Assembly: GCF_002949795.1 (NCBI RefSeq)
Contig: NZ_CP026692.1
Span: forward strand, 1,051,501 to 1,115,500
Reading direction: 5' to 3'
Source: Nostoc sp. 'Lobaria pulmonaria (5183) cyanobiont'
GTDB lineage: Bacteria; Cyanobacteriota; Cyanobacteriia; Cyanobacteriales; Nostocaceae
DNA: 64,000 nt
This document shows positions 1 through 64,000 of this stretch, one piece after another. Every line of letters starts with the position of its first letter. Positions within the stretch are counted from its first letter, which is position 1. The notes under the pieces were generated by a model. The model was not told the origin of the DNA, ran no database searches, and saw only the letters and a list, made by a program, of their open reading frames with translations. The translations under genes and the position numbers were made by a program.

Positions 1-1
1 A

Positions 2-1177
2 CCAAACAACAATTTTTGGAATACCTATGTTCTCATGGCTACTCCATCCCAAATTAGAGAATGCCTCAAGCATGAGAATCGCGTCTACTTAACTCAAATC
101 AACACACCGGAAGAAGTATTAATTGCTGGTGATGATGCAGCCTGTAAGCGAGTGATTCAAACTTTAGGTTGCAACGCTTTCCCCGCCCCCTTCGACCATG
201 TGATACATTGTGAAGCGATGCGATCGCAATTCGAGGAAATCAAGAAGGTAAACACGTTACCATCGCAAACTCTTCCCGGTATTGTATTTTATTCTGCCGC
301 AGATTATCAACCAGTTGCACTTGAAAGTGATGCCATTGCTCACAACATTGCCAAAGGATTGTGCCAAGAACTAGATTTTCCGCAATTAGTTAACCGTGTC
401 TACGGTGATGGAGTCCGAATATTTTTAGAAGCAGGTGCAGGTAGTGTCTGTTCACGATGGATTAATAAAATCCTCGGCGACAAAGAACATATCACAGTCT
501 CTCTAAATCGTAGAGGGATGGATGACCATGCTTCAATGGTTAAAGCATTAGCAAAACTACTCAGTCATCAGGTGAATGTGGATTTATCACCGTTGTACAG
601 CAAAGCCCAAGAAACTGTTAATTCAAAGAAAGCAACATTAAGAACAGTTACCTTGGGTGGAAAAGCGATCGCTGCTACAATTTTGAGCGACGAAAATCGT
701 AAACTTGTGGAAGATTTCGCTGCGGATCTTAGGAGCGATCGCTTCAAAAAACAGCATTTAAATATACCTGATGTCCAACAATCTGAAATCACAGATTCTC
801 TTAATACTTCCAACCAAATCACCCAAGAAGAAAATTACTCCTCTAACATATTGCCTCAGCCAGAAGAAGTAAAACCGAAAAATATCATTGATAACGTTTT
901 TGAAACGAAAGAACAATTACAATCTTCTGAGTCAAGCGCAATTAGACAGCAAGTTCTTCTTTCTTCGCCACCTGTCATCACTCAAAAAATTAGTAGCATC
1001 ATCAGCATGTTCGATTTAAATAAGACACAGTATCAAAAACTTAATGCTAATAATTCAAAGATAACTAAAGCGCACACTGCCTTCTTACAAGCTAGACAAG
1101 ATTACAGTCAACAAATGAGCGAAATCATTCAATTACAACTAGCTTGCGCCCAAAACTTGCTTAACGAAGAATCTTAA
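2..1177 (+). CDS. hglC: Heterocyst glycolipid synthase acyltransferase protein, C-terminal part (HglC/PfaB-like)
   Basis: The reading frame is open from the first bases of the window, so this is the 3' part of a longer gene. The visible start resembles the second half of a malonyl/acyl-CoA acyltransferase domain: a stretch resembling the region around the AT catalytic His (FDHVIHCEAMRS), then GVRIFLEAGAGSVCSRW, which is typical of the AT C-terminus. After about residue 200 comes a low-complexity linker and a short helical tail. The following genes (PfaD-like, ACP-reductase, hetN, hetI) match the order of the heterocyst glycolipid cluster in Anabaena, where this slot is hglC. I infer that the product supplies or transfers acyl units for the long-chain polyketide alcohol aglycone of the heterocyst envelope lipid. 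The domain call is fairly sure; the symbol rests mainly on gene order. Confidence 0.7.
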   Translation, partial: PNNNFWNTYVLMATPSQIRECLKHENRVYLTQINTPEEVLIAGDDAACKRVIQTLGCNAFPAPFDHVIHCEAMRSQFEEIKKVNTLPSQTLPGIVFYSAADYQPVALESDAIAHNIAKGLCQELDFPQLVNRVYGDGVRIFLEAGAGSVCSRWINKILGDKEHITVSLNRRGMDDHASMVKALAKLLSHQVNVDLSPLYSKAQETVNSKKATLRTVTLGGKAIAATILSDENRKLVEDFAADLRSDRFKKQHLNIPDVQQSEITDSLNTSNQITQEENYSSNILPQPEEVKPKNIIDNVFETKEQLQSSESSAIRQQVLLSSPPVITQKISSIISMFDLNKTQYQKLNANNSKITKAHTAFLQARQDYSQQMSEIIQLQLACAQNLLNEES

Positions 1178-1182
1178 TATCT

Positions 1183-1326
1183 CATACCAATTCTCTCTCA
1201 ACTTGCACCGCCTAATTCTTAACTTATCTCTTCCTTGGCGCCCTTCGCGTCTTTCTCTAACGAGACGCTGCGCGAGTGCAGTTCGTTTAAAAATTATTAC
1301 GTGCATCTTCATAGAGAATTGGTATG
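1183..1326. repeat. MITE-like element with perfect 14-bp terminal inverted repeats
   Basis: CATACCAATTCTCT at 1183-1196 is the exact reverse complement of AGAGAATTGGTATG at 1313-1326. The 144-bp unit has no coding capacity and also contains a short GC-rich dispersed motif (around 1235-1285). It sits in the gap between two genes that would otherwise be one operon, ending about 45 bases before the ribosome binding site of the next gene. Confidence 0.75.
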
Positions 1327-1384
1327 AAAATATAGACTCCTTCAACTTTATCATCCATTGCTTGTAATCCGAGGGATAACTGCC

Positions 1385-3061
1385 GTGACAACCGTAGATA
1401 CGGTACTAAGTAAACACGATAATGGCCTTAATTTCTCTGCTTGGTCTTATAACAAAAACCAGGTTTGGAAAGGTTCTTTAGAAACAGTATCTTTTGAGAA
1501 ACAAACCATCAAAGATAAATTGATGGTGTTAAATAAACCCTGCTACATCGTGAAAGTTGCCGGAAAAATCGGTGTCACTAATGAGGGGTATTTATCCCCT
1601 GGTGATAATGGCACAACAGCACAAGTAGAACTCTTAACATTTGCAGCCCCAATCCACATTCAACAATTTGGAGATCCCAATTTTATCTCCTCTCATGGAG
1701 TAAAATATGCTTATGTTACTGGCGCAATGGCTGGTGGAATTGCTTCCGAAGAAATGGTCATTGCACTAGGAAAAGAGCAAATTTTAAGTTCTTTTGGTGC
1801 AGGTGGTTTAACTCCAGAACGTTTGGAAGCAGCCATAAATCGCATTCAACAAGCTTTACCTCAAGGGCCTTATGCCTTTAATTTAATCCACAGTCCTAAT
1901 GAACCTGCGATTGAACGCCGGTCTGTAGATTTATACCTCAAATATCAAGTGAGAACAGTAGAAGCATCTGCATTTCTCGACTTGACCCCCAACATTGTTT
2001 ATTATCGTGTTGCTGGATTGGGGTTAAATAACGCCAATCAAATTGAAATCAAAAATAAAGTCATTGCCAAAATTTCTCGCCGAGAAGTTGCGACTAAATT
2101 TCTGCAACCAGCACCAGCCAGAATACTCAAAGAACTTCTTGAGCAAGGGTTAATTACCGAGTTACAAGCAACCCTTGCAGCCAAAGTTCCAATGGCTGAT
2201 GATATTACCGTCGAGGCTGATTCTGGGGGTCATACAGATAACCGTCCCTTGGTTTGTTTGCTGCCTTCTCTTATTGCCTTGCGGGATGAAATTCAAGCGC
2301 AATATCATTACCAAACACCCATTAGAATCGGTGTAGCAGGGGGAATTGGTACACCTCAATCAGCATTAGCAGCTTTTATGATGGGTGCTGCTTATGTAAT
2401 GACCGGTTCCATTAATCAATCATGCGTTGAATCTGGGGCTTGTGAACATACCAAAAAGTTATTATCCCAAGCAGAAATGGCTGATATGATTATGGCCCCA
2501 GCAGCAGATATGTTTGAAATGGGAGTCAAATTACAAGTTCTCAAACGGGGTACAATGTTCCCGATGCGAGCGCAGAAGTTATTTGAACTCTACCGCGCTT
2601 ATGATTCCATTGAAGAGATTCCTTTGGCAGAAAGAGAGAAATTAGAAAAACAAGTTTTTCGCAAAACTATTGCTGAAGTATGGGAAGGAACTGCGGCTTA
2701 TTTGTCCCAAAAGAATCCTGAGAAACTTGGGAAAGCAGTTAATAATCCTAAACTGAAAATGGCGTTGATTTTCCGATGGTATCTAGGATTATCTTCTCGT
2801 TGGTCTAGTTCTGGTGAAAAAGGTAGAGAAGTAGATTATCAAATTTGGTGTGGCCCGGCAATGGGCGGTTTCAATGACTGGGTACGCGGTTCCTACCTGT
2901 CTGAACCAAATAATCGTGGTGTAGTTGATGTTGCTAATCAAATTATGACTGGTGCAGCCTTTTTGTATCGTGTCCAAAATTTGAAAATTCAAGGACTGCA
3001 AACTTCCGATTATTACAGTCAGTATCACCCTGTTCGTTCTACATCATTGTTGGAGATTTAA
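1385..3061 (+). CDS. PfaD-family FMN enoyl reductase of the heterocyst glycolipid polyketide synthase
   Basis: A PfaD-type trans-acting enoyl reductase: a TIM-barrel flavoprotein related to nitronate monooxygenase that reduces the growing chain on polyunsaturated fatty acid and glycolipid synthases. Seen here are [16 protein letters not shown] in the first third, a [16 protein letters not shown] phosphate-binding stretch near residue 320-335, and the family's C-terminal [10 protein letters not shown]. The frame extends upstream to a TTG at 1358, but GTG at 1385 is preceded at 9 bases by GAGGGA (1371-1376) and gives the N-terminus MTTVDTVL, so I chose GTG (558 residues). The gene lies 3' of the HglC-like gene and stops two bases before hglB, indicating co-transcription with it. 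Confidence 0.82.
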
Positions 3062-3063
3062 AA

Positions 3064-4578
3064 ATGACTATAAAACAGTCTTTCACAGCAGACGATATTC
3101 AAGTATTTTTGGTATCTAACCTAGCTAAGTTGCTAGAAGTACCAACTGATGAAATAGATGTCAAAGAACATTTAGAAAACTATGGGTTGGATTCAGCCCA
3201 AGCAATGATTCTAGTAAGTAACTTAGAAAAGTTGCTAGGATTTCAACCATCTCCATTGCTTCTGTGGCATTACCCAAATATTGAAGCTCTTTCACAGCGT
3301 TTAGCTGAAGAAGTGCAAGAAGGTTCACCAGTTCAAGATACAAGGGTGACATCCTCTAATGCCAACACTGCACCCTCTGTTTTAGATTTAAGTGCCGAGG
3401 CTGTTCTTGACCCTACCATTCATCCTGGTGCTGCATCTAACGTACTTGTGGGTGAACCCAAGAATATCTTTTTAACTGGAGGAACAGGCTTTTTAGGAGC
3501 CTTTATCATCCGGGAATTGCTTCAGAAAACTAATGCGGATATCTATTGCTTAGTACGTGCTGCTAATGCCGAAGAAGGCAAAAGCAAACTGCAAAATAAT
3601 CTGCAACAATATGCAATTTGGCAGGAAGAATTTAACTCCAGAATTATTCCGATTGTCGGCGATTTATCTCAGCCCTTATTAGGTGTTGGCTCTGAACAGT
3701 TTCAAATTTTAGCTACCAATATTGATACTATTTATCATAGTGGAGCTTTGTTGAATTATGTTTTTCCTTACTCAGCACTGAAGGCAGCCAATGTTTTAGG
3801 AACGCAGGAAGTTTTGAGATTGGCTTGTCAAATTCAAGTCAAGCCTGTACATTACGTTTCTAGTGTGGCTGTTTTTGAATCTACTGCTTATGCTGGCAAG
3901 GTTGTCAAAGAACAGGATGAATTCAATCATTGGGAAGGTATTTATCTTGGTTACTCCCAAACTAAATGGGTAGCTGAAAAGTTAGTCAAAATTGCTCGTG
4001 ACCGCGGACTTCCTGTAACTATCCATAGACCTCCACTGATTTCAGGTGATAGCAAAACAGGTATTTGTAACACACATGACTTTATCAATCTGATGACCAA
4101 GGGCTGTCTACAAATGGGATATTTCCCTGATGTAGATTATATGTTGGATATGTCTCCTGTGGACTATGTAAGTAAAGCGATTGTTTATCTATCACAGCAA
4201 AAAGAATCCATAGGCAAAGCTTTCAATTTACAACATCCCCAACCTGCTGCTTTGAAAATGCTAGTTGAGTGGATACGCTCATTTGGTTATTCTGTTGAGA
4301 TGATTCCCTATGAGAAATGGCAATCAGAGTTAATTAATAATGTGACTTCTGTGGATAATCCTTTGTACACCTTGCGACCCTTTTTACTAGAACGTTGGTC
4401 TGATGAACAACTGACTATTCCTGATTTGTACTTACAAGCTAGAAGACCCCATATTAGCTGTCAAGATACTCTTCATGCATTGGCAGGCAGTTCTATTGCT
4501 TGCCCTCCGATTGACTCTCAATTGTTTATGACCTATACTGCTTATTTGATTCAAACTGGTTTCTTAAATATCGCTTAG
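3064..4578 (+). CDS. hglB: Acyl carrier protein-thioester reductase of heterocyst glycolipid synthesis (HglB/HetM)
   Basis: Two domains. Residues 1-85 are an acyl carrier protein with the phosphopantetheine serine at 44 in GLDSAQAM. Residues 133-504 are a thioester reductase/short-chain dehydrogenase-like domain with the NAD(P)-binding motif TGGTGFLG (138-145), VGD near 199, and a YSQTK active-site pair (Tyr297, Lys301). Its expected role is reductive release of the completed polyketide as a long-chain alcohol, the aglycone of the heterocyst envelope glycolipid. The length (504) matches HetM/HglB of Anabaena as I recall it. The ATG follows the stop of the PfaD-like gene by two bases, so the pair is probably translated from one mRNA. 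The ACP needs a phosphopantetheinyl transferase, and one (hetI) lies nearby. Confidence 0.9.
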
Positions 4579-4590
4579 GCATTCATAGCT

Positions 4591-4735
4591 TGTGTAGGAT
4601 GTTTAAAAAGTGTTTTGCTGTGATTTTAGGCATTTAGAGATCCCCCATAACCCCCCTTAAAAAGAGGGTAACTGGAGTCAAAGTCCCCCTTTTTTAGGGG
4701 GATTTAGGAGGATCTCTAAGCTTAGGAACGTAATT
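4591..4735. repeat. Dispersed palindromic element, diverged copy A
   Basis: The core is an imperfect inverted repeat: TTAGAGATCCCCCATAA (from 4634) is answered by GGGGGATTTAGGAGGATCTCTAA (ending near 4719), with an AACTGGAGTCAAAG centre. The left flank AGGATGTTTAAAAAGTG...TTTTGCTGTGA is shared with the copy at 60677-60846. Here the right terminal repeat is not recognisable, so this copy is probably truncated. Confidence 0.6.
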
Positions 4736-5255
4736 CGCTATTTTAGATACTCTTGGTGCGTTACAGAAGCCGTAACACACCCTACAAAATAATTTTGTTT
4801 AGTCAATTTTTTCAAACCCAGTACTACTGAATAGCTAATATTTCAAATGCCAGCAACAACTGATACACCAACAGAGGCAAGATAATTGCCCTGTTTTTTT
4901 ATGCTCAATAAGGTAAATTTTTAGTATCTACCTCTTGACAGAAGTAATCGAGGATAGAATGGTTAGTGTCGGGCACAAAAGTTTGATTTTACCTGCTAGC
5001 TTTTGATTACTTACAAAAATCAGCGCTAGGAGTTTGAAATAACCGAACTTCTTAAATGCTCAACTTCTTCGATGCATAAATCCTAAATTTGCGTTTGGAT
5101 TGCTACATCTATCTAACGCATCACACAAGCATTTGAAAGGGTAATAACTTAAGACGTTTATCGTTGGTTCAGGTATTACGCGCACTTAATTGTAGAACGA
5201 GAACCACTGTAAATGCAACGCAGCTTCATCAAGTTGAATTCACCAATATTCCTAT
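4736..5255. other. Intergenic region upstream of hetN
   Basis: About 520 AT-rich bases with no credible open reading frame. The stretch GCGTTACAGAAGCCGTAACACACCCTAC (about 4759-4787, two halves of a common cyanobacterial dispersed repeat) is recognisable. I looked for a GTA-N8-TAC NtcA box and saw no convincing one. The hetN promoter presumably lies here, but I cannot place it. Confidence 0.4.
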
Positions 5256-6059
5256 ATGAACACAACACATCAAGGTCGGAGTAAAAAAACTGCTCTTATT
5301 ACAGGGGCAGCTGGTGGAATTGGATACGAATTAGCATGTCTTTTTGCTGCTCATGATTACAATCTGGTCTTAGTAGACAGAAATGGGTTAAAGCTTGTAG
5401 AAATTGCAGCTAAATTCCAAGAAAAATTTGGAAATTTTGTCAAAACTATTGTTAAGGATCTATCAATATCAACAGCTCCTGAAGAAATTTTCACAGAGTT
5501 GCAAAAAGCCGATATTAATGTTGACGTGCTGGTAAATAATGCTGGATTTGGTATCTATGGATTATTTCACGAAACAGACCTAGCTACTGAATTGGAAATG
5601 CTACAGGTAAATTTGGTGTGTCTCACCCATTTAACCAAGCTATTCGTAAAGGGCATGGTAAAGCAAGGTAATGGCAAAATATTAAACGTCGCTTCGGCTG
5701 CTGCCTTTCAACCTGGGCCTTTGATGGCGGTTTATTTTGCGACTAAAGCCTATATCTTATCTTTTTCAGAAGCGATCGCTAATGAATTAGAAGGTACAGG
5801 TGTCACTGTGACAGTTCTTTGCCCAGGCTCAACTGCATCTGGCTTTCATGAAAGAACGGGAATGGCTGACTCTAAGTTGCTCAAGGGTAAGAGGATGATG
5901 GATGCACAAACAGTAGCCGAAATTGGTTTTCACGCCTTAATGAAGGGCAAAACCATTGCGATTCCTGGCTTTATGAATAAATTACTTGCAAAAAGTGTCA
6001 GATTTGTACCCAGAAAGCTGGTAACAAAAATTGTACGAAATATGCAGGAAGATAAGTAA
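5256..6059 (+). CDS. hetN: HetN, short-chain dehydrogenase-like heterocyst pattern protein
   Basis: A 267-residue classical SDR: cofactor motif TGAAGGIG (17-24), NNAG (94-97), Ser147, Tyr160 and Lys164 of the catalytic set. Its position between hglB/hetM and hetI is the diagnostic context for hetN, which in Anabaena maintains heterocyst spacing and prevents HetR activity in neighbouring cells. In Anabaena the inhibitory activity is attributed to an internal ERGSGR peptide. At the aligned place, just before the ILNVAS strand, this protein reads KQGNGK (136-141), so the signal sequence is absent. The SDR active site is intact, so an enzymatic role remains possible. The protein could instead be a ketoacyl reductase serving glycolipid synthesis, but the gene order favours hetN. 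Confidence 0.85.
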   Translation: MNTTHQGRSKKTALITGAAGGIGYELACLFAAHDYNLVLVDRNGLKLVEIAAKFQEKFGNFVKTIVKDLSISTAPEEIFTELQKADINVDVLVNNAGFGIYGLFHETDLATELEMLQVNLVCLTHLTKLFVKGMVKQGNGKILNVASAAAFQPGPLMAVYFATKAYILSFSEAIANELEGTGVTVTVLCPGSTASGFHERTGMADSKLLKGKRMMDAQTVAEIGFHALMKGKTIAIPGFMNKLLAKSVRFVPRKLVTKIVRNMQEDK

Positions 6060-6135
6060 GCTGGTTGTCATTTGTCATTTGTCATTTGTCCACAAAATCT
6101 CTCTTGTTTTACCCAGGAAATGAGCTTAATCAACA

Positions 6136-6855
6136 TTAATATTGCCAGCATTTTAAGTCCCAGCCAAAATCCGCCACTGCAACAGCAGCAACATAATTGT
6201 TAGCAGGTACTAGTTCAAAAAGACTCCAGTCTTCAGTTATCTGTAACTTGGCTGGTTCTGTGAGAGTCAGGGATACTTCAACTTGCTCTAACTGGGATAG
6301 TCCGTCTCCAGTTGCCTTTAAATAAGCTTCCTTACAAGTCCAGTAACGGAAAAATACCTCCTGCTGTTGGTTGGGAGATAGCGATCGCAACATCTCATAT
6401 TCTCTCGGTAAAAAGAACCGTTTGGCAAGAGCTTCTAAATCAGACATCGGGCGAATATATTCTAGGTCTACACCAATTTGACGAGTGCAATTCACCGCAC
6501 ACAAACCCAAACCTTGGGAATGAGATAAGTTAAACGCCAGTCCACTATCAGCAAATGCATCTGCTAATACTGGTTTGCCACGCTGTTGATAATTAAACTT
6601 TACTTGTGATGGCTTGATATCCAAATAGCGACCTAATATAGTTCGCAAAATACCACGACCAGCAATGAAACGCTGTCGATGTTCCTGAAAATAGAACCGT
6701 TCAGCACGAGCCGTTTCGTCACTGGAAAGAGTTGCTGCTAAATTTTGCAGTTGTGTTTCCGGTTGCTCAAGGTCTATGTGCCAGACATGAATCTCATCCG
6801 GTAGCAAAGTTAAATCCGTCGGTGCAGGTAGCCAAATATCATTAGAAGCGGTCAT
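6136..6855 (-). CDS. hetI: 4'-phosphopantetheinyl transferase HetI (Sfp type)
   Basis: A 239-residue Sfp-type phosphopantetheinyl transferase. It has the hallmark IGVDLEYIRP (Mg2+-binding Asp and Glu) and WTCKEAYLKATGDGLS (Glu and Lys of the second motif), plus FNLSHSQGLGLCAV before them. It transfers the phosphopantetheine arm from CoA to carrier-protein serines, here most plausibly Ser44 of HglB and the other carrier domains of the glycolipid synthase. It converges on hetN with a 76-bp gap. This arrangement is the same as in Anabaena. Confidence 0.9.
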   Translation of the reverse strand: MTASNDIWLPAPTDLTLLPDEIHVWHIDLEQPETQLQNLAATLSSDETARAERFYFQEHRQRFIAGRGILRTILGRYLDIKPSQVKFNYQQRGKPVLADAFADSGLAFNLSHSQGLGLCAVNCTRQIGVDLEYIRPMSDLEALAKRFFLPREYEMLRSLSPNQQQEVFFRYWTCKEAYLKATGDGLSQLEQVEVSLTLTEPAKLQITEDWSLFELVPANNYVAAVAVADFGWDLKCWQY

Positions 6856-7346
6856 TGAGTCAAAAAGTCAAAGTTGTACTTTAATAGTTTGTTTAATTAC
6901 GACGATTATTATGGGTGGATCTGGTTTGAGGCTTTAGCATTACTATATACAACTGCGCGTGTTTTTCCTAGAATCTGTCATAGGTGTTGTTAGATATTAA
7001 GTCTAGTTGTAAACATGAATACAGGTAGCCGCAATTGCTTTTGCTGGCTAAATATTATAATTTATTACTCTAGATGTATACTCCTCAACTCCACGTTAAA
7101 TCCCCTGAGAGAGAATACTTTAAAACTCTTGACAGAGAATCGCAAATTTTATTTTGGCTACAACATTAGCTATTACAGCATTACTCAAAGGAACTACGAC
7201 CAATGTCTGCAAGTGTTCTGAAGTAGATATCTCTTCAGTAGTAAATAGTTTTTCTCCGAAAGTGTTAAATCTGGAACAAAAAAACCTTGCCAAAGCTTGT
7301 TAAAAACCTATTACAACTACTTTTTTGTAGAACATAGTGAGGATGA
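6856..7346. other. Intergenic region between hetI and a small membrane-protein gene
   Basis: About 490 AT-rich bases. A 68-codon frame at 7015-7221 has no family resemblance, no ribosome binding site and a composition like spacer DNA, so I do not call it. The promoters of hetI (leftward) and of the small gene at 7347 (rightward) must lie here. Confidence 0.35.
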
Positions 7347-7514
7347 ATGATTATTAATTTGGAGTACTTTGCCTTCTTTATACTGCTACTAGCGGCGCTG
7401 CTACTAGCAATTAGGCAAATGAGCGTTGCTTTGGATGAGTTAGATATTGAGCGCTTTACTCTCTGGACAGGTATTGCTTCTGTTATTGCTGGTTTACCAA
7501 TAATATTGTGGTAG
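7347..7514 (+). CDS. Small hypothetical membrane protein (55 residues)
   Basis: A short open frame starting ATG at 7347 with an upstream GTGAGGA (7337-7343) at suitable spacing. The product begins with a strongly hydrophobic segment (about residues 7-22, YFAFFILLLAALLLAI), then a polar stretch with several acidic residues, then a second hydrophobic end (about 42-55, GIASVIAGLPIILW). It looks like a two-span or hairpin thylakoid or plasma membrane peptide. I do not recognise the family. It stands alone between hetI and a divergent region, with no operon partner. The amphipathic design and the Shine-Dalgarno sequence support a real gene; conservation is untested. Confidence 0.5.
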   Translation: MIINLEYFAFFILLLAALLLAIRQMSVALDELDIERFTLWTGIASVIAGLPIILW

Positions 7515-7608
7515 CTTCTGGGTCAATGCCATCCTCTCTATTTTGGGCTTTTAAGCAATACGACTCCATTCGTCGAGTATCCTAGCAACTAGAATATTTT
7601 CTCGCCTA

Positions 7609-8670
7609 TTATTTTCTTTGTTGCTCCAACCATTCTAAAACCCGATTCCATGCCCACCAAGGATCGGAATCTTGTACCTGACGCTGGCACTCTTTACTGC
7701 TTAAATACCCAACATGACCGCCGTATTGAGTGAGGAACAAATCTATTGCCGGATTGCGATCGCAGGCATCTTGCAATTCCGGTATAATGGCTGGGTCAAA
7801 AAGTGGGTCATCAGCAGCATATAGAATCAAAGTCGGTTTCGAGATTTGTGGCAATACTTGTAAAGCACTACTAGCTTGGTAATATGCTTCCACAGAAGGA
7901 AAACCTAGTTGCTTAATTACCAATTCATTATCAAAACCCCAAATGCTGTTCGCCCGTTCAATCGCTTCTGGATTAAGGCTTCCAGGGTGGGCATCATGGA
8001 TTCGCCACGCTAGTTTTTTTAAATTTTGGGCAATCCCTGCTTCCAAATATCTGCCAAAGGGTTTTGTTACCAGATAAGATAGCGATCGCTCAGAATCTAA
8101 ACTGGGACAAATCACCATACCACCACCAATATCGCTATCTTCTAGCCCTAAATCTCCATGCTCTCTAATCACTTCACCAGAGACTTTCAGCGCCCATAGC
8201 GCCAATTGCCCTCCTAAAGAAAATCCTGTAAACCAGAATTTTCCCGGACATCCCATTGCCTTAGCAGCAGCGGCAATGCGAACATAATCTTCCCCCTCAT
8301 ACAATCCATCAGAAGTCAGAGTTGGCGACAAGTCGGCGGTTTTACCGTGGGCACGCCAATCAAATAACACTACAGCGTACCCTTGAGCGTAGGCTTTACG
8401 TCCTAGCACCCTCAAAGACCATTCCGTCTTTAACTCTCCAGTAATGCCATAAGTACCAATAATTGTGCTATGAGCATTTTCAGGAATGGCAACCAAGCCA
8501 AAAATTGGCACACCTTGCCCACCTATAAAGATTTTTTCGTGATAAGACGGTTCTGGGTTTTGATTAGTACTTTCCCAGTAACGGCTTCCCCACAAAGCGG
8601 TGTATATAGTCATCATTACACCATTTTGTAAAAACCAAGACGGATTGTAGGGGGGAGTATAACAGATCAT
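7609..8670 (-). CDS. Alpha/beta-fold hydrolase (YheT/COG0429-like)
   Basis: A 353-residue alpha/beta hydrolase. The nucleophile elbow is GFSLGG (Ser at about 149), an acid residue sits in YAADDPLFD, and the catalytic His is in the C-terminal TQYGGHVGYL. The layout matches the YheT/embryogenesis-associated hydrolase family, whose substrates are poorly known (lipid esters are the usual guess). The first ATG (8670) gives MICYTPPYNPSWFLQNG; an internal MMTIYTAL start at 8613 is possible. Single gene, divergent from rpaA with a 162-bp intergenic stretch holding both promoters. Confidence 0.8.
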   Translation of the reverse strand: MICYTPPYNPSWFLQNGVMMTIYTALWGSRYWESTNQNPEPSYHEKIFIGGQGVPIFGLVAIPENAHSTIIGTYGITGELKTEWSLRVLGRKAYAQGYAVVLFDWRAHGKTADLSPTLTSDGLYEGEDYVRIAAAAKAMGCPGKFWFTGFSLGGQLALWALKVSGEVIREHGDLGLEDSDIGGGMVICPSLDSERSLSYLVTKPFGRYLEAGIAQNLKKLAWRIHDAHPGSLNPEAIERANSIWGFDNELVIKQLGFPSVEAYYQASSALQVLPQISKPTLILYAADDPLFDPAIIPELQDACDRNPAIDLFLTQYGGHVGYLSSKECQRQVQDSDPWWAWNRVLEWLEQQRK

Positions 8671-8832
8671 AGACTATAAGATTTCGTTTAGTTGAGTTGA
8701 GTCTTGATTTCACAGTCATTTAATCTTAATATTTATGTAAGATTTAAAATCTTTTTTAGAATCGATTCAAAAATCTTTGTATCTATCAAAGGTTGTTAAT
8801 TATCCTTAATAAGTAGTAATAATTTTTTAAGA

Positions 8833-9576
8833 ATGCCGAGGATTCTTGTCATAGACGATGACCCAGCGATTTCAGAACTAGTTGCCGTCAACTTGGAAAT
8901 GGCTGGCTACGATGTTAGTCAAGCTGAAGACGGCATCAAAGGTCAAGCGCTGGCTCTCCAGCTACAACCAGACTTGATCATGCTCGATTTAATGTTGCCC
9001 AGGGTAGATGGGTTTACTGTTTGCCAACGTCTGCGGCGCGACGATCGCACCTCTGAGATTCCGGTGTTAATGTTGACGGCTTTGAGCCAAACTCAGGATA
9101 AGGTGGAAGGCTTCAATGCTGGCGCAGATGACTACCTCACCAAACCTTTTGAAGTTGAAGAACTGCTGGCGCGGGTGCGGGCACTTTTGCGGCGTACTGA
9201 CCGGATTCCCCAAGCTGCAAAGCATAGTGAGATTCTCAACTATGGCTCATTAACCCTCGTTCCCGAAAGATTTGAGGCAATATGGTTCAACGAGACGGTG
9301 AAATTGACTCACTTGGAATTTGAGCTACTTCACTGCTTGCTGCAACGCCACGGTCAAACAGTTTCTCCCAGCGAAATCCTCAGAGAAGTTTGGGGCTACG
9401 ATCCTGATGATGACATAGAAACGATTCGAGTCCATATTCGCCACTTAAGAACCAAGCTAGAACCAGATCCCCGCCACCCCCGCTATATCAAGACAGTATA
9501 TGGTGCTGGATACTGTCTTGAATTACCCGGTATCCCTCCATCAAACGAAGGGGCTTCGGTAACAGTCGTTGAATGA
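8833..9576 (+). CDS. rpaA: Response regulator RpaA (OmpR family, circadian output)
   Basis: A 247-residue OmpR/PhoB-type regulator. The receiver domain spans residues 1-120 with acidic pocket DDD (8-10), phosphoacceptor Asp52 in MLDLML, and Lys104 in YLTKPF. The winged-helix DNA-binding domain (about 130-232) ends in [12 protein letters not shown]. The whole sequence matches RpaA as I know it from Synechococcus, including [17 protein letters not shown] and [18 protein letters not shown]. RpaA is phosphorylated by SasA downstream of the KaiABC clock and drives dusk gene expression; it also affects phycobilisome coupling. The gene is monocistronic, with AT-rich flanks on both sides. Confidence 0.92.
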
Positions 9577-9675
9577 AATCACGCTAAATTAACCTTAAAC
9601 TTTGCCATCACTTAGGCAATAACTCTCAGAAACTATTATTCCTTACCGTTTTGTTAAGGTTATTGGTGAGATTTT

Positions 9676-9716
9676 CCGATAGTAGAGATGTTCCAATGCA
9701 ACGCCTCTACTATCGG
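9676..9716 (+). terminator. Stem-loop 100 bases after rpaA, possible terminator
   Basis: CCGATAGTAGAG (9676-9687) pairs perfectly with CTCTACTATCGG (9705-9716) across a 17-base loop. The following bases (GAAATTATTTTATCC) are only moderately T-rich, so this may be a weak terminator or a 3' processing or stability structure for the rpaA transcript. Confidence 0.45.
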
Positions 9717-10385
9717 GAAATTATTTTATCCCAAGGGTATTGGTCTAAAATAATAAGCAATGAGAGAATAGGACTTTGGGATAGCAATATAGTAAGCGAT
9801 CGCAGCCGCGCAGGTAGGCGATCGTCAATTTATCGTACAGTTAAGACCAAAGATAGGGCAGCAAATTCTTTGTGTCTGCATTCATAGAGCGTAGACGCAG
9901 CTTATCATAGACATAGCCTCACCTATCCGTCCACTGCTCAATGGGATTAAAGCTTGGAATCTTTATCTGTCATGGCTTTTTGCTTTTCTTTGTGCCATTC
10001 GACACAGAGCTATAAATTCCTGTTATTCGGTGATACTCGCTTGTAGATGCTGATTTATTATTGTTTGCAGTTATACTTATATACGCTTCTGTATTCTCTT
10101 GTCATTTTTTAAAAAAATCAAACTGGATTCCTATAGTTGTCCTCACTGTTCAGACGTTTTACTCTGTCACGTGCGTTTGAGAAAACTTTACTGGCGTTAT
10201 AGTTGCTATCAGGAAATGCCAGTTTAAAAAACCAGACCAGAAAAAAGAAATTCAGTCAGATATGACACTTTTCTTACTTTTTATGGTGTTCGCTCGAAGC
10301 TGGTGGTACTATAGGCAATTTCACAGCAAAGTAAGGTTTCTGAAGGTAGACATTAGCCATCATTGAATTTCTAAAATTGTAGTGC

Positions 10386-10417
10386 GATCGCGCTGTAATA
10401 AAACAGCGCGGTCTTTT
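10386..10417 (+). terminator. Intrinsic terminator on the plus strand
   Basis: GATCGCGCTGT and ACAGCGCGGTC form an 11-bp GC-rich stem (one G-T pair) around the loop AATAAA, followed by TTTT at 10414-10417. The T-run lies on the plus strand, so it terminates rightward transcription although no plus-strand gene is annotated within 800 bases upstream. It could also help end the leftward transcript of the methyltransferase gene, but there is no T-run in that direction. Confidence 0.65.
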
Positions 10418-10431
10418 CCCAAATAACGTTT

Positions 10432-11274
10432 CTACTTATTCCCACACAATAAGCCAAACCGAACTAACCCGCGTTCATAACCGCGACGCATCAACCCCAG
10501 TGATAACGCCCCTTGAATGGTAGCCCAACCGGCATTGAGTAAGCCCCAAAGTGCTTGGGGAGTGAACGCCGAATCAATTACTACATTCCAAAAGGGGGCG
10601 ACGGCGGTTGACCAATCGGCGGTGCGAATATTGTTTAATGGAAGTTGACGGGCTATGCCTTCATACTCTGGTAAAGAAATTACATAAGGCAAACAATATA
10701 CCCGATAAATATCCTGCAAATGCTTTTCCTCATCTGCCGTCAGTGGTAAATTATCAGTCGGTCGATGACACCAAGTCACCATAATTAACTTGCCACCAGG
10801 TTTCAATACCCGATAACATTCCTGGAGAAACTTAGTTTTGTCTGGCATGTGTTCGCCGCTTTCCAGCGACCAAACCAAATCAAAAGAATTATCAGCAAAG
10901 GGCATTGCTTGAGCATTGGCGACCTGAAACTGAGTTTTAAGACTCAAATTCGCTTCCGTTGCGCGTTCCGTTGCTCTGGCAGCTTGCACAGGACTCAAAG
11001 TAATTCCTGTGGCCTTAGCATTAAACTTTTCTGCCAGGTATAAAGAACTGCCACCAATCCCACAACCCACATCGAGGATATTTTCTGCTGCTTGTACCCC
11101 CGCCCAATTGAGCAGTTCTTCGATTAAATCAATTTGCGCTTGCCGACGGTCTTTTTTCTCACTACCATCAGCCCCATAGTAGCCGTGGTGCATATGTTCG
11201 CCCCAAATCTGTTCCCACAGACCAGAGGAAGCATCGTAGAACTGCTGAATTTGCTGGTAAAGTGTTGCACTCAT
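10432..11274 (-). CDS. Gamma-tocopherol methyltransferase (VTE4/Slr0089-like)
   Basis: A 280-residue class I SAM-dependent methyltransferase with the SAM motif DVGCGIGGSS (about 65-74). The flanking signatures are those of gamma-tocopherol methyltransferase: LWEQIWGEHMHHGYYG near residues 19-34, WSLESGEHMP, and YCLPYVISLPEYE. From memory it aligns along its length with Slr0089 of Synechocystis, which converts gamma- to alpha-tocopherol. It lacks the ~25-residue N-terminal extension of Slr0089. It acts in thylakoid or envelope lipid antioxidant synthesis. Single gene on the minus strand. A related sterol or phytol-quinone methyltransferase is the alternative, but the HMHHGYYG block argues for tocopherol. 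Confidence 0.85.
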   Translation of the reverse strand: MSATLYQQIQQFYDASSGLWEQIWGEHMHHGYYGADGSEKKDRRQAQIDLIEELLNWAGVQAAENILDVGCGIGGSSLYLAEKFNAKATGITLSPVQAARATERATEANLSLKTQFQVANAQAMPFADNSFDLVWSLESGEHMPDKTKFLQECYRVLKPGGKLIMVTWCHRPTDNLPLTADEEKHLQDIYRVYCLPYVISLPEYEGIARQLPLNNIRTADWSTAVAPFWNVVIDSAFTPQALWGLLNAGWATIQGALSLGLMRRGYERGLVRFGLLCGNK

Positions 11275-11387
11275 GAAAAAAGTAGTATTGAGACGAAGTA
11301 TAATTCAAAAAAAACATACAGGTAGGCTACCATGTATGTTTTTAAATAAGGTGAGAATATTAATTTTGAATTTTGAATTTTGAATTG

Positions 11388-12481
11388 TTATTCTCCGGCA
11401 GTGGTTGAAGTAGATTGTGGTTCAACTGAGACAGGGTTCGCGGGCGTTTCTGATTGATTTGGCATCTCTGGCTCAGATGTTTGTACTAGATTACTGGTAG
11501 AATCTGAACTCTGAGAAGGAGTAGCTGTTTGACTAGCTTGAGGTTGCTGTTGCCCACTTTTATGAGCAATTTGCTGCATTAGCTGTTCAATTTTCTGGGC
11601 TTGTTCAATGTTGCCTTGCTCGCGATATTCATTGTGAGCGCGTTTTAAGACTCCACTGGCTTTTTTGAGTTCGCCTTGATTATATAAAGTTACTCCCAAG
11701 TTATAGTAAGCTGAGGCACTTTTCGGATTTAGGCGAATAGCTTGCCGATAAACAGAAATAGCCTCAGAAGCTTGACCATGCATTGCTAGCAAATTTGCTA
11801 TATTGCTGTAGGCTGTGGCATTTTTAGGATCTAGCTTCAAAGCTTGGCGATAACTGGCGATCGCAGGCTCGATTTGACCTTGTTGTTGCAAGGCGATCGC
11901 TAAGTTAAGATAAGCTTTGGCATTGCTGCTATCTAGATTAATTGCTTTTTGGTATGCAGCGATCGCTTCCTCTAACTTTCCTTGTTCGTACAGCAACAAA
12001 CCTAGATTGTACAGTGCTGCCACCCTTGTGGGATTTATCACTGAGCTCTGGCGATAAGCCGTAATCGCTGCATCCTTTTCTCCTTGGCGGTGCAACACTA
12101 ACCCTAAGTTGTAATAAGCTTCGCTAAAATTGGGATTAACTTTAATCGCCTCTGTATATTCTTGTAAAGCTATATCCAAGCGATTTTGCTAAATATATTA
12201 CCCAGATAATTCCGTGCTGCCCCAAGGTTAGGATCTCGCTGCAACGCTTGGCCAAAGGCATATTCTGCACCTTGTAAGTCTTGGCAGTTATAGCGCGTGA
12301 CTCCCTGCTGGAAAAAGCTAGCTGCTTCGAGATTCTGAGAAATTGCAGTTTCTGCCAGCAGCTTGCTGACTGGCAAATTAGTAATTGTCGGTGCAGCCAA
12401 GAGCAAAAATGCAGAACAGCCACCAAGTGTTACCTGACAAAATAAATTTAACCAATGAGAAAATGGGTATTTTTCAGACAT
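11388..12481 (-). pseudogene. Secreted or anchored TPR protein split by a one-base frameshift
   Basis: Two overlapping minus-strand frames read as one protein. The first (12481 to 12170) has an N-terminal hydrophobic signal or anchor (about residues 10-35) and starts a TPR. The second (12179 to 11388, 263 residues) carries at least five further TPR units (AYYNLGLVLHRQG, AKAYLNLAIALQQQG and others) and a Pro/Ser/Thr/Gln-rich tail. They join inside a TPR at the four-T run 12184-12187 (AAAA on the coding strand). One extra A would give ...NIFSKNRLDIALQEY without a stop, so a homopolymer indel is the simple explanation: either a real mutation or a sequencing error. If intact, it would be a periplasmic or lumenal protein-protein interaction scaffold of about 365 residues. 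Confidence 0.75.
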
Positions 12482-12594
12482 TAATAGCAGACTTGTACTT
12501 ATTCTTCACTCCTCATAAATCAGAGTACCCACCACGAAAGAAAAATCCCCAATTTCTAACTTTTGTACAGACGCGATTAATCGCATCTTTACTC

Positions 12595-13752
12595 CTAACT
12601 CCCTACTCCCACAGCTGACGGCAAAATTAGCATGGCATCACCGAATGAATAAAAGCGATATCCAAAAGCGATCGCTTCGTTGTATATATTTAATAACCGT
12701 TGTCTGCCAATTAGCGCACTTACCAACATCAACAAACTAGAACGCGGTAAGTGAAAATTCGTAATCAAACCATCCACCACCCGCCATTGGTAGCCGGGAT
12801 AAATAAACAAATCTGTTTTACCGCAAAATGGTTGTAAATTACCAGATTGAGCCGCCCCTTCTAAAGCCCGTACTGCCGTTGTTCCCACAGCAATAATTCG
12901 ACCGCCAGCAGCTTTAGTGGCGCGGATTTGCTCTACTGTAGCAGCGGGAACTTCAATCCATTCTTCATGCATCTGATGGGTAGTTACGTCCTCTACTTCC
13001 ACAGGGCGAAATGTGCCGACACCAACGTGTAGCGTCACAAAAGCTTGATTGATTTTGCGATCGCGCAACTTTTGTAATAATTCTGGGGTAAAGTGTAATC
13101 CTGCCGTTGGAGCTGCGATCGCTCCTGGCTGTTTGGCATAAACTGTCTGATACTGCTCATCAGCTGCTGATGAGGTAGTGATGTACGGTGGTAATGGTAC
13201 TTCCCCAAATACCTCTAACAGTTGTACCAAAGTCTTTCCTTCTGGTACATCAAATTGCAACAAACGCCCCCCGGTTGCTGCATCTGTTTCTAGAACCGTA
13301 GCCGTTAGCTGGGGGCTGGGGACTGGGGAAGAATCTTTATAATCCCCAATCCCCAATTGCCTTGCTTCAAAAACAATCTTCGCTCCCTGTTTGAAGCTTT
13401 TTCCTGGCTTAACTAAAGCTAACCAACAGTTATACTGCCGTTCTTCCAACAGCAACACCTCGATTTTAGCACCAGTGGATTTATGACCATAAAGCCGCGC
13501 TGGAATGACTTTTGTATTGTTCATAACCAACAAATCACCAGAGCGCAGCAGTGCAGGCAAATCATGGAAAATGTGGTGTAGGGGTGCTGTTTCGGTGCCT
13601 GAAGTGAGAGAATCAACTACTAGTAACCGCGAACTATCTCTAGGAACTGCTGGATTTTGGGCAATGAGTTCTGGAGGTAGTTTGTAGTCATAGCTAGCTA
13701 CCGAGCAATCTAATTCCAAATCTTTTTCTTGTGGGTTAGAAGTATCTTTCAA
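12595..13752 (-). CDS. queA: S-adenosylmethionine:tRNA ribosyltransferase-isomerase QueA
   Basis: A 385-residue QueA. It transfers and isomerises the ribosyl moiety of SAM onto preQ1 in tRNA, making epoxyqueuosine at position 34 of GUN-anticodon tRNAs. Characteristic stretches are [14 protein letters not shown] (21-34), [13 protein letters not shown] (77-89), [23 protein letters not shown] and [17 protein letters not shown]. Residues about 132-149 ([18 protein letters not shown] region) are unlike QueA and are encoded by the genome's CCCCAGT-type heptamer repeat (13306-13361), which has inserted in frame into a surface loop. The flanking motifs are intact, so the gene is probably still functional. 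Confidence 0.93.
13306..13361. repeat. Heptamer-type tandem repeat tract inside queA
   Basis: The plus strand reads CTGGGGGCTGGGGACTGGGG, then a short AT-rich bridge, then CCCCAATCCCCAATTGCC. The two halves are partly complementary, like the GGGGACT/CCCCAAT tracts found between genes elsewhere in the window (for example 54590-54640). It adds about 18 codons to queA without a stop. Confidence 0.75.
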
Positions 13753-14024
13753 ATTGGCTTGTACTAGTTTGTGCTTTATTTAGTATTTATACTCTCTTAA
13801 AAAAGCTGGGTTAAGTTTTCCCTTCTAAAGGAACTTTAAGGTATCTTCGCTCAGTTTTGTCGCTAGGCTATAAGATTGTTACTATTAAGTAACACGGAAA
13901 AATTAACATAAAAATTGGGTAAACCTCCCCATCTAAAAACGGGGGCTTTTACCCTACCGGGAACAGGCACTGATTGACGAATATAGATATGTAGCATTGG
14001 CTTTGATCCCAAGCACCAACAAAC

Positions 14025-14414
14025 ATGGAATACTTGTACTATCTGGCAAATGCCAGTCTAACCCTGAGGGTCGTTCAACACCTCCACGCTAGACCCCAGA
14101 CACCAGTTTCGTTCGTCACCGTAATTCATCAAATTGATGGCTGGGTGGTTAGGATCAAACTCAAAGGTCAAGTCTCGCCCCAAGAAGATGGCGACTTTCG
14201 GGCTTTTCTAAATGAATTAGGAATTAGCTATGAACCGCCAATGAGGGTGCAAATGGCACTTTGGAGTTTGGAAGCCGGACAGTGCCCTGTGGATGTGATG
14301 CGTCGCTATCAAGTAGCGATCGTTTCTCATGGTAGCCCAGAAAGAGACGAAATTGAAGCGTTTCGGCAACAGTTTGTCCGGGGCTTAGGTTATTGTCCAG
14401 AAACTTTGGCGTAA
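14025..14414 (+). CDS. Conserved-looking hypothetical protein (129 residues)
   Basis: A 129-residue soluble protein with no signal peptide or membrane segment. It starts MEYLYYLANASLTLRVV and has alternating hydrophobic and charged segments suggestive of an alpha/beta fold, with aromatic Tyr and Trp residues spread through it. I do not recognise a family. Codon use and HIP1 content match the neighbours, and it is preceded by its own spacer with a GGGCTTTTACC segment, so it is a plausible real single gene. It converges on the YraN-type gene with a 70-bp gap. Confidence 0.6.
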   Translation: MEYLYYLANASLTLRVVQHLHARPQTPVSFVTVIHQIDGWVVRIKLKGQVSPQEDGDFRAFLNELGISYEPPMRVQMALWSLEAGQCPVDVMRRYQVAIVSHGSPERDEIEAFRQQFVRGLGYCPETLA

Positions 14415-14484
14415 CACTATTTGGTTGTAACGTCACTACAAAATTATTGGTCATTGGTAATTAAGATATTTTATCTATTACCAA

Positions 14485-14964
14485 TTAACCATTATCAATT
14501 GAAGAGTCGAAAGCTGCCAGAATGTATTCTTGCAGCTTAAACTTGTATCCGGATACTAATGAAGTAGCTAAAGCTTCCTGATTTGCTGTAACTCCAGTCA
14601 GATTTTTTGATATCCTTTGACAGTAGACAATAGCAACATCAAATCTACAAGAATAATCTGCCTTCTCAGGGTACTGGGCTAAGAATATTCCAGCTGTACG
14701 CCAGATTTTTGTCTGCTTTTGTGGAGTGATTGCGCTTCTTCCCCCGGCATCCCAACTGCCTGAACTACGGGTTTTGACTTCAACAAATGCCAATAATGAG
14801 TGCTGAGTAAGGTGTTTTTCCCCAGTTCGTCCATCATATTCAGCAATAATATCGATTTCTCCCCAGCGACTAGAAAAGCGACGATGGAGAATTATCCAAC
14901 CTGTAGATTGCAACCATTCGGCTACTAGGTCTTCTCCTAATGAACCAATATCTTGATAATGCAT
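14485..14964 (-). CDS. YraN family (UPF0102) predicted endonuclease-like protein
   Basis: A 159-residue member of the YraN/UPF0102 family. It has the order GSLGEDLVAEWL, RRFSSRWGEIDIIAEYDG and FVEVKTRSSG, which forms a PD-(D/E)xK nuclease-like active site (Glu-x-Asp then Glu-x-Lys). The family resembles archaeal Holliday-junction resolvases, but its biological substrate is not firmly known. Residues 100-159 are the usual RFDVAIVYC end plus a family-specific tail. Single gene. Confidence 0.85.
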   Translation of the reverse strand: MHYQDIGSLGEDLVAEWLQSTGWIILHRRFSSRWGEIDIIAEYDGRTGEKHLTQHSLLAFVEVKTRSSGSWDAGGRSAITPQKQTKIWRTAGIFLAQYPEKADYSCRFDVAIVYCQRISKNLTGVTANQEALATSLVSGYKFKLQEYILAAFDSSIDNG

Positions 14965-15234
14965 ATAAACTTTAGTATTATCGGTTATTTAATTCAACAG
15001 GAAAATAAGAGTTTCTAGCAGTTACCCGAAATTCATCGTCTTACCCGCGACAGAAATTCTAACATCAGTTCTGTAAGTCTATTCGTCTTTCTCCCCCATT
15101 CCCAGCGTATCCCACTGAATAGCCTGAAGTCGTGTGAAGGCAATGTTCAAATCGTCGTATGAACTTGAATTAGTATTCATAAAAATATTTTTAAAGGATT
15201 TTTGCGCTAACATCTCTGACTCAAGGATAATGAG

Positions 15235-15777
15235 ATGGAGGAGGGTTCGCCATTGGCTAAAAATAGAATGAATTCTAAGTTAAGCGCCCGGATTTGGGCA
15301 AGTATACTCAGCTTATTCCTCTGGGGAATAGTTAGCATCACCGCAACTGTCGGTTTTGCTCCAACAGCTTTGGCACTTGAATATAATAAAGAAATTTTGG
15401 TCGAGGCTGATTTCTCAGGACGTGATTTAACAGACTCTAGCTTTACTAAAGCTAATCTTCGCCAGAGCAACTTCAGCCGAGCTAATTTGAACGGTGTCAG
15501 TTTCTTTGCAGCAAATTTGGAGTCTGCGAATTTGGAGGGTTCTGATTTGAGAAATTCCACTTTAGACTCAGCTCGTTTAGTCAGAGCAAATTTAACAAAT
15601 GCACTGTTGGAGGGTGCTTTTGCTGCTAATGCCAGATTTGATGGTGCAATCATTGATGGGGCAGATTTTACCGATACGCTGCTGCGTCCCGATGAGCAAA
15701 AAAAATTGTGCAAACTTGCTAAGGGAACTAATCCTATTACAGGACGAGATACGCGTGACACGTTGTTTTGTCCTTAG
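15235..15777 (+). CDS. Pentapeptide-repeat protein, probably thylakoid-lumenal or periplasmic
   Basis: A 180-residue protein with a signal peptide (hydrophobic core about 20-42, possible cleavage after ALA near 47). It is followed by about 16 pentapeptide repeats of the A(N/D)LxX type ([30 protein letters not shown]...) and a short Cys-containing tail (KLCKLAKG...TLFCP). Such lumenal pentapeptide proteins form a right-handed quadrilateral beta-helix; their function in cyanobacteria is largely unknown. ATG 15235 has AAGGA eight bases upstream. An internal ATG at 15268 would give a shorter, more typical signal peptide. Confidence 0.85.
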
Positions 15778-15793
15778 TATTTTTTAGCTGGGA

Positions 15794-15824
15794 ATTGGGC
15801 ATTGGGCATTGGGCATTGGGCATT
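15794..15824. repeat. TTGGGCA heptamer short tandem repeat
   Basis: About four consecutive ATTGGGC units between two convergent genes. The same heptamer occurs at 39459-39490 and 26309-26316. Confidence 0.85.
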
Positions 15825-15862
15825 GCTTATTCCCCATTCCCTACTCATAAAATATTGAGCAA

Positions 15863-16240
15863 CTACCAACCACTCGCACCAATCTTTTGACAAACAATTT
15901 TCATACCTTTGCCTGGTGAAGAACTTGCTACAAAAGGGATTTCTCCTTTTTCTTTATCCTCTTCAAGTAGCTGTCCTTCTGGCCCGTAAATCGCAATGCG
16001 ATTGCGAAATAGCCGCGATTCTTTGCACGATGCATCAAAGGTAGTCTCGAAGATGCCATCTTCATAGATCCCGTAAAGCTTGTATATCGTGCCCTTAATC
16101 GTTTCCGTGTCCAGAGCTACGCTGTTTCCTAATTTATCATGCCCTACAGTGATATATCTTTGTACATCTTGAGCAATCGCACTGCCATTACACAATAAAA
16201 TAGCGATCGCTCCCACAATCCCGCCTATTTTAAAATACAT
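15863..16240 (-). CDS. Small secreted hypothetical protein
   Basis: A 125-residue protein with a clear N-terminal signal peptide (MYFKIGGIVGAIAILLCNGSAIAQ, cleavage probably after AIA-Q near residue 23). The mature part is about 100 residues with two Cys (CKESRLF and IVCQK near the end), likely a disulfide. It resembles small exported cyanobacterial proteins that lack named functions. No operon partner. Confidence 0.65.
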   Translation of the reverse strand: MYFKIGGIVGAIAILLCNGSAIAQDVQRYITVGHDKLGNSVALDTETIKGTIYKLYGIYEDGIFETTFDASCKESRLFRNRIAIYGPEGQLLEEDKEKGEIPFVASSSPGKGMKIVCQKIGASGW

Positions 16241-16403
16241 ACAGTTTCAAAATATAAGATTTCATATATTTCTACCCGCAATCAAAGCGGTTCTGGCAGG
16301 GTAGAAGCACTGAAATCAAGACAGAGCAAGGTGTTATACTACTTGGTAATACCTGATGGGAAGCGTAAAGGACTATATAAATAGCTGCAATACTTTTCAA
16401 AGT

Positions 16404-17183
16404 ATGAGTGAAACACTTGCTGATATTGCCATACCACCCCAGTTTCCCGATCACACTCAACTACCAGAGTCTGATGGTACGTTTGTGAAAAATTTTCAAG
16501 AGCATCCCCAAACCGTCATTTTGACAGACTCAATTGCTCAAGTTTTGCAACGCGTACATCCAGATGGACAGTATTGCATTGGTCAAGATTGTGGTATCTA
16601 CTGGCGAGAAACCAATCCACCAGAAAAAGGAGCAGCAGCACCCGACTGGTTTTATGTCCCTGGTGTATCATCAAGGCTAGATGGCAAAAACCGTCGCTCT
16701 TATGTTTTGTGGCGGGAATACATACCTCCATTGATTGCCATAGAACTAGCTAGTGGTAATGGTGATGAAGAACGAGATGTCACTCCTTTACCTTTAGCTG
16801 GTAGTCAGGAAGGCGCAAAACCAGGTAAATTCTGGGTATATGAGCGAATAATCCGAATTCCCTACTATGCAATCTATGAAATTAGTAATGGCAAACTTGA
16901 GGTTTATCACCTGGTAGATTTTTCATACCACAAAATGCAGCCTAATGAGCGAGGCCACTACCCAATTACTCCTTTAGGAGTGGAAGTAGGGTTATGGCAG
17001 GGAAGCTACTTGAATAATCCTCAGCAATTTTGGTTGCGCTGGTGGGATTTAGAGGGAAATCTGTTACTGATTGGTCAAGAAGAAGCCGAGTTGCAAAGGC
17101 AAAGAGCCGAGCAAGCAGAACGAAAAGCTGCACAATTAGCAGAACGGCTCAGGGCAATGGGTATCGATCCAGATGTAGAGTAA
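16404..17183 (+). CDS. Uma2-family (DUF820) PD-(D/E)xK nuclease-like protein
   Basis: About 259 residues from ATG 16404 (MSETLADIAIPPQFP), which I prefer over the upstream ATG at 16356 because it begins at the usual Uma2 N-terminus. Family marks are APDWFYVPGV near residue 80, then PLIAIELASGNGDEERD, which supplies the Asp/Glu catalytic pattern, and YYAIYEI. The C-terminus (about 225-259) is a charged coiled-coil EEAELQRQRAEQAERKAAQLAERL, common in cyanobacterial members. Uma2 proteins are highly multiplied in filamentous cyanobacteria; their role is unproven. The gene lies just upstream of the NERD-sigma-TPR gene but is separated from it by 388 bases. Confidence 0.85.
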   Translation: MSETLADIAIPPQFPDHTQLPESDGTFVKNFQEHPQTVILTDSIAQVLQRVHPDGQYCIGQDCGIYWRETNPPEKGAAAPDWFYVPGVSSRLDGKNRRSYVLWREYIPPLIAIELASGNGDEERDVTPLPLAGSQEGAKPGKFWVYERIIRIPYYAIYEISNGKLEVYHLVDFSYHKMQPNERGHYPITPLGVEVGLWQGSYLNNPQQFWLRWWDLEGNLLLIGQEEAELQRQRAEQAERKAAQLAERLRAMGIDPDVE

Positions 17184-17571
17184 TATTTGCTAAGTTATGG
17201 TAAACCGAAAAACTTAGTAATTACAGGCAAAAGCTTACCACAGACTTCAACTAGCTTTTCATTAGTAGGCAAATCAGCGATGTCTACAACGGGCTACGCC
17301 AACGCACCTTTCAATAACTTGAGAGATGTTTTTGCTATCTTCTGCATGGCTCCATCTTTTGGGTTTGCAGTGGGGCGATCGATCGCCTCAAAATATGACA
17401 GACTAAGATGCTTATGATTTCATCGTAGTTGACACTTGGTAAGAAGTGACCTTAAAAACAACTTCAGTTCTGGGAACCCTAATAATAGCCGTCAATAAAT
17501 ACAACATTTTGTGCAGATGATATCCGCCTAAATAATTAAGTTTAGTAACGATTATTTAAATTAGAGATTCT
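17184..17571. other. Intergenic region upstream of the NERD-sigma-TPR gene
   Basis: About 390 bases. It contains the dispersed motif GATGTCTACAACGGGCTACGCC (17279-17300), also seen in diverged form near 52740-52770, and GGCGATCGATCGCC at 17373-17386. The last 130 bases are AT-rich and presumably hold the promoter. No gene or clear operator is seen. Confidence 0.4.
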
Positions 17572-20454
17572 ATGGAATTCTATCCAGACAATATTTTTGA
17601 TGCCAATAATAATGCCGAGAAAGAAGTTTGGCAACAAGTAAAATCTGCCTTCAGGGATGATTCTGGTGAGGCATTTCATTGTTATCAGCTATTTGACAGA
17701 TATGGAAATCTTGAGCGAGAGATTGATATTCTTATTGTCCATCGTCAGCTAGGACTATGGGTGATTGAATGTAAAGGATGCTACATCAATGATATAGAAG
17801 CTATTAAGGGTGCTGAATGGAAAATGAAAAACTGGTATGAAGACCGCATAAAACCAGTTAACCAAGCACAATACCAGATGTTTGCGCTTAAAAACCATTT
17901 GCGTAAACAGCTAGATTTTTGCGCCTCATTGAACTTAAACTTTAGAGTTGTTATTCCCTTTATTAGCCAAGAACAGTGGCAAAATAAAGGATTTCATAAT
18001 TTGCCAAACATTCAAGGTGTTGTACTGACTAGAGAAGATTTGAAACCTTATACTTTAAAACATAATTTTACTCAGAGTGTTCAAAGTAGACAAAGAAATT
18101 TAACTGATGAACAATGGCGATCGCTGATGTGTCTTTTTGGTGGAACTAATCAGACACCTGTGGACAAAGCATCATTTTCAATATCTAAAGACATCTCTGT
18201 AGAAAAAGAAAAAACGCACAAAATAGATGACTCAAAAACCCCTCGTCCTGTCTGTAAAATAATCAAGTTGCCCCGTTATAAGTTTCCTATTAATAGTTTT
18301 CCTGGTATTTGTGATTACCAGACTAACAACGTAGCTAACAAAATACTCGACAGTATTTATCAGCCTGAGTTCGAGTTAGAAGAACTCTTAACAGACGAAG
18401 AAGAGGACTTGCTGATCATCGATGAAGGTGAAGATGAGTTTTTAGAAGTTCCGTTAGATGAAGAAGATGGTTACTTTGGTAGGAGTGCGAACTCCCATCA
18501 TTGGAAGCAAACTCAGAAAAAGCACTACACAGAAGACTCAATTCGCCTCTATCTAGAAGAAATTGGTCGCATTCGCCTGCTGCGTGCGGATGAAGAAATC
18601 GAATTGGCGCGGAAAATAGTTGACTTAATGGAATTAGAGAGGGTGCGGGAAAGACTCTGTGAGCAGTTGGATCGCGATCCTTGGGATAGTGAATGGGCAA
18701 AAGCTGTACAACTCCCATTACCAGCTTTTCGTTATCGGCTGCATGTTGGTCGCAGGGCGAAAGATAAGATAGTGATATCCAACTTGCGCCTTGTGGTTTC
18801 AATTGCTAAGAAATATATGAATCGCGGCTTGTGTTTCCAAGACTTAGTTCAGGAAGGTAGTCTTGGTTTAATTCGCGCCGCAGAAAAGTTTGACCACGAA
18901 AAAGGTTACAAGTTTTCTACTTATGCTACATGGTGGATTCGTCAGGCAATTACCAGGGCGATTGCCGAGCAATCTCGCACTATTCATCTTCCAGTTCACC
19001 TTTATGAAACCATTTCTCGAATTAAGAAAACCACCAAACTGCTATCTCAAGAAATGGGTCGCAAACCCACAGAAGAAGAAATCGCCACTCGTATGGAAAT
19101 GACCATTGAGAAGTTGCGGTTTATTGCTAAATCAGCTCAGTTACCTATTTCATTAGAAACGCCCATTGGGAAAGAAGAAGATTCTCAATTGGGCTATTTT
19201 ATTGAATACGATGGTGAAACCCCAGAAGAACAAGTTTATAAAAATACGTTGCGGGAAGATTTAGAAAAAGTTCTCGAAAGTCTTAGTTCTCGTGAATGTG
19301 ATGTTATAAAACTGCGCTATGGGTTTGATAATGGACACATGAAAACCCTTGAGGAAATTGGTAAGATTTTTAACAGCACCCGCGAACGGATTCGTCAAAT
19401 TGAGGCGAAAGCACTCCGCAAGTTACGCCACCCCAACCGTAATAGTATTCTTAAAGACTATATCCGTGGATGCCAACCACATGACTTGCAACAGAAGAAA
19501 TATAAACAACAATCTCAAGGGAACCAGAATTATACCGGAAAGACAAAAAATGCTCCTAATTATGTTCAAAAAGGGCTAATATGTTATCGAGATCGGGATT
19601 TTTTGGGAGCAATTGAGAACTTTACCCAAGCACTAGAGCTTAACCCCAATAATGCCCAGTTACACTACCAAAGAGGGCTAGCCAATACTAAAGGAGAATT
19701 TCAGAAAGAGGCGATTGAAGATTTTACTCAAGCTATTAACCTAAACCCTCAATATATAGATGCTTACTACCAGAGGGGTCATGTTCACTACAGTTTGGGA
19801 GATAATCTAAAAGCAATTGAGGATTACAGCGAAATAATATTCCTTAATCCCAATGAAGCCTTAGCTTACTTCTACCGTGGTTTTGTCCGTAGCAATCTGG
19901 GAGAGATGCAGGAAGCCATTGGTAATTACAGCCAAGCATTGAAAATTAAGCCTGACCTTGCTGAAGCTTATTTTCACCGAGGAGTTGCCTATTATCGCTT
20001 AAAAGACTTACATAGAGCAATTGAGGATTACAATTATACTTTACAGATATATCCCAACTTTGCTGAAGCTTACAGTCGGCGGGGGCTTGCACACTATTGC
20101 CTGGGAAATTACCAAGTAGCACTTGAAGATTATTCCCAAGCCGTGCAAATTAATTGTGAAGATACTCTAACATACTACTACCGTGGACTTGTGCATGAGA
20201 ACTTAAGTGACTATATCAAAGCACTTAAGGACTATAACCAAGTTTTGAAAATCAATCCCGCCTTTACCGAAGCTTACTATAACCGGGGTAGTGTTCATTA
20301 CAATCTGGGAAACTATCAACAAGCACTTGAAGATTTAAATCAATTACTGCGTATTAATCCTAACAATTCTCAAGCTTATAACAAACGAAGTAGCATTCGT
20401 GCTGCCCTGAAAGATTACCAAGGTGCAATGGAGGACTTAAAAAACGCTTCATAA
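17572..20454 (+). CDS. NERD nuclease-like domain - sigma-70 factor - TPR array fusion protein
   Basis: One uninterrupted 960-residue frame with three modules. Residues about 10-160 are a NERD (nuclease-related) domain with EREID (48-52) and VIECKG (64-69), that is Asp52, Glu66 and Lys68 of a PD-(D/E)xK site. Residues 160-315 are a linker ending in an acidic tract (268-299). Residues 318-632 are a complete group-1-like cyanobacterial sigma factor: region 1.2 (YTEDSIRLYLEEIGRIRLL), region 2 with DLVQEGSLGLIRA (424-436) and YATWWIRQAI, region 3, and region 4 with the helix-turn-helix TLEEIGKIFNSTRERIRQI (592-610). Residues about 660-960 are eight TPRs. The sigma part is very close to SigA but carries changes in the finger (LGYFIE), RTIHLP and SSRECDV. 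I infer a TPR-regulated alternative sigma factor; whether the nuclease site is active is unknown. No stop or frameshift lies at the junctions. Confidence 0.93.
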   Translation: MEFYPDNIFDANNNAEKEVWQQVKSAFRDDSGEAFHCYQLFDRYGNLEREIDILIVHRQLGLWVIECKGCYINDIEAIKGAEWKMKNWYEDRIKPVNQAQYQMFALKNHLRKQLDFCASLNLNFRVVIPFISQEQWQNKGFHNLPNIQGVVLTREDLKPYTLKHNFTQSVQSRQRNLTDEQWRSLMCLFGGTNQTPVDKASFSISKDISVEKEKTHKIDDSKTPRPVCKIIKLPRYKFPINSFPGICDYQTNNVANKILDSIYQPEFELEELLTDEEEDLLIIDEGEDEFLEVPLDEEDGYFGRSANSHHWKQTQKKHYTEDSIRLYLEEIGRIRLLRADEEIELARKIVDLMELERVRERLCEQLDRDPWDSEWAKAVQLPLPAFRYRLHVGRRAKDKIVISNLRLVVSIAKKYMNRGLCFQDLVQEGSLGLIRAAEKFDHEKGYKFSTYATWWIRQAITRAIAEQSRTIHLPVHLYETISRIKKTTKLLSQEMGRKPTEEEIATRMEMTIEKLRFIAKSAQLPISLETPIGKEEDSQLGYFIEYDGETPEEQVYKNTLREDLEKVLESLSSRECDVIKLRYGFDNGHMKTLEEIGKIFNSTRERIRQIEAKALRKLRHPNRNSILKDYIRGCQPHDLQQKKYKQQSQGNQNYTGKTKNAPNYVQKGLICYRDRDFLGAIENFTQALELNPNNAQLHYQRGLANTKGEFQKEAIEDFTQAINLNPQYIDAYYQRGHVHYSLGDNLKAIEDYSEIIFLNPNEALAYFYRGFVRSNLGEMQEAIGNYSQALKIKPDLAEAYFHRGVAYYRLKDLHRAIEDYNYTLQIYPNFAEAYSRRGLAHYCLGNYQVALEDYSQAVQINCEDTLTYYYRGLVHENLSDYIKALKDYNQVLKINPAFTEAYYNRGSVHYNLGNYQQALEDLNQLLRINPNNSQAYNKRSSIRAALKDYQGAMEDLKNAS

Positions 20455-20585
20455 TTCCACTAGATGCACTATAAAAGTCAAAAAGCTTAAACAAAGAACG
20501 ATCGCAACATTGAGCAGCAACTAGCTAAAAAAGAGCGATCGCACTTCACCAAATACAATGAGGAACTAGTGTTGTACCTCCAAAT

Positions 20586-22340
20586 TTATTTAACACTCAT
20601 AAACCACTCAGTAATCCCCTGAGCGATCGCATCAGCTGTTTTCTTCTGTACCTCTGGGTTCACTATCTGCTCAAATTCATCGGGATTACTCATAAAACCC
20701 AATTCCAGCAACACCGATGGTGCAGCTGTCGGACGTGTCAGCGCCAGGTTATCCCAAAACACACCATAAGAAGGTTTGCCGAGTTTTTTGACTACATAGT
20801 TATGTAAAAACATTGCGAGGTTATGGGCTTGTGGTTGATACCAAAAAGCGGCAAATCCCTTGATTTTTTCGGCATCACCATCATCGGGTAGAGAGTTGTG
20901 ATGTATGGAAATAGCGATCGCAGGTTCTTCTCGACTAATAATTGTCTGACGTTCTACTAGCGAAACCTCCTTATCATCCTCCCGCGTCATCACTACCGTT
21001 GCTCCTTCCTTCACCAACTCGTCGCGCAGCAACTTAGATACCACCAAATTTACATCTTTTTCTAAATATCCAGTTGGGCCACTGGCACCAGATTCTTTAC
21101 CGCCATGCCCTGGATCTAGTACAATCTTGAAATTAGCTAAAAGCTTGCGTCTTGTGTTCCCGATTTTAGGCGGATGACGCAAAGCCAAAACCAGGGTTGT
21201 AGCGTCGTATCTCAGCTTGTATCCCCACTGTTGAGCTTTTTTGAGGTTAAAGGTGTATTTTACTTGTCCTGGGGCTTCCTGTTGCCAGTCAAGGCGATAA
21301 ATTAGGGGGTCATCATCCAGGCGAATTATGTCTGTTTGGGCAGTGGTATTGTAGAGAGTGAGAGCGAAAGCACCCTCACTTTGTTGTACGCTCACGGGTA
21401 CAGGAACTTGCAAGGGGAAAACTATCTCTGTCACACTAGGGAGTTGACGGTATCCGACACTGCGAATTATTGTTTGTGGCGGAACTGCACCAGGTAGAAT
21501 GCGGGTTTCTTTACTATTAATCCAAGCGCCATAATCTAGGCGCAACCATTCACCTTCCCTACCTGTCACTGTTGCGCGTGTGCCTTTGGGCAGTGGTGTG
21601 AGTCGAGAATGATCGGTGCTAGGGCCAGTACGAGCAACGCCTGACTCTACTGTAACCTCAGAAACTGGCAATTGAGCTCTTGAGAGGATTTCAATCTTAC
21701 CAGATCCTGGTTGAGTTATCGTCTTGCCGTCAAGCGTTAGTTGAAATTGAGGTTTTCCTAGATCGGCGGCTGTTGCCACTGTGGTGCAACCTTGATAATT
21801 ACCTACTCTAAACTGGGCATGAGGCTGATTTTGCCCTGTCAAAGCAGCCAAATTACTTGGTAGTTGTGCTTGTTGAGGTTGCGGTAAAAGGGCAGTAGTT
21901 TGATTAGCCAGGGTTACAGAGACATTAGCATTAGGGGGTGCGATCGCGCTAAAACAAATTACTTCTCCCGGTAATCTGGCAATGTCAACTGCGGGAGTCA
22001 GGGAATCTTTCGCAAAGGCTACCCCCTGTGGTAACTCAGGGCTAGTGTTAAGCCTGATCACCTTAATCTTAAGTTCTTGATTCTGGCGACGCACAGTAAA
22101 AAGATTCTCCCCCAATTGCAAGGGGAAACTAGGGGAAAAATGACCAGCTTTGCTGCGGGTAATTGGCTTACTATTGATCAAAACCTGACCATCTGGTGGT
22201 GCAGTGCCCAGAAAAAAGATTTTTTGGGCACTTGTCTGGTAGTTTGTCTGAGGAAAAATGACTATAAGAGATGGCTGTGCCAATGCTATGGAGGAAGAGA
22301 GAATAAAGCCTAATATTACTAGTCCTAAGAGGTTTTTCAC
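20586..22340 (-). CDS. N-acetylmuramoyl-L-alanine amidase with SH3b and AMIN-like regions
   Basis: A 584-residue exported cell-wall amidase. Residues 1-22 are a signal peptide. About 230-280 is a bacterial SH3 segment (VESGVARTGPSTDHSRLTPL). About 290-390 resembles an AMIN region. Residues 400-582 are an Amidase_3 catalytic domain with zinc ligands in LDPGHGG, EKDVN and SIHHNS, and the catalytic Glu in LLELGFMSN. It cleaves the amide bond between MurNAc and the stem peptide; in filamentous cyanobacteria related AmiC enzymes are needed for septal nanopores and cell communication. Divergent from pyrG with an 84-bp gap. Confidence 0.88.
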   Translation of the reverse strand: MKNLLGLVILGFILSSSIALAQPSLIVIFPQTNYQTSAQKIFFLGTAPPDGQVLINSKPITRSKAGHFSPSFPLQLGENLFTVRRQNQELKIKVIRLNTSPELPQGVAFAKDSLTPAVDIARLPGEVICFSAIAPPNANVSVTLANQTTALLPQPQQAQLPSNLAALTGQNQPHAQFRVGNYQGCTTVATAADLGKPQFQLTLDGKTITQPGSGKIEILSRAQLPVSEVTVESGVARTGPSTDHSRLTPLPKGTRATVTGREGEWLRLDYGAWINSKETRILPGAVPPQTIIRSVGYRQLPSVTEIVFPLQVPVPVSVQQSEGAFALTLYNTTAQTDIIRLDDDPLIYRLDWQQEAPGQVKYTFNLKKAQQWGYKLRYDATTLVLALRHPPKIGNTRRKLLANFKIVLDPGHGGKESGASGPTGYLEKDVNLVVSKLLRDELVKEGATVVMTREDDKEVSLVERQTIISREEPAIAISIHHNSLPDDGDAEKIKGFAAFWYQPQAHNLAMFLHNYVVKKLGKPSYGVFWDNLALTRPTAAPSVLLELGFMSNPDEFEQIVNPEVQKKTADAIAQGITEWFMSVK

Positions 22341-22400
22341 AGCAAATCACAGAAGATGACACCACAATAACTGTGGCACAATGACGGGATGTATTTTTAG

Positions 22401-24062
<1,662 letters not shown>

Positions 24063-24170
24063 AAATTCATAATTCATAATTCAAAATTAATTACAACATT
24101 AACTTAAAGCTTCAGCAGATTTGGACATACAGGGTGCATCATTCGTAAATTTTGGACTTGAGGAGATGTT

Positions 24171-24593
24171 GTGGCGTACTGGGTGAAAATCCTTTACGAA
24201 AGGAAAGAATATGTAGTAAATTTTGAACGCGTCCATGCTTTTTGTTATGAACTGAATGGCAGAGTTACTTTTTGGCTACCCGATAGTGCTATTCCCATAG
24301 TAATTAACCCACAAAGTAACCTGGAAGACTATCAAAAAATTCTTGATTATTTAGAATGTGTGACAGGATTAGAATTAGATTGTGCCCACTGGGTGAAAAT
24401 AATTTACGAAAAAAATGAATATGTAATTAATCTCAACTGCATCAGTTCCTTTTGTCATGAACCGAACGGCAGGATAACTTTTTGGTTGCCAGATGGCACT
24501 ATTCCTATTATTATCAACCCTGTAAGTAATCCTGAATCTTATGAAAAAGTTGTGAAATACGTTAAGAAAGTAACAGGATATTCTTTGTCTTAG
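24171..24593 (+). CDS. Hypothetical protein made of two tandem ~70-residue repeats
   Basis: A 140-residue protein starting at GTG 24171, seven bases after GAGGAG. The two halves (about 2-70 and 72-139) are direct repeats: each has WVKI(L/I)YE(R/K)xEYV(V/I)N, then FC(Y/H)E(L/P)NGR(V/I)TFWLPD, then I(V/I)INPxSN and a C-terminal helix ending V(T)G. The pattern suggests a small beta-alpha domain duplicated within one gene, possibly a swapped pseudo-dimer. I do not recognise the family. It follows pyrG by 108 bases but need not be co-transcribed. Confidence 0.65.
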   Translation: MAYWVKILYERKEYVVNFERVHAFCYELNGRVTFWLPDSAIPIVINPQSNLEDYQKILDYLECVTGLELDCAHWVKIIYEKNEYVINLNCISSFCHEPNGRITFWLPDGTIPIIINPVSNPESYEKVVKYVKKVTGYSLS

Positions 24594-24732
24594 TATTAAT
24601 TAGTAAGGTCTGCCCAACTTTTTGTTACTGCTGGGATCTGTTTGCTCTTTTGATACAAAATTTGATGTTCCGTTTTGGCTATAACTCTTGAGATGGCCTT
24701 AACTTTTGGTCAGGTTATGGTTCACAATTTGG

Positions 24733-25371
24733 TCATTCAGGGCGTAAAAGCATGATTAATTCTCCAAGGCGCTTCAATATACTGAGTACTTGGTGTGATT
24801 CGGAATCACGTTCAATTGAGAGCGCATAAGATCGTGCATACCACGGATGTTCTTGTTGAATCAATTTGACAAAAACAAATTCCCTACCGTTAATTAGTAA
24901 GCCAAAAGTCGGTTGTGCAGGATTTGGACGATCAAGCATATAAGCTAGTGCTTGAGGTAGGGCTGTCATCACATCAAATTTACTGCTTTTAGATTCGATG
25001 ACAAGTACCCAAAAATGTTTTTGGATGACAAGAACATCAATGTTTCCTTTAACGATAAAGCTATCGTCTTCAGCAGAAATCTCAACAGAAGTCTCGGTTT
25101 CAATCTCAAAAGGAAGTTGATAAAACCCAGCTAAATCGAGTAAAGGAGACAGTACTACCATCTTTACCGCCTCTTCTGACATCAGACGATGCTTATTCAA
25201 GTTTAAATAGTTGCTTTTTACTCGCGCGATCGCTTGCTTTTCACCATCAGTCAGAGTTGGTAAATTTTCTGTCCATTCTGTAAAAAAGTTGGTGTCTGTG
25301 GCAAGTTGTAAACCAAATTTTTCTTCTAATTCGTAAAGACTGATGTCTCTAGCTGGGATTGTTTGAACCAT
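24733..25371 (-). CDS. HsdR N-terminal-like (type I restriction nuclease fold) orphan protein
   Basis: A 212-residue stand-alone protein resembling the N-terminal nuclease domain of type I restriction R subunits: VKGNIDVLVIQKHFWVLVIESKSSKFDV gives the Asp...Glu-x-Lys PD-(D/E)xK pattern (around residues 102-120), and QALAYML follows. There is no helicase domain or partner M/S subunit nearby, so it is not a restriction system. Such orphans are common in Nostoc. It is three bases downstream of the ROK kinase gene and probably co-transcribed with it. Confidence 0.75.
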   Translation of the reverse strand: MVQTIPARDISLYELEEKFGLQLATDTNFFTEWTENLPTLTDGEKQAIARVKSNYLNLNKHRLMSEEAVKMVVLSPLLDLAGFYQLPFEIETETSVEISAEDDSFIVKGNIDVLVIQKHFWVLVIESKSSKFDVMTALPQALAYMLDRPNPAQPTFGLLINGREFVFVKLIQQEHPWYARSYALSIERDSESHQVLSILKRLGELIMLLRPE

Positions 25372-25374
25372 AAT

Positions 25375-26277
25375 CTAAAATCCTGAATAGAGTTGCCATG
25401 CCAACTTTGCTGCACCTACTATCCCGGCAAAATTGCCTAACTCTGCTGGCAATATCTGTAAACCTTCTCGTGATAAAGGCTGAACTCGCTTCTCAATTTC
25501 TGCCTTTACACCTGGTAAGAAAAACTCAAAGCTGCCACTTATACCGCCACCAATGACGATCGCTTGTGGTGTGAGTACATAAATCAAACTCGTCAAACCA
25601 ATTCCCAAGTTTCCGCCATATTCTTGCCAAAAAGTCAAGGCTGCGGCATCTCCTTGTTGAGCAAGAAAACCCAATTCGATGGGTTCCTTGAGAGTGCGGC
25701 GGCGAATTGCAGTAGCACAGGCATATTGTTCCAAAGAGCCTCGATTGCCACTATTACAAATTGGGCCATCAGGATTTAAGGAAATTAAACCCAATTCCCC
25801 GGCGGCTCCTTGATGTCCAATAAATAGTTTGCCATCAAGAATAATTGCGCCACCAACCCCAGTACCTAAAGTTAGCAGAATCAGATTTTGAAAATGGCGA
25901 CCGGCTCCCAGCCAAGCTTCTCCCAAAAGAGCGCAATTAGCATCATTAGCGATCGCAGTCGGTTTGCCAGTTTTAGCTTCTAACCAGTCTGCTAAAGGCA
26001 CATCGAGCCATCCAGGTAAGTTAATGGCAATTTTAGCAATGCGTCCTGCGGCATCGGATGGGCCAGGAGTACCAACACCAATCGCAATAGCTTGATTATC
26101 TGGATCGATTTGAGCGATCGCATCTACCAGCACCGCCAACACCGCTTCCGGCGTTGTCGGTTGAGGAGATACCACAGTCAAAGATTGCAGACAAGTACCA
26201 TCATCTGCAAAACGCCCCAGCTTAATTGCTGTTCCCCCGACATCAATGCCAATTACTTGAATTTTGTCATTTGTCAT
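25375..26277 (-). CDS. ROK family sugar kinase (glucokinase-like)
   Basis: A 300-residue ROK-family kinase. It has the ATP phosphate motif IGIDVGGTAIKLGRF (8-22), the catalytic Asp in AIANDANCALLGEA, and LTLGTGVGGAII. The family's zinc-binding motif CxCGxxGCxE reads CNSGNRGSLE here, so two of the three usual Cys are Ser; cyanobacterial members may not bind zinc. The likely reaction is ATP-dependent phosphorylation of glucose or a related hexose. The upstream region holds a TTTGTCA heptamer tract (26266-26305). Confidence 0.85.
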   Translation of the reverse strand: MTNDKIQVIGIDVGGTAIKLGRFADDGTCLQSLTVVSPQPTTPEAVLAVLVDAIAQIDPDNQAIAIGVGTPGPSDAAGRIAKIAINLPGWLDVPLADWLEAKTGKPTAIANDANCALLGEAWLGAGRHFQNLILLTLGTGVGGAIILDGKLFIGHQGAAGELGLISLNPDGPICNSGNRGSLEQYACATAIRRRTLKEPIELGFLAQQGDAAALTFWQEYGGNLGIGLTSLIYVLTPQAIVIGGGISGSFEFFLPGVKAEIEKRVQPLSREGLQILPAELGNFAGIVGAAKLAWQLYSGF

Positions 26278-26316
26278 TTGTCATTTGTCATTTGTCATTG
26301 GGCATTGGTAATTGGT
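26266..26316. repeat. TTTGTCA heptamer short tandem repeat
   Basis: About five ATTTGTC units followed by one ATTGGGC unit, directly upstream of and slightly into the ROK kinase gene, whose N-terminal codons MTNDK are written in the repeat. Confidence 0.85.
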
Positions 26317-26359
26317 GAACAGCTATTCCCTATTCCCTATTATTGGGCGCGAGTCGTTT

Positions 26360-26569
26360 TCAACCCCGATCTGTTCGCGCAGTGTCTCCGCTTGGGAGAA
26401 GACGCGCAGCTTTCAACTCCGATTTCTGTAAATTAGCAAAAGTCGTGCTGCGGAAACTCGATTGCTCCTGCCAAGCTGTAATTGGCGCACCTCTTAAGAT
26501 ACCAGCAAGAGCAATGGAAAGGATAAACCCGCCAGTAGCGGCAGCAATTAACGTTAGATTATCTTTCAT
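26360..26569 (-). CDS. Small hypothetical membrane protein
   Basis: About 69 residues from MKDNLTLIAAATGG. One transmembrane segment (about 5-25) is followed by a polar tail. The last ~15 codons (SGDTARTDRG) run through a dispersed repeat (CAGTGTCTCCGCTTGGGAGAAGAC, 26380-26403) found between genes of this genome, so the original stop may have been lost to repeat insertion. Position downstream of the ABC permease gene on the same strand suggests shared transcription. Family unknown. Confidence 0.45.
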   Translation of the reverse strand: MKDNLTLIAAATGGFILSIALAGILRGAPITAWQEQSSFRSTTFANLQKSELKAARLLPSGDTARTDRG

Positions 26570-26634
26570 ATAAATCTCTGTATTGTTATTTGTCATTAGT
26601 CATTTGTCATTTGTCTAAAACTAATGACCAATGA

Positions 26635-27531
26635 TTACTGTCGGATTCTATTTTCTCTCCGTAATCGGGGATTGACAAATTCATTTAACCCTTCACCAAG
26701 TAGTGATAACCCTACCACCATAAATGTCATAGTTAAACCAGGGAAAAGCGTAGTCCACCAAATACCAGTAGGTAGAGCTTCTAGGGCTTGTTTTAAATCA
26801 TGTCCCCATTCTGCCACTTCTTCGGGAAGTCCAAGCCCCAAAAAGCCTAAACCGCCCAATACCAAAATCGCATCAGCGGCATTGAGTGTAAATAGGACGG
26901 GTACGCTTTGAATGACGTTGAAAAACAGATAACGAGAAAGCACAACCCAAGTGGAAGCACCCATTGCTTGAGCAGCTTCGATAAACACTTCAGTTTTCAC
27001 GCTGACGGTGTGGTTGCGAACAACCCGGTAATATTGGGGGATGTAGGCAATGCTAATAGCGATCGCTGCATTCAATATCCCACGTCCCACCACAAACGCC
27101 AGTGTCACAGATAGGAGTAGCCCCGGTAGAGTGTAGATGCTATCCATAATAAATAGCAACACCTTATCCAATTTCCCGCCGAGATACCCACTGAGCATCC
27201 CCAAAGGCACACCGATAATCATACTCAGCGCCGTTGCTAAAATCACCACCTGCAAAGCAGCTTGAGCGCCGAACAATGTCCGGGAGAACACATCATAACC
27301 CAGGCGACTAGTACCAAACCAATGTTTAGCTGAGGGTGGCTCGTGAATTGGATTAGAGAGAAAATCTTTGGGGTTTTGCAGCCATCCCCAAGCCTGTAAT
27401 ACGGGAGCGAAGAAGGCCAGGAAGACGAAAAATAGGGTAATGGCTAACCCAATAAACATGAGTTTTTGGGAAAGATTGAGACTTTTGCCAAACTGTAAAA
27501 ATGTCGGTAGCCGCCGTTTTGTAATGGCCAT
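26635..27531 (-). CDS. ABC transporter permease, DppC/OppC type
   Basis: About 299 residues from MAITKRRLP (27531); an upstream ATG at 27555 would add eight residues. It shows the DppC architecture: an N-terminal anchoring helix (about 25-45), a periplasmic stretch with HWFGTSRLGYDVFSRTLFGA, five more membrane helices, and the EAA loop EAAQAMGASTWVVLSRYLF. It is the inner membrane subunit of a peptide or nickel importer. Other subunits (ATPase, DppB, binding protein) are not adjacent, which is common in cyanobacteria. Confidence 0.88.
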   Translation of the reverse strand: MAITKRRLPTFLQFGKSLNLSQKLMFIGLAITLFFVFLAFFAPVLQAWGWLQNPKDFLSNPIHEPPSAKHWFGTSRLGYDVFSRTLFGAQAALQVVILATALSMIIGVPLGMLSGYLGGKLDKVLLFIMDSIYTLPGLLLSVTLAFVVGRGILNAAIAISIAYIPQYYRVVRNHTVSVKTEVFIEAAQAMGASTWVVLSRYLFFNVIQSVPVLFTLNAADAILVLGGLGFLGLGLPEEVAEWGHDLKQALEALPTGIWWTTLFPGLTMTFMVVGLSLLGEGLNEFVNPRLRRENRIRQ

Positions 27532-27660
27532 AAAGCGATCGCCTGGATCGAGCAAGATACGCTGACTATTTTACATATTAGATCGGGAATTGGTTAAATA
27601 TCCTTAATAAAAGTCCGACTGTTGAGGGGTCGTTACAGAGCTAGACTGAGGAAGAGGTGA

Positions 27661-27924
27661 GATTCTGCTTTATTTTTGCTGGATGAAGTGATATCTGAAT
27701 AGTTTGAAATTATCGATACATTTATAAAGCTAATTGGTGTCAATTTAGAAGTTGATTTTCCCAGAGATAGAAAAGATGCAAAGTTTTTAGCTTGTGCTAT
27801 GGCAGCCGAGGCAGATTTTTTGATTACGGGTGATTCTGATTTTAATCAGGCGCAAACTTTAGTAAATACAACGATTATTTCTGTATCTTTATTTAACAGG
27901 TTAGTTTGCGATGTAGGGGGGTGA
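27661..27924 (+). pseudogene. PIN-domain toxin remnant
   Basis: Translating 27661 onward gives DSALFLLDEVISE, a TAG stop (27700-27702), then FEIIDTFIKLIGVNLEVDF, RDRKDAKFLACAMAAEADFLITGDSDF and a short tail ending at TGA 27922-27924. The second part is the C-terminal half of a PIN-domain ribonuclease (K(D/E)AKFLA...ADFLITGDxDF). There is no 5' end, and an in-frame stop breaks it, so it is dead. No antitoxin gene is visible next to it. Confidence 0.7.
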
Positions 27925-28026
27925 GTCTTGGGGCATTGAAAAGAGGCAGAGGTGCAAAGGGGCAAAGAGGCACAGGGGAAAACTTACTGCAACTAACTTC
28001 TCCCCTGCTCCCCACTCCCCATTCTC

Positions 28027-29397
28027 TTACAGATTACTTTCAATTAACTGACGGTATTCGCTCTTTTGCTTCACGCCTTTGACTTCCTTCACCAGTTCCT
28101 TGTTTTTGAACAATTGAACCGTTGGTGTTCCTGTAACATTAGCATTTTCAGCAATATCTCGGTCTTTGTCGATGTCAATTTCTACAAAGTGAATTTTGCT
28201 GTCAAATTCATCCACCACTTTATTTAAAATTGGCTTCAGGGTATGACAAGGGCCACAACCAGGAGAGACATATTTAACAAGGAGTAAGCGATCGCTTTCA
28301 TGGAACAATTTCCGTAAAGCATAACCACCCTCATGGCGCGTCCCATCCAAATTAAATCCAGCTTCTTCCTCGGCTTCAGTCTTTTTGGCTGGCTGATGTT
28401 CTAATTCATTATCTGCTGTTTCTTGCTGTTGATGGAATTCTTGAATTAAACCAGTGGATGACAACCAACGTTCTGCCAACATCGCCGCCATACACCCAGT
28501 ACCCGCAGCCGTAATTGCTTGCCGAAACTCATGATCTTGTACGTCTCCAGCAGCAAAAACGCCCTCTACACTAGTTTCTACAGAACCGGGCTTAGTGACA
28601 ACGTAACCTATCTCATCCAGTTCTAACTGACCTTTAAATAAAGAGGTATTGGGACTGTGACCAACCGCGTAAAATAAACCTTTAGCGTGCAGTTGGCTTT
28701 CTTCACCAGTTTTGGTATTGCGGACTTTCACCCCTTCCATGTGACCATTACCGAAGATATTCACGGCTTCTGTGTTCCAATGGACTTGGATTTTTGGGTT
28801 ACTCAAAACGCGGTCTTGCATGGCTTTAGAAGCCCGCATTTTATCGGTGCGTACCAACATATTTACCTTAGAACCATACTTGGTGAGGTAAATTGACTCT
28901 TCCGCCGCCGAGTCTCCAGCACCAATTACAGCCAATTCTGCACCGTGAAAAATCGGTGTCGCACCATCACAAATTGCACAAGCGGAGATACCTCGACTCC
29001 AAAATTCATGTTCGTTGGGTAAACCCAAACGCTTTGCAGTTGCACCCGTAGCAATGACAATGCTGTTGGTTTTAATTTCCCTTTCTTGCGATCGCACTGT
29101 AAAGGGACGCTGACTCAAATCAACTGATATAACATCTTCAGTATATAGTTCAGCTCCCCAGCGCTCCGCCTGCGCCTTCATCTGATCCATCAGTTCCGGC
29201 CCGGTAATTCCTTTAGGAAATCCTGGAAAATTCTCAACTTCCGTCGTTGTCATTAATTGCCCACCAGGTAATCCCCCGGCTTGGAAACCTTCAAAGACAA
29301 CGGGTTTCAGGTTAGCGCGTGCAGCATAGATGGCAGATGTGTACCCTGCTGGCCCAGAACCGATAATTACTAAGTTTTCTACAGTTGGGTTAGTCAT
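28027..29397 (-). CDS. ntrC-type (NTRC): NADPH-dependent thioredoxin reductase with fused thioredoxin (NTRC)
   Basis: A 456-residue fusion from [13 protein letters not shown] (29397); an ATG six codons upstream is also possible. Residues 1-310 are a low-molecular-weight thioredoxin reductase: FAD motif [18 protein letters not shown], redox pair CAIC (about 140-143), NADPH motif GAGDSAAEE, and [10 protein letters not shown]. After a charged linker (about 320-350), residues 355-456 are a thioredoxin with CGPC. This NTRC architecture is known from chloroplasts and many cyanobacteria, where it reduces 2-Cys peroxiredoxins using NADPH, including in the dark. The symbol here means NTRC, not the nitrogen regulator. 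Confidence 0.93.
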
Positions 29398-29462
29398 GAA
29401 AATATACGAACTCATAACGACTACGCTTAATATAGCATAAAAAATTATGATTGGCTACGTGA

Positions 29463-29633
29463 GATGGGAAGCGATCGCCAAATGCCTATACTACTTACTA
29501 TGTGCTTAAGACTGTTTACCGATTAAACCAAGCTCCAGTGATGTTGCAAAATGGAGACACACTTATATTACCGGACTTGCTATCAGGTTGGGAACTGGCG
29601 GTATCAGAACTATGGCCACCTGAGTTTGAATAA
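29463..29633 (+). pseudogene. C-terminal fragment resembling a Uma2-family protein
   Basis: An open stretch without its own start reads YVLKTVYRLNQAPVMLQNGD, then LILPDLLSGWELAVSELWPP and a stop at 29631. The xLPDLLxGWELxVxELWPP end resembles the C-terminal strand-helix of Uma2/DUF820 proteins. The 5' two thirds of the gene are missing. Confidence 0.45.
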
Positions 29634-29820
29634 AAAACTCTCACAAACGAAATTGAGAATCTAGCCCTTGGCCTACACTAGGGACTTTTGGATGCAAAGA
29701 TTCTGGATTGTGTAACCGGATTTCACCAAACTTTTTTTCTGAAGGTGATAGGAAAGCGATCGCAGCTGGGTAAGTTACATCTAGAACACCCAAGCAACCC
29801 CTACCCCTGGGAAAACACTT

Positions 29821-30399
29821 ATGAAAACCGAATTAAAAGCCAAATTTCTCCAACACATCCTCGACAAAAAGAAAGGAGATGAGGGTTTTACACTTATTGA
29901 ATTACTAGTAGTAATTATCATCATCGGTATTTTGTCTGCGATCGCGCTGCCTTCTTTCTTGAACCAAGCTAATAAAGCCAAACAGTCAGAAGCTAAAACT
30001 TATATAGGTTCAATGAACCGCGCTCAACAAGCTTATTACTTAGAAAATACTGCATTTACAAGTTCAATTGGTGCTTTAGGACTTGGTATTGCAACATCAA
30101 CCATAAATTACCAATACCAAATTGCCTATACTACGGGTAATAGTGTAGCAACCAACCAAGCACAAGTAAAAAATACTAACGCACCTCTCAAAAGCTATGT
30201 TGGGGGTGTAGAGGTGACAAGCCAAGCTGCTACCAGTGAAGCTACTACCATCGCTGTTTTGTGTGAATCGGCAGACACAGTTCTTGCCGGTGGTACAAAT
30301 GCAGTGGCAGCCACTGCATTTGTCTTCACTGCTGGATCACTTGATTGTACAGCCAACACAGGCATCGGCGCCGGCAAGTTTATCTCTTTGGCTAAGTAA
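29821..30399 (+). CDS. Type IV pilin-like protein (PilA family)
   Basis: A 192-residue prepilin. A charged leader (1-22) ends in DEG and is followed by FTLIELLVVIIIIGILSAIA. Cleavage is expected between Gly22 and Phe23, with the essential Glu at mature position 5 (Glu27). The rest is a Thr/Ala/Ser-rich globular domain with two Cys (VLCESAD and SLDCTAN) placed to form the C-terminal disulfide loop. It would be exported and assembled into type IV pili or a pseudopilus, used for hormogonium motility and adhesion in Nostoc. No other pil genes are adjacent. An O-GlcNAc-transferase-like gene follows by 133 bases. Confidence 0.88.
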   Translation: MKTELKAKFLQHILDKKKGDEGFTLIELLVVIIIIGILSAIALPSFLNQANKAKQSEAKTYIGSMNRAQQAYYLENTAFTSSIGALGLGIATSTINYQYQIAYTTGNSVATNQAQVKNTNAPLKSYVGGVEVTSQAATSEATTIAVLCESADTVLAGGTNAVAATAFVFTAGSLDCTANTGIGAGKFISLAK

Positions 30400-30532
30400 C
30401 CAACCAAGGACAAACAGGATATAAACTGTCTCTAAACTAGATATTTTCCCAAGTGGGTAGATGCTTCTATCCACTTTATTTCCATTATGTAAGTCCTTCA
30501 CAATTATATTCCTCATAAAATTTTCTCAGACA

Positions 30533-32752
30533 ATGATTACTGATATATGTAATTGGCAAAATCAAGCTGAACAATACTTCAGTCAAGAAAAATATTCGCA
30601 AGCAGCAGAGTTATACGAACAAGCAATAGCAATAGAACCAAATACCATCTCTTATTACTGGCATTTGGGGTTACTATTACTATTACAAGGGCAAGAAGCA
30701 GAAGCTCAAATGACTTGGATGCTGCCAATGACACAGGCAGATGAAGAACAGTTACCAATTTGGACAAATGAACTATTTCAAGTTTTGCAAATAGAAGCTG
30801 AAAGGCGTGAAACACTAGGTGAATATTCTTTAGCTTGGTTAATTCGCCAGCATATACGGGAAATTAATCCTAGCTATATAGATAATTTGCTTCAAATTCT
30901 TATACTTTCTATCAAATTACAAAAGTTTGAAGAAATTGATAATTTGAGCGAGTGGGGATTAATTGAAACCTTAAATGCAAAAGAAAATATAGAAATTAAT
31001 ACCGAATTATTAATCCAATTTTTAAAAGAATTTTTAAATACTGTTACTTTACATCAAATTAATCTAGATTTAATAGAAGCTAGTCTGCCTTATTTCTCTG
31101 ATCCTCATCAATGCTTCTCTATACTGCTTCCTGCTGCTATGGAAATTGGTCATACTTTGCGGCAGCCTTTACTAGCAGCATCTCTGCTAGAATTGCATTT
31201 ACGATTGGAGCCAGATAATGTAGAAATTTTGCGGCACTTAGCGAGTTTTTATCAAGACGCTCGTAATTATTCTCAAGGAATAGAGACAGCTAGGTTGTGT
31301 TATTCTTTATCAGAAGGCTTGGCCGATAAAATTTTTGCACTCCATTTGCTGTTAAGGGGTCTAATGTCAGCAGGAGGATATTGGCAAGAGATATGTACAA
31401 CTTGTCAAGAATTGGAAACTGTGTTTCAACAGTTTATTAAAGCTCAACGAATTCCTTTAGAAGAAGCAACAATACTACGCTTGCTTTCGCCATCTTTTGC
31501 GATACCTCACATTAAAGATGCTCCTGCTGATTTCCGAGCTATTCATAATCAGGTCGCTGAGATTTTTAATAATTATATTCAAGCTCTTGGCCAATCAAAA
31601 GCAAAAAACTATGCTCATCAAATTATTAATCATCAATCTTTAACACACCATCCGAAAAAATTAAAAATTGGTTATATATCTTACGCTTTAAGGAATCATT
31701 CTGTTGGTTGGCTGGTTCGGTGGTTATTTCAACATCATAATCGAGATAAATTTGATATTCATACTTATTTTGTTAACTACAAATTAATAAACGACTATCT
31801 CCAAGAGTGGTATCTAAGTCACGGAGGTGAACCTCACAAATTAGGCATGAATGGTCTAGAAATTGCTGACCAGATATATCAAGATGAAATTGATATTTTA
31901 ATTGACCTTGATAGCATCACTCTAGATATTACCAGTGAAGTGATGGCACTCAAGCCAGCCCCAATTCAAGTTACTTGGCTGGGGTGGGATGCATCAGGCA
32001 TACCTGCAATTGATTACTTTATCGCAGATCCTTATGTACTGCCAGATGATGCACAAAATTACTATACAGAGAAAATCTGGCGATTACCTCAAACTTACAT
32101 AGCAGTAGATGGTTTTGAAGTGGGTGTACCAACTCTCCGCCGCGATGACTTGGATATTCCTATGGATGCCGTTGTATATCTCAGCGCCCAAAGAGGATAT
32201 AAACGCCATCCAGAAACGACAAAGTGGCAAATGCAAATTATCACACAAGTACCTAACAGCTACTTTTTGATTAAAGGACTTGGTGAGGAGGAAACAATTA
32301 AACGCTTCTTTTACCAAATTGCCGAAGAAGAAGGTGTAGATTGTTCTCGGTTACGATTTTTACCAATGGTTCATTCAGAGGCAGTTCATCGTGCTAATTT
32401 AGGTATTGCTGATATTGTATTAGATACATTTCCCTACAACGGAGCGACAACAACCCTAGAAACATTGTGGATGGGTATCCCCTTAGTGACACGAGTTGGT
32501 GAACAGTTTGCAGCGCGTAATAGCTACACTATGATGATAAATGCGGGTATCACAGAAGGCATTGCCTGGACTGATGAAGAGTATGTAGAATGGGGTGTGC
32601 GCCTGGGGAAAGATGAGGCTTTACGCCAGCAAGTTGCTTTAAAGCTGAAAGCATCGCGCCAAACAGCACCACTATGGAATGGCAAGCAATTTACCCGTGA
32701 AATGGAGAAGGCTTACGAGCAGATGTGGCAAAGGTTTATTGAGGGAAAATAA
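30533..32752 (+). CDS. TPR protein with O-GlcNAc transferase-like (GT41) domain
   Basis: About 739 residues from ATG 30533 (MITDICNWQNQAEQYF); the frame extends upstream to 30461 but those 24 residues look like spacer. The N-terminal third has TPRs (AEQYFSQEKYSQAAELYEQA and others). The C-terminal ~360 residues resemble GT41/SPINDLY: LKIGYISYALRNHSVGWLVRW, then VTWLGWDASGIPAIDYFIADP, and DTFPYNGATTTLETLWMGIPLVTR. Such enzymes transfer GlcNAc or another sugar to Ser/Thr of proteins in the cytoplasm. Its position after a pilin gene makes pilin glycosylation a candidate role, but this is inference. Confidence 0.85.
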   Translation: MITDICNWQNQAEQYFSQEKYSQAAELYEQAIAIEPNTISYYWHLGLLLLLQGQEAEAQMTWMLPMTQADEEQLPIWTNELFQVLQIEAERRETLGEYSLAWLIRQHIREINPSYIDNLLQILILSIKLQKFEEIDNLSEWGLIETLNAKENIEINTELLIQFLKEFLNTVTLHQINLDLIEASLPYFSDPHQCFSILLPAAMEIGHTLRQPLLAASLLELHLRLEPDNVEILRHLASFYQDARNYSQGIETARLCYSLSEGLADKIFALHLLLRGLMSAGGYWQEICTTCQELETVFQQFIKAQRIPLEEATILRLLSPSFAIPHIKDAPADFRAIHNQVAEIFNNYIQALGQSKAKNYAHQIINHQSLTHHPKKLKIGYISYALRNHSVGWLVRWLFQHHNRDKFDIHTYFVNYKLINDYLQEWYLSHGGEPHKLGMNGLEIADQIYQDEIDILIDLDSITLDITSEVMALKPAPIQVTWLGWDASGIPAIDYFIADPYVLPDDAQNYYTEKIWRLPQTYIAVDGFEVGVPTLRRDDLDIPMDAVVYLSAQRGYKRHPETTKWQMQIITQVPNSYFLIKGLGEEETIKRFFYQIAEEEGVDCSRLRFLPMVHSEAVHRANLGIADIVLDTFPYNGATTTLETLWMGIPLVTRVGEQFAARNSYTMMINAGITEGIAWTDEEYVEWGVRLGKDEALRQQVALKLKASRQTAPLWNGKQFTREMEKAYEQMWQRFIEGK

Positions 32753-32796
32753 GCTCGTAGTGAGGACTAAAGTCCTCTTCTGTAATAACAGCTTTA

Positions 32797-32974
32797 GGCG
32801 TGGCTTAAGTAAAGTACTAATTCCTTGCTGGAGAGTATTAAAATATTCATCTAGCAGGTTTAACTGTCTATAGCAATGGCTTAAGTTCCAATAAATATCT
32901 GCATCATCCGATTGGATTTCTAAGAGTTTTTGATATTGGGCGATAGCTTATTGCCATTTTCCCTCATAGAATAA
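32797..32974 (-). pseudogene. TPR remnant downstream of the FkbM-glycosyltransferase gene
   Basis: On the minus strand the frame reads LFYEGKWQ, a TAA stop (32948-32950), then AIAQYQKLLEIQSDDADIYW, NLSHCYRQLNLLDEYFNTL and GISTLLK. This is a recognisable TPR pair lacking start and continuation, probably the tail of a former TPR-glycosyltransferase gene. Confidence 0.55.
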
Positions 32975-32975
32975 T

Positions 32976-35900
32976 TTATTGCTTAAGTAAAAAAAACTGT
33001 TCAGCTTGTGTTTGACTAAAGCCTTCTATTTGGTAAGATGTTAGAGTTTCTGCTTTTGCTCCAATCAGCGCATTTTGATTTTCGTATTTCAAAACAATTC
33101 TTGCCTGGATGCGAGATAGTAAAGCTTGCCATTGAATATCAGCCAAATTTGCCACTAAAGAAATTTCTAACCCTTCAGTAACGTCTAAATCTTCTTCTAC
33201 CAAAAGATTCATAGCCACACTAGATAAAAATATTTCTGCATCCTCGATAGCAATATTAGTAGTGTCAATAAGTAGAGTACTTTTTTCACTAATAAAATGA
33301 GTTGCGATCGCCTTGATCACTCGTTGCAATTCTAAACCGATTAACTCTTCTGGTTGCGACCAATCAGGGAAAATAATTAAATTAATCTCCTTAAGGTTTA
33401 AAGACAAGAGAGTAGCATCAATTAAGGCAGAACTTACAGTCTGCGCCATTTTTTTCCATGAGAACTTTTTCGCCTGTGCTAAACCCGCAGCAGTTAAAAA
33501 GTGACGAATACTAGGCTTTTGCACCTCACAGAGCGCATTTACCAGAGCATTTACATCATCATCTTGAACATAAATGGCTGCATCTCCTGCTACTTCTGTA
33601 ATTGAAGAATTAGCACAGGTAATAACAGGACAGCCACAAGCCATTGCTTCTAATACAGGCATTCCAAAACCTTCATATTTAGAAGGATAAACTAACGCCA
33701 CAGCACCCGAATAAGCTAAGGCTAATTCTTCATCACTAAGTTGAAGAAGATGTATAGTACTACCTAATGTATATGTTCTTAACTCTGGCGCTAACACTCC
33801 GCCAATACCAGTAAAAATAATATCAAATCCGTTTCTAGTGGCTAGTTTGGAGAAAGCTTGGAAGAATAAAATACCATTTTTGTAACCAGTTCCAGCACCA
33901 ACTAACAGGAAGTATGGTTTATCAATACCATATTTATATTTAAAACCTTTAATTTCATCTACAGAAGCTGAAGAGAAGAGATAATCTACTCCACAATGAG
34001 CCACCGTAATTGATTCTAAGGGTATCTCAGAGAAACATTTACTTAAATCTTTAGCTGTATTTTCAGAAATGGCAATAAAAGCAGACGCGTGTTTGATACC
34101 ATTGTGTTTTTCACGCCACATAGGTTCATTTAAATTTCCTCCTAATACTTCAGGAATCATATCATAAGCCATAAATACCGAAGGGGTATTAATGGGAGTG
34201 GTGTAGTAGGAAGATATAAATAATTCCGCTTCTTGATCATCACATATTTGTTGAAGCATCTGTTTATCAGCTTCGGGATTGTTATAGTTGTAGGCGGGAA
34301 TTATGCGATAACGGATACCATTAATTTTGGGTGCAGTATCGGCTCTATCTAAGACTAGGATATGATTAGCAAAATCACTTTTTGACCATTGTTCTAGCAG
34401 ACTTCGCCAAACTCTAGCAATTCCTGTTTTATAGAGTTGAAAAAAGACACCATCAATTAAAATATTACGAGGAGGTAAAGTTTTTGCTTTTTCTTTCGCT
34501 AACTCGTAAACTTTGATAGTTTCTTGAACGTATTTATCCCAACTAAATTTTTGAGCCTGTTGAACAGATTTTCTTGCTAAAATCTCTCGATATTCGGGTT
34601 CAGAATATAGCTTAAATATGGCATCACAAAGCCCTATTTCATCATGAGGATCAAGCATAATTCCGGCATCTTCAACCACTTCAGGCAAGGAAGAAGTGTT
34701 AGAGGTTATGACTGGAGTTCCACATTGCATAGCTTCTAATGGTGGTAAGCCAAAACCTTCATATAAAGATACATACATGAATGCTAATGCCCCTGAATAC
34801 AGAGGAGCTAAATCTTCATCGGGAAGATAACCAGTAATAATAATTCGGTTTTCTAATTCTTTAGCTCTATCTACTTCTGCAAAAATTTCTTCATATTGCC
34901 ATCCTTTTGTACCTATTAATACTAGGTTAAGATCATCAATATGCTGGTTTTTTATTAATCTCAAAAAAGAACGGATAACATGAGCTATATTTTTTCTTGG
35001 CTCTAGGGTTGATAAAGTTAAGAGATAAGGTTGATCTGGTATTTTATATTTTTCTTTCGTTTTGATAATTAATTCCTGATCATCGCAAGGATAAAATTTT
35101 TCTTGATCAGCAGCTAAATATGTAACAAATACTTGCTTTTCATCAAGATTTAGTTGGTATTTGCAAATATCTTGTTTTGTTGATTCGGAAATACAGCACA
35201 CAAAATCATTGTTAGCTATTTGATCTATAGCATTTATAACGTGAGGCTGTGAATTATCACTAAAATACTCTGGAAAAAGAATAGGTATTAAATCACAAAC
35301 TGTGACAATTCTTATTCTAGCAAAGTAAATATTATTAAGTAAACTAAAAGAACTAAAGTGATAAATATCTATATTTTGATACTTTAGTTCTGGCAATTGA
35401 AATAAAGGGAGGTTTTGATATTCAAAATTTTGATTTATATAAATTTGACAAGCATCAAATAAATCAGGAATACTCGTACATAAATAAACATGACAGCGAG
35501 GAGATTTTATTAGTCCTTTTAAAAGATACTCTATTACTCTAAAAACTCCTGTTTTGGCAGTTTCAAGTATAGTTCCTAAACCTAGTACAGCAATATCTAA
35601 GGCTATTTTTATTTGGCCTGCATTATTTGCAACTGATAAATAATCTTCTTTATTTGAAGATTTATATATTTTTGTTATTTTTCTAGTATCAGGTGTAGGC
35701 GTAATTAATCTTCCTAACTGTGTATCTATGTTATCTTGACTACTTAGTTGTATTATCCGCTCTGCTCTTTGTTTTTCGAGCAATCTGTAATCCATATAAT
35801 CATCTAAAACATTAATAGGAAAAGAGAAATATTTTGCTAAATCGCCTGACTCTTCAGATATATAATAATCATTAATTCCATCAAAGAAAACTTTTTGATA

Positions 35901-36470
35901 ACCTTTTGCCATTAAAAAAACAGGAATATTATTTTCACAGCGAATGTTCGTACCTGATAAAGTAGTTTCTATTACTAAAATTGTTGGTCTAAATATCTCC
36001 CAATTACCACCTAAAATAACTTGTTCTTCTAATCCTTCAACATCAATTTTAAGAAAGTCAATTTTTTGATCGACATATTCATTGCAGACTTCCGCTAAAG
36101 TTTTAACAGAAACAGTATATCGAGAAAGTTTTAAACCTTTCTCTTGGGCAATTTTATCAGCTATTTCTTTATTTAAAGTAGAGTTTCCAGGTTGTCCTAT
36201 TACTTGAAAAAACTGTAGGTTCCCTTGTGAATTACTTACAGCAATATTTAGATTAATATCTCTCGAACGCTCTTGTTCAAATAAGTTATGGCATTCTTTT
36301 ATTGGTTCTATATTTATTCCTGACCATCCAATATCATAAAAAGCTTTAGTTACTGAATCAACAGTTGGATGTAAGGCTCCTACATCAATATAAAACCCTT
36401 TTATTTTATCTTTAAAGACTCTATTGAGTAAAACATCTTCAAAATTCTGGGAATATGAAATAAATGTCAT
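32976..36470 (-). CDS. FkbM methyltransferase - double glycosyltransferase fusion protein
   Basis: A 1164-residue three-domain protein. Residues 1-200 are an FkbM-family methyltransferase: FISYSQNFEDVLLNRVF, GFYIDVGALHP (SAM-binding), DFLKIDVEGLEEQVI. Residues about 290-660 are a GT4-like glycosyltransferase with LTLSTLEPRKNI, YEGFGLPPLEAMQCGTPV and SLPEV. Residues about 670-1040 are a second GT4-like copy with LLVGAGTGYKNG and YEGFGMPVLEAMACGCPVIT. The last ~120 residues are unassigned. It probably builds and O-methylates an extracellular polysaccharide or glycan. Base composition is clearly AT-richer than its neighbours, suggesting acquisition. No sugar-nucleotide or export genes lie beside it. 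Confidence 0.85.
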   Translation of the reverse strand: MTFISYSQNFEDVLLNRVFKDKIKGFYIDVGALHPTVDSVTKAFYDIGWSGINIEPIKECHNLFEQERSRDINLNIAVSNSQGNLQFFQVIGQPGNSTLNKEIADKIAQEKGLKLSRYTVSVKTLAEVCNEYVDQKIDFLKIDVEGLEEQVILGGNWEIFRPTILVIETTLSGTNIRCENNIPVFLMAKGYQKVFFDGINDYYISEESGDLAKYFSFPINVLDDYMDYRLLEKQRAERIIQLSSQDNIDTQLGRLITPTPDTRKITKIYKSSNKEDYLSVANNAGQIKIALDIAVLGLGTILETAKTGVFRVIEYLLKGLIKSPRCHVYLCTSIPDLFDACQIYINQNFEYQNLPLFQLPELKYQNIDIYHFSSFSLLNNIYFARIRIVTVCDLIPILFPEYFSDNSQPHVINAIDQIANNDFVCCISESTKQDICKYQLNLDEKQVFVTYLAADQEKFYPCDDQELIIKTKEKYKIPDQPYLLTLSTLEPRKNIAHVIRSFLRLIKNQHIDDLNLVLIGTKGWQYEEIFAEVDRAKELENRIIITGYLPDEDLAPLYSGALAFMYVSLYEGFGLPPLEAMQCGTPVITSNTSSLPEVVEDAGIMLDPHDEIGLCDAIFKLYSEPEYREILARKSVQQAQKFSWDKYVQETIKVYELAKEKAKTLPPRNILIDGVFFQLYKTGIARVWRSLLEQWSKSDFANHILVLDRADTAPKINGIRYRIIPAYNYNNPEADKQMLQQICDDQEAELFISSYYTTPINTPSVFMAYDMIPEVLGGNLNEPMWREKHNGIKHASAFIAISENTAKDLSKCFSEIPLESITVAHCGVDYLFSSASVDEIKGFKYKYGIDKPYFLLVGAGTGYKNGILFFQAFSKLATRNGFDIIFTGIGGVLAPELRTYTLGSTIHLLQLSDEELALAYSGAVALVYPSKYEGFGMPVLEAMACGCPVITCANSSITEVAGDAAIYVQDDDVNALVNALCEVQKPSIRHFLTAAGLAQAKKFSWKKMAQTVSSALIDATLLSLNLKEINLIIFPDWSQPEELIGLELQRVIKAIATHFISEKSTLLIDTTNIAIEDAEIFLSSVAMNLLVEEDLDVTEGLEISLVANLADIQWQALLSRIQARIVLKYENQNALIGAKAETLTSYQIEGFSQTQAEQFFLLKQ

Positions 36471-36579
36471 TTTTACTAACTTCGCTCCTATGAATGTTAA
36501 TAATTTAATTTAGTGAGGATCATTTCGGCTAGATCGTTTAATTAGACAATACCAATTAAGTTTTTTTTGGGCTATTTGT

Positions 36580-36978
36580 CTAGCGATCGCTATTTTCCTC
36601 TCGCTTTTTAATCTGCTCTAATACAACTTTGTAATCTTGCCGATCAGGGTGCAACTTCACCAGCTTCTCCAAAAGCTTCATTGCACCTTTCGTATCCTTC
36701 AATTGCAACCGCAGCAAAGACAGTTTCTCTAAAGCAAGTTGGTTTTCTGGTTCCCGTTGTAAAACCAACTCGTAGCCCTGCGCCTGTTGCTGTAATCCTG
36801 ACTCAGGAGAAGCAGACGCAGTTGCTGGCTTAGGTTGAGTAGCCTGTTGGATTGCTGGAATGACTGCAAATGCCGTAGAACCAAAAAACGAGAACATCGA
36901 CACTATCGTGACAATCTTTTGTCGCCGCTGAATCTGCTTTTTGCGGATAATTAGGTATTCTGCATCCGAACTAGCCAT
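36580..36978 (-). CDS. Small membrane-anchored TPR-like protein
   Basis: A 132-residue protein: an Arg/Lys-rich N-terminus (12-20), one transmembrane helix (about 22-42, [20 protein letters not shown]), an Ala/Pro/Ser linker, then two TPR-like helix pairs ([20 protein letters not shown] and [20 protein letters not shown]). It resembles conserved cyanobacterial proteins without an assigned function; an interaction role at the membrane is inferred from the TPR. Confidence 0.7.
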
Positions 36979-37861
36979 GCCTCACATACTTGCTGCGGTA
37001 AATACTTAGGTATCAGCAAGCCTCCCGTTCTGAGGATACCCATCTGCTCAACAGAAACTAACATCTTCGCTAAAAATTTTTTACACAAACTTCAAATGCT
37101 GACTCTGAAGATGAGGGAACCTTATGATAAGCCCATGCTGCACCGACAATTTTGCCATGCGATCTCTCCTAATTACCTCAAAGCAAAACCCTCCAAGTCC
37201 TAATTCTCTGGGCAAAACATTAAAATTATATAAAGATTTGCAATTAATTAGCCTAAAGCCAGATGTTTGCGATATTGTAAACAACATTTAAATCAACAGA
37301 AAGAGTACATATTTCTACTCAATTGCAAATTTCCCTGTCAGTCAAAAATTTTCAAACTAGCCCATATCCTATAGGTTCTTCAACAAGCAAGCATATTTTT
37401 CGTGATTCAAACAAATAGAATTTTCCCAGTCGTTCTCAATCACACTACTTAGTGGAACTTCCCTGAGGACTAATTATTCTGCTCGGCGTCCACAATAGAT
37501 ATCTTACGAAAGGTAGTGTTGCACTCTTGCAGAAAAAAGGTAGAGGTAAAGAGGAAAAACAAAAGGAACTAAAGGTTAAAGGAAAAAGGGTAAACATAAA
37601 CATCCCTTACCCCTTCTCCCAAAACTTTCGTCTGGCTTCTGCAAAAAGTTTAAGGGCTGCTTGGTAAAATTGAGATTTTCTGGTGGTAATTACCGTACAA
37701 AACCGAATTTGCCAGTAACTTAGTAGAGTTTGTTATGGTATAGTTAAAAAGTTAAGACTAGCTTTACCAAATTACACCACTCTACGGGCCGGCAACAATT
37801 GCAGAATGGGAAGCAGTTTTAATTAAGCATTTACCCACAAAATCAGAATTCAATCGAGGTT
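36979..37861. other. Intergenic region
   Basis: About 880 AT-rich bases. A leftward 68-codon frame (37081-37287) shows no family features. Around 37530-37625 there is A/G-rich then C/T-rich low-complexity spacer. A short frame at about 37790-37950 overlaps the start of the following gene in another phase and is not called. Nothing else is supported. Confidence 0.35.
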
Positions 37862-38080
37862 ATGACTCAGCAAGTGATTCACCCAATGGTGAAATTGCAG
37901 CGCAACGTGCAATCACTCATAGAATCGAATATTATCAAGCCAAGCGATAGCATCTGGAAAATCGCTTTGCTCTATGGTAATGAATGGCAGCACTGGAAAC
38001 AAGAACTGCTTGACTTTGGCTTTAGTATGCAAGACCCAGTTAGTGAATTGCTAGCTGTAGAAACTTGGGATGAAGAGTAG
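37862..38080 (+). CDS. DUF4327-like small conserved cyanobacterial protein
   Basis: A 72-residue acidic protein (HPMVKLQRNVQSLIESNIIKP, then SDSIWKIALLYGNEW...WKQELLDFGFSMQDPVSELLAVETWDEE). The pattern matches, from memory, the cyanobacteria-specific DUF4327 family of about 70 residues with unknown function. A GAGG lies close upstream of the ATG. No operon partners. Confidence 0.65.
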   Translation: MTQQVIHPMVKLQRNVQSLIESNIIKPSDSIWKIALLYGNEWQHWKQELLDFGFSMQDPVSELLAVETWDEE

Positions 38081-38146
38081 GGAATAGGAATTTTTAATAT
38101 TCACCACTCCCTAGACGCGATTAATCGCGTCTCTACTCCTCACTCT

Positions 38147-39430
38147 CTAAACTTTGCAGGCAGCTAAAGCCGCAGCTAATTCCTTTGCATTTTGATAGCG
38201 ATCGCGTGGCAATGGTTCTGTAACGCGATCAATCACATCTCTTAATTGGGAACTAATGGTGGGAACTTTTGCCACATCAAACCTGAAGTTTCGCCCTCGT
38301 TGGCGGTAATACTTGAACGGGTTTTCGCCTGTGAGCAGAAAAATCAGCGTTGGCCCAATTGCATACAAATCAGATTGAGTTAAAGGTTGTCCTCGTTCTT
38401 GTTCAGGAGCGCAGTAACCTTCTGCACCAATTCGAGTACCGGGCGCTGTGCCAATTTCTTTAACTGCGCCAAAATCTAGCACCACGATGCGATTTCCTGA
38501 ACTTCGCACCATTAAATTGGCGGGTTTAATATCACGGTGAATCAGTGGAGGCTCTTGGCTATGAAGATAGTCTAAAATATCGCAGGTTTGGATCATCCAA
38601 GCGATCGCTTGGTTTGGTGTCACTGGCCCAGTGGTATAGACACGTTTTTCCAAATCTTGTCCGTGGATTAATTCCATTGCTAAGTATTTTTTTCCGCCTT
38701 CTACAAAGAAGTCATAATACTTGGGAATTCCAGGATGATTAAGAGATTTGAGAGTGTGCGCCTCTCGCTCAAATAACTCTTGAGCTTTGACAATTTTCAG
38801 CATATCAGCATTCATTTGCTTCAACACCAGCAGTTGTGGCACGCCCGCAATCACACTAGCCTCATCCCAAGCGAGATAGGTAGTACCCATCCCTCCTTGT
38901 CCGAGAGTTCGCAACACCTGATAATGGCGAATTTTCTGTTGGACTGAGAGAGGTTGACCGCAGTGGATGCAAAACAGATTGTTTGGGGAATTGCCTTCGT
39001 GCGTGCAAGTGGAAGATAAATTTGCCGGATTTTTTGCTGAGTAAAGTGTTTCGGCGGCGTTTTCTTCTGTCCCTTGCATTTGTTGCGATCGCAAACCAGT
39101 TTCCAATTCTGTTACCTCCTGAATTTGGAATTGCAGTATTGGGCCTCCCTGTGCCAATTGCAAAAGGGAATTATCTGGTAAGGGACTCTGAAGTACAAGG
39201 ATACCGTTGAGAAAAGTCCCATTTGTACCCTGACTAATCAGCTGCCAAGTGTAACCATTGCTAGCGTCACCGACTTGTCTAAGTTCTAAATGATGCCGCG
39301 AAACTAAACTATCATTTAAAACAACGTGATTATCTGCCGCTCGACCAATCCGAATTTTGGAGGAGTTCTCAAAGCACCACTGCTGAAGGGGAGTTTTCTG
39401 TTGCGGTTCTAACAGGGTCAGACTAACCAC
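38147..39430 (-). CDS. FHA - zinc ribbon - Ser/Thr protein kinase
   Basis: A 427-residue protein. Residues about 25-80 are an FHA phosphothreonine-binding domain (IRIGRAADN, VSRHHLEL, GTNGTFLNG). Residues 142-157 are a Cys pair arrangement (CTHE...CIHCG) like a zinc ribbon. Residues 170-425 are a Hanks-type kinase with LGQGGMGTTYLA, Lys204 in VLKQM, HRDIKPANL (catalytic Asp300) and DFGAVKEIG (Asp319). There is no membrane segment, so it is cytoplasmic. A PP2C phosphatase gene lies 209 bases upstream on the same strand. The likely role is reversible Ser/Thr phosphorylation with FHA recognition of phosphorylated partners. Confidence 0.9.
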   Translation of the reverse strand: MVSLTLLEPQQKTPLQQWCFENSSKIRIGRAADNHVVLNDSLVSRHHLELRQVGDASNGYTWQLISQGTNGTFLNGILVLQSPLPDNSLLQLAQGGPILQFQIQEVTELETGLRSQQMQGTEENAAETLYSAKNPANLSSTCTHEGNSPNNLFCIHCGQPLSVQQKIRHYQVLRTLGQGGMGTTYLAWDEASVIAGVPQLLVLKQMNADMLKIVKAQELFEREAHTLKSLNHPGIPKYYDFFVEGGKKYLAMELIHGQDLEKRVYTTGPVTPNQAIAWMIQTCDILDYLHSQEPPLIHRDIKPANLMVRSSGNRIVVLDFGAVKEIGTAPGTRIGAEGYCAPEQERGQPLTQSDLYAIGPTLIFLLTGENPFKYYRQRGRNFRFDVAKVPTISSQLRDVIDRVTEPLPRDRYQNAKELAAALAACKV

Positions 39431-39639
39431 AATACAACCTACAAGGTAAATGGATTAGGGATTGGGCATTGGGCATTGGGCACTGGGCATTGGGTATTAA
39501 ACTTATCGAAAAATTAGGCTTTAACCCTTAATTTATAAGGCGTCGAGGTTAATTTGCCTATAGGTCTATTGGGAATTGGTGATTGTTATTTCTTCTTATT
39601 ACCCATGCCCCATGCCCCATTACCTATGCCCATTTATGA

Positions 39640-41622
39640 TTAACTTTCCAGATTTGGGCGTACTTTTGCCCGAACAAGTATACCAGTAATATTGTCGTGA
39701 CCGTTGTGTTGATTTGCTAAATCAATTAAATCTGTAACTCCCCGTTCTAAGTTAACGCCAGAACTAAGTAAGGGTTCTAAGTGAGTCCGCCAATGGGTTT
39801 CTAGTAAATCATTATCTGATAGACCGTCCGATGCCAACAGCAGCAGAGTATCTTCATTGATGTCGAAAAAGCTGACATCGGGATTAATCGAGTTTTCATC
39901 ACGAGGTCCCAAGGCTTGGGTAAGTTGATAGGCATCTGGACGGGCGTAAGCTATGCTTGCTTCCACTCCTCGGTTAATTTCCCGTTGCCCAACTTCATGA
40001 TCTACTGTGACTTGTTCTAGTCCCTGCTTACGCGTCAGGCGGTAGAGACGGCTATCTCCTACATGAGCGACTGCTGCTTGAGTATCTTGAATTAAAAGCA
40101 TTACTAAAGTTGTACCCATACGCCCAACTCCAGAACGGGCATCTTGTTGATTGAGCTTGTAAATCGCCTCATTAGCTAAATACACTGCCTCACGAATGCT
40201 ATCTTCTGTTGGCAGCTGGTTGGCAATCCAGTGTTCTTGAAAGTATTGCCTTAGGGTGTTGACTGCTAACTCGCTGGCTATCTCGCCGCCAGCGTGTCCA
40301 CCCATACCATCACAAAGAATATACAAACCATGCCCTTCTAAGACTCGACTTTTGGGGAACTCCAGTTTATGAATTTTGGTTTCAATGCCAAAGTAGTCTT
40401 CGTTATGATGACGTTGACGCCCCACATCTGTGCGTCCTGCATCTTCTAAGCTACTTAACTGCATCGCCAGCACAACAGTTGCCATATCATCAGCTTTGCT
40501 AATGATGTCTTCTAACTCATCTGATTGCGGGATAGTGGACACAGCAGTATTGTTCTCCTTTATTGGGGGCAAAGTTGCGGTTCCTAGTGCTTCCAGTTCA
40601 ACAGAGATTTCCTCCAAACGCGATCGCAATTGGGCGATCGTCTGAATCTTACCTACCTCTAAATCCCCCAACATCTGGACTACAGAGCCAAATTGAGTCC
40701 GTTGCGACTGTCTAAATAGTGCTTGCCAAACCCTTCCCAAAGCTTGGATAGTTAACGGCTCCTCTGGAATGGCAGATGTTTGGGCTTGGGCATCTTCTGG
40801 CGACTCCGTGGCGGGCTGAGAATTCGATGATTCCACATACAACCTTTGTAGTGCCAACGTTTGGTCTTCATCCAATCGCAAATTCGACAAATCTAAAAGG
40901 CTTTGACGACAATTTACTGGTTCTAATACTGCCCAAAGTTGGGTCATTTCATAACACCAGTGTAAAATTTTTAACGAACTGGTTGTTTCTTCTTGCCACA
41001 GGTCGAGTAGATACTGCCAATCCGAGCGGTTTTCGATTATTAATACCTGTATATCATCTTGCTGCCATGCGTCGTGAATCGGTGGTATCCCCCGCTCACC
41101 TTGGGATTGTAAGGCAAGATAAAGTTTTGCAAGGCGAGGAATCTCACTCGCTTCTACTGATGGCGTCAGCAAATCTGATTCTTGACTTGCTAGTATTGCC
41201 TCAATGGGTGATATTTGATACGGCTGGCAGTCTAGAACTCTGCCACATACATCAGTAATAATGGCATTTTCCGTTTGGACAAGTGGCGTATCTAACAATT
41301 GATAGCGCTCTTGGGAGTCTAAATAGGAGCCTAATGTAATTTCAGAACTAGGCGATAGAGGAGATGGGGAGGGTATTGCTTGCTCATCTCCCTCACCGCC
41401 CACATCTTCTACTTTCAAAGCTTCCCCAGTCGTTTCTTTAGCAATAATTGCCCAAAACACTGTTCCACATTCTGTGTCACAGTTATGACAACGTAGTGCA
41501 TTCACAGGTACATCATCGGTACTGCATTCAGGACAGACCTTGTGAGTCAGGGACATGCCACAGTTTTGACAGAATTTGTTGCTATTGGGGTTTTCAAATT
41601 TACACTGAGGGCAAATCAGCAT
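39640..41622 (-). CDS. PP2C-type Ser/Thr phosphatase with N-terminal zinc ribbons
   Basis: A 660-residue protein. The N-terminus has three Cys-x2-Cys pairs (CPQC...CQNC, CPEC...CHNC) typical of double zinc ribbons. Residues about 100-390 are a poorly conserved region that looks like a degenerate kinase-like lobe. Residues about 395-655 are a PP2C domain: GRTDVGRQRHHNEDYF, LYILCDGMGGHAGG, GTTLVMLL, AHVGDSRLYR and LLASDGLSDN, with the metal-binding Asp residues intact. It dephosphorylates Ser/Thr proteins and pairs naturally with the FHA-kinase downstream. Confidence 0.9.
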   Translation of the reverse strand: MLICPQCKFENPNSNKFCQNCGMSLTHKVCPECSTDDVPVNALRCHNCDTECGTVFWAIIAKETTGEALKVEDVGGEGDEQAIPSPSPLSPSSEITLGSYLDSQERYQLLDTPLVQTENAIITDVCGRVLDCQPYQISPIEAILASQESDLLTPSVEASEIPRLAKLYLALQSQGERGIPPIHDAWQQDDIQVLIIENRSDWQYLLDLWQEETTSSLKILHWCYEMTQLWAVLEPVNCRQSLLDLSNLRLDEDQTLALQRLYVESSNSQPATESPEDAQAQTSAIPEEPLTIQALGRVWQALFRQSQRTQFGSVVQMLGDLEVGKIQTIAQLRSRLEEISVELEALGTATLPPIKENNTAVSTIPQSDELEDIISKADDMATVVLAMQLSSLEDAGRTDVGRQRHHNEDYFGIETKIHKLEFPKSRVLEGHGLYILCDGMGGHAGGEIASELAVNTLRQYFQEHWIANQLPTEDSIREAVYLANEAIYKLNQQDARSGVGRMGTTLVMLLIQDTQAAVAHVGDSRLYRLTRKQGLEQVTVDHEVGQREINRGVEASIAYARPDAYQLTQALGPRDENSINPDVSFFDINEDTLLLLASDGLSDNDLLETHWRTHLEPLLSSGVNLERGVTDLIDLANQHNGHDNITGILVRAKVRPNLES

Positions 41623-41922
41623 AGTGGAAGTTCCTTTATTCCCGTTCGTTCCAAGGTGCTTCTAGCCACTAAGATCCAAGGTGCCACAATTGGCTGTCCC
41701 TGACTACAGTAGATTGTAGTTTATCAATGAATTTTGGTGGCAGTATTAATTGTGACGCATATTAGATAAATATTTCATATATTGGCAGGCAATTCCTTAT
41801 AAATGGGGGATGAGGAAGCAGGGGAGACAAGGGGACAAGGTGAGAAAAGTTAGAACTTGCAACAAGTCTTTCCCCTTGTCTCCTTGTCCTCTTCACCATA
41901 CCCAATGCCCAATCCCTTATTG

Positions 41923-42714
41923 TCAAGAGTCTGGCAATTGTGGAGGTTCAACTTCAAACCATTTTTGATAAATTTGTTTGTAAGTGCCATTGAATAACAA
42001 AGTCGCTATACCTTTGTTAATTTCATCCAAATGGGGAGAATCCTTGGGCATAGCAATCCCGTAGTATTCTTGGGTCAGCAAATCCGCAACAACTCTGATG
42101 CCTTTAAGTTTGCCATTTTTAATCGCATACAAAGTCGCGAAAGCATCGCTAACCACAGCATCAACATTGCCATTGAGTAAGTCTTGGAAAAATTCTGGCC
42201 CAGAATTAAAAGTACTAATTTTGGCGTTGGGGATGGTTTTGGCAAAATCTGCCCCAGTGGAACCAATCTGTACAGCAATTTTTTTCCCTTTGAGACTATT
42301 GAAGTCTTTAATATTTTGATTGTCTTCGCGGACAGCGATCGCAAGTCCGGCTTTAAAATAAGGTCGTGAAAAAGCAATTGTTTTTAGGCGTGCGGCGGTA
42401 ATTGTGATTCCACTAATTGCTGCATCAACTCTTTTGGCTTGCAAAGTCGAGATCGTGCCATCAAAGGGCAGACTTTCAAACTGGACTGCAAAACCTGCTA
42501 TTTTAGCGATCGCATTCATCAAATCAATATCAAAGCCTTCCAAGTTCCCGCTAGCTGTTTGGATCTCAAAAGGGACAAAGGTGGGGTCTGTGGCCACCTT
42601 CAGAGGTTTAGCGTCTGGGCTAGTAGTGGGATATAAACTCTGACAGGCAATAATCAGTAGTAGGCAGCCTAAGCTTAGAATTAGCTGCTGCCACTTGAAG
42701 TTAATTAATTTCAC
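41923..42714 (-). CDS. Amino-acid-type ABC transporter solute-binding lipoprotein
   Basis: A 263-residue family 3 periplasmic binding protein. The lipobox LLIIAC puts the lipidated Cys at 24. The binding domain has LKVATDPTFVPFEI, GFDIDLMNAIA, the signature VDAAISGITIT, FSRPYF, and GKKIAVQIGSTG. This class binds polar amino acids. There is no adjacent permease or ATPase, so the transporter it serves is unknown. Confidence 0.87.
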   Translation of the reverse strand: MKLINFKWQQLILSLGCLLLIIACQSLYPTTSPDAKPLKVATDPTFVPFEIQTASGNLEGFDIDLMNAIAKIAGFAVQFESLPFDGTISTLQAKRVDAAISGITITAARLKTIAFSRPYFKAGLAIAVREDNQNIKDFNSLKGKKIAVQIGSTGADFAKTIPNAKISTFNSGPEFFQDLLNGNVDAVVSDAFATLYAIKNGKLKGIRVVADLLTQEYYGIAMPKDSPHLDEINKGIATLLFNGTYKQIYQKWFEVEPPQLPDS

Positions 42715-42848
42715 TATAGTAATTTTGTTCTAGTAATCAATATTTACGATACTTGTCATGATGTTATAAGAAAGAATACATACGTATGACTTTTCGCTAA
42801 TTGCCTTTTTGTGCGTTCTATATTCTGACTCCCAATTTTGAATTGCTT

Positions 42849-44048
42849 ATGGCTCCTACAACTTCTGCTTACCAAATTGCTGATTTGTTCGCCGAAAGAG
42901 CTAGAAATCTGACACCACCAACTTACGGCACTGAGTTAACCAAAATCATTACCGTCAGTTTTGCCTATGGTCTCGCTGACCCAATTCTCTTTCCCCACGC
43001 GGACTTAGCTGCTGCAAGTGCGGCTGTACTAGCAGAAGAGGCTCCGATCGCTCTTAATTACGGGCCACCTTCAGCCCAACTTTATGAACAAATAATCCTC
43101 CGCTTGCAAGCTCAAGGAATCCCTGCCGATCGCGATCGCCTGATCGTTGGCTACGGTTCTAGTCAGATTTTGGGTTTGCTACCAGATGTGTTTGTTGAAC
43201 CTGGTGATGTCGTAATTGTGGAAGGGCCAACCTTCTTGGGAGTAGTTAATAGATTTGTCCAGGCTGGGGCACGCCTAATTACCATTCCTGTAGACGAATT
43301 GGGAATGGATGTGGATGCCCTAGAAGAAACTTTGAGCGACTTGAACAAACGAGGCATTCGACCCCGATTTATTTACACTATACCCACTTTTCATAATCCC
43401 ACAGGTACTACTATGCCGTTATCTCGCCGCGAAAAACTGGTAGCGTTAGCGGCCGAGTATGGCGTATTGGTGGTAGAAGACGATGCCTACAGCGATTTGC
43501 GCTTCCAAGGCGAAGCTGTGCCATCCTTGGCAAGCCTTGACAAGGAGGGGTGGGTGTTATACGTGAATACCTTCTCGAAAATCATTGCGCCTGGTATCAG
43601 ATTAGGCTGGGCTTGTGGCGATCCAGCAATTATTGAGCGGTTGGCAATGTTCAAAAGTGAAGGGCCTGTGGGGCCGTTTGTCAGCCATGTGGTTGGTCGC
43701 TACTGTGCTACAGGCAAACTAGATTATCATATTCAGGAGCTAATCGCCTGGTACAAGCATAAGTGTAATTTGTTGTTAGAAGCGATCGCTCAAGAGTTTC
43801 CCACCGATGTAGTTGCTTTGCGACCAGGTGGTGGCTTTTTCGTTTGGTGTAAATTGCCGCCAGACATCAGCGCCAAAGCACTCCTAACTGCTGCCAATGA
43901 ACAGGGCATCAGTTTTCTGCCAGGAACTCGCTGCTACGCTAATGGACAGGGAGATGATGCCATCAGGTTAGCTTTTAGCTTTCAACCAACTCAGAAGATT
44001 GTTGAGGGAATCGCTACCTTGGGAGCAGTACTGAGAGGATGGCGGTAA
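42849..44048 (+). CDS. PLP-dependent aminotransferase, LysN/MocR-like class I
   Basis: About 399 residues from ATG 42849 (MAPTTSAYQIADLFAERA). The frame continues upstream to a TTG at 42801, but that extension looks like spacer. Fold-type I marks: ALNYGPPSAQLYEQI, YGSSQILGLL, YTIPTFHNPTGTTMPL, EDDAYSDLRF and the PLP lysine in VNTFSKIIAPGIRLGW. The sequence resembles 2-aminoadipate or aromatic aminotransferases of the MocR catalytic type without the DNA-binding domain. The exact amino donor cannot be read from the sequence. Confidence 0.87.
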   Translation: MAPTTSAYQIADLFAERARNLTPPTYGTELTKIITVSFAYGLADPILFPHADLAAASAAVLAEEAPIALNYGPPSAQLYEQIILRLQAQGIPADRDRLIVGYGSSQILGLLPDVFVEPGDVVIVEGPTFLGVVNRFVQAGARLITIPVDELGMDVDALEETLSDLNKRGIRPRFIYTIPTFHNPTGTTMPLSRREKLVALAAEYGVLVVEDDAYSDLRFQGEAVPSLASLDKEGWVLYVNTFSKIIAPGIRLGWACGDPAIIERLAMFKSEGPVGPFVSHVVGRYCATGKLDYHIQELIAWYKHKCNLLLEAIAQEFPTDVVALRPGGGFFVWCKLPPDISAKALLTAANEQGISFLPGTRCYANGQGDDAIRLAFSFQPTQKIVEGIATLGAVLRGWR

Positions 44049-44062
44049 TTTGTAATTAGTAC

Positions 44063-44160
44063 CTCGTTCCCAGTCTCACACTGGGAATGCTTTTTGGAAG
44101 GCTCCTGCATCTCGTATAGGCGGCAGAACGGAACCAAGAAGATTTCCTTGTTAGACCTAG
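44063..44160. repeat. Dispersed repeat element (degenerate inverted ends)
   Basis: CTCGTTCCCAGTCTCACACTGGGAATGC contains a short hairpin (CCCAGT/ACTGGG) of a type frequent in Nostoc genomes. The distal end GTTAGACCTAGAAACGA is a weak inverted copy of the start. Confidence 0.45.
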
Positions 44161-44186
44161 AAACGAAATTTAAAATTTTGTAAACT

Positions 44187-44810
44187 TTAAAAAATTTGCT
44201 CTAATCGTTGGAAATCGCGCTGCACTTCATACCAGAGACTTTTATTATGTGGGTCTGTTTTCAAGGCTTTTTTAAGATAAATTCTGGCTTTGAGTAGTTG
44301 TTTTTCGGAAATTAGTGCCCGTCCCCAAATTTGATAGGCGATCGCTAGCCATTGACGGACTTCTGCATCTGTTGACAAACGCTCTGCTAAAGCTTCCGCC
44401 AGGGCGATCGCTTGCGGAAATCGTCTTTCTTGCAAAAATCGCTGCAATTGCTCATAAGTCTTCCACTTCAGCCGTTCTTCTATTTCCAACAGATTCGGCG
44501 GCTTTGGTTTCCCTGATTCTTGGCTTGTCACCGTTGTTACTGGTGTTTTCTGCCGTTGCGTTGCCTTGGCGTCGTCACGTCCAGACGTTGACACCTGACT
44601 TGAACGTGCGCCAATTTCCTCTGGTAGTACTACCGTCAGCAGGAGTTTGTAAGCCTCTGTCAAGGCAATAAACTTATCTTTGGCTTTGTTGTCATCTGGG
44701 TTGATATCGGGATGATATTGCTGCGCCAGTCGTCGATAAGACGCTTTGATGTCAGCAAAAGAAGCTCCCGATCTTAAACCTAGTAAACGGTAGCAATCTC
44801 CAAGATCCAT
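44187..44810 (-). CDS. J-domain (DnaJ-like) protein with TPR-like C-terminus
   Basis: A 207-residue protein. Residues 1-62 are a J domain (CYRLLGLRSGASFADIKASY, HPD motif in QYHPDINPDD), so it should stimulate a DnaK-type Hsp70. There is no Gly/Phe or zinc-finger region. Residues about 110-205 form TPR-like helices (AIALAEALAERLSTDAEVRQ, ISEKQLLKARIYLKKALKTD). It is one of several short J proteins known in cyanobacteria; the client is unknown. Confidence 0.85.
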   Translation of the reverse strand: MDLGDCYRLLGLRSGASFADIKASYRRLAQQYHPDINPDDNKAKDKFIALTEAYKLLLTVVLPEEIGARSSQVSTSGRDDAKATQRQKTPVTTVTSQESGKPKPPNLLEIEERLKWKTYEQLQRFLQERRFPQAIALAEALAERLSTDAEVRQWLAIAYQIWGRALISEKQLLKARIYLKKALKTDPHNKSLWYEVQRDFQRLEQIF

Positions 44811-45102
44811 CTTGAGCTATCAGCTATCGAATATTTAGCTATTGGCTATTATCTGTCAATATCAGCTTCAAGCCCGGACTATTAATGATAAAGGCTAATT
44901 TTCTATTTTAAAGTTCAATCTTGACAGTTTGTTCATTAAAAAGGGATTGGGCATTGGGTACAAGAGGCAGGGGTGCAAAGGGGCAAAGGGGTAGAGGGGA
45001 AAAACTTACTGCAACTTACTTCTCCTCTGCTCCCCCGGTTACTGAGCGCAGTCGTTGGCGCAGCCTCTCGTAGAGAAGTATGCTCCCCTGCTCCCTGCCT
45101 TC

Positions 45103-45714
45103 CTACTCCCCAGTTACTACGGAGGTTCGGTCTTCAATCACACGGTCAATTAAACCGTATTGTTTTGCCTCTTCAGCAGACATGAAAAAGTCACGATCCA
45201 TATCTTTTTCAATCTTTTCTATGGTCTGACCTGTTTTATCTGCATAAATCCCATTGAGCTGGTGACGAATCCGCAGAATCTCTCTAGCTTCAATTTCGAT
45301 ATCGGTTGCTTGTCCACGGGTACCACCTGAAGGCTGGTGAATCATAATCCGTGAGTGAGGCAATGCTATGCGTTTGCCTTTGGTGCCAGCTGCCAGCAGG
45401 AAAGACCCCATTGAAGCAGCTAAACCCACGCAAATAGTCACTACATCTGATTTGATATGTTGCATGGTGTCAAAAATAGCCATGCCAGATGTAACCATCC
45501 CACCGGGGGAATTGATGTATAAATAAATATCTTTACCTGGATCGTCTGAGTCCAGATACAGCATTACAGCGATAATTTGATTGGCAATTTCATCATCAAT
45601 ATCTCGCCCCAAGAATATAATCCGTTCCCGATAAAGGCGATCATAGATGCTAATCCAATCTGTATATTGTCCACCGGGCATCCGGTAAGGAACTTTAGGA
45701 ACGCCTATAGGCAT
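45103..45714 (-). CDS. clpP3: ATP-dependent Clp protease proteolytic subunit ClpP3
   Basis: A 203-residue ClpP with an intact catalytic triad: Ser101 (GLAASMGS), His126 (RIMIHQP) and Asp175 (DMDRDFF). It lies directly downstream of clpR, the operon order known for clpR-clpP3 in cyanobacteria, whose products form the mixed, essential ClpP3/R core that works with ClpC. The intergenic 120 bases contain a heptamer tandem repeat. Confidence 0.93.
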
Positions 45715-45733
45715 AATTTACTCCGTTTTTAAT

Positions 45734-45784
45734 TAGTCATTAGTCATTAGTCATTGGTCATTGGTCATTGGTCATTGGTCATTA
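45734..45784. repeat. TTAGTCA/TTGGTCA heptamer short tandem repeat
   Basis: Three TTAGTCA units followed by four TTGGTCA units, in the spacer between clpR and clpP3. Confidence 0.9.
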
Positions 45785-45834
45785 ATAATTTTTGGTTATT
45801 AACAAAAGATAAAAGACGAATGACAAAAGACAAA

Positions 45835-46497
45835 TTAAAGGACACTGGCAGGGAGTGGGGGATTTGCGAGTTCTTCTTTCTCAAAAACTCGGTCAATCAG
45901 TCCGTATTCCTTTGCTTCGTAGGGTGTCAGATATAACAGCCGATCCATGTCTTTAATAATTTTTTCTGGGGTCTGTCCAGTGGTTTGATGCAAGATATCA
46001 ACTAACGCCCCTTTATTTACCAAAACTTCCCTAGCGCGAATTTGAATATCCGTTGCTTGACCTTGGGCGTAGCTCTTAGGCTGATGCAGGATAATCGAGG
46101 AGTGAGGCAAACTAGCGCGGCAACCTTTTGTACCAGCACTGAGGAGCATCGCTGACATACCCATCGCGGAACCAACGCAGATGGTGTGGATCGGAGGCTT
46201 GATATATTTCATGGTGTCATAGATGGCGAAGGCTTCGGTTTCAAAGCCAATGGGTTCGCCACTGTAACCGGAAGTGCCGGTAGAGTTGATATAGATTTTA
46301 ATTGGCTTTTCGGGGTCGTCGGATTGCAAAAACAGCAATTCGGCCACGATCAATTCGGTGACAGCAGGCACCAGTGGCATCCCAATATAGACAATTCGCT
46401 CCTTCAATAAAAGGGAAGGTAAATCTGGCGGTGGTGTCCGGTAAAAGTTATCGCCGTAATATGGGGCTTGAACAGCCTTAATTGGGGAAATGTCCAT
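45835..46497 (-). CDS. clpR: ClpR, catalytically inactive ClpP-like subunit
   Basis: A 220-residue ClpP paralogue in which the nucleophile position of GxAxSMG is Gly113 (GSAMGMSAML), while His138 is kept. An insertion around residues 73-88 (TGTSGYSGEPIGFETE) is typical of cyanobacterial and plastid ClpR. It forms a structural ring with ClpP3. First gene of the clpR-clpP3 pair on the minus strand. Confidence 0.93.
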   Translation of the reverse strand: MDISPIKAVQAPYYGDNFYRTPPPDLPSLLLKERIVYIGMPLVPAVTELIVAELLFLQSDDPEKPIKIYINSTGTSGYSGEPIGFETEAFAIYDTMKYIKPPIHTICVGSAMGMSAMLLSAGTKGCRASLPHSSIILHQPKSYAQGQATDIQIRAREVLVNKGALVDILHQTTGQTPEKIIKDMDRLLYLTPYEAKEYGLIDRVFEKEELANPPLPASVL

Positions 46498-46735
46498 AGC
46501 AACTGATCGCCTGAAACTATGCCGTTAACTGTAATACATCCTAGCGCGATGCAGGCTTCCCTCAAGGTGCGGATTTCTCCCTAATGCTGAAGGCGGCTTC
46601 GCATCTACCAATGCTTACCTTCTAAGATATTCTGATTATATTAGTGTATTTATATTGGATAGGTTTTCCGTAGAGCTAAAGTAGTGCTTTGAAGTTATTT
46701 TTTTATATGTATATCCTGAATAGGGACTCTGAGTT

Positions 46736-47992
46736 ATGAAGGTTAATTTGCAGCCTGCCTTGAATGATGGTAATTTGGACGCAAATCAACTGAACAGTCA
46801 ACGTCAGTTGGGAATTTCGATTTCGGCGATCGCAGAGACTCAAGACCGCCATGTGCCCCTGAATTTATGCTTAATTCTCGATCATAGTGGTTCGATGAAC
46901 GGGCGATCGCTAGAAACGGTGAAAAAAGCAGCAATTCGTCTGGTAGATAGACTCAATCCGGGCGATCGCCTCAGTGTGGTAGTTTTCGATCACCGTGCCA
47001 AAGTCTTAGTACCGAGTCAAAGTATCGAAAATCCAGAGAAAATCAAGCAGCAAATTAATCGCCTAGCCGCTGATGGGGGAACTGCAATTGATGAAGGACT
47101 GCGGTTGGGGATTGAGGAGTTGGCAAAGGGGAAAAAAGATACTGTTTCCCAAGCCTTTTTGTTAACCGATGGGGAAAATGAACACGGTGATAACAACCGC
47201 TGTTTGAAATTCGCCCAATTGGCTGCTAGCTATAATTTGACTTTAAATACTTTGGGATTTGGTGACAACTGGAACCAAGATGTTTTAGAAAAAATTGCCG
47301 ATGCTGGCTTAGGTACTTTATCTTATATTCAAAAACCCGAACAGGCTGTGGAAGAGTTTAATCGCCTGTTCAGCCGCATTCAAACGGTGGGATTGACTAA
47401 TGCTTATCTTTTATTTTCCCTGATGCCCAATGTCCGGCTAGCGGAGCTCAAACCCGTCGCCCAAGTTTCTCCAGACACAATTGAGTTACCACTGCAACAA
47501 GAAGCTGATGGACGTTTCGCTGTGCGGTTGGGAGATTTAATGAAAGATGCAGAACGGGTAATCTTAGCTAATATTTATTTGGGACAATTGCCAACAGGTG
47601 AACAAGCGATCGCTAATGTGCAAGTCCGCTACGATGATCCAGCCGCCAACAAAGTAGGTTTAGTTACACCAAGTATCCCAGTTTATGCCCATGTAGTCAA
47701 AAATTACCAAGCAGACCTGAATCCCCAGGTGCAGCATTCTATTTTGGCATTAGCTAAGTATCGCCAAACCCAACTAGCCGAAACGAAATTGCAACAGGGC
47801 GATCGCTCTGGTGCGGCGACGATGTTACAAACGGCTGCGAAAACTGCGCTGCAAATGGGAGATACTGGGGCAGCGACGGTGTTGCAAACTTCTGCCACCC
47901 AGCTACAATCTGGTGGAGATTTATCCGAAAGCGATCGCAAGAAAACCAGAATTGTCTCCAAAACAGTTTTGCAAGATACCCCTCCGCAATGA
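46736..47992 (+). CDS. von Willebrand factor A domain protein 1
   Basis: A 418-residue cytoplasmic protein. Residues about 43-200 are a vWA domain with a complete MIDAS: DHSGSM (Asp49, Ser51, Ser53), the Thr in DGGTAIDEGL, and LLTDGEN. After it comes a beta-rich region (about 240-330) and a C-terminal helical tail (about 340-400) with ALAKYRQTQLAETKLQQGD and TAAKTALQMGD repeats. Such proteins bind metal-dependent partners; the ligand is unknown. The stop overlaps the start of a second paralogous gene (ATGA at 47989), so the two are translationally coupled. Confidence 0.88.
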   Translation: MKVNLQPALNDGNLDANQLNSQRQLGISISAIAETQDRHVPLNLCLILDHSGSMNGRSLETVKKAAIRLVDRLNPGDRLSVVVFDHRAKVLVPSQSIENPEKIKQQINRLAADGGTAIDEGLRLGIEELAKGKKDTVSQAFLLTDGENEHGDNNRCLKFAQLAASYNLTLNTLGFGDNWNQDVLEKIADAGLGTLSYIQKPEQAVEEFNRLFSRIQTVGLTNAYLLFSLMPNVRLAELKPVAQVSPDTIELPLQQEADGRFAVRLGDLMKDAERVILANIYLGQLPTGEQAIANVQVRYDDPAANKVGLVTPSIPVYAHVVKNYQADLNPQVQHSILALAKYRQTQLAETKLQQGDRSGAATMLQTAAKTALQMGDTGAATVLQTSATQLQSGGDLSESDRKKTRIVSKTVLQDTPPQ

Positions 47993-49269
47993 AAGTTAAA
48001 TTGCTCTCGGCGTTAAATGACAATAATGTTGATATGGCTCAAACAAGTAGCCAACGTCAACTAGCAATGACGATTTTTGCGATCGCTGGTGAGCTTGACC
48101 AAAATCTGCCTCTTAATCTCTGCTTGATTTTGGATAGAAGTGGTTCTATGCATGGACAACCAATAAAAACGGTGATCCAGGCGGTGGAAAGATTAATAGA
48201 CAGGTTAAAAGTAGGCGATCGCATCTCAGTTGTGGCTTTTTCCGGCACTGCGGAAGTCATTATCCCTAACCAAGCGATTGAAGACCCCGAAAGCATCAAA
48301 TCTCAAATTAAAAGTAAACTGACTGCTAGCGGCGGTACTGCGATCGCTGATGGTTTGGAATTGGGAATTACAGAACTGATGAAGGGTACAAGAGGCGCTG
48401 TTTCCCAAGCGTTTCTGCTGACGGATGGACATGGTGAAAGCGGTTTGCGAATTTGGAAATGGGATATTGGGCGAGATGATAACAAGCGTTGTCTTAAATT
48501 GGCGCAAAAGGCTGCCAAGCTGAACCTAACTATTAATACTTTCGGATTTGGTAATAGCTGGAATCAGGATTTGCTAGAAAACATTGCCGATGTCGGTGGT
48601 GGGACTTTAGCCCATATTGAACATCCTGAACAAGCTGTGGAGCAATTTAGCCGACTGTTTGGGCGGATTAAATCGATTGGGCTAACTAATGCCTACTTGC
48701 TGTTATCTCTAGTGCCCAATGTCCGATTAGCAGAACTTAAACCTATTGCCCAAGTTGCCCCAGACACAATCGAGTTACCAGTGGAACCCGAAGCTGATGG
48801 TAGCTTTGCTGTGCGTTTGGGAGATTTGATGCAGGATGTAGAACGGGCAGTTTTGGCAAACATTTATCTGGGACAATTGCCAGAAGGTAAACAAGCGATC
48901 GCTCATCTGCAAATTCGTTATGATGACCCGTTGGTTAACGAAGAAGGCTTACTTTCGCCCTTGATGCCAGTGTATGCAGATGTGGTGCGGGCGTATCAAC
49001 CGACTTCTAATCCCCAGGTGCAACAGTCTATTTTAGCATTAGCAAAGTATCGCCAAACCCAGTTAGCTGAGGCGAAATTGCAACAAGGCGATCGCACTGG
49101 TGCAGCCACGATGCTGCAAACAGCTGCTAAAACTGCTTTACAAATCGGAGATAAAGGGGCGGCGACAGTGTTGCAAACTTCTGCCACCCGTCTGCAAGCT
49201 GGGGAAGAACTTTCGGAAGCAGACCTGAAGAAAACTAGGATTGTATCAAAGACTGTTTTACAGGAATAA
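47989..49269 (+). CDS. von Willebrand factor A domain protein 2 (tandem paralogue)
   Basis: A 426-residue paralogue of the preceding gene along its whole length: MIDAS DRSGSM (Asp49, Ser51, Ser53), Thr in ASGGTAIADGL, and LLTDGHGES, with a short insert GLRIWKWDIGRDD absent from protein 1. The C-terminal tail, from ALAKYRQTQ to VLQE, is the segment found again twice downstream (50008-50235 and 51553-51664). The pair arose by tandem duplication and probably forms a hetero- or homo-oligomer. Confidence 0.88.
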   Translation: MKVKLLSALNDNNVDMAQTSSQRQLAMTIFAIAGELDQNLPLNLCLILDRSGSMHGQPIKTVIQAVERLIDRLKVGDRISVVAFSGTAEVIIPNQAIEDPESIKSQIKSKLTASGGTAIADGLELGITELMKGTRGAVSQAFLLTDGHGESGLRIWKWDIGRDDNKRCLKLAQKAAKLNLTINTFGFGNSWNQDLLENIADVGGGTLAHIEHPEQAVEQFSRLFGRIKSIGLTNAYLLLSLVPNVRLAELKPIAQVAPDTIELPVEPEADGSFAVRLGDLMQDVERAVLANIYLGQLPEGKQAIAHLQIRYDDPLVNEEGLLSPLMPVYADVVRAYQPTSNPQVQQSILALAKYRQTQLAEAKLQQGDRTGAATMLQTAAKTALQIGDKGAATVLQTSATRLQAGEELSEADLKKTRIVSKTVLQE

Positions 49270-49410
49270 TAAAAATTCAGCTTTGCTGATTAACGGGATG
49301 AAAGTTTTGCGCCAAAGCGTAAAGCGAGAAAAAATATTTTATTCCTCAATTGAGCAACAAAGTAGTTGCATATTTCTAACTTATTGATTAACAACTACCG
49401 AAGAGTTTGA

Positions 49411-50006
<596 letters not shown>

Positions 50007-50007
50007 A

Positions 50008-50235
50008 GCAAAGTATCGCCAAATTCAGTTAGCCGAGACGAAATTGCAACAAGGCGATCGCACTGGTGCAGCCACGATGTTACAAACAGCTGCTAAAACC
50101 GCTTTACAAATCTGAGATAAAGGGGCAGCGACAGTGTTGCAAACTTCTGCCACACGCCTGCAAGCTGGGGAAGAACTTTCCGAAGCAGACCTGAAGAAAA
50201 CTAGGATTGTATCAAAGACTGTTTTACAGGAATAG
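50008..50235 (+). pseudogene. Displaced copy of the vWA 3' end (copy B)
   Basis: 228 bases aligned without gaps to 49042-49269 at roughly 93 percent identity by eye, ending at the same codon (TAG instead of TAA). It has no start, and an in-frame TGA at 50113-50115 (GGA in the parent). Some bases match vWA gene 1 rather than gene 2 (GACGAAATTG, ATGTTACAAAC), so it may derive from a third, lost paralogue. Confidence 0.88.
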
Positions 50236-50799
50236 TCCTTTAATAATTTGTAATTTGTAATTTTTATGCAAACTACGGGTATTCATTATGTAGATATTAT
50301 ATTATTTGCTTTGATTAGGAACGCTCAAAAAATCTAAAACAATAGACATCTCCACAAATTAATTATGCATTGCCCGAATTCCTTGGTAGACGCAATTAAT
50401 GAATTGTGCCTACCAACAAGTTTGAAGATGTGTATCTAATAAGCATATTTTCAAATTAAGCTTTATTTAAAGATAAAATTAGAGCTTAATTTATTTTAAA
50501 TTATCTAAATTCTATCCTTAGCTTTTTATATATATTAAATTGGTAAATACACAAGTATTGTGTAGATAAAAATTCTCAATTTATATAAATTAATAATTCT
50601 TACTACATTTTCTACGTCTCCACAAGTACCGCATGTACAGCAGTCTTTAAGTATTTTTTTGGGGGAAGAACAAATCTCACAGGTTTCTGCACATGCTTCA
50701 ATAGCTTCAGGACTAAAAACACCAAAATTTTATAGCAGCGAATAGGAAATAAGGCTTCTGCCACTAAAATAGAAAAATCATTCAATCAGCGAAGTATTT
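50236..50799. other. AT-rich spacer with a Cys-rich minus-strand frame
   Basis: Very AT-rich. A minus-strand frame without a usual start codon (50535-50729) encodes a short Cys-dense peptide (EACAETCEICSS...DCCTCGTCG). It may be a fragment of a small metal-binding or modified-peptide gene, or chance. The segment 50385-50425 (TTGGTAGACGCAATTAATGAATTG...) resembles a dispersed spacer repeat. Confidence 0.35.
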
Positions 50800-51060
50800 A
50801 TGGGTAATGAAGTTAAACTACTTGAACACTGGCGAGAACTCACACCCCAAAAGCAACAAAAAGTTTTGGAGTTTGTTGAACTACTTAAATCTGAGCCAGA
50901 AACAACACCCGCCGAATCTGATTTTGTGCCACAAACACCCTTAGCCAAAAAATTATGGTCGATCCGACAAAAAGCGATCGCTGCTGGATTGCAACTTCTC
51001 AACGAAGACGAAATTGAACTTGAACTTGCTGAACGTCGCGGTGGATTCCGTGAGTCGTAA
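50800..51060 (+). CDS. Antitoxin of PIN-type toxin-antitoxin pair 2
   Basis: An 86-residue protein: helical N-terminus LLEHWRELTPQKQQKVLEFV of the DUF2281 type, then a Pro/Thr-rich linker and a C-terminal charged helix (NEDEIELELAERRGGF) likely to bind the toxin. It overlaps the downstream PIN gene by 11 bases. Confidence 0.78.
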   Translation: MGNEVKLLEHWRELTPQKQQKVLEFVELLKSEPETTPAESDFVPQTPLAKKLWSIRQKAIAAGLQLLNEDEIELELAERRGGFRES

Positions 51061-51454
51061 GAAAACTTACATAGACTCTGGTGTACTCATCAGCGCTTTT
51101 TGTGGCATTCAGTCAGTCAGCATCAGAGCGAATCAAATTCTTAACGATGAAAATCTGGAGTTTGCCTCAAGTAGCTTCGTTCAGTTAGAAGTCTTGCCTA
51201 AAGCAACTTTTAACAAGCAACAAGACGAAGCAGAATTTTACGAAACATTTTTTAGTGCTGTCATCCACTGGCCAACTGACTTAGAGCAAATTATACAGAA
51301 TGCTTCTCAAATTGCCTGTACTTACGGTTTAGCTGCAATGGATGCACTTCATGTGGCGGCTGCTCTGCAAATTAAAGCCGATCAACTGATCACTACTGAA
51401 AAGCCAACCAAACCAATGCACCGAGTAACGAAAATCCAGATTATTTCAATATAA
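51050..51454 (+). CDS. PIN-domain toxin of pair 2
   Basis: About 134 residues from GTG 51050 (MSRKKTYIDSGVLISAF), overlapping the antitoxin stop; the frame also runs upstream inside the antitoxin to 51014. PIN features: Asp in YIDSGVL, Glu in FVQLEVLPK, and AMDALHVAAALQ with Asp/His, then ADQLITTEKPT. The LHVAAA pattern is that of PIN toxins in cyanobacterial VapBC-like pairs; it should cleave RNA. Confidence 0.82.
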   Translation: MSRKKTYIDSGVLISAFCGIQSVSIRANQILNDENLEFASSSFVQLEVLPKATFNKQQDEAEFYETFFSAVIHWPTDLEQIIQNASQIACTYGLAAMDALHVAAALQIKADQLITTEKPTKPMHRVTKIQIISI

Positions 51455-51552
51455 AGCGATCGCTCACAACCAAAAGCTCCGCAGCAAACAAGCCAATTTA
51501 GGAAATCGAATGCCATTTTGCTTGCGGAAAACACTAAGACTTGATGAACTCA

Positions 51553-51664
51553 GCGAAGTATTGTCAAACCCAGTTAGCCGAAGCGAAATTGCAACAAGGC
51601 GATCGCACTGGTGCAGCCACGATGCTGCAAACAGCAGCTAAAACCGCTTTACAAATCGGAGATA
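51553..51664 (+). pseudogene. Displaced partial copy of the vWA 3' end (copy C)
   Basis: 112 bases matching 49042-49153 (GCGAAGTATTGTCAAACCC..., ...TTACAAATCGGAGATA). The frame stays open to a TGA at 51688-51690. It sits directly after the second toxin-antitoxin pair, as copy B sits after the first. Confidence 0.82.
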
Positions 51665-51744
51665 GCCTTGAAAAGATTCTTGTTGAATGAAGCGATCGCA
51701 AGCTAACGACTCAACGATATACCAAAATGAATGTGGAAATTACT

Positions 51745-51995
51745 TAAATAAACAAGCAAACTGGGGTTTGAGAAAGTAAAAGCTGATTTTGCTTGCGGAA
51801 AACACCAAAATGAGAAAGTAAACTGGGGTTTGAGAAAGTAAAAGCTGATTTTGCTTGCGGAAAACACCAAAATGAGAAAGCAAACTGGAGTTTGAGAAAG
51901 TAAAAGCTGATTTTACTTGCGGAAAACACCAAAATGAGAAAGCAAACTGGGGTTTGAGAAAGTTAAATGTCATTTTGAGTAAGCAATATGCCTTT
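51745..51995. repeat. 62-bp tandem repeat, about four units
   Basis: The start of the unit, CTGGGGTTTGAGAAAGTAAA, occurs at 51761, 51823, 51885 and 51947, an exact 62-bp period with few substitutions. The unit includes ATTTTGCTTGCGGAAAACAC. The fourth unit decays into a degenerate tail (AAAGCAATAAGC) up to about 52040. Because 62 is not a multiple of three, the minus-strand frames across it are not genes. Confidence 0.92.
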
Positions 51996-52308
51996 TTGCT
52001 TATTGAATATGAAGTTTTGAAAAAGCAATAAGCTTTTTTGCTGATTAAATATAAATTTAAGTTAAATTTGTGTTCGTGATAGACGATTGTACTGCAAGCA
52101 AAATTTTCTAGCAGGGAACAAATCTAGCAGTTATGATCTGATCTACAGTAATAAATATTGCTCTACGTAAATCAGCGTCTTTAAAGTTGATGGCATCAAG
52201 GTTTGTATTTTCCAGATTAGCACTTTGCTAAAGCCCTTCTCTTGCAAAAACTAGTAAAACTCTGCTAAAAGTGCTACAGGTAAATGGTTGTTAGCTTGAG
52301 AAGTACAC
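51996..52308. other. AT-rich spacer after the tandem repeat
   Basis: Degenerate continuation of the 62-bp repeat to about 52040, then roughly 270 bases of spacer in which I see no gene. It contains the presumed promoter of the VOC gene. Confidence 0.35.
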
Positions 52309-52695
52309 ATGAAAACTACTGGCATTCATCATGTAGCTGTTATTTGTTCTGATTACGACCGCTCCAAAGCATTTTATGTCCAAACTTTAGGATTTTCGAT
52401 TATTCAAGAAACTTTTCGCGCCGCTAGAAATTCTTATAAATTAGATTTAAAAGTTGCAGAAAATACGCAAATCGAACTATTCTCTTTCCCAAATCCTCCA
52501 GAACGGCCTAGTAAACCAGAGTCTTGTGGTTTAAGACATCTTGCTTTTCAAGTTGATGATATAGAGGAAACTGTTTTTTATTTAAAATCCAAAGGATTAG
52601 AGGTAGAAAATATCAGAGTTGATGAAATTACAGGCAAGAAATTTACTTTTTTTAAAGACCCAGATAATTTACCATTAGAAATTTATGAGCGTTAA
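52309..52695 (+). CDS. VOC (glyoxalase/dioxygenase superfamily) protein
   Basis: A 128-residue vicinal-oxygen-chelate protein with two beta-alpha-beta-beta-beta modules. Metal-ligand positions are occupied: His in TGIHHVAVIC, Glu in QIELFSFPN, His in GLRHLAFQVDD and Glu in LPLEIYE. It could be a glyoxalase I-like lyase, a fosfomycin-type transferase or a small ring dioxygenase; the His-Glu-His-Glu set favours a GloA-like enzyme. Single gene. Confidence 0.85.
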   Translation: MKTTGIHHVAVICSDYDRSKAFYVQTLGFSIIQETFRAARNSYKLDLKVAENTQIELFSFPNPPERPSKPESCGLRHLAFQVDDIEETVFYLKSKGLEVENIRVDEITGKKFTFFKDPDNLPLEIYER

Positions 52696-52853
52696 AATTA
52701 GTTGCTGACAGGTGAACTTGTTATCACTATAAATAATGAAGCGATGTTTACGACGGGCTATTCGGCGTCGCACCATCCTAATTAAACGTTATTACTGCCA
52801 AAATCGCTATAGCGGTTCCCATTCAGATGCGGTACAACATTACATCACGAGGT

Positions 52854-52882
52854 GTAGGGGCACGGCAGTGCCGTGCCCCTAC
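52854..52882. repeat. 29-base near-perfect palindrome
   Basis: GTAGGGGCACGGCA and TGCCGTGCCCCTAC are exact reverse complements separated by one base. This GC-rich hairpin is a dispersed palindrome of Nostoc genomes; it lies in a non-coding stretch that also holds a copy of the ACGACGGGCTA motif (52748-52760). Confidence 0.85.
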
Positions 52883-52935
52883 GGGTGTACCTCACATAAA
52901 CGAGAACTGCTATATATTCATAACTATGCCTACAC

Positions 52936-53133
52936 TTAACGAGGCAGAATGTCATCTAAGCGAAGTTGAATACCAGGTAAAAGTAGCGAGTTAATTAATT
53001 GGTTGAGTCGGTATTGTTGTTGAGTATAACTGTCTTCAACCAATTTACAAACGGTAAATGTAGGTTGTTTGGGTTTCCAATAAATGCTATACCACCCAAT
53101 CCTCGATAATCCACAAAGTAGTAGTGGTAGCAA
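52936..53133 (-). pseudogene. Possible C-terminal remnant, Uma2-like end
   Basis: A 65-codon frame whose last ~40 residues (TFTVCKLVEDSYTQQQYRLN then LLLPGIQLRLDDILPR) look like a strand-rich C-terminus ending LxLxDIL, as in Uma2 proteins. The N-terminal part does not look coding. Weak evidence. Confidence 0.3.
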
Positions 53134-53530
53134 ATATAAAAGCAGATAATGAAGTTATTGTAAAAATATTAAACATAGTGCAAATACGCTTCATAATACT
53201 CAGAATCCTAACAACTTCATACTACTTTAAGCGATCGCCTCCGTAAGTCTTTGTATCATCGCGTAACTGTATTATGTCAGAATATCAAGTTTAGCCAGTA
53301 TTCTTAAGCTTTATTCGGGGTTGCCAGTTGCGACCATTGCTTTAAATCTGGTATATTCCTAGTCAAAAAACTCAAAAGCGATCGCTTAGAGATAAATAGA
53401 GATAAATATCTGCAATATCCAGCCAAAGAACCCAGGATAATGAATCATAATTAATCTCTATAGCTTTGAGTTATCAGCCATCAGCCACCAATTACCAACC
53501 GGAAGCTGAGATGCCGAATATTCAAGGCTT
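53134..53530. other. Intergenic region with a possible PIN remnant
   Basis: About 400 bases. On the minus strand 53304-53375 reads FLTRNIPDLKQWSQL then a stop, like the end of a PIN toxin, but too short to be sure. HIP1 sites at 53231 and 53379. Confidence 0.3.
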
Positions 53531-54574
53531 TTGATTCAACTTAACGAATTAACTATGAATTCTGAAAAAATCAAAAATTCTCTAAATGTTTCGCCAGGGA
53601 TACGTGTGGGAGTACTGGGTTTCGGCGGACTCGGACAAGCAGCCGCCAAGGTAGTTGCTGGCAAACAAGAAATGATTTTAGTCGCAGCAGCAGATCAAAA
53701 AGGCTACGCTTATGCTGCCGAAGGTTTAAATACTGAAGAATCCATTGCAACCTATCAGTCCCAAGGTTCGCTGGGTTATTTAGAGCCAATTGGTACATTA
53801 ACAAATCAAAGTATTGAGGATTTAATCGAAATAGCTGAAGTCGATGGGTATTTTTTGGCTTTACCTAACCTACCAAATGACTTTATTCCCACTGTTGCTA
53901 AAGAATTTATCAAATCTGGTTGGCGTGGGGTATTAGTAGATGCAATTAAACGCACCACTGCTGTAGAACAACTCTTAGCGATGAAAGATGAACTGCAAGC
54001 AGCCGGGATTACCTACATGACAGGATGTGGTGCTACACCTGGACTATTAACAGCAGCAGCAGCTTTAGCCGCCCAAAGCTACGCCGAAATTCATCATGTT
54101 GAAATTACCTTTGGGGTGGGAATTGCGAACTGGGAAGCTTACCGCGCCACTGTTCGGGAAGATATCGGCCACATGCCTGGTTATACAGTGGAAATTGCGA
54201 GGGCGATGACTGACGCCCAAGTAGAAGCACTACTAGATAAAACTAATGGCGTGCTTACCTTAACAAATATGGAACACGCTGATGATGTGATGTTAGAAGT
54301 AGCAGGGATAGTGGGACGCGATCGCGTTACAGTTGGTGGTGTAGTCGATACCCGCAATCCCAAAAAGCCTCTCAGCACCAATGTGAAGGTAACAGGACGT
54401 ACCTTTGAAGGAAAGATTTCCACCCATACCTTTACTCTGGGAGATGAAACTAGCATGGCAGCAAATGTCTGTGGCCCTGCTTTTGGCTATCTCAAAGCTG
54501 GTAGACAATTACACCAACGCGGCATCTATGGAATATTCACTGCTGCCGAAATTATGCCCCAATTTGTTAGGTAA
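53531..54574 (+). CDS. Saccharopine dehydrogenase-like oxidoreductase
   Basis: About 347 residues; an internal ATG at 53555 ([10 protein letters not shown]) is an alternative start. It has a Rossmann motif [17 protein letters not shown] (about 26-42) followed by an Asp in AAADQKG, and a domain with [18 protein letters not shown]. It resembles the cyanobacterial and plant group annotated as saccharopine-dehydrogenase-like; no substrate is established. A hydrolase gene follows on the same strand after 93 bases. Confidence 0.75.
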
Positions 54575-54589
54575 ATAGGGAATGGTGAC

Positions 54590-54640
54590 TAGGGACTGGG
54601 GACTGGGAATACCCAATACCCAATACCCAATCCCCAATTC
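54590..54640. repeat. GGGGACT / ATACCCA heptamer tracts
   Basis: GGGACTGGGGACTGGGA followed by several ATACCCA units and CCCAATCCCCAATT. It is the same type of tract that lies inside queA. Confidence 0.85.
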
Positions 54641-54667
54641 TTATAATGGTATTTCAGCGCTGATAAA

Positions 54668-55612
54668 TTGGAGGTAAGTGCGATCGCTACGGTACACTGG
54701 CAGGAACGAGTTGGTAATCAAAGAGATTGGATTTGGCGCGGCTGGCAAACCCGCTACACTTACATTCGCCCTAGCCAAAGTCACCCCAATACAACACCTC
54801 TAATTCTGTTACATGGCTTTGGTGCTTCCATTGGTCATTGGCGACATAATTTAGAGGTGTTGGGTGAGCATCACACAGTTTACGCCATAGATATGTTGGG
54901 TTTTGGCGCTTCTGAAAAAGCCGCAGCTAATTACAGCATCGAACTCTGGGTTGAGCAGGTTTACGATTTCTGGAAAACATTTATCCGTCAACCAGCGATA
55001 TTAATAGGCAATTCCAACGGTTCACTGATAGCGATGGCCGCCGCCGCCGCCCACCCCGATATGGTGCTGGGTATGGTAATGATGAGTTTACCCGACCCGT
55101 CATTAGAACAAGAAGCAATTCCTCCTGTCCTGCGCCCACTCGTCAGTGCAATTAAAAATGTTGTTGCTTCGCCGTTGATACTTAAACCTGTGTTTAACTT
55201 CGTGCGCCGTCCTGGGGTGCTGCGTCGCTGGGCTAGTCTCGCCTACGCTAACCCAGAAGCGATTAGCGATGAACTGATAGAAATCTTAGCAGGGCCTCCC
55301 CAAGACCGGGGTTCTGCAAGGGCGTTTAGTGCTTTATTCAAAGCTGCGATTGGAATTAATTTTAGTCCCAGTGTCAAGAAAGTATTACCAACCTTAACAA
55401 TTCCCATGCTTTTAATTTGGGGACAAAAAGATCGGTTTGTGCCGCCAGCCCTGGCTAGCCAATTTGCCCAATATAATGAAAAGTTGGAACTGTTGAATCT
55501 GGAGGATGTAGGGCATTGTCCCCATGATGAATGCCCAGAACAAGTTAACCAAGCGATTTTAGATTGGATTGAAAGATGGATTGGCGATCGCCAACCATTG
55601 GTTGTTCCCTAA
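54668..55612 (+). CDS. Alpha/beta hydrolase (pheophytinase-like group)
   Basis: A 314-residue alpha/beta hydrolase with oxyanion motif LLHGFGAS, nucleophile in GNSNGSL (Ser), acid in GQKDRFVPP and the His in DVGHCPHDE. The order and spacing are like cyanobacterial and plastid hydrolases related to pheophytinase, but the substrate is unproven. No ATG is available near the 5' end: the frame begins at TTG 54668, and a GGAGG (54670-54674) is too close to it, so the true start may be a few codons later with a rare start codon. Confidence 0.78.
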   Translation: MEVSAIATVHWQERVGNQRDWIWRGWQTRYTYIRPSQSHPNTTPLILLHGFGASIGHWRHNLEVLGEHHTVYAIDMLGFGASEKAAANYSIELWVEQVYDFWKTFIRQPAILIGNSNGSLIAMAAAAAHPDMVLGMVMMSLPDPSLEQEAIPPVLRPLVSAIKNVVASPLILKPVFNFVRRPGVLRRWASLAYANPEAISDELIEILAGPPQDRGSARAFSALFKAAIGINFSPSVKKVLPTLTIPMLLIWGQKDRFVPPALASQFAQYNEKLELLNLEDVGHCPHDECPEQVNQAILDWIERWIGDRQPLVVP

Positions 55613-55647
55613 ATATTATGCAATGGAAGCGATCGCATCAGCAGTAA

Positions 55648-55758
55648 CTAGTACAGGACTGCGTAAATAAACATACCATTTCAAATGGCGCGAAAGCCTA
55701 GAATACAATACTTTTGACTTTTGACTTTTGACTTTTGACTTCCGCGCAGCGGTACTAG
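55648..55758. repeat. ~110-bp MITE-like element, copy 1 (inverted to copy 2)
   Basis: Starts CTAGTAC (55648) and ends GTACTAG (55758). The interior holds GCGTAAATAAACAT and a TTTTGAC heptamer tract (55711-55740). Its reverse complement matches 56993-57096 over the whole length. The stop codon of the BON gene lies within its right end. Confidence 0.82.
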
Positions 55759-56120
55759 CCAATCGTCGCCTGGTTAGTGTCAACATCTGTAGCACCATTT
55801 ACAGAACCCGCCACAGAAATCATTTTGTTGAGAATTTCTTGACTGGGGACTTTACCTTTCAACACTACAGTGCTACCCGTCTGAGCCACCCAAAGGGTAT
55901 CAACATCGTCGAGTTGCGGATCTTGATCAAATGCCAACGCTACCCGCTTTGCTAAACCACTTTGGTCATATTCTCCGCTTAACCCTAGACGTTCTGGAGG
56001 TATTGATTGCGTAGCAGCAGCGACATCACTACTAGGAGCTTGCTGTACAGCCTGGGGAGCCGGATTTACTTCTGCATTTTGAGGTTTTTCCATTCCAAAC
56101 AATCTTTGTAGCCAACCCAT
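55755..56120 (-). CDS. BON-domain protein
   Basis: A 121-residue protein. The N-terminus MGWLQRLFGMEKP is amphipathic, followed by an Ala/Pro/Gln-rich linker (about 15-45) and a BON domain (about 55-120: LAKRVALAFDQDPQLDDVDT, VVLKGKVPSQEILNKMISVA, VNGATDVDTNQ). BON domains bind membranes or lipids. The TAG stop is supplied by the repeat element that covers its 3' end. Divergent from ilvN. Confidence 0.8.
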   Translation of the reverse strand: MGWLQRLFGMEKPQNAEVNPAPQAVQQAPSSDVAAATQSIPPERLGLSGEYDQSGLAKRVALAFDQDPQLDDVDTLWVAQTGSTVVLKGKVPSQEILNKMISVAGSVNGATDVDTNQATIG

Positions 56121-56389
56121 AAAAACTTGTCTCCTATTAGAGGCTTATCAAATCTGAGTATAAAAGCTTTACAAAAATGCTGCATCTGCCAACAAAAAGA
56201 TATACATTCAACGAAATTTTTGCTTGCAGTAAGATTTCTAAACAATTTCTTGATTGAGAATGCAATGAGTGCAACGGTTAAGTTTACAATAGGAGGTCGC
56301 ACTGAAAATTTAGTGCGGTAGTAGGTCTAGCATTGCCCTTTGCTAGTGTCTGCATTACTCAATTCCTGCTCTAGCCTCTGTTGGCGAAG

Positions 56390-56908
56390 ATGAAACATAC
56401 CCTTTCAGTTCTTGTAGAAGATGAGGCGGGTGTTCTTTCCCGCATTTCTAGTTTATTTGCGCGTCGCGGCTTTAATATTGAAAGCCTTGCTGTTGGCCCT
56501 GCTGAACAAGGAGGAGTCTCCCGAATTACAATGGTTGTCCCTGGTGACGATCGCATCATCGAGCAACTCACTAAGCAACTGTATAAGTTAGTCAATGTCC
56601 TAAAAGTCCAGGATATTACCGAAACTCCTTGTGTCGAGCGGGAATTGATGCTTTTGAAGGTGAATGCTAGTAGCAGCAATCGCTCAGAAGTGATCGAATT
56701 GTCTCAGATTTTCCGGGCGCGAGTCGTGGATGTGGCAGAAGATTCTCTCACTTTAGAAGTTGTGGGAGATCCAGGTAAAATGGTAGCGATCGTGCAAGTA
56801 TTACAAAAATTTGGTTTGAAAGAAATCGCCCGCACTGGCAAAATTGCCCTAACTCGTGAGTCAGGCGTGAATACCGAGTTACTCAAATCTTTGGAAGCAA
56901 AGGTTTAG
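56390..56908 (+). CDS. ilvN: Acetolactate synthase regulatory small subunit
   Basis: 172 residues from ATG 56390 ([20 protein letters not shown]); the in-frame TTG at 56381 is not needed. An ACT domain (1-75) with [20 protein letters not shown], then a second ACT-like half with [20 protein letters not shown] and [14 protein letters not shown]. It binds valine and controls the IlvB catalytic subunit at the first step of branched-chain amino acid synthesis. ilvB is not in this window. The usual symbol is ilvN or ilvH. Confidence 0.93.
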
Positions 56909-56992
56909 TTGGGAATTTAAATCAAGACTCAGAAATACTCAACCGCAGCATAAGTCATAGTGGCAATTGTTACTATGGCTTCTGTTTAGGGA

Positions 56993-57096
56993 CTAGTATC
57001 GCTGCGCAGAAGTCAAAAGTCAAAAGTCAAAAGTATTGTATTCCAAGCTCTTGCGCCATTTTGAATGATATGTTTATTTACGCCGTGTTGTACTAG
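56993..57096. repeat. ~105-bp MITE-like element, copy 2 (inverted to copy 1)
   Basis: Begins CTAGTATC and ends TTGTACTAG. It contains three GTCAAAA heptamers (57014-57034) and TGTTTATTTACGC. It is the inverted copy of 55648-55758; the two flank the BON gene and ilvN. Confidence 0.82.
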
Positions 57097-57163
57097 CAAA
57101 AAAAGAAATATCCAACTAAGCTTCAATTTTGGCGTTCCCGCTTCTTTTGTCGGAGACGCTACG

Positions 57164-57301
57164 CTAACGGGTTGCTGTAGGCATCGCTTCTTCTGGTGAT
57201 ACGTTACTATAGATGACACGTATCATCCCTGGCAGGTATTCATCCATCATCGTGACGTTGGCGTAAATCACCCGTTGTATTTTTTTAGTTAAAACTGCCA
57301 T
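57164..57301 (-). pseudogene. YbjN-like C-terminal remnant A
   Basis: A 45-codon frame reads MAVLTKKIQRVIYANVTMMD, then EYLPGMIRVIYSNVSPEEAM and PTATR. The YANVTMMDEYLPG...VIYxNVSPEEA pattern is the C-terminal end of cyanobacterial YbjN-domain proteins. The first three quarters of the gene are missing. The same segment occurs in the remnant at 61690-61960. Confidence 0.65.
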
Positions 57302-57343
57302 AAATTAAATTAAATATACCTTATTTAATGCTGTATAAATCTA

Positions 57344-58861
57344 ATGCATCCTCTTGGCACAGTACTCCGCAGTCGTTATAAAATTATTCATCCCTTGGGA
57401 AGTGGCGGATTTGGGGAGACATATTTGGCAGAAGATTTGGATATACCTACAACTCCTAAGCCTAAATGTGTTGTCAAACATCTGAAGCCACAAAACCAGA
57501 GTGAAGGACTTCTGAAGATTGCTAAAGGTTTATTTAACCGGGAAGCTGAAATTTTATATCGCTTAGACAACATTCACAACCAAGTTCCCAAACTATTCGC
57601 CCATTTTGAAGAAAATGGCGAATTTTACCTAGTACAAGAATTTATTGATGGGCATAACTTAAGCAAAGAAATAATCGCAGGTCAGCCTTGGGGTGAAGCA
57701 GAAGTAAAAAAACTGCTCAGGGATGTTTTAGAAGTTTTAGTATTTATCCATCAACAAAGTATTATTCATCGTGATATTAAGCCACAGAATATCATGCGTC
57801 GTCATCAAGACGGAAAGATTGTGCTGATTGATTTTGGAGCAGTGAAAGAAATTAAAGGCTTGGAGACGAATACTCAAGGTCTAGTCACATCAAGCATCCT
57901 GATTGGCACAAATGGCTATATGCCAGATGAACAAGCTAATGGTAAGCCGAAACTATCTAGCGATGTGTATGCAGTAGGTATGCTAGGAATTCAAGCACTG
58001 ACAGGCGTACCGCCTCAAAATTTACCCGAAGATCCCGTAACAGGTGAAATAATTTGGCGGGATCGGGCGAATGTCAGCGACAGATTTGTCGAGGTGTTAA
58101 CAAATATGGTGCGCTCTCACTTTAGCCAGCGTTACCAAACAGCAGCAGAAGCGTTGCAAGCACTTACTCAATCAACACCATCACCAAAACCAAAGTCAGA
58201 TCGCCAGCGATCGCAATCTAATCGGAAAGTTATGGTAACAGGCGGAGCAGTTTTACTTGGATGTATCATGTCTTTGTATATGGTATCTAAATATTTTGCT
58301 CAATCACCAACCCCTCCAAATCCACAAGCAGTTACTCCGAAACCGCTTCCTACAATCAACAAATTCTCTCAGCTACCTTGCGATAGCGATCAACAGCTAT
58401 CCTCACCCCCTACAGCTACAGGAAATCCAACACACGAAACTAACGTCTATAAATATTACGGGCAGATCAATCCAAAAACGAAAGAAGCCAATGGTAAAGG
58501 GTTGATGATTTTTAAGAAGAATCAATTTCAATACTATGGAGACTTTAAGAATAATAAACGTAGTGGTTGTGGGAGATTATCATATCCGGTAAAAAGTAAT
58601 ATTAACTATTATTTAGGGCAGTTTGAAAATGATGAGTTGCAAGGGCTGGGATATTTAAAATTGAGAAACGGAAACGAATATAGAGGAAACTTTGTTAAGA
58701 GTAAATGTCAAGGTAAAGGAGTATATATATATGCAGATAAAACTGAGCAAGATGGAATCTGGCGTGAAGATAAGTTAGAAGGAAGTGACTTATTATGTAA
58801 TAAGGAGCCTTCAGCATCTAGTATGCTAACTATCAGCTTTCTCAGCCTAAAACCCTTTTAA
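57344..58861 (+). CDS. Transmembrane Ser/Thr kinase with C-terminal MORN repeats
   Basis: A 505-residue protein. Residues 12-275 are a Hanks-type kinase: LGSGGFGETYLAED (18-31), Lys45 in VVKHL, HRDIKPQNI (catalytic Asp144), IDFGAVKEI (Asp163). One transmembrane helix at about 297-317 is followed by a Pro-rich stretch and an outer region (about 370-485) with MORN motifs: YYGDFKNNKRSGCGRLSYP, YYLGQFENDELQGLGYLKL, EYRGNFVKSKCQGKGVYIY. The topology places the MORN block in the periplasm, acting as a sensor or membrane/wall contact for the inner kinase. The MORN block is nearly identical in DNA to that of the next gene. Confidence 0.9.
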   Translation: MHPLGTVLRSRYKIIHPLGSGGFGETYLAEDLDIPTTPKPKCVVKHLKPQNQSEGLLKIAKGLFNREAEILYRLDNIHNQVPKLFAHFEENGEFYLVQEFIDGHNLSKEIIAGQPWGEAEVKKLLRDVLEVLVFIHQQSIIHRDIKPQNIMRRHQDGKIVLIDFGAVKEIKGLETNTQGLVTSSILIGTNGYMPDEQANGKPKLSSDVYAVGMLGIQALTGVPPQNLPEDPVTGEIIWRDRANVSDRFVEVLTNMVRSHFSQRYQTAAEALQALTQSTPSPKPKSDRQRSQSNRKVMVTGGAVLLGCIMSLYMVSKYFAQSPTPPNPQAVTPKPLPTINKFSQLPCDSDQQLSSPPTATGNPTHETNVYKYYGQINPKTKEANGKGLMIFKKNQFQYYGDFKNNKRSGCGRLSYPVKSNINYYLGQFENDELQGLGYLKLRNGNEYRGNFVKSKCQGKGVYIYADKTEQDGIWREDKLEGSDLLCNKEPSASSMLTISFLSLKPF

Positions 58862-59273
58862 CGGTACTGTACAAGAGATTAATAATTAACTTAAGTTAAT
58901 TAAAAGACTTTGATGTGGCTTTCGTTACTTCAGCAATTTTAGATTACGCAGTTTATTAAACTAGCACTTTACTATTAATTTTCCCCAAAATTGGCGAAAT
59001 ATCCGAAAATATTAAGAAATATTTAAGTTTATTTTCATTTATGCTAGTTAAATACATCTAATGGTTTATACTTAGTGTATTAACAGTGTTTTGATAAATT
59101 TAAATATTTATACTGAATTATCTATAATTACGTACTTAATATGTATTTTTTAACTATGCCAAACTATGGGCTTGATACCGTTATTTATAAGTATTAAGTA
59201 AGTACCATTTTCCAGAGAATTAGTATTTATGAATGAATTTTAGGTTGTATACATTAGAAAAGAAAGGTATTTT
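58862..59273. other. AT-rich intergenic region
   Basis: About 410 bases of very AT-rich sequence with no coding frame. No clear terminator or promoter motif is seen; AAGAAAGG near 59262 is the ribosome binding site of the next gene. Confidence 0.35.
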
Positions 59274-59972
59274 ATGAAGATAAAATTTATACTTTATGCT
59301 TCTTGTTTACTTATTTCTACAAGTTTAGGTGTTCTTCCAATACAGCAAATACTAGGGCAAGAAGCATCGCCAGCATCTCCTGAACCAAACACTGTACCAG
59401 GTTCCCCAACAGAACCATCCTCTACGCCAACTGCTTCACCATCTCCTACACCAACTGCTGTACCAGCTCCCACAACAACACCAAATACGATACCAACTTC
59501 TACAGAATTCTCCCAACTACCTTGCGATAAAGATCAACAGCTATCCTCGCCCCCCCCAGCCACAGGCAAACCAACCTGGGAAACTAACGTCTATAAATAT
59601 TACGGGCAGATCAGTCCAAAAACGAAAGAAGCCAATGGTAAAGGGTTAATGATTTTTAAGCAGAATCAATTTCAGTACTATGGAGACTTTAAAAATAATA
59701 AACGTAGTGGTTGTGGGAGATTATCATATCCGGTAGAAAGTAATATTAACTATTATTTAGGGCAGTTTAAAAATGATCAACCTCAAGGGTTGGGATATTT
59801 AAAACTGAGAAACGGAAACGAATATAGAGGAAACTTTGCTAAGAATAAATGTCAAGGAAAAGGAGTATATATATTTACAGATAAAACTGAGAAAGATGGA
59901 CTCTGGCGTGAAGATAAGTTAGAAGGAAGCGATAATTTATCGTGTAAAGAGTTTAACCGTAATTATCGATAG
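59274..59972 (+). CDS. Secreted MORN-repeat protein
   Basis: A 232-residue exported protein: signal peptide 1-29 (hydrophobic core LYASCLLISTSLGVL), a Pro/Thr/Ser-rich linker (30-80), then a MORN block (about 100-225) matching the periplasmic part of the kinase at 57344. The DNA identity between the two blocks is about 95 percent by eye from 58430 versus 59579 onward. It starts ATG at 59274 with AAAGG upstream. It may bind the same target as the kinase's outer domain and so act as a ligand or competitor; that is inference. Confidence 0.83.
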   Translation: MKIKFILYASCLLISTSLGVLPIQQILGQEASPASPEPNTVPGSPTEPSSTPTASPSPTPTAVPAPTTTPNTIPTSTEFSQLPCDKDQQLSSPPPATGKPTWETNVYKYYGQISPKTKEANGKGLMIFKQNQFQYYGDFKNNKRSGCGRLSYPVESNINYYLGQFKNDQPQGLGYLKLRNGNEYRGNFAKNKCQGKGVYIFTDKTEKDGLWREDKLEGSDNLSCKEFNRNYR

Positions 59973-60058
59973 TATGCACATCAATCTAATTAATTAAGTT
60001 TGACATTCCAGTGACGTGCATCTGAAGTAAATTCATAAAGCAAAGGTTATTAAAGAAG

Positions 60059-60514
60059 ATGGAAATTAGACTTTCTGCTACTGCTTTAGTTGTTTTCACA
60101 AGTTTGAGTTGTTTTCCAATGCAACGATTACTGGCCCAAGAAGCACTTCCTGTTGCAGGACCGGCAATAGCATCAAACAACGATAATAGTAATAATAATA
60201 TTATTATTGATGGATTACCTGCTGCGGGGCCTGCCATACAGCCAGAAAGTAGACGTTCTTCATCACGCCCAACAGTCATTAGTACAGAATCTAGAAGGTC
60301 ATCAAGGCGTTCAACAGCCATTAGTAGAGAGGAACCTAGAAGGTCATCAAGGCGTTCAACAGCCATTAGTAGACCAGAATCTAGACCACGAGTTAGACTA
60401 GTAACGGACACACCACAGAGACAAACTCGTCCAAGAAGGAGAATAAAACAACCGGCTACACCAGTTCAAAAAGCACCTTCAGTCTCTCCCAATTTCCCAA
60501 TAAGACTATGGTAA
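60059..60514 (+). CDS. Small secreted Arg/Ser-rich repeat protein
   Basis: A 151-residue protein with a signal peptide (1-28, cleavage near ALA/QEA), an Asn/Ile-rich middle (NNDNSNNNIII) and tandem 15-residue repeats SRRSSRRSTAISREE. The DNA repeats have a 45-bp period at 60291 and 60336. The C-terminus is basic and Pro-rich. Highly positive, so it may bind cell-wall polymers or polysaccharide. It follows the MORN protein by 86 bases and shares the short signal-peptide style (SCFPMQRLLAQEA versus LGVLPIQQILGQEA), suggesting the two are related by descent at their N-termini. Confidence 0.65.
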   Translation: MEIRLSATALVVFTSLSCFPMQRLLAQEALPVAGPAIASNNDNSNNNIIIDGLPAAGPAIQPESRRSSSRPTVISTESRRSSRRSTAISREEPRRSSRRSTAISRPESRPRVRLVTDTPQRQTRPRRRIKQPATPVQKAPSVSPNFPIRLW

Positions 60515-61051
60515 AACTATAGATTTATAAAGGGCAAAATGGAAAGCTAAAAATTAGAATTTAGGAATTAAGCTTGCTGATTGTTTAATTTTGGGTTGTT
60601 GATAGAAAGCATGTTTTAAGCTAGTATGAAGATAGAACAATATTTTAGGTAGCCTGATTAAAGCTTTAAGCATTGCCTCAGAGGTTGTTTGAAAAGTGTT
60701 TCGCTGTGAATTTATATATTTTCAGATCCCCCCAATCCTCTAAAAAGGAGGAAACTGGAATCAAAGCCCCCCAATATTATCAGGGAATTTAGAAGGTTCT
60801 AAAACTTTTGATACCGACAAAACGACTTTTCAAACATCCTCTCAGATTTGGAATTGTACAATATATGCCCTTAGATGAATCAGATAATACTAATTTACTC
60901 ATACGCTCATTAAGAAAGCCAGAAATAACAAGGGTTTAGAAGTGTGTATGTGCCGCATTCTTTTTTGAAATTAGTATAGTTTCTTAAAGTTGATTAACAA
61001 AAGCGATTATTTTAATTTAAATAGCTAGCTTTGCTCGAAGCTGAATAGTTT
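60515..61051. other. Intergenic region containing the MITE-like element
   Basis: Besides the element described at 60677-60846 there is only AT-rich spacer. No ribosomal or tRNA signal is seen. Confidence 0.4.
60677..60846. repeat. Dispersed MITE-like element, copy B with terminal inverted repeats
   Basis: CCTCAGAGGTTGTTTGAAAAGTG (from 60676) is matched by the inverse of CGACTTTTCAAACATCCTCTCAG (to 60845), about 22 of 26 bases. The core CAGATCCCCCCAATCCTCTAAAAAGGAG...AACTGGAATCAAAGCCCC matches the element at 4591-4735. Confidence 0.75.
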
Positions 61052-61639
61052 ATGCAAAACAAGATAATCAAAAAGAACCTAGAACTTTGTACTGTTTTAA
61101 GTATTGGTTTGGGTGCAATTGCGCTATTGTTCTGGCTGCAATCACAGCGTACTGCTAGAGTGAGTATTGAGAAACATTCAGATTTCCAAAAAACAATTGA
61201 GAAGCCAGCATTTCCTATAGTCAAGCCAACTGTTCCCGCAGCTTCTAAACAACACATCCATCTAGTACTTAAACGAAGTATACGGAAGTTGTATGTATAC
61301 AAAGGAGACAGTTTACAAGCTAGCTACCCAGTCGCGGTCGGTAAACCAGGTTCGGAAACGCCAATAGGAAAGTTCAAAGTTATTGAGATGTTGAAAAACC
61401 CAGATTGGACACATCCTCAAACTGGAAAATTAGTTCTTCCAGGTGCAAATAATCCCTTAGGAGAACGCTGGATTGCATTTTGGAATGTTGGCAGAGAATA
61501 CATCGGATTTCATGGTACTCCTGATAGAACATCTGTCGGGAAAGCAGTTTCTCATGGTTGCGTTCGGATGTATAACGAGGATGTTCGTGAACTGTATAAA
61601 ATGGTCAAACTTAGTACAACTGTTATAGTAGAACCTTAA
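61052..61639 (+). CDS. L,D-transpeptidase (YkuD family)
   Basis: A 195-residue protein with an N-terminal membrane anchor (about 10-29) and a YkuD domain (about 68-195). The active site is HGTPDRTSVGKAVSHGCVRM with His154, His168 and Cys170. It cross-links peptidoglycan stem peptides at 3-3 bonds or attaches proteins to the wall. Normal length for the short cyanobacterial members. ATG 61052 is preceded by an AAGC-rich stretch without a strong Shine-Dalgarno. Confidence 0.9.
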   Translation: MQNKIIKKNLELCTVLSIGLGAIALLFWLQSQRTARVSIEKHSDFQKTIEKPAFPIVKPTVPAASKQHIHLVLKRSIRKLYVYKGDSLQASYPVAVGKPGSETPIGKFKVIEMLKNPDWTHPQTGKLVLPGANNPLGERWIAFWNVGREYIGFHGTPDRTSVGKAVSHGCVRMYNEDVRELYKMVKLSTTVIVEP

Positions 61640-61689
61640 TCTGGGCATACTCAATACAAATGTACTAAAAATCTCCAATGCTGAATAAT

Positions 61690-61960
61690 TGGCTTACCTT
61701 TCAACTTGAGCGATCGCTTCTTCTGGTGAGACATTACCATAAATAACAGACATAATCCCTGGTTAGGTATTCATCCATCATCGTGACGTTGGCGTAAACT
61801 ACCCGTTGAATAAGTGTAAAACTGAGTCTGTCACCTTCGACATCAATGCTAGTTTTGCAGCTAATTTCCCCGTCGGTAAAATCTAGCTCAAAGTTGCCAA
61901 TAATCATACCTGAATTAGCTCTAGTTAAAACTCTGCCACAGTCAGCCGCTTATTTTCTGG
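61690..61960 (-). pseudogene. YbjN-domain gene remnant B, with frameshifts
   Basis: Three frames in succession on the minus strand make one YbjN protein: FYSICPVNSPENKRLTVAEF (to a stop near 61933), then TRANSGMIIGNFELDFTDGE and CKTSIDVEGDRLSFTLIQRV with YANVTMMDEYL, then after a one-base shift near 61769 PGIMSVIYGNVSPEEAIAQV. The breaks show it is dead. Upstream codons to 62178 (LREELPDEEDELQ and others) may be part of the same gene or not. Confidence 0.7.
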
Positions 61961-62280
61961 TGAATTGACTGGACAAATTGAGTAAAAAACGAATTTATTT
62001 TGTTTACTTCTGGCAGTTCCTCGCCCTGAATACTGCCCTGTGGTTTCATTTGCAATTCATCTTCTTCATCAGGTAATTCTTCTCGCTCAAGCTTCTCACT
62101 TTGTGGCTGATGAATTCTTTGCACTGAATTAAGATGTATTTCCTCTGGAGATAAGTACTGGCTTGCAAATACTCTCATGTTGGATAAAGGAGAACACGCT
62201 GCTGTGTTCTCCTAGCCACGAGGAAAAGTATCCTTGAATCTGCCTTTTGATGTTCGTACTTTCTTAAGTTGACAATGTTC
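61961..62280. other. Intergenic region and unassigned minus-strand frame
   Basis: A minus-strand frame starts ATG at 62178 (MRVFASQYLSPEEIHLNSVQ, with a Glu-rich middle) and runs into the YbjN remnant in a different phase. It is preceded by AAAGGAGA-like TAAAGG... on the coding strand, so a short protein is possible, but I cannot assign one. Confidence 0.35.
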
Positions 62281-64000
62281 TTATGTAAAACTGACTCCTA
62301 GTGTATAAGAAAAATCAGGATTAGAACTGCTACCAGAGAAAGTTCCGCCATCTTCAGGCAAGAAAGCATATTTACTCACTGAAATGTAGTACGTACCTGC
62401 ACTCAGGGAGCGGGTAATTAATGACGAATTGCTACCGCCACTCTCGTCGCTCGTTTCCAGTAAAGTCCCAATTCCAGTATCGTCAAACAGTCCGAGAACT
62501 GTATCTCCTGATGTTACTGTCTTAATAGTGACAGTTTCTGGATTTGCTAAAGAAAATTTAAAAAAGTCGAAATCGGGATTGTCCCCCAGTTGAACTGTGG
62601 TAATCTGGGCTGAAAGATTAATGTTTGAGCTTGATGATAAGGAACCTAACCATTCAGCAGTAGCCAATGTGTTGTTTGTACCTTCTCCAGCATTTTCCCC
62701 CTCAAAGAAAAGGAAGTCATCACTATCAAGTCTGAGATTGTTTTTCGCCAGCGCAATACCGATGAACTCATCTGGTTCTGCTCCCGGTTTGTCTGAGAAT
62801 ATTCGTGTGTTGCTGCCAACAACTTGCAGCCGATAGTCCTGTAAAGATCCTTTGAGTTCAATTCGATCTTGGCTAGAGTCGAAGTCAGTAATAGTAGCGT
62901 AGTCCCCAAAGCCAGGATTTGCGCTGTTGTTATCGTCGTAGAAAATATTTACAGCGTCCCCCAGGATAAATCTATCTGCCCCAGTCCCGCCAGTTAAGGT
63001 ATCAGTTTCTCCTAATCCGGGTGGAAGCGGACTACCAGGAAAAGTACCAATGAGGATATCGTTTCCAGATCCCCCATTGAGTATTTCATTACCCGGCCCG
63101 CCTTGTAGGCTATCATTACCGTCCTCACCATTGAGGATATCATCGCCATTACTACCGTCTAGCGTATCATCACCTACTCTTCCATTTAGAGTGTTATTAG
63201 AAGTATTACCAAAAAGGAAGTTGTTAAGACTGTTACCTGTCCCAGTAATGTTACCACCTTCTCTCAGCCTCAGGTTCTCCAGATTGGCTCCTAGTGTGTA
63301 GTTTACAGAAGACCGGACGGTATCTATGCCTGAATTCGCAGCCTCTGTAATGGTATCAAGAGTAGTGTCAACGATGTAAGTATCATCACCTGCCCCCCCG
63401 TTCAAAGTGTCAATACCTAAACCGCCATCAAGTGTGTCATTGCCATTATTACCGGATAATCGGTTATTTTGGTTATCGCCAGCAATGCTGTCATTTGCAT
63501 TTGTGCCGATGACATTATCAAAGTTGACTGCGGTAAATGACAATGTTCCTAAACCAGGAACTTTATTAGCAGCCAAACTTTGGGTTTGCAGGTTAACGGT
63601 GATAAATACCCCAGGCAAAGATTGGGATGCATCGATGGTGTTGTTGGCAACCTTAGCGTTAGCAATAACCTTTTCTACTTTAAAGAGTTGGTCTTTTCCC
63701 AATCCGCCAGCTTTTTGAATGGTTCCAACACCTGACAAGGTAATAGTTTGACCTAATTGACTATAATCTGCGGTATCAATGCCATCTCCACCATCAATGT
63801 TGTCGTTACCCTGACTGCCTTTGAAGGTGTCACTGCCTGCACCACCTTTTAAAGTATCGTTTCCTGTGCCCCCATCAAGTGTATCATTGCCATCTCCACC
63901 GCTGAGACTGTCGTTCGCCGTCCCACCTGCAAGGGAATCGTTACCAGCCAAACCATTCAAGATATCGTTACCGGAGGTACTATTGGCATTACCACCACTA
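62281..64000 (-). CDS. RTX calcium-binding repeat protein, C-terminal part (incomplete at the window edge)
   Basis: The frame is open to the right edge, so the gene starts outside. At least 573 residues are visible. Blocks of GGxGxDxLxGG nonapeptides (for example GGDGNDTLDGGTGNDTLKGG, NGEDGNDSLQGGPGNEIL) form calcium-binding beta-rolls, separated by a longer segment (ENLRLREGGN). The C-terminal ~110 residues (ATAEWLGSLSSSSNINLSAQ, DFDFFKFSLANPETVTIKT, SAGTYYISVSKY) are a pre-peptidase C-terminal (PPC-like) beta-sandwich. It should be exported by type I secretion and fold on binding calcium outside. Whether it is an enzyme or adhesin depends on the missing N-terminus. Confidence 0.88.
   Translation of the reverse strand, partial: SGGNANSTSGNDILNGLAGNDSLAGGTANDSLSGGDGNDTLDGGTGNDTLKGGAGSDTFKGSQGNDNIDGGDGIDTADYSQLGQTITLSGVGTIQKAGGLGKDQLFKVEKVIANAKVANNTIDASQSLPGVFITVNLQTQSLAANKVPGLGTLSFTAVNFDNVIGTNANDSIAGDNQNNRLSGNNGNDTLDGGLGIDTLNGGAGDDTYIVDTTLDTITEAANSGIDTVRSSVNYTLGANLENLRLREGGNITGTGNSLNNFLFGNTSNNTLNGRVGDDTLDGSNGDDILNGEDGNDSLQGGPGNEILNGGSGNDILIGTFPGSPLPPGLGETDTLTGGTGADRFILGDAVNIFYDDNNSANPGFGDYATITDFDSSQDRIELKGSLQDYRLQVVGSNTRIFSDKPGAEPDEFIGIALAKNNLRLDSDDFLFFEGENAGEGTNNTLATAEWLGSLSSSSNINLSAQITTVQLGDNPDFDFFKFSLANPETVTIKTVTSGDTVLGLFDDTGIGTLLETSDESGGSNSSLITRSLSAGTYYISVSKYAFLPEDGGTFSGSSSNPDFSYTLGVSFT

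Follow-up and report, generated by a model that had tools for sequence, protein, structure and literature searches.

Principal sigma factors are regarded as free, essential subunits, and ECF factors contain regions 2 and 4 only. The nearest published idea found to the locus reported here is TALON/TOTE, in which, according to the accessible part of a preprint, NERD, TPR and TATA-binding protein come together as separate genes (PMC12458937). An N-terminal NERD domain on a larger multidomain protein occurs in PglW of type 2 BREX, interpreted by its authors, in the available text, as a backup effector (PMC12839542), and NERD is listed with Mokosh type I and Nhi-like in the accessible sections of another paper (PMC10952713). 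On the sigma side, the TPR tail that follows the sigma part of ECF42 factors is described as required for activity (PMC7730460, available text), and MzaA, which belongs to the MZA defence system, is named as a sigma factor (PMC9523054, available text). The word 'fused' does not occur in the accessible portion of a review of cyanobacterial sigma factors (PMC2758279). No publication describing a fusion of NERD, sigma factor and TPR was found in the available texts of the literature covered, subscription journals lying mostly outside its scope, so that the architecture seems undescribed, as a preliminary description of this DNA had supposed.

The window, by which is meant the whole stretch of 64,000 nucleotides that was analysed, is contig 1, 1,051,501-1,115,500, of a 7.34-Mb genome (G000). 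Within it, 17572..20454 (+) is a single ATG-started frame of 960 aa with no internal stops, whose product carries, from N to C terminus, a NERD domain, a near-complete SigA-like sigma factor and about eight TPRs. The preliminary description had reported these modules in one frame with no stop at the junctions, and so they are found, with 960 codons open here and the same order open in G199, G348 and G303. An assembly join or frameshift artefact was rejected, since four genomes carry the modules in this order within one uninterrupted frame, and a pattern of always separate modules was likewise not seen. The proposed parts, NERD, Sigma70_r1_2 to r4 and TPR, were all recovered by Pfam. The NERD domain (residues 13-112, 17608..17907, +) was found in a scan of residues 1-300 at E 5e-11, with 43.5 bits against the PF08378 gathering score of 22.1, and, when the whole protein was scanned, did not figure in the 25 families shown out of 30; NCBIfam gave no family on residues 1-200, and a profile search of solved structures gave none related to NERD at E up to 1. 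A linker (residues 201-252, 18172..18327, +), for which a scan of residues 201-319 gave no Pfam family, leads to an acidic SigA N-terminus (residues 253-321, 18328..18534, +, by alignment to the genome's own SigA) and to sigma regions 1.2 to 4.2 (residues 322-632, 18535..19467, +). The TPR array of about eight repeats (residues 660-958, 19549..20445, +) was placed by Pfam and its extent partly by eye, TPR_11 matching eight stretches of the 960-aa protein. The upstream stretch (17377..17571, +) is homologous to that of the G199 copy, which occupies a different slot.

The fusion appears to belong to none of the families tested and to be a new arrangement of known parts. Its sigma part resembles cyanobacterial SigA (group 1, RpoD), being 88% identical to the genome's own SigA over 330 residues and passing RpoD model NF005643 (641.6 against a cut-off of 500), but it is embedded between two modules and altered at 28 of 298 SigA-invariant positions. 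The NERD part is 45-51% identical over residues 1-194 to NERD-helicase proteins (PADLOC C3a187 NERD+UvrD; RTasNERD-Hel), whereas the helicase half has no counterpart: residues 253-958 are taken up by sigma and TPR instead, and the 25 Pfam matches shown, out of 30, include no helicase family. With TALON/TOTE, as far as the accessible text of the preprint describes it, the fusion shares the combination of NERD and TPR with a factor of basal transcription (there the TATA-binding protein), yet those are separate genes with a YprA helicase and here there is one polypeptide with a bacterial sigma; OB/CSD or TBP families are absent among the Pfam matches shown, and no neighbouring ORF is YprA-like by eye, most neighbours being unscanned. 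ECF42 factors, in the available description, share the order of sigma then TPR tail, but the fusion has a full group 1 sigma, with regions 1.2 and 3, plus NERD, and is not of that family. PglW, in the text available, is similarly a large multidomain protein with an N-terminal NERD, but with kinase and other modules where the fusion has sigma and TPR. MzaA likewise has a sigma-70 domain within a larger protein and is matched by the window's sigma part, although its N-terminal part is unmatched, the match spanning positions 428-668 of a profile of 683 and thus falling short of full length.

Both Pfam PF08378 and the residues of the D...ExK motif place the N-terminal part in the NERD family (PD-(D/E)XK). 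The motif residues Asp52, Glu66 and Lys68, as given in the preliminary description, are invariant in 33 of 33 aligned NERD domains, chosen from the fetched loci with L065 (which has a stop) and four duplicate loci left out. In a midpoint-rooted tree of these domains, which carries a long-branch warning for L057, the chimeric NERDs, which come from seven loci, group in a single clade (99/98) that shares a fork with seven rows labelled NERD-helicase (91/77); a fork that takes in L057 as well has 100/99. The rows labelled NERD-helicase fall into three lineages and are not drawn as a clade of their own; six of the seven labels (all but L097) were read by eye, and 19 other rows are unclassified. 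Given this one clade of chimeric NERDs beside NERD-helicase proteins, a single origin of the fusion is the simplest reading. The capture of SigA is old. The block common to both kinds of protein, residues 1-194, has the same start and the same motif residues, and the helicase half would have been replaced by sigma and TPR. Helicase relatives in G134 contig 3 and G227 match 'C3a187 NERD+UvrD' (E 2e-17 and 2e-14) and the DRT-associated model 'RTasNERD-Hel', the best PADLOC match of both being an undescribed 'Helicase' model. The first of them (L083) gave UvrD families and a helicase model below cut-off, with NERD unlisted by Pfam and NCBIfam, and its gene is annotated in the public record as a nuclease-related-domain helicase. 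At E up to 0.001 the fusion itself matches only two PADLOC models, MzaA by its sigma part and RTasNERD-Hel by NERD (E 4e-6). The preliminary description had the sigma factor captured between the two other modules, which is wrong or unproven: no NERD-TPR ancestor was found, the closest NERD relatives carrying a helicase, and no TPR donor, other TPRs of the family being at most 51% identical (matches at E up to 1e-62).

The sigma factor had been called complete from region 1.2 to region 4.2, and Sigma70_r1_2 (322-353), r2 (402-470), r3 (479-554) and r4 (567-620) all exceed their Pfam cut-offs. Its start had been put at residue 318, too late, as SigA-derived sequence begins at about residue 253 in the alignment to the own SigA and includes the acidic SigA N-terminus. 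Region content and the RpoD model are those of a group 1 sigma factor, but the fusion is not the cell's sole principal sigma factor, because a separate SigA is present in G000 (from G000:C1:443880 on). Drift was scored at 298 positions invariant in eight aligned SigAs, counted in six regions, and amounts to 28 altered positions in the window, 17 in G199 and 67 in G303. Five of 21 SigA-invariant positions are changed in the region 3.2 'sigma finger' (residues 541-562, 19192..19257, +). Extra residues just before region 3.2 (13 in G199 and G215, 11 in G303) read as the old state, for which the SigA form would have been substituted in G000, G200, G348 and G352. The motif QDL(I/V)QEGSLGL, which we take to be the stretch that binds core polymerase, is retained in seven of seven aligned fusion copies. 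The window copy largely retains both this stretch and the helices of regions 2.4 and 4.2, with WWIRQAITR intact and V602S the one change in the region 4.2 helix. SigA-invariant positions are hit by R472H in G000, by R462H in G348 and G352, and by R457S, Q458K and T461N in G303; all of these are presumably near -10 contacts, and the three of G303 are assumed to correspond to residues by which E. coli RpoD contacts the -12 position.

In a rival reading, which we consider rather unlikely, the protein would be an alternative, regulated sigma factor that binds core and initiates at promoters of SigA type or at shifted ones, with the TPR part binding a regulator and NERD having become a nucleic-acid-binding or folding module. 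Passage of the RpoD cut-off, the unchanged WWIRQAITR and a region 4.2 helix with V602S alone are in its favour, as are the three substitutions of G303, which possibly denote a shifted promoter choice, and the requirement of ECF42 factors for their TPR tail, as described in the accessible text (PMC7730460). Residues 318-632 also have a dN/dS of 0.05-0.18 in pairwise NG86 comparisons, whose pairs are not independent, having branches in common, and in which some sigma dS values are saturated, but this low ratio is partly due to overwriting by sigA. Moreover, R472H of the window, R462H of G348 and the longer finger of G199, G215 and G303 strike SigA-invariant positions, and a role as sigma factor would leave the invariance of the NERD motif, the patchiness and the decay of the gene unexplained.

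That the sigma part is a recent duplicate of sigA, as first proposed, was rejected in favour of an old capture, parts of which were overwritten later by sigA tracts. Between G000 and G199, dS is 0.10 for NERD, 0.08 for TPR and 0.57 for sigma, with reference values of 0.22 for SigA and 0.24-0.26 for three genes of the old slot. Sigma dS is about 4-8 times that of the flanks when G000, G199 and G215 are paired with one another, and 1.5-3 times for G000-G348 and G348-G352. Of five pairs tested at four-fold sites, four have more differences in sigma than in the flanks, with p from 9e-11 to 6e-5; G348-G352 does not reach significance (p 0.096). Within region 2 of G000-G215, sigma dS is 0.07, which is the flank level, and neither copy seems overwritten there. 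In the damaged fusion of G134, 445 nt are 99.1% identical to sigA of the same genome, and its NERD is just 54% identical to that of the window. A run test of 72 comparisons, from which the G352 fusion and G134 SigA were left out and whose best 24 were reported, gave a run of 61 identical polymorphic sites between the G199 fusion and G168 SigA that was reached in 0 of 2000 permutations. Among these best 24 of 72, 0 of 2000 was reached by one fusion-fusion pair too, whose mirror run stood at 0.001, and the next sigA pairs (0.008, 0.051, 0.11 and 0.11) would fail correction. Because G199's own SigA fits its tract less well than G168 SigA, the donor appears to be a related SigA, not necessarily the present own copy. 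G200 and G348 have high local identity to sigA that is not significant in the run test. The sigma module has been overwritten in part by sigA tracts, and more than once, clearly so in G134 and G199.

In another reading the sigma part would be an integrated decoy, bait that mimics host SigA; an invader protein that seizes sigma would bind it and so release NERD, and overwriting by sigA would keep the bait current. We hold this to be improbable. Tracts of sigA in different lineages (clear in G134 and G199, and by local identity, not significant in the run test, in G200 and G348) would fit it, as would drift of finger and promoter-contact positions where SigA is invariant and the fusion to a domain known from candidate defence proteins. 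Yet no sigma-binding invader protein is tied to these hosts, selection is not needed for the overwriting of a similar paralogue, and the G199 tract is best matched by G168 SigA instead of the present own copy. Were the sigma part indeed bait, it would represent a new class of immune sensor, through which the cell notices a hijacked polymerase, and, to our knowledge, the first known example in which gene conversion keeps such a bait fresh.

The fusion gene is patchy and often decaying or lost. A search with residues 1-300 matches 11 of 217 family genomes at E up to 1e-35, of which six carry the fusion or a damaged form (G000, G199, G215, G303, G348 and G352, frames read by eye) and five carry NERD-helicase proteins (G227, G307, G323, G324 and G337, by eye). 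The TPR query matches 47 of 217 at E up to 1e-62 and adds G200 and G221; the fusion locus, remnants included, is present in at least 8 of the 217, smaller remnants escaping the queries. Four of 388 genomes match at order level at E up to 1e-45, including G447 and G134, the latter outside the family and with a damaged fusion copy, and three of 388 at class level at the same threshold, namely the window's own genome, G705 (193-aa frame) and G587 (777-aa frame). Twenty of 72,556 plasmid records match residues 1-300, none across 80% of the query, and the ten listed of these are all confined to residues 1-226. A phage origin was tried as well: phage records held no relatives of residues 1-300, and of the stretches in viral contigs six fit the peptide pattern and none encodes a relative, in a scan that detects close relatives only.

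Intact fusions are found in G000 (960 aa), G199 (978), G348 (972) and G303 (988), and the remaining five of the nine loci are damaged or shortened. G215 has one in-frame stop between NERD and sigma; G352 has an open 780-aa frame without sigma region 4 and the first TPRs; G200 lacks NERD, in an assembly that is 72% complete, yet has both flanking genes on the contig; G221 retains a TPR fragment alone; and G134 keeps NERD plus sigma up to about residue 437, followed by remnants of the TPRs in a different frame. With five of nine loci in this state, the gene is dispensable. A chance chimera on its way out, persisting by movement and slow decay without function in the window's lineage, would account for these broken loci and for the few genomes that carry the gene. 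Region 4 points the same way, being altered at 12 of 70 SigA-invariant positions in the window versus 4, 4 and 5 in G199, G215 and G200 (the intact G348 and G303 copies have 11 each). We nevertheless judge such a relic quite improbable, since four copies are open across 960-988 codons, the NERD motif residues are invariant and selection on the flanking modules is evident.

NERD and TPR are under purifying selection, with dN/dS of 0.13-0.41 and 0.21-0.39, respectively, across the computed, non-independent pairs; the linker has 0.11-0.73, with upper bounds often above 1. In the closest intact pair, G000-G199, dN/dS is 0.31 [0.13-0.76] for NERD and 0.39 [0.21-0.73] for TPR, bootstrap ranges below 1 that count against a chance chimera. 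Neutral simulations, each begun from one member of five pairs, gave mean residue changes in NERD plus TPR of 44, 44, 149, 155 and 258, against 34, 32, 104, 104 and 194 observed; the observed values lie under the lowest of 400 neutral runs in four of five pairs and equal the lowest in G199-G000. Neutral runs free of stops are likewise rare (0.07 at G000-G199, at most 0.003 for three deeper pairs), which is also difficult to reconcile with a relic. A principal sigma factor was joined long ago to a TPR scaffold and a domain resembling a nuclease, and selection has kept the product in several cyanobacteria while sigA resupplied parts of its sigma module.

A slot between a transporter and an aldo/keto reductase holds the gene in G199, G215, G200, G221, G348 and G352, with further ORFs inside it in G215 and G348. 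In G000 this slot is without the gene, just a 46-nt stretch of which matches there, and the gene sits, together with about 195 upstream bases, between Uma2-like and amidase-like genes (named by eye). The window's slot is occupied in G215 by a gene for a helicase, which has restriction-like PADLOC matches and, by eye, includes an HNH part, and in G168 by a transposase-like ORF with remnants (by eye). The fusion gene, to judge from these positions, has moved at least once. No exact 10-, 12- or 14-mer, direct or inverted, is common to 17184-17571 and 20455-20600 as a border repeat of the moved segment. Because dS between G000 and G348 is 0.57 for NERD and 0.35 for TPR, below the 1.06-1.18 of three old-slot genes and the 1.02 of SigA, lateral exchange or recombination of the fusion gene is suggested. 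A methyltransferase-like gene adjoins the fusion in G348. There is no conserved partner gene, no defence gene stands beside the window or G303 copies by eye, and the two scanned neighbours in the window gave no PADLOC match.

The protein is tentatively read as an accessory, probably anti-invader NERD effector, whose captured SigA would dock on RNA polymerase or serve as bait. The sigma module would dock the protein on core RNA polymerase, on promoter-like DNA or on both, which would bring the NERD nuclease to transcription-initiation complexes or confront a foreign protein with a surface resembling SigA. The TPR tail may keep the protein idle or sense a partner, and upon release NERD would cut nucleic acid; until triggered, the protein is expected to be silent or harmless. 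If docking on RNA polymerase is true, a nuclease would be delivered to transcription start sites. The architecture intact in four genomes, the NERD clade beside helicase proteins that match candidate-defence models, the invariant D52, E66 and K68, the purifying selection on NERD and TPR and the sigA tracts count for an effector. So do the restriction-like or transposase-like genes in the window's slot elsewhere, the methyltransferase-like neighbour in G348 and, as far as the accessible text describes it, the TALON precedent (PMC12458937). Counting against an effector are the missing conserved partner gene, dispensability, the lack of relatives of residues 1-300 in phage records and in the viral-contig pattern scan, the undescribed 'Helicase' model as best PADLOC match of the helicase relatives, the below-cut-off helicase scores of L083 and the few PADLOC matches of the fusion itself. 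Gene conversion, moreover, also occurs in duplicates that have no use. A smaller observation concerns annotation, for which some caution is advisable, as the fusion passes a curated RpoD model through its sigma part.

In three copies of the NERD-sigma-TPR fusion (L086 in genome G199, L087 in G215 and L101 in G303), the sigma finger of region 3.2 is adjoined by 11-13 extra residues. If the fusion is an active sigma factor, initiation should be altered by this enlargement at the finger. Another SigA fusion, 1237 aa in length and unlike the NERD-sigma-TPR architecture, is encoded in genome G140 (L050:4863-8576, minus strand), and comprises WD40 repeats and a full sigma factor, as well as two features recognised by eye, namely Ig-like segments and a run of proline and threonine. 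The WD40-SigA fusion and the G140 genome's own sigA are 91.8% identical across 982 nt, and SigA may have been captured repeatedly in cyanobacteria.

GCGATCGC or similar motifs, which we take to be of the HIP1 type, are present close to both borders of the relocated segment (window 17360-17400 and 20535-20545). In G215, the site at which the window carries the fusion is occupied by a helicase gene (L155:5174-7762, plus strand), with matches to PbeA and restriction enzymes and an HNH part identified by eye. In G348, the interval that separates the fusion from the aldo/keto reductase gene (L099:9451-12247) encodes a 613-aa protein with matches to Type II methyltransferase, together with HicB-like and PIN-like ORFs, both named by eye. 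Elsewhere in the window (57344-59972), a kinase-like gene is followed by an ORF, and the C-terminal MORN-like parts of the two appear, by eye, very similar.
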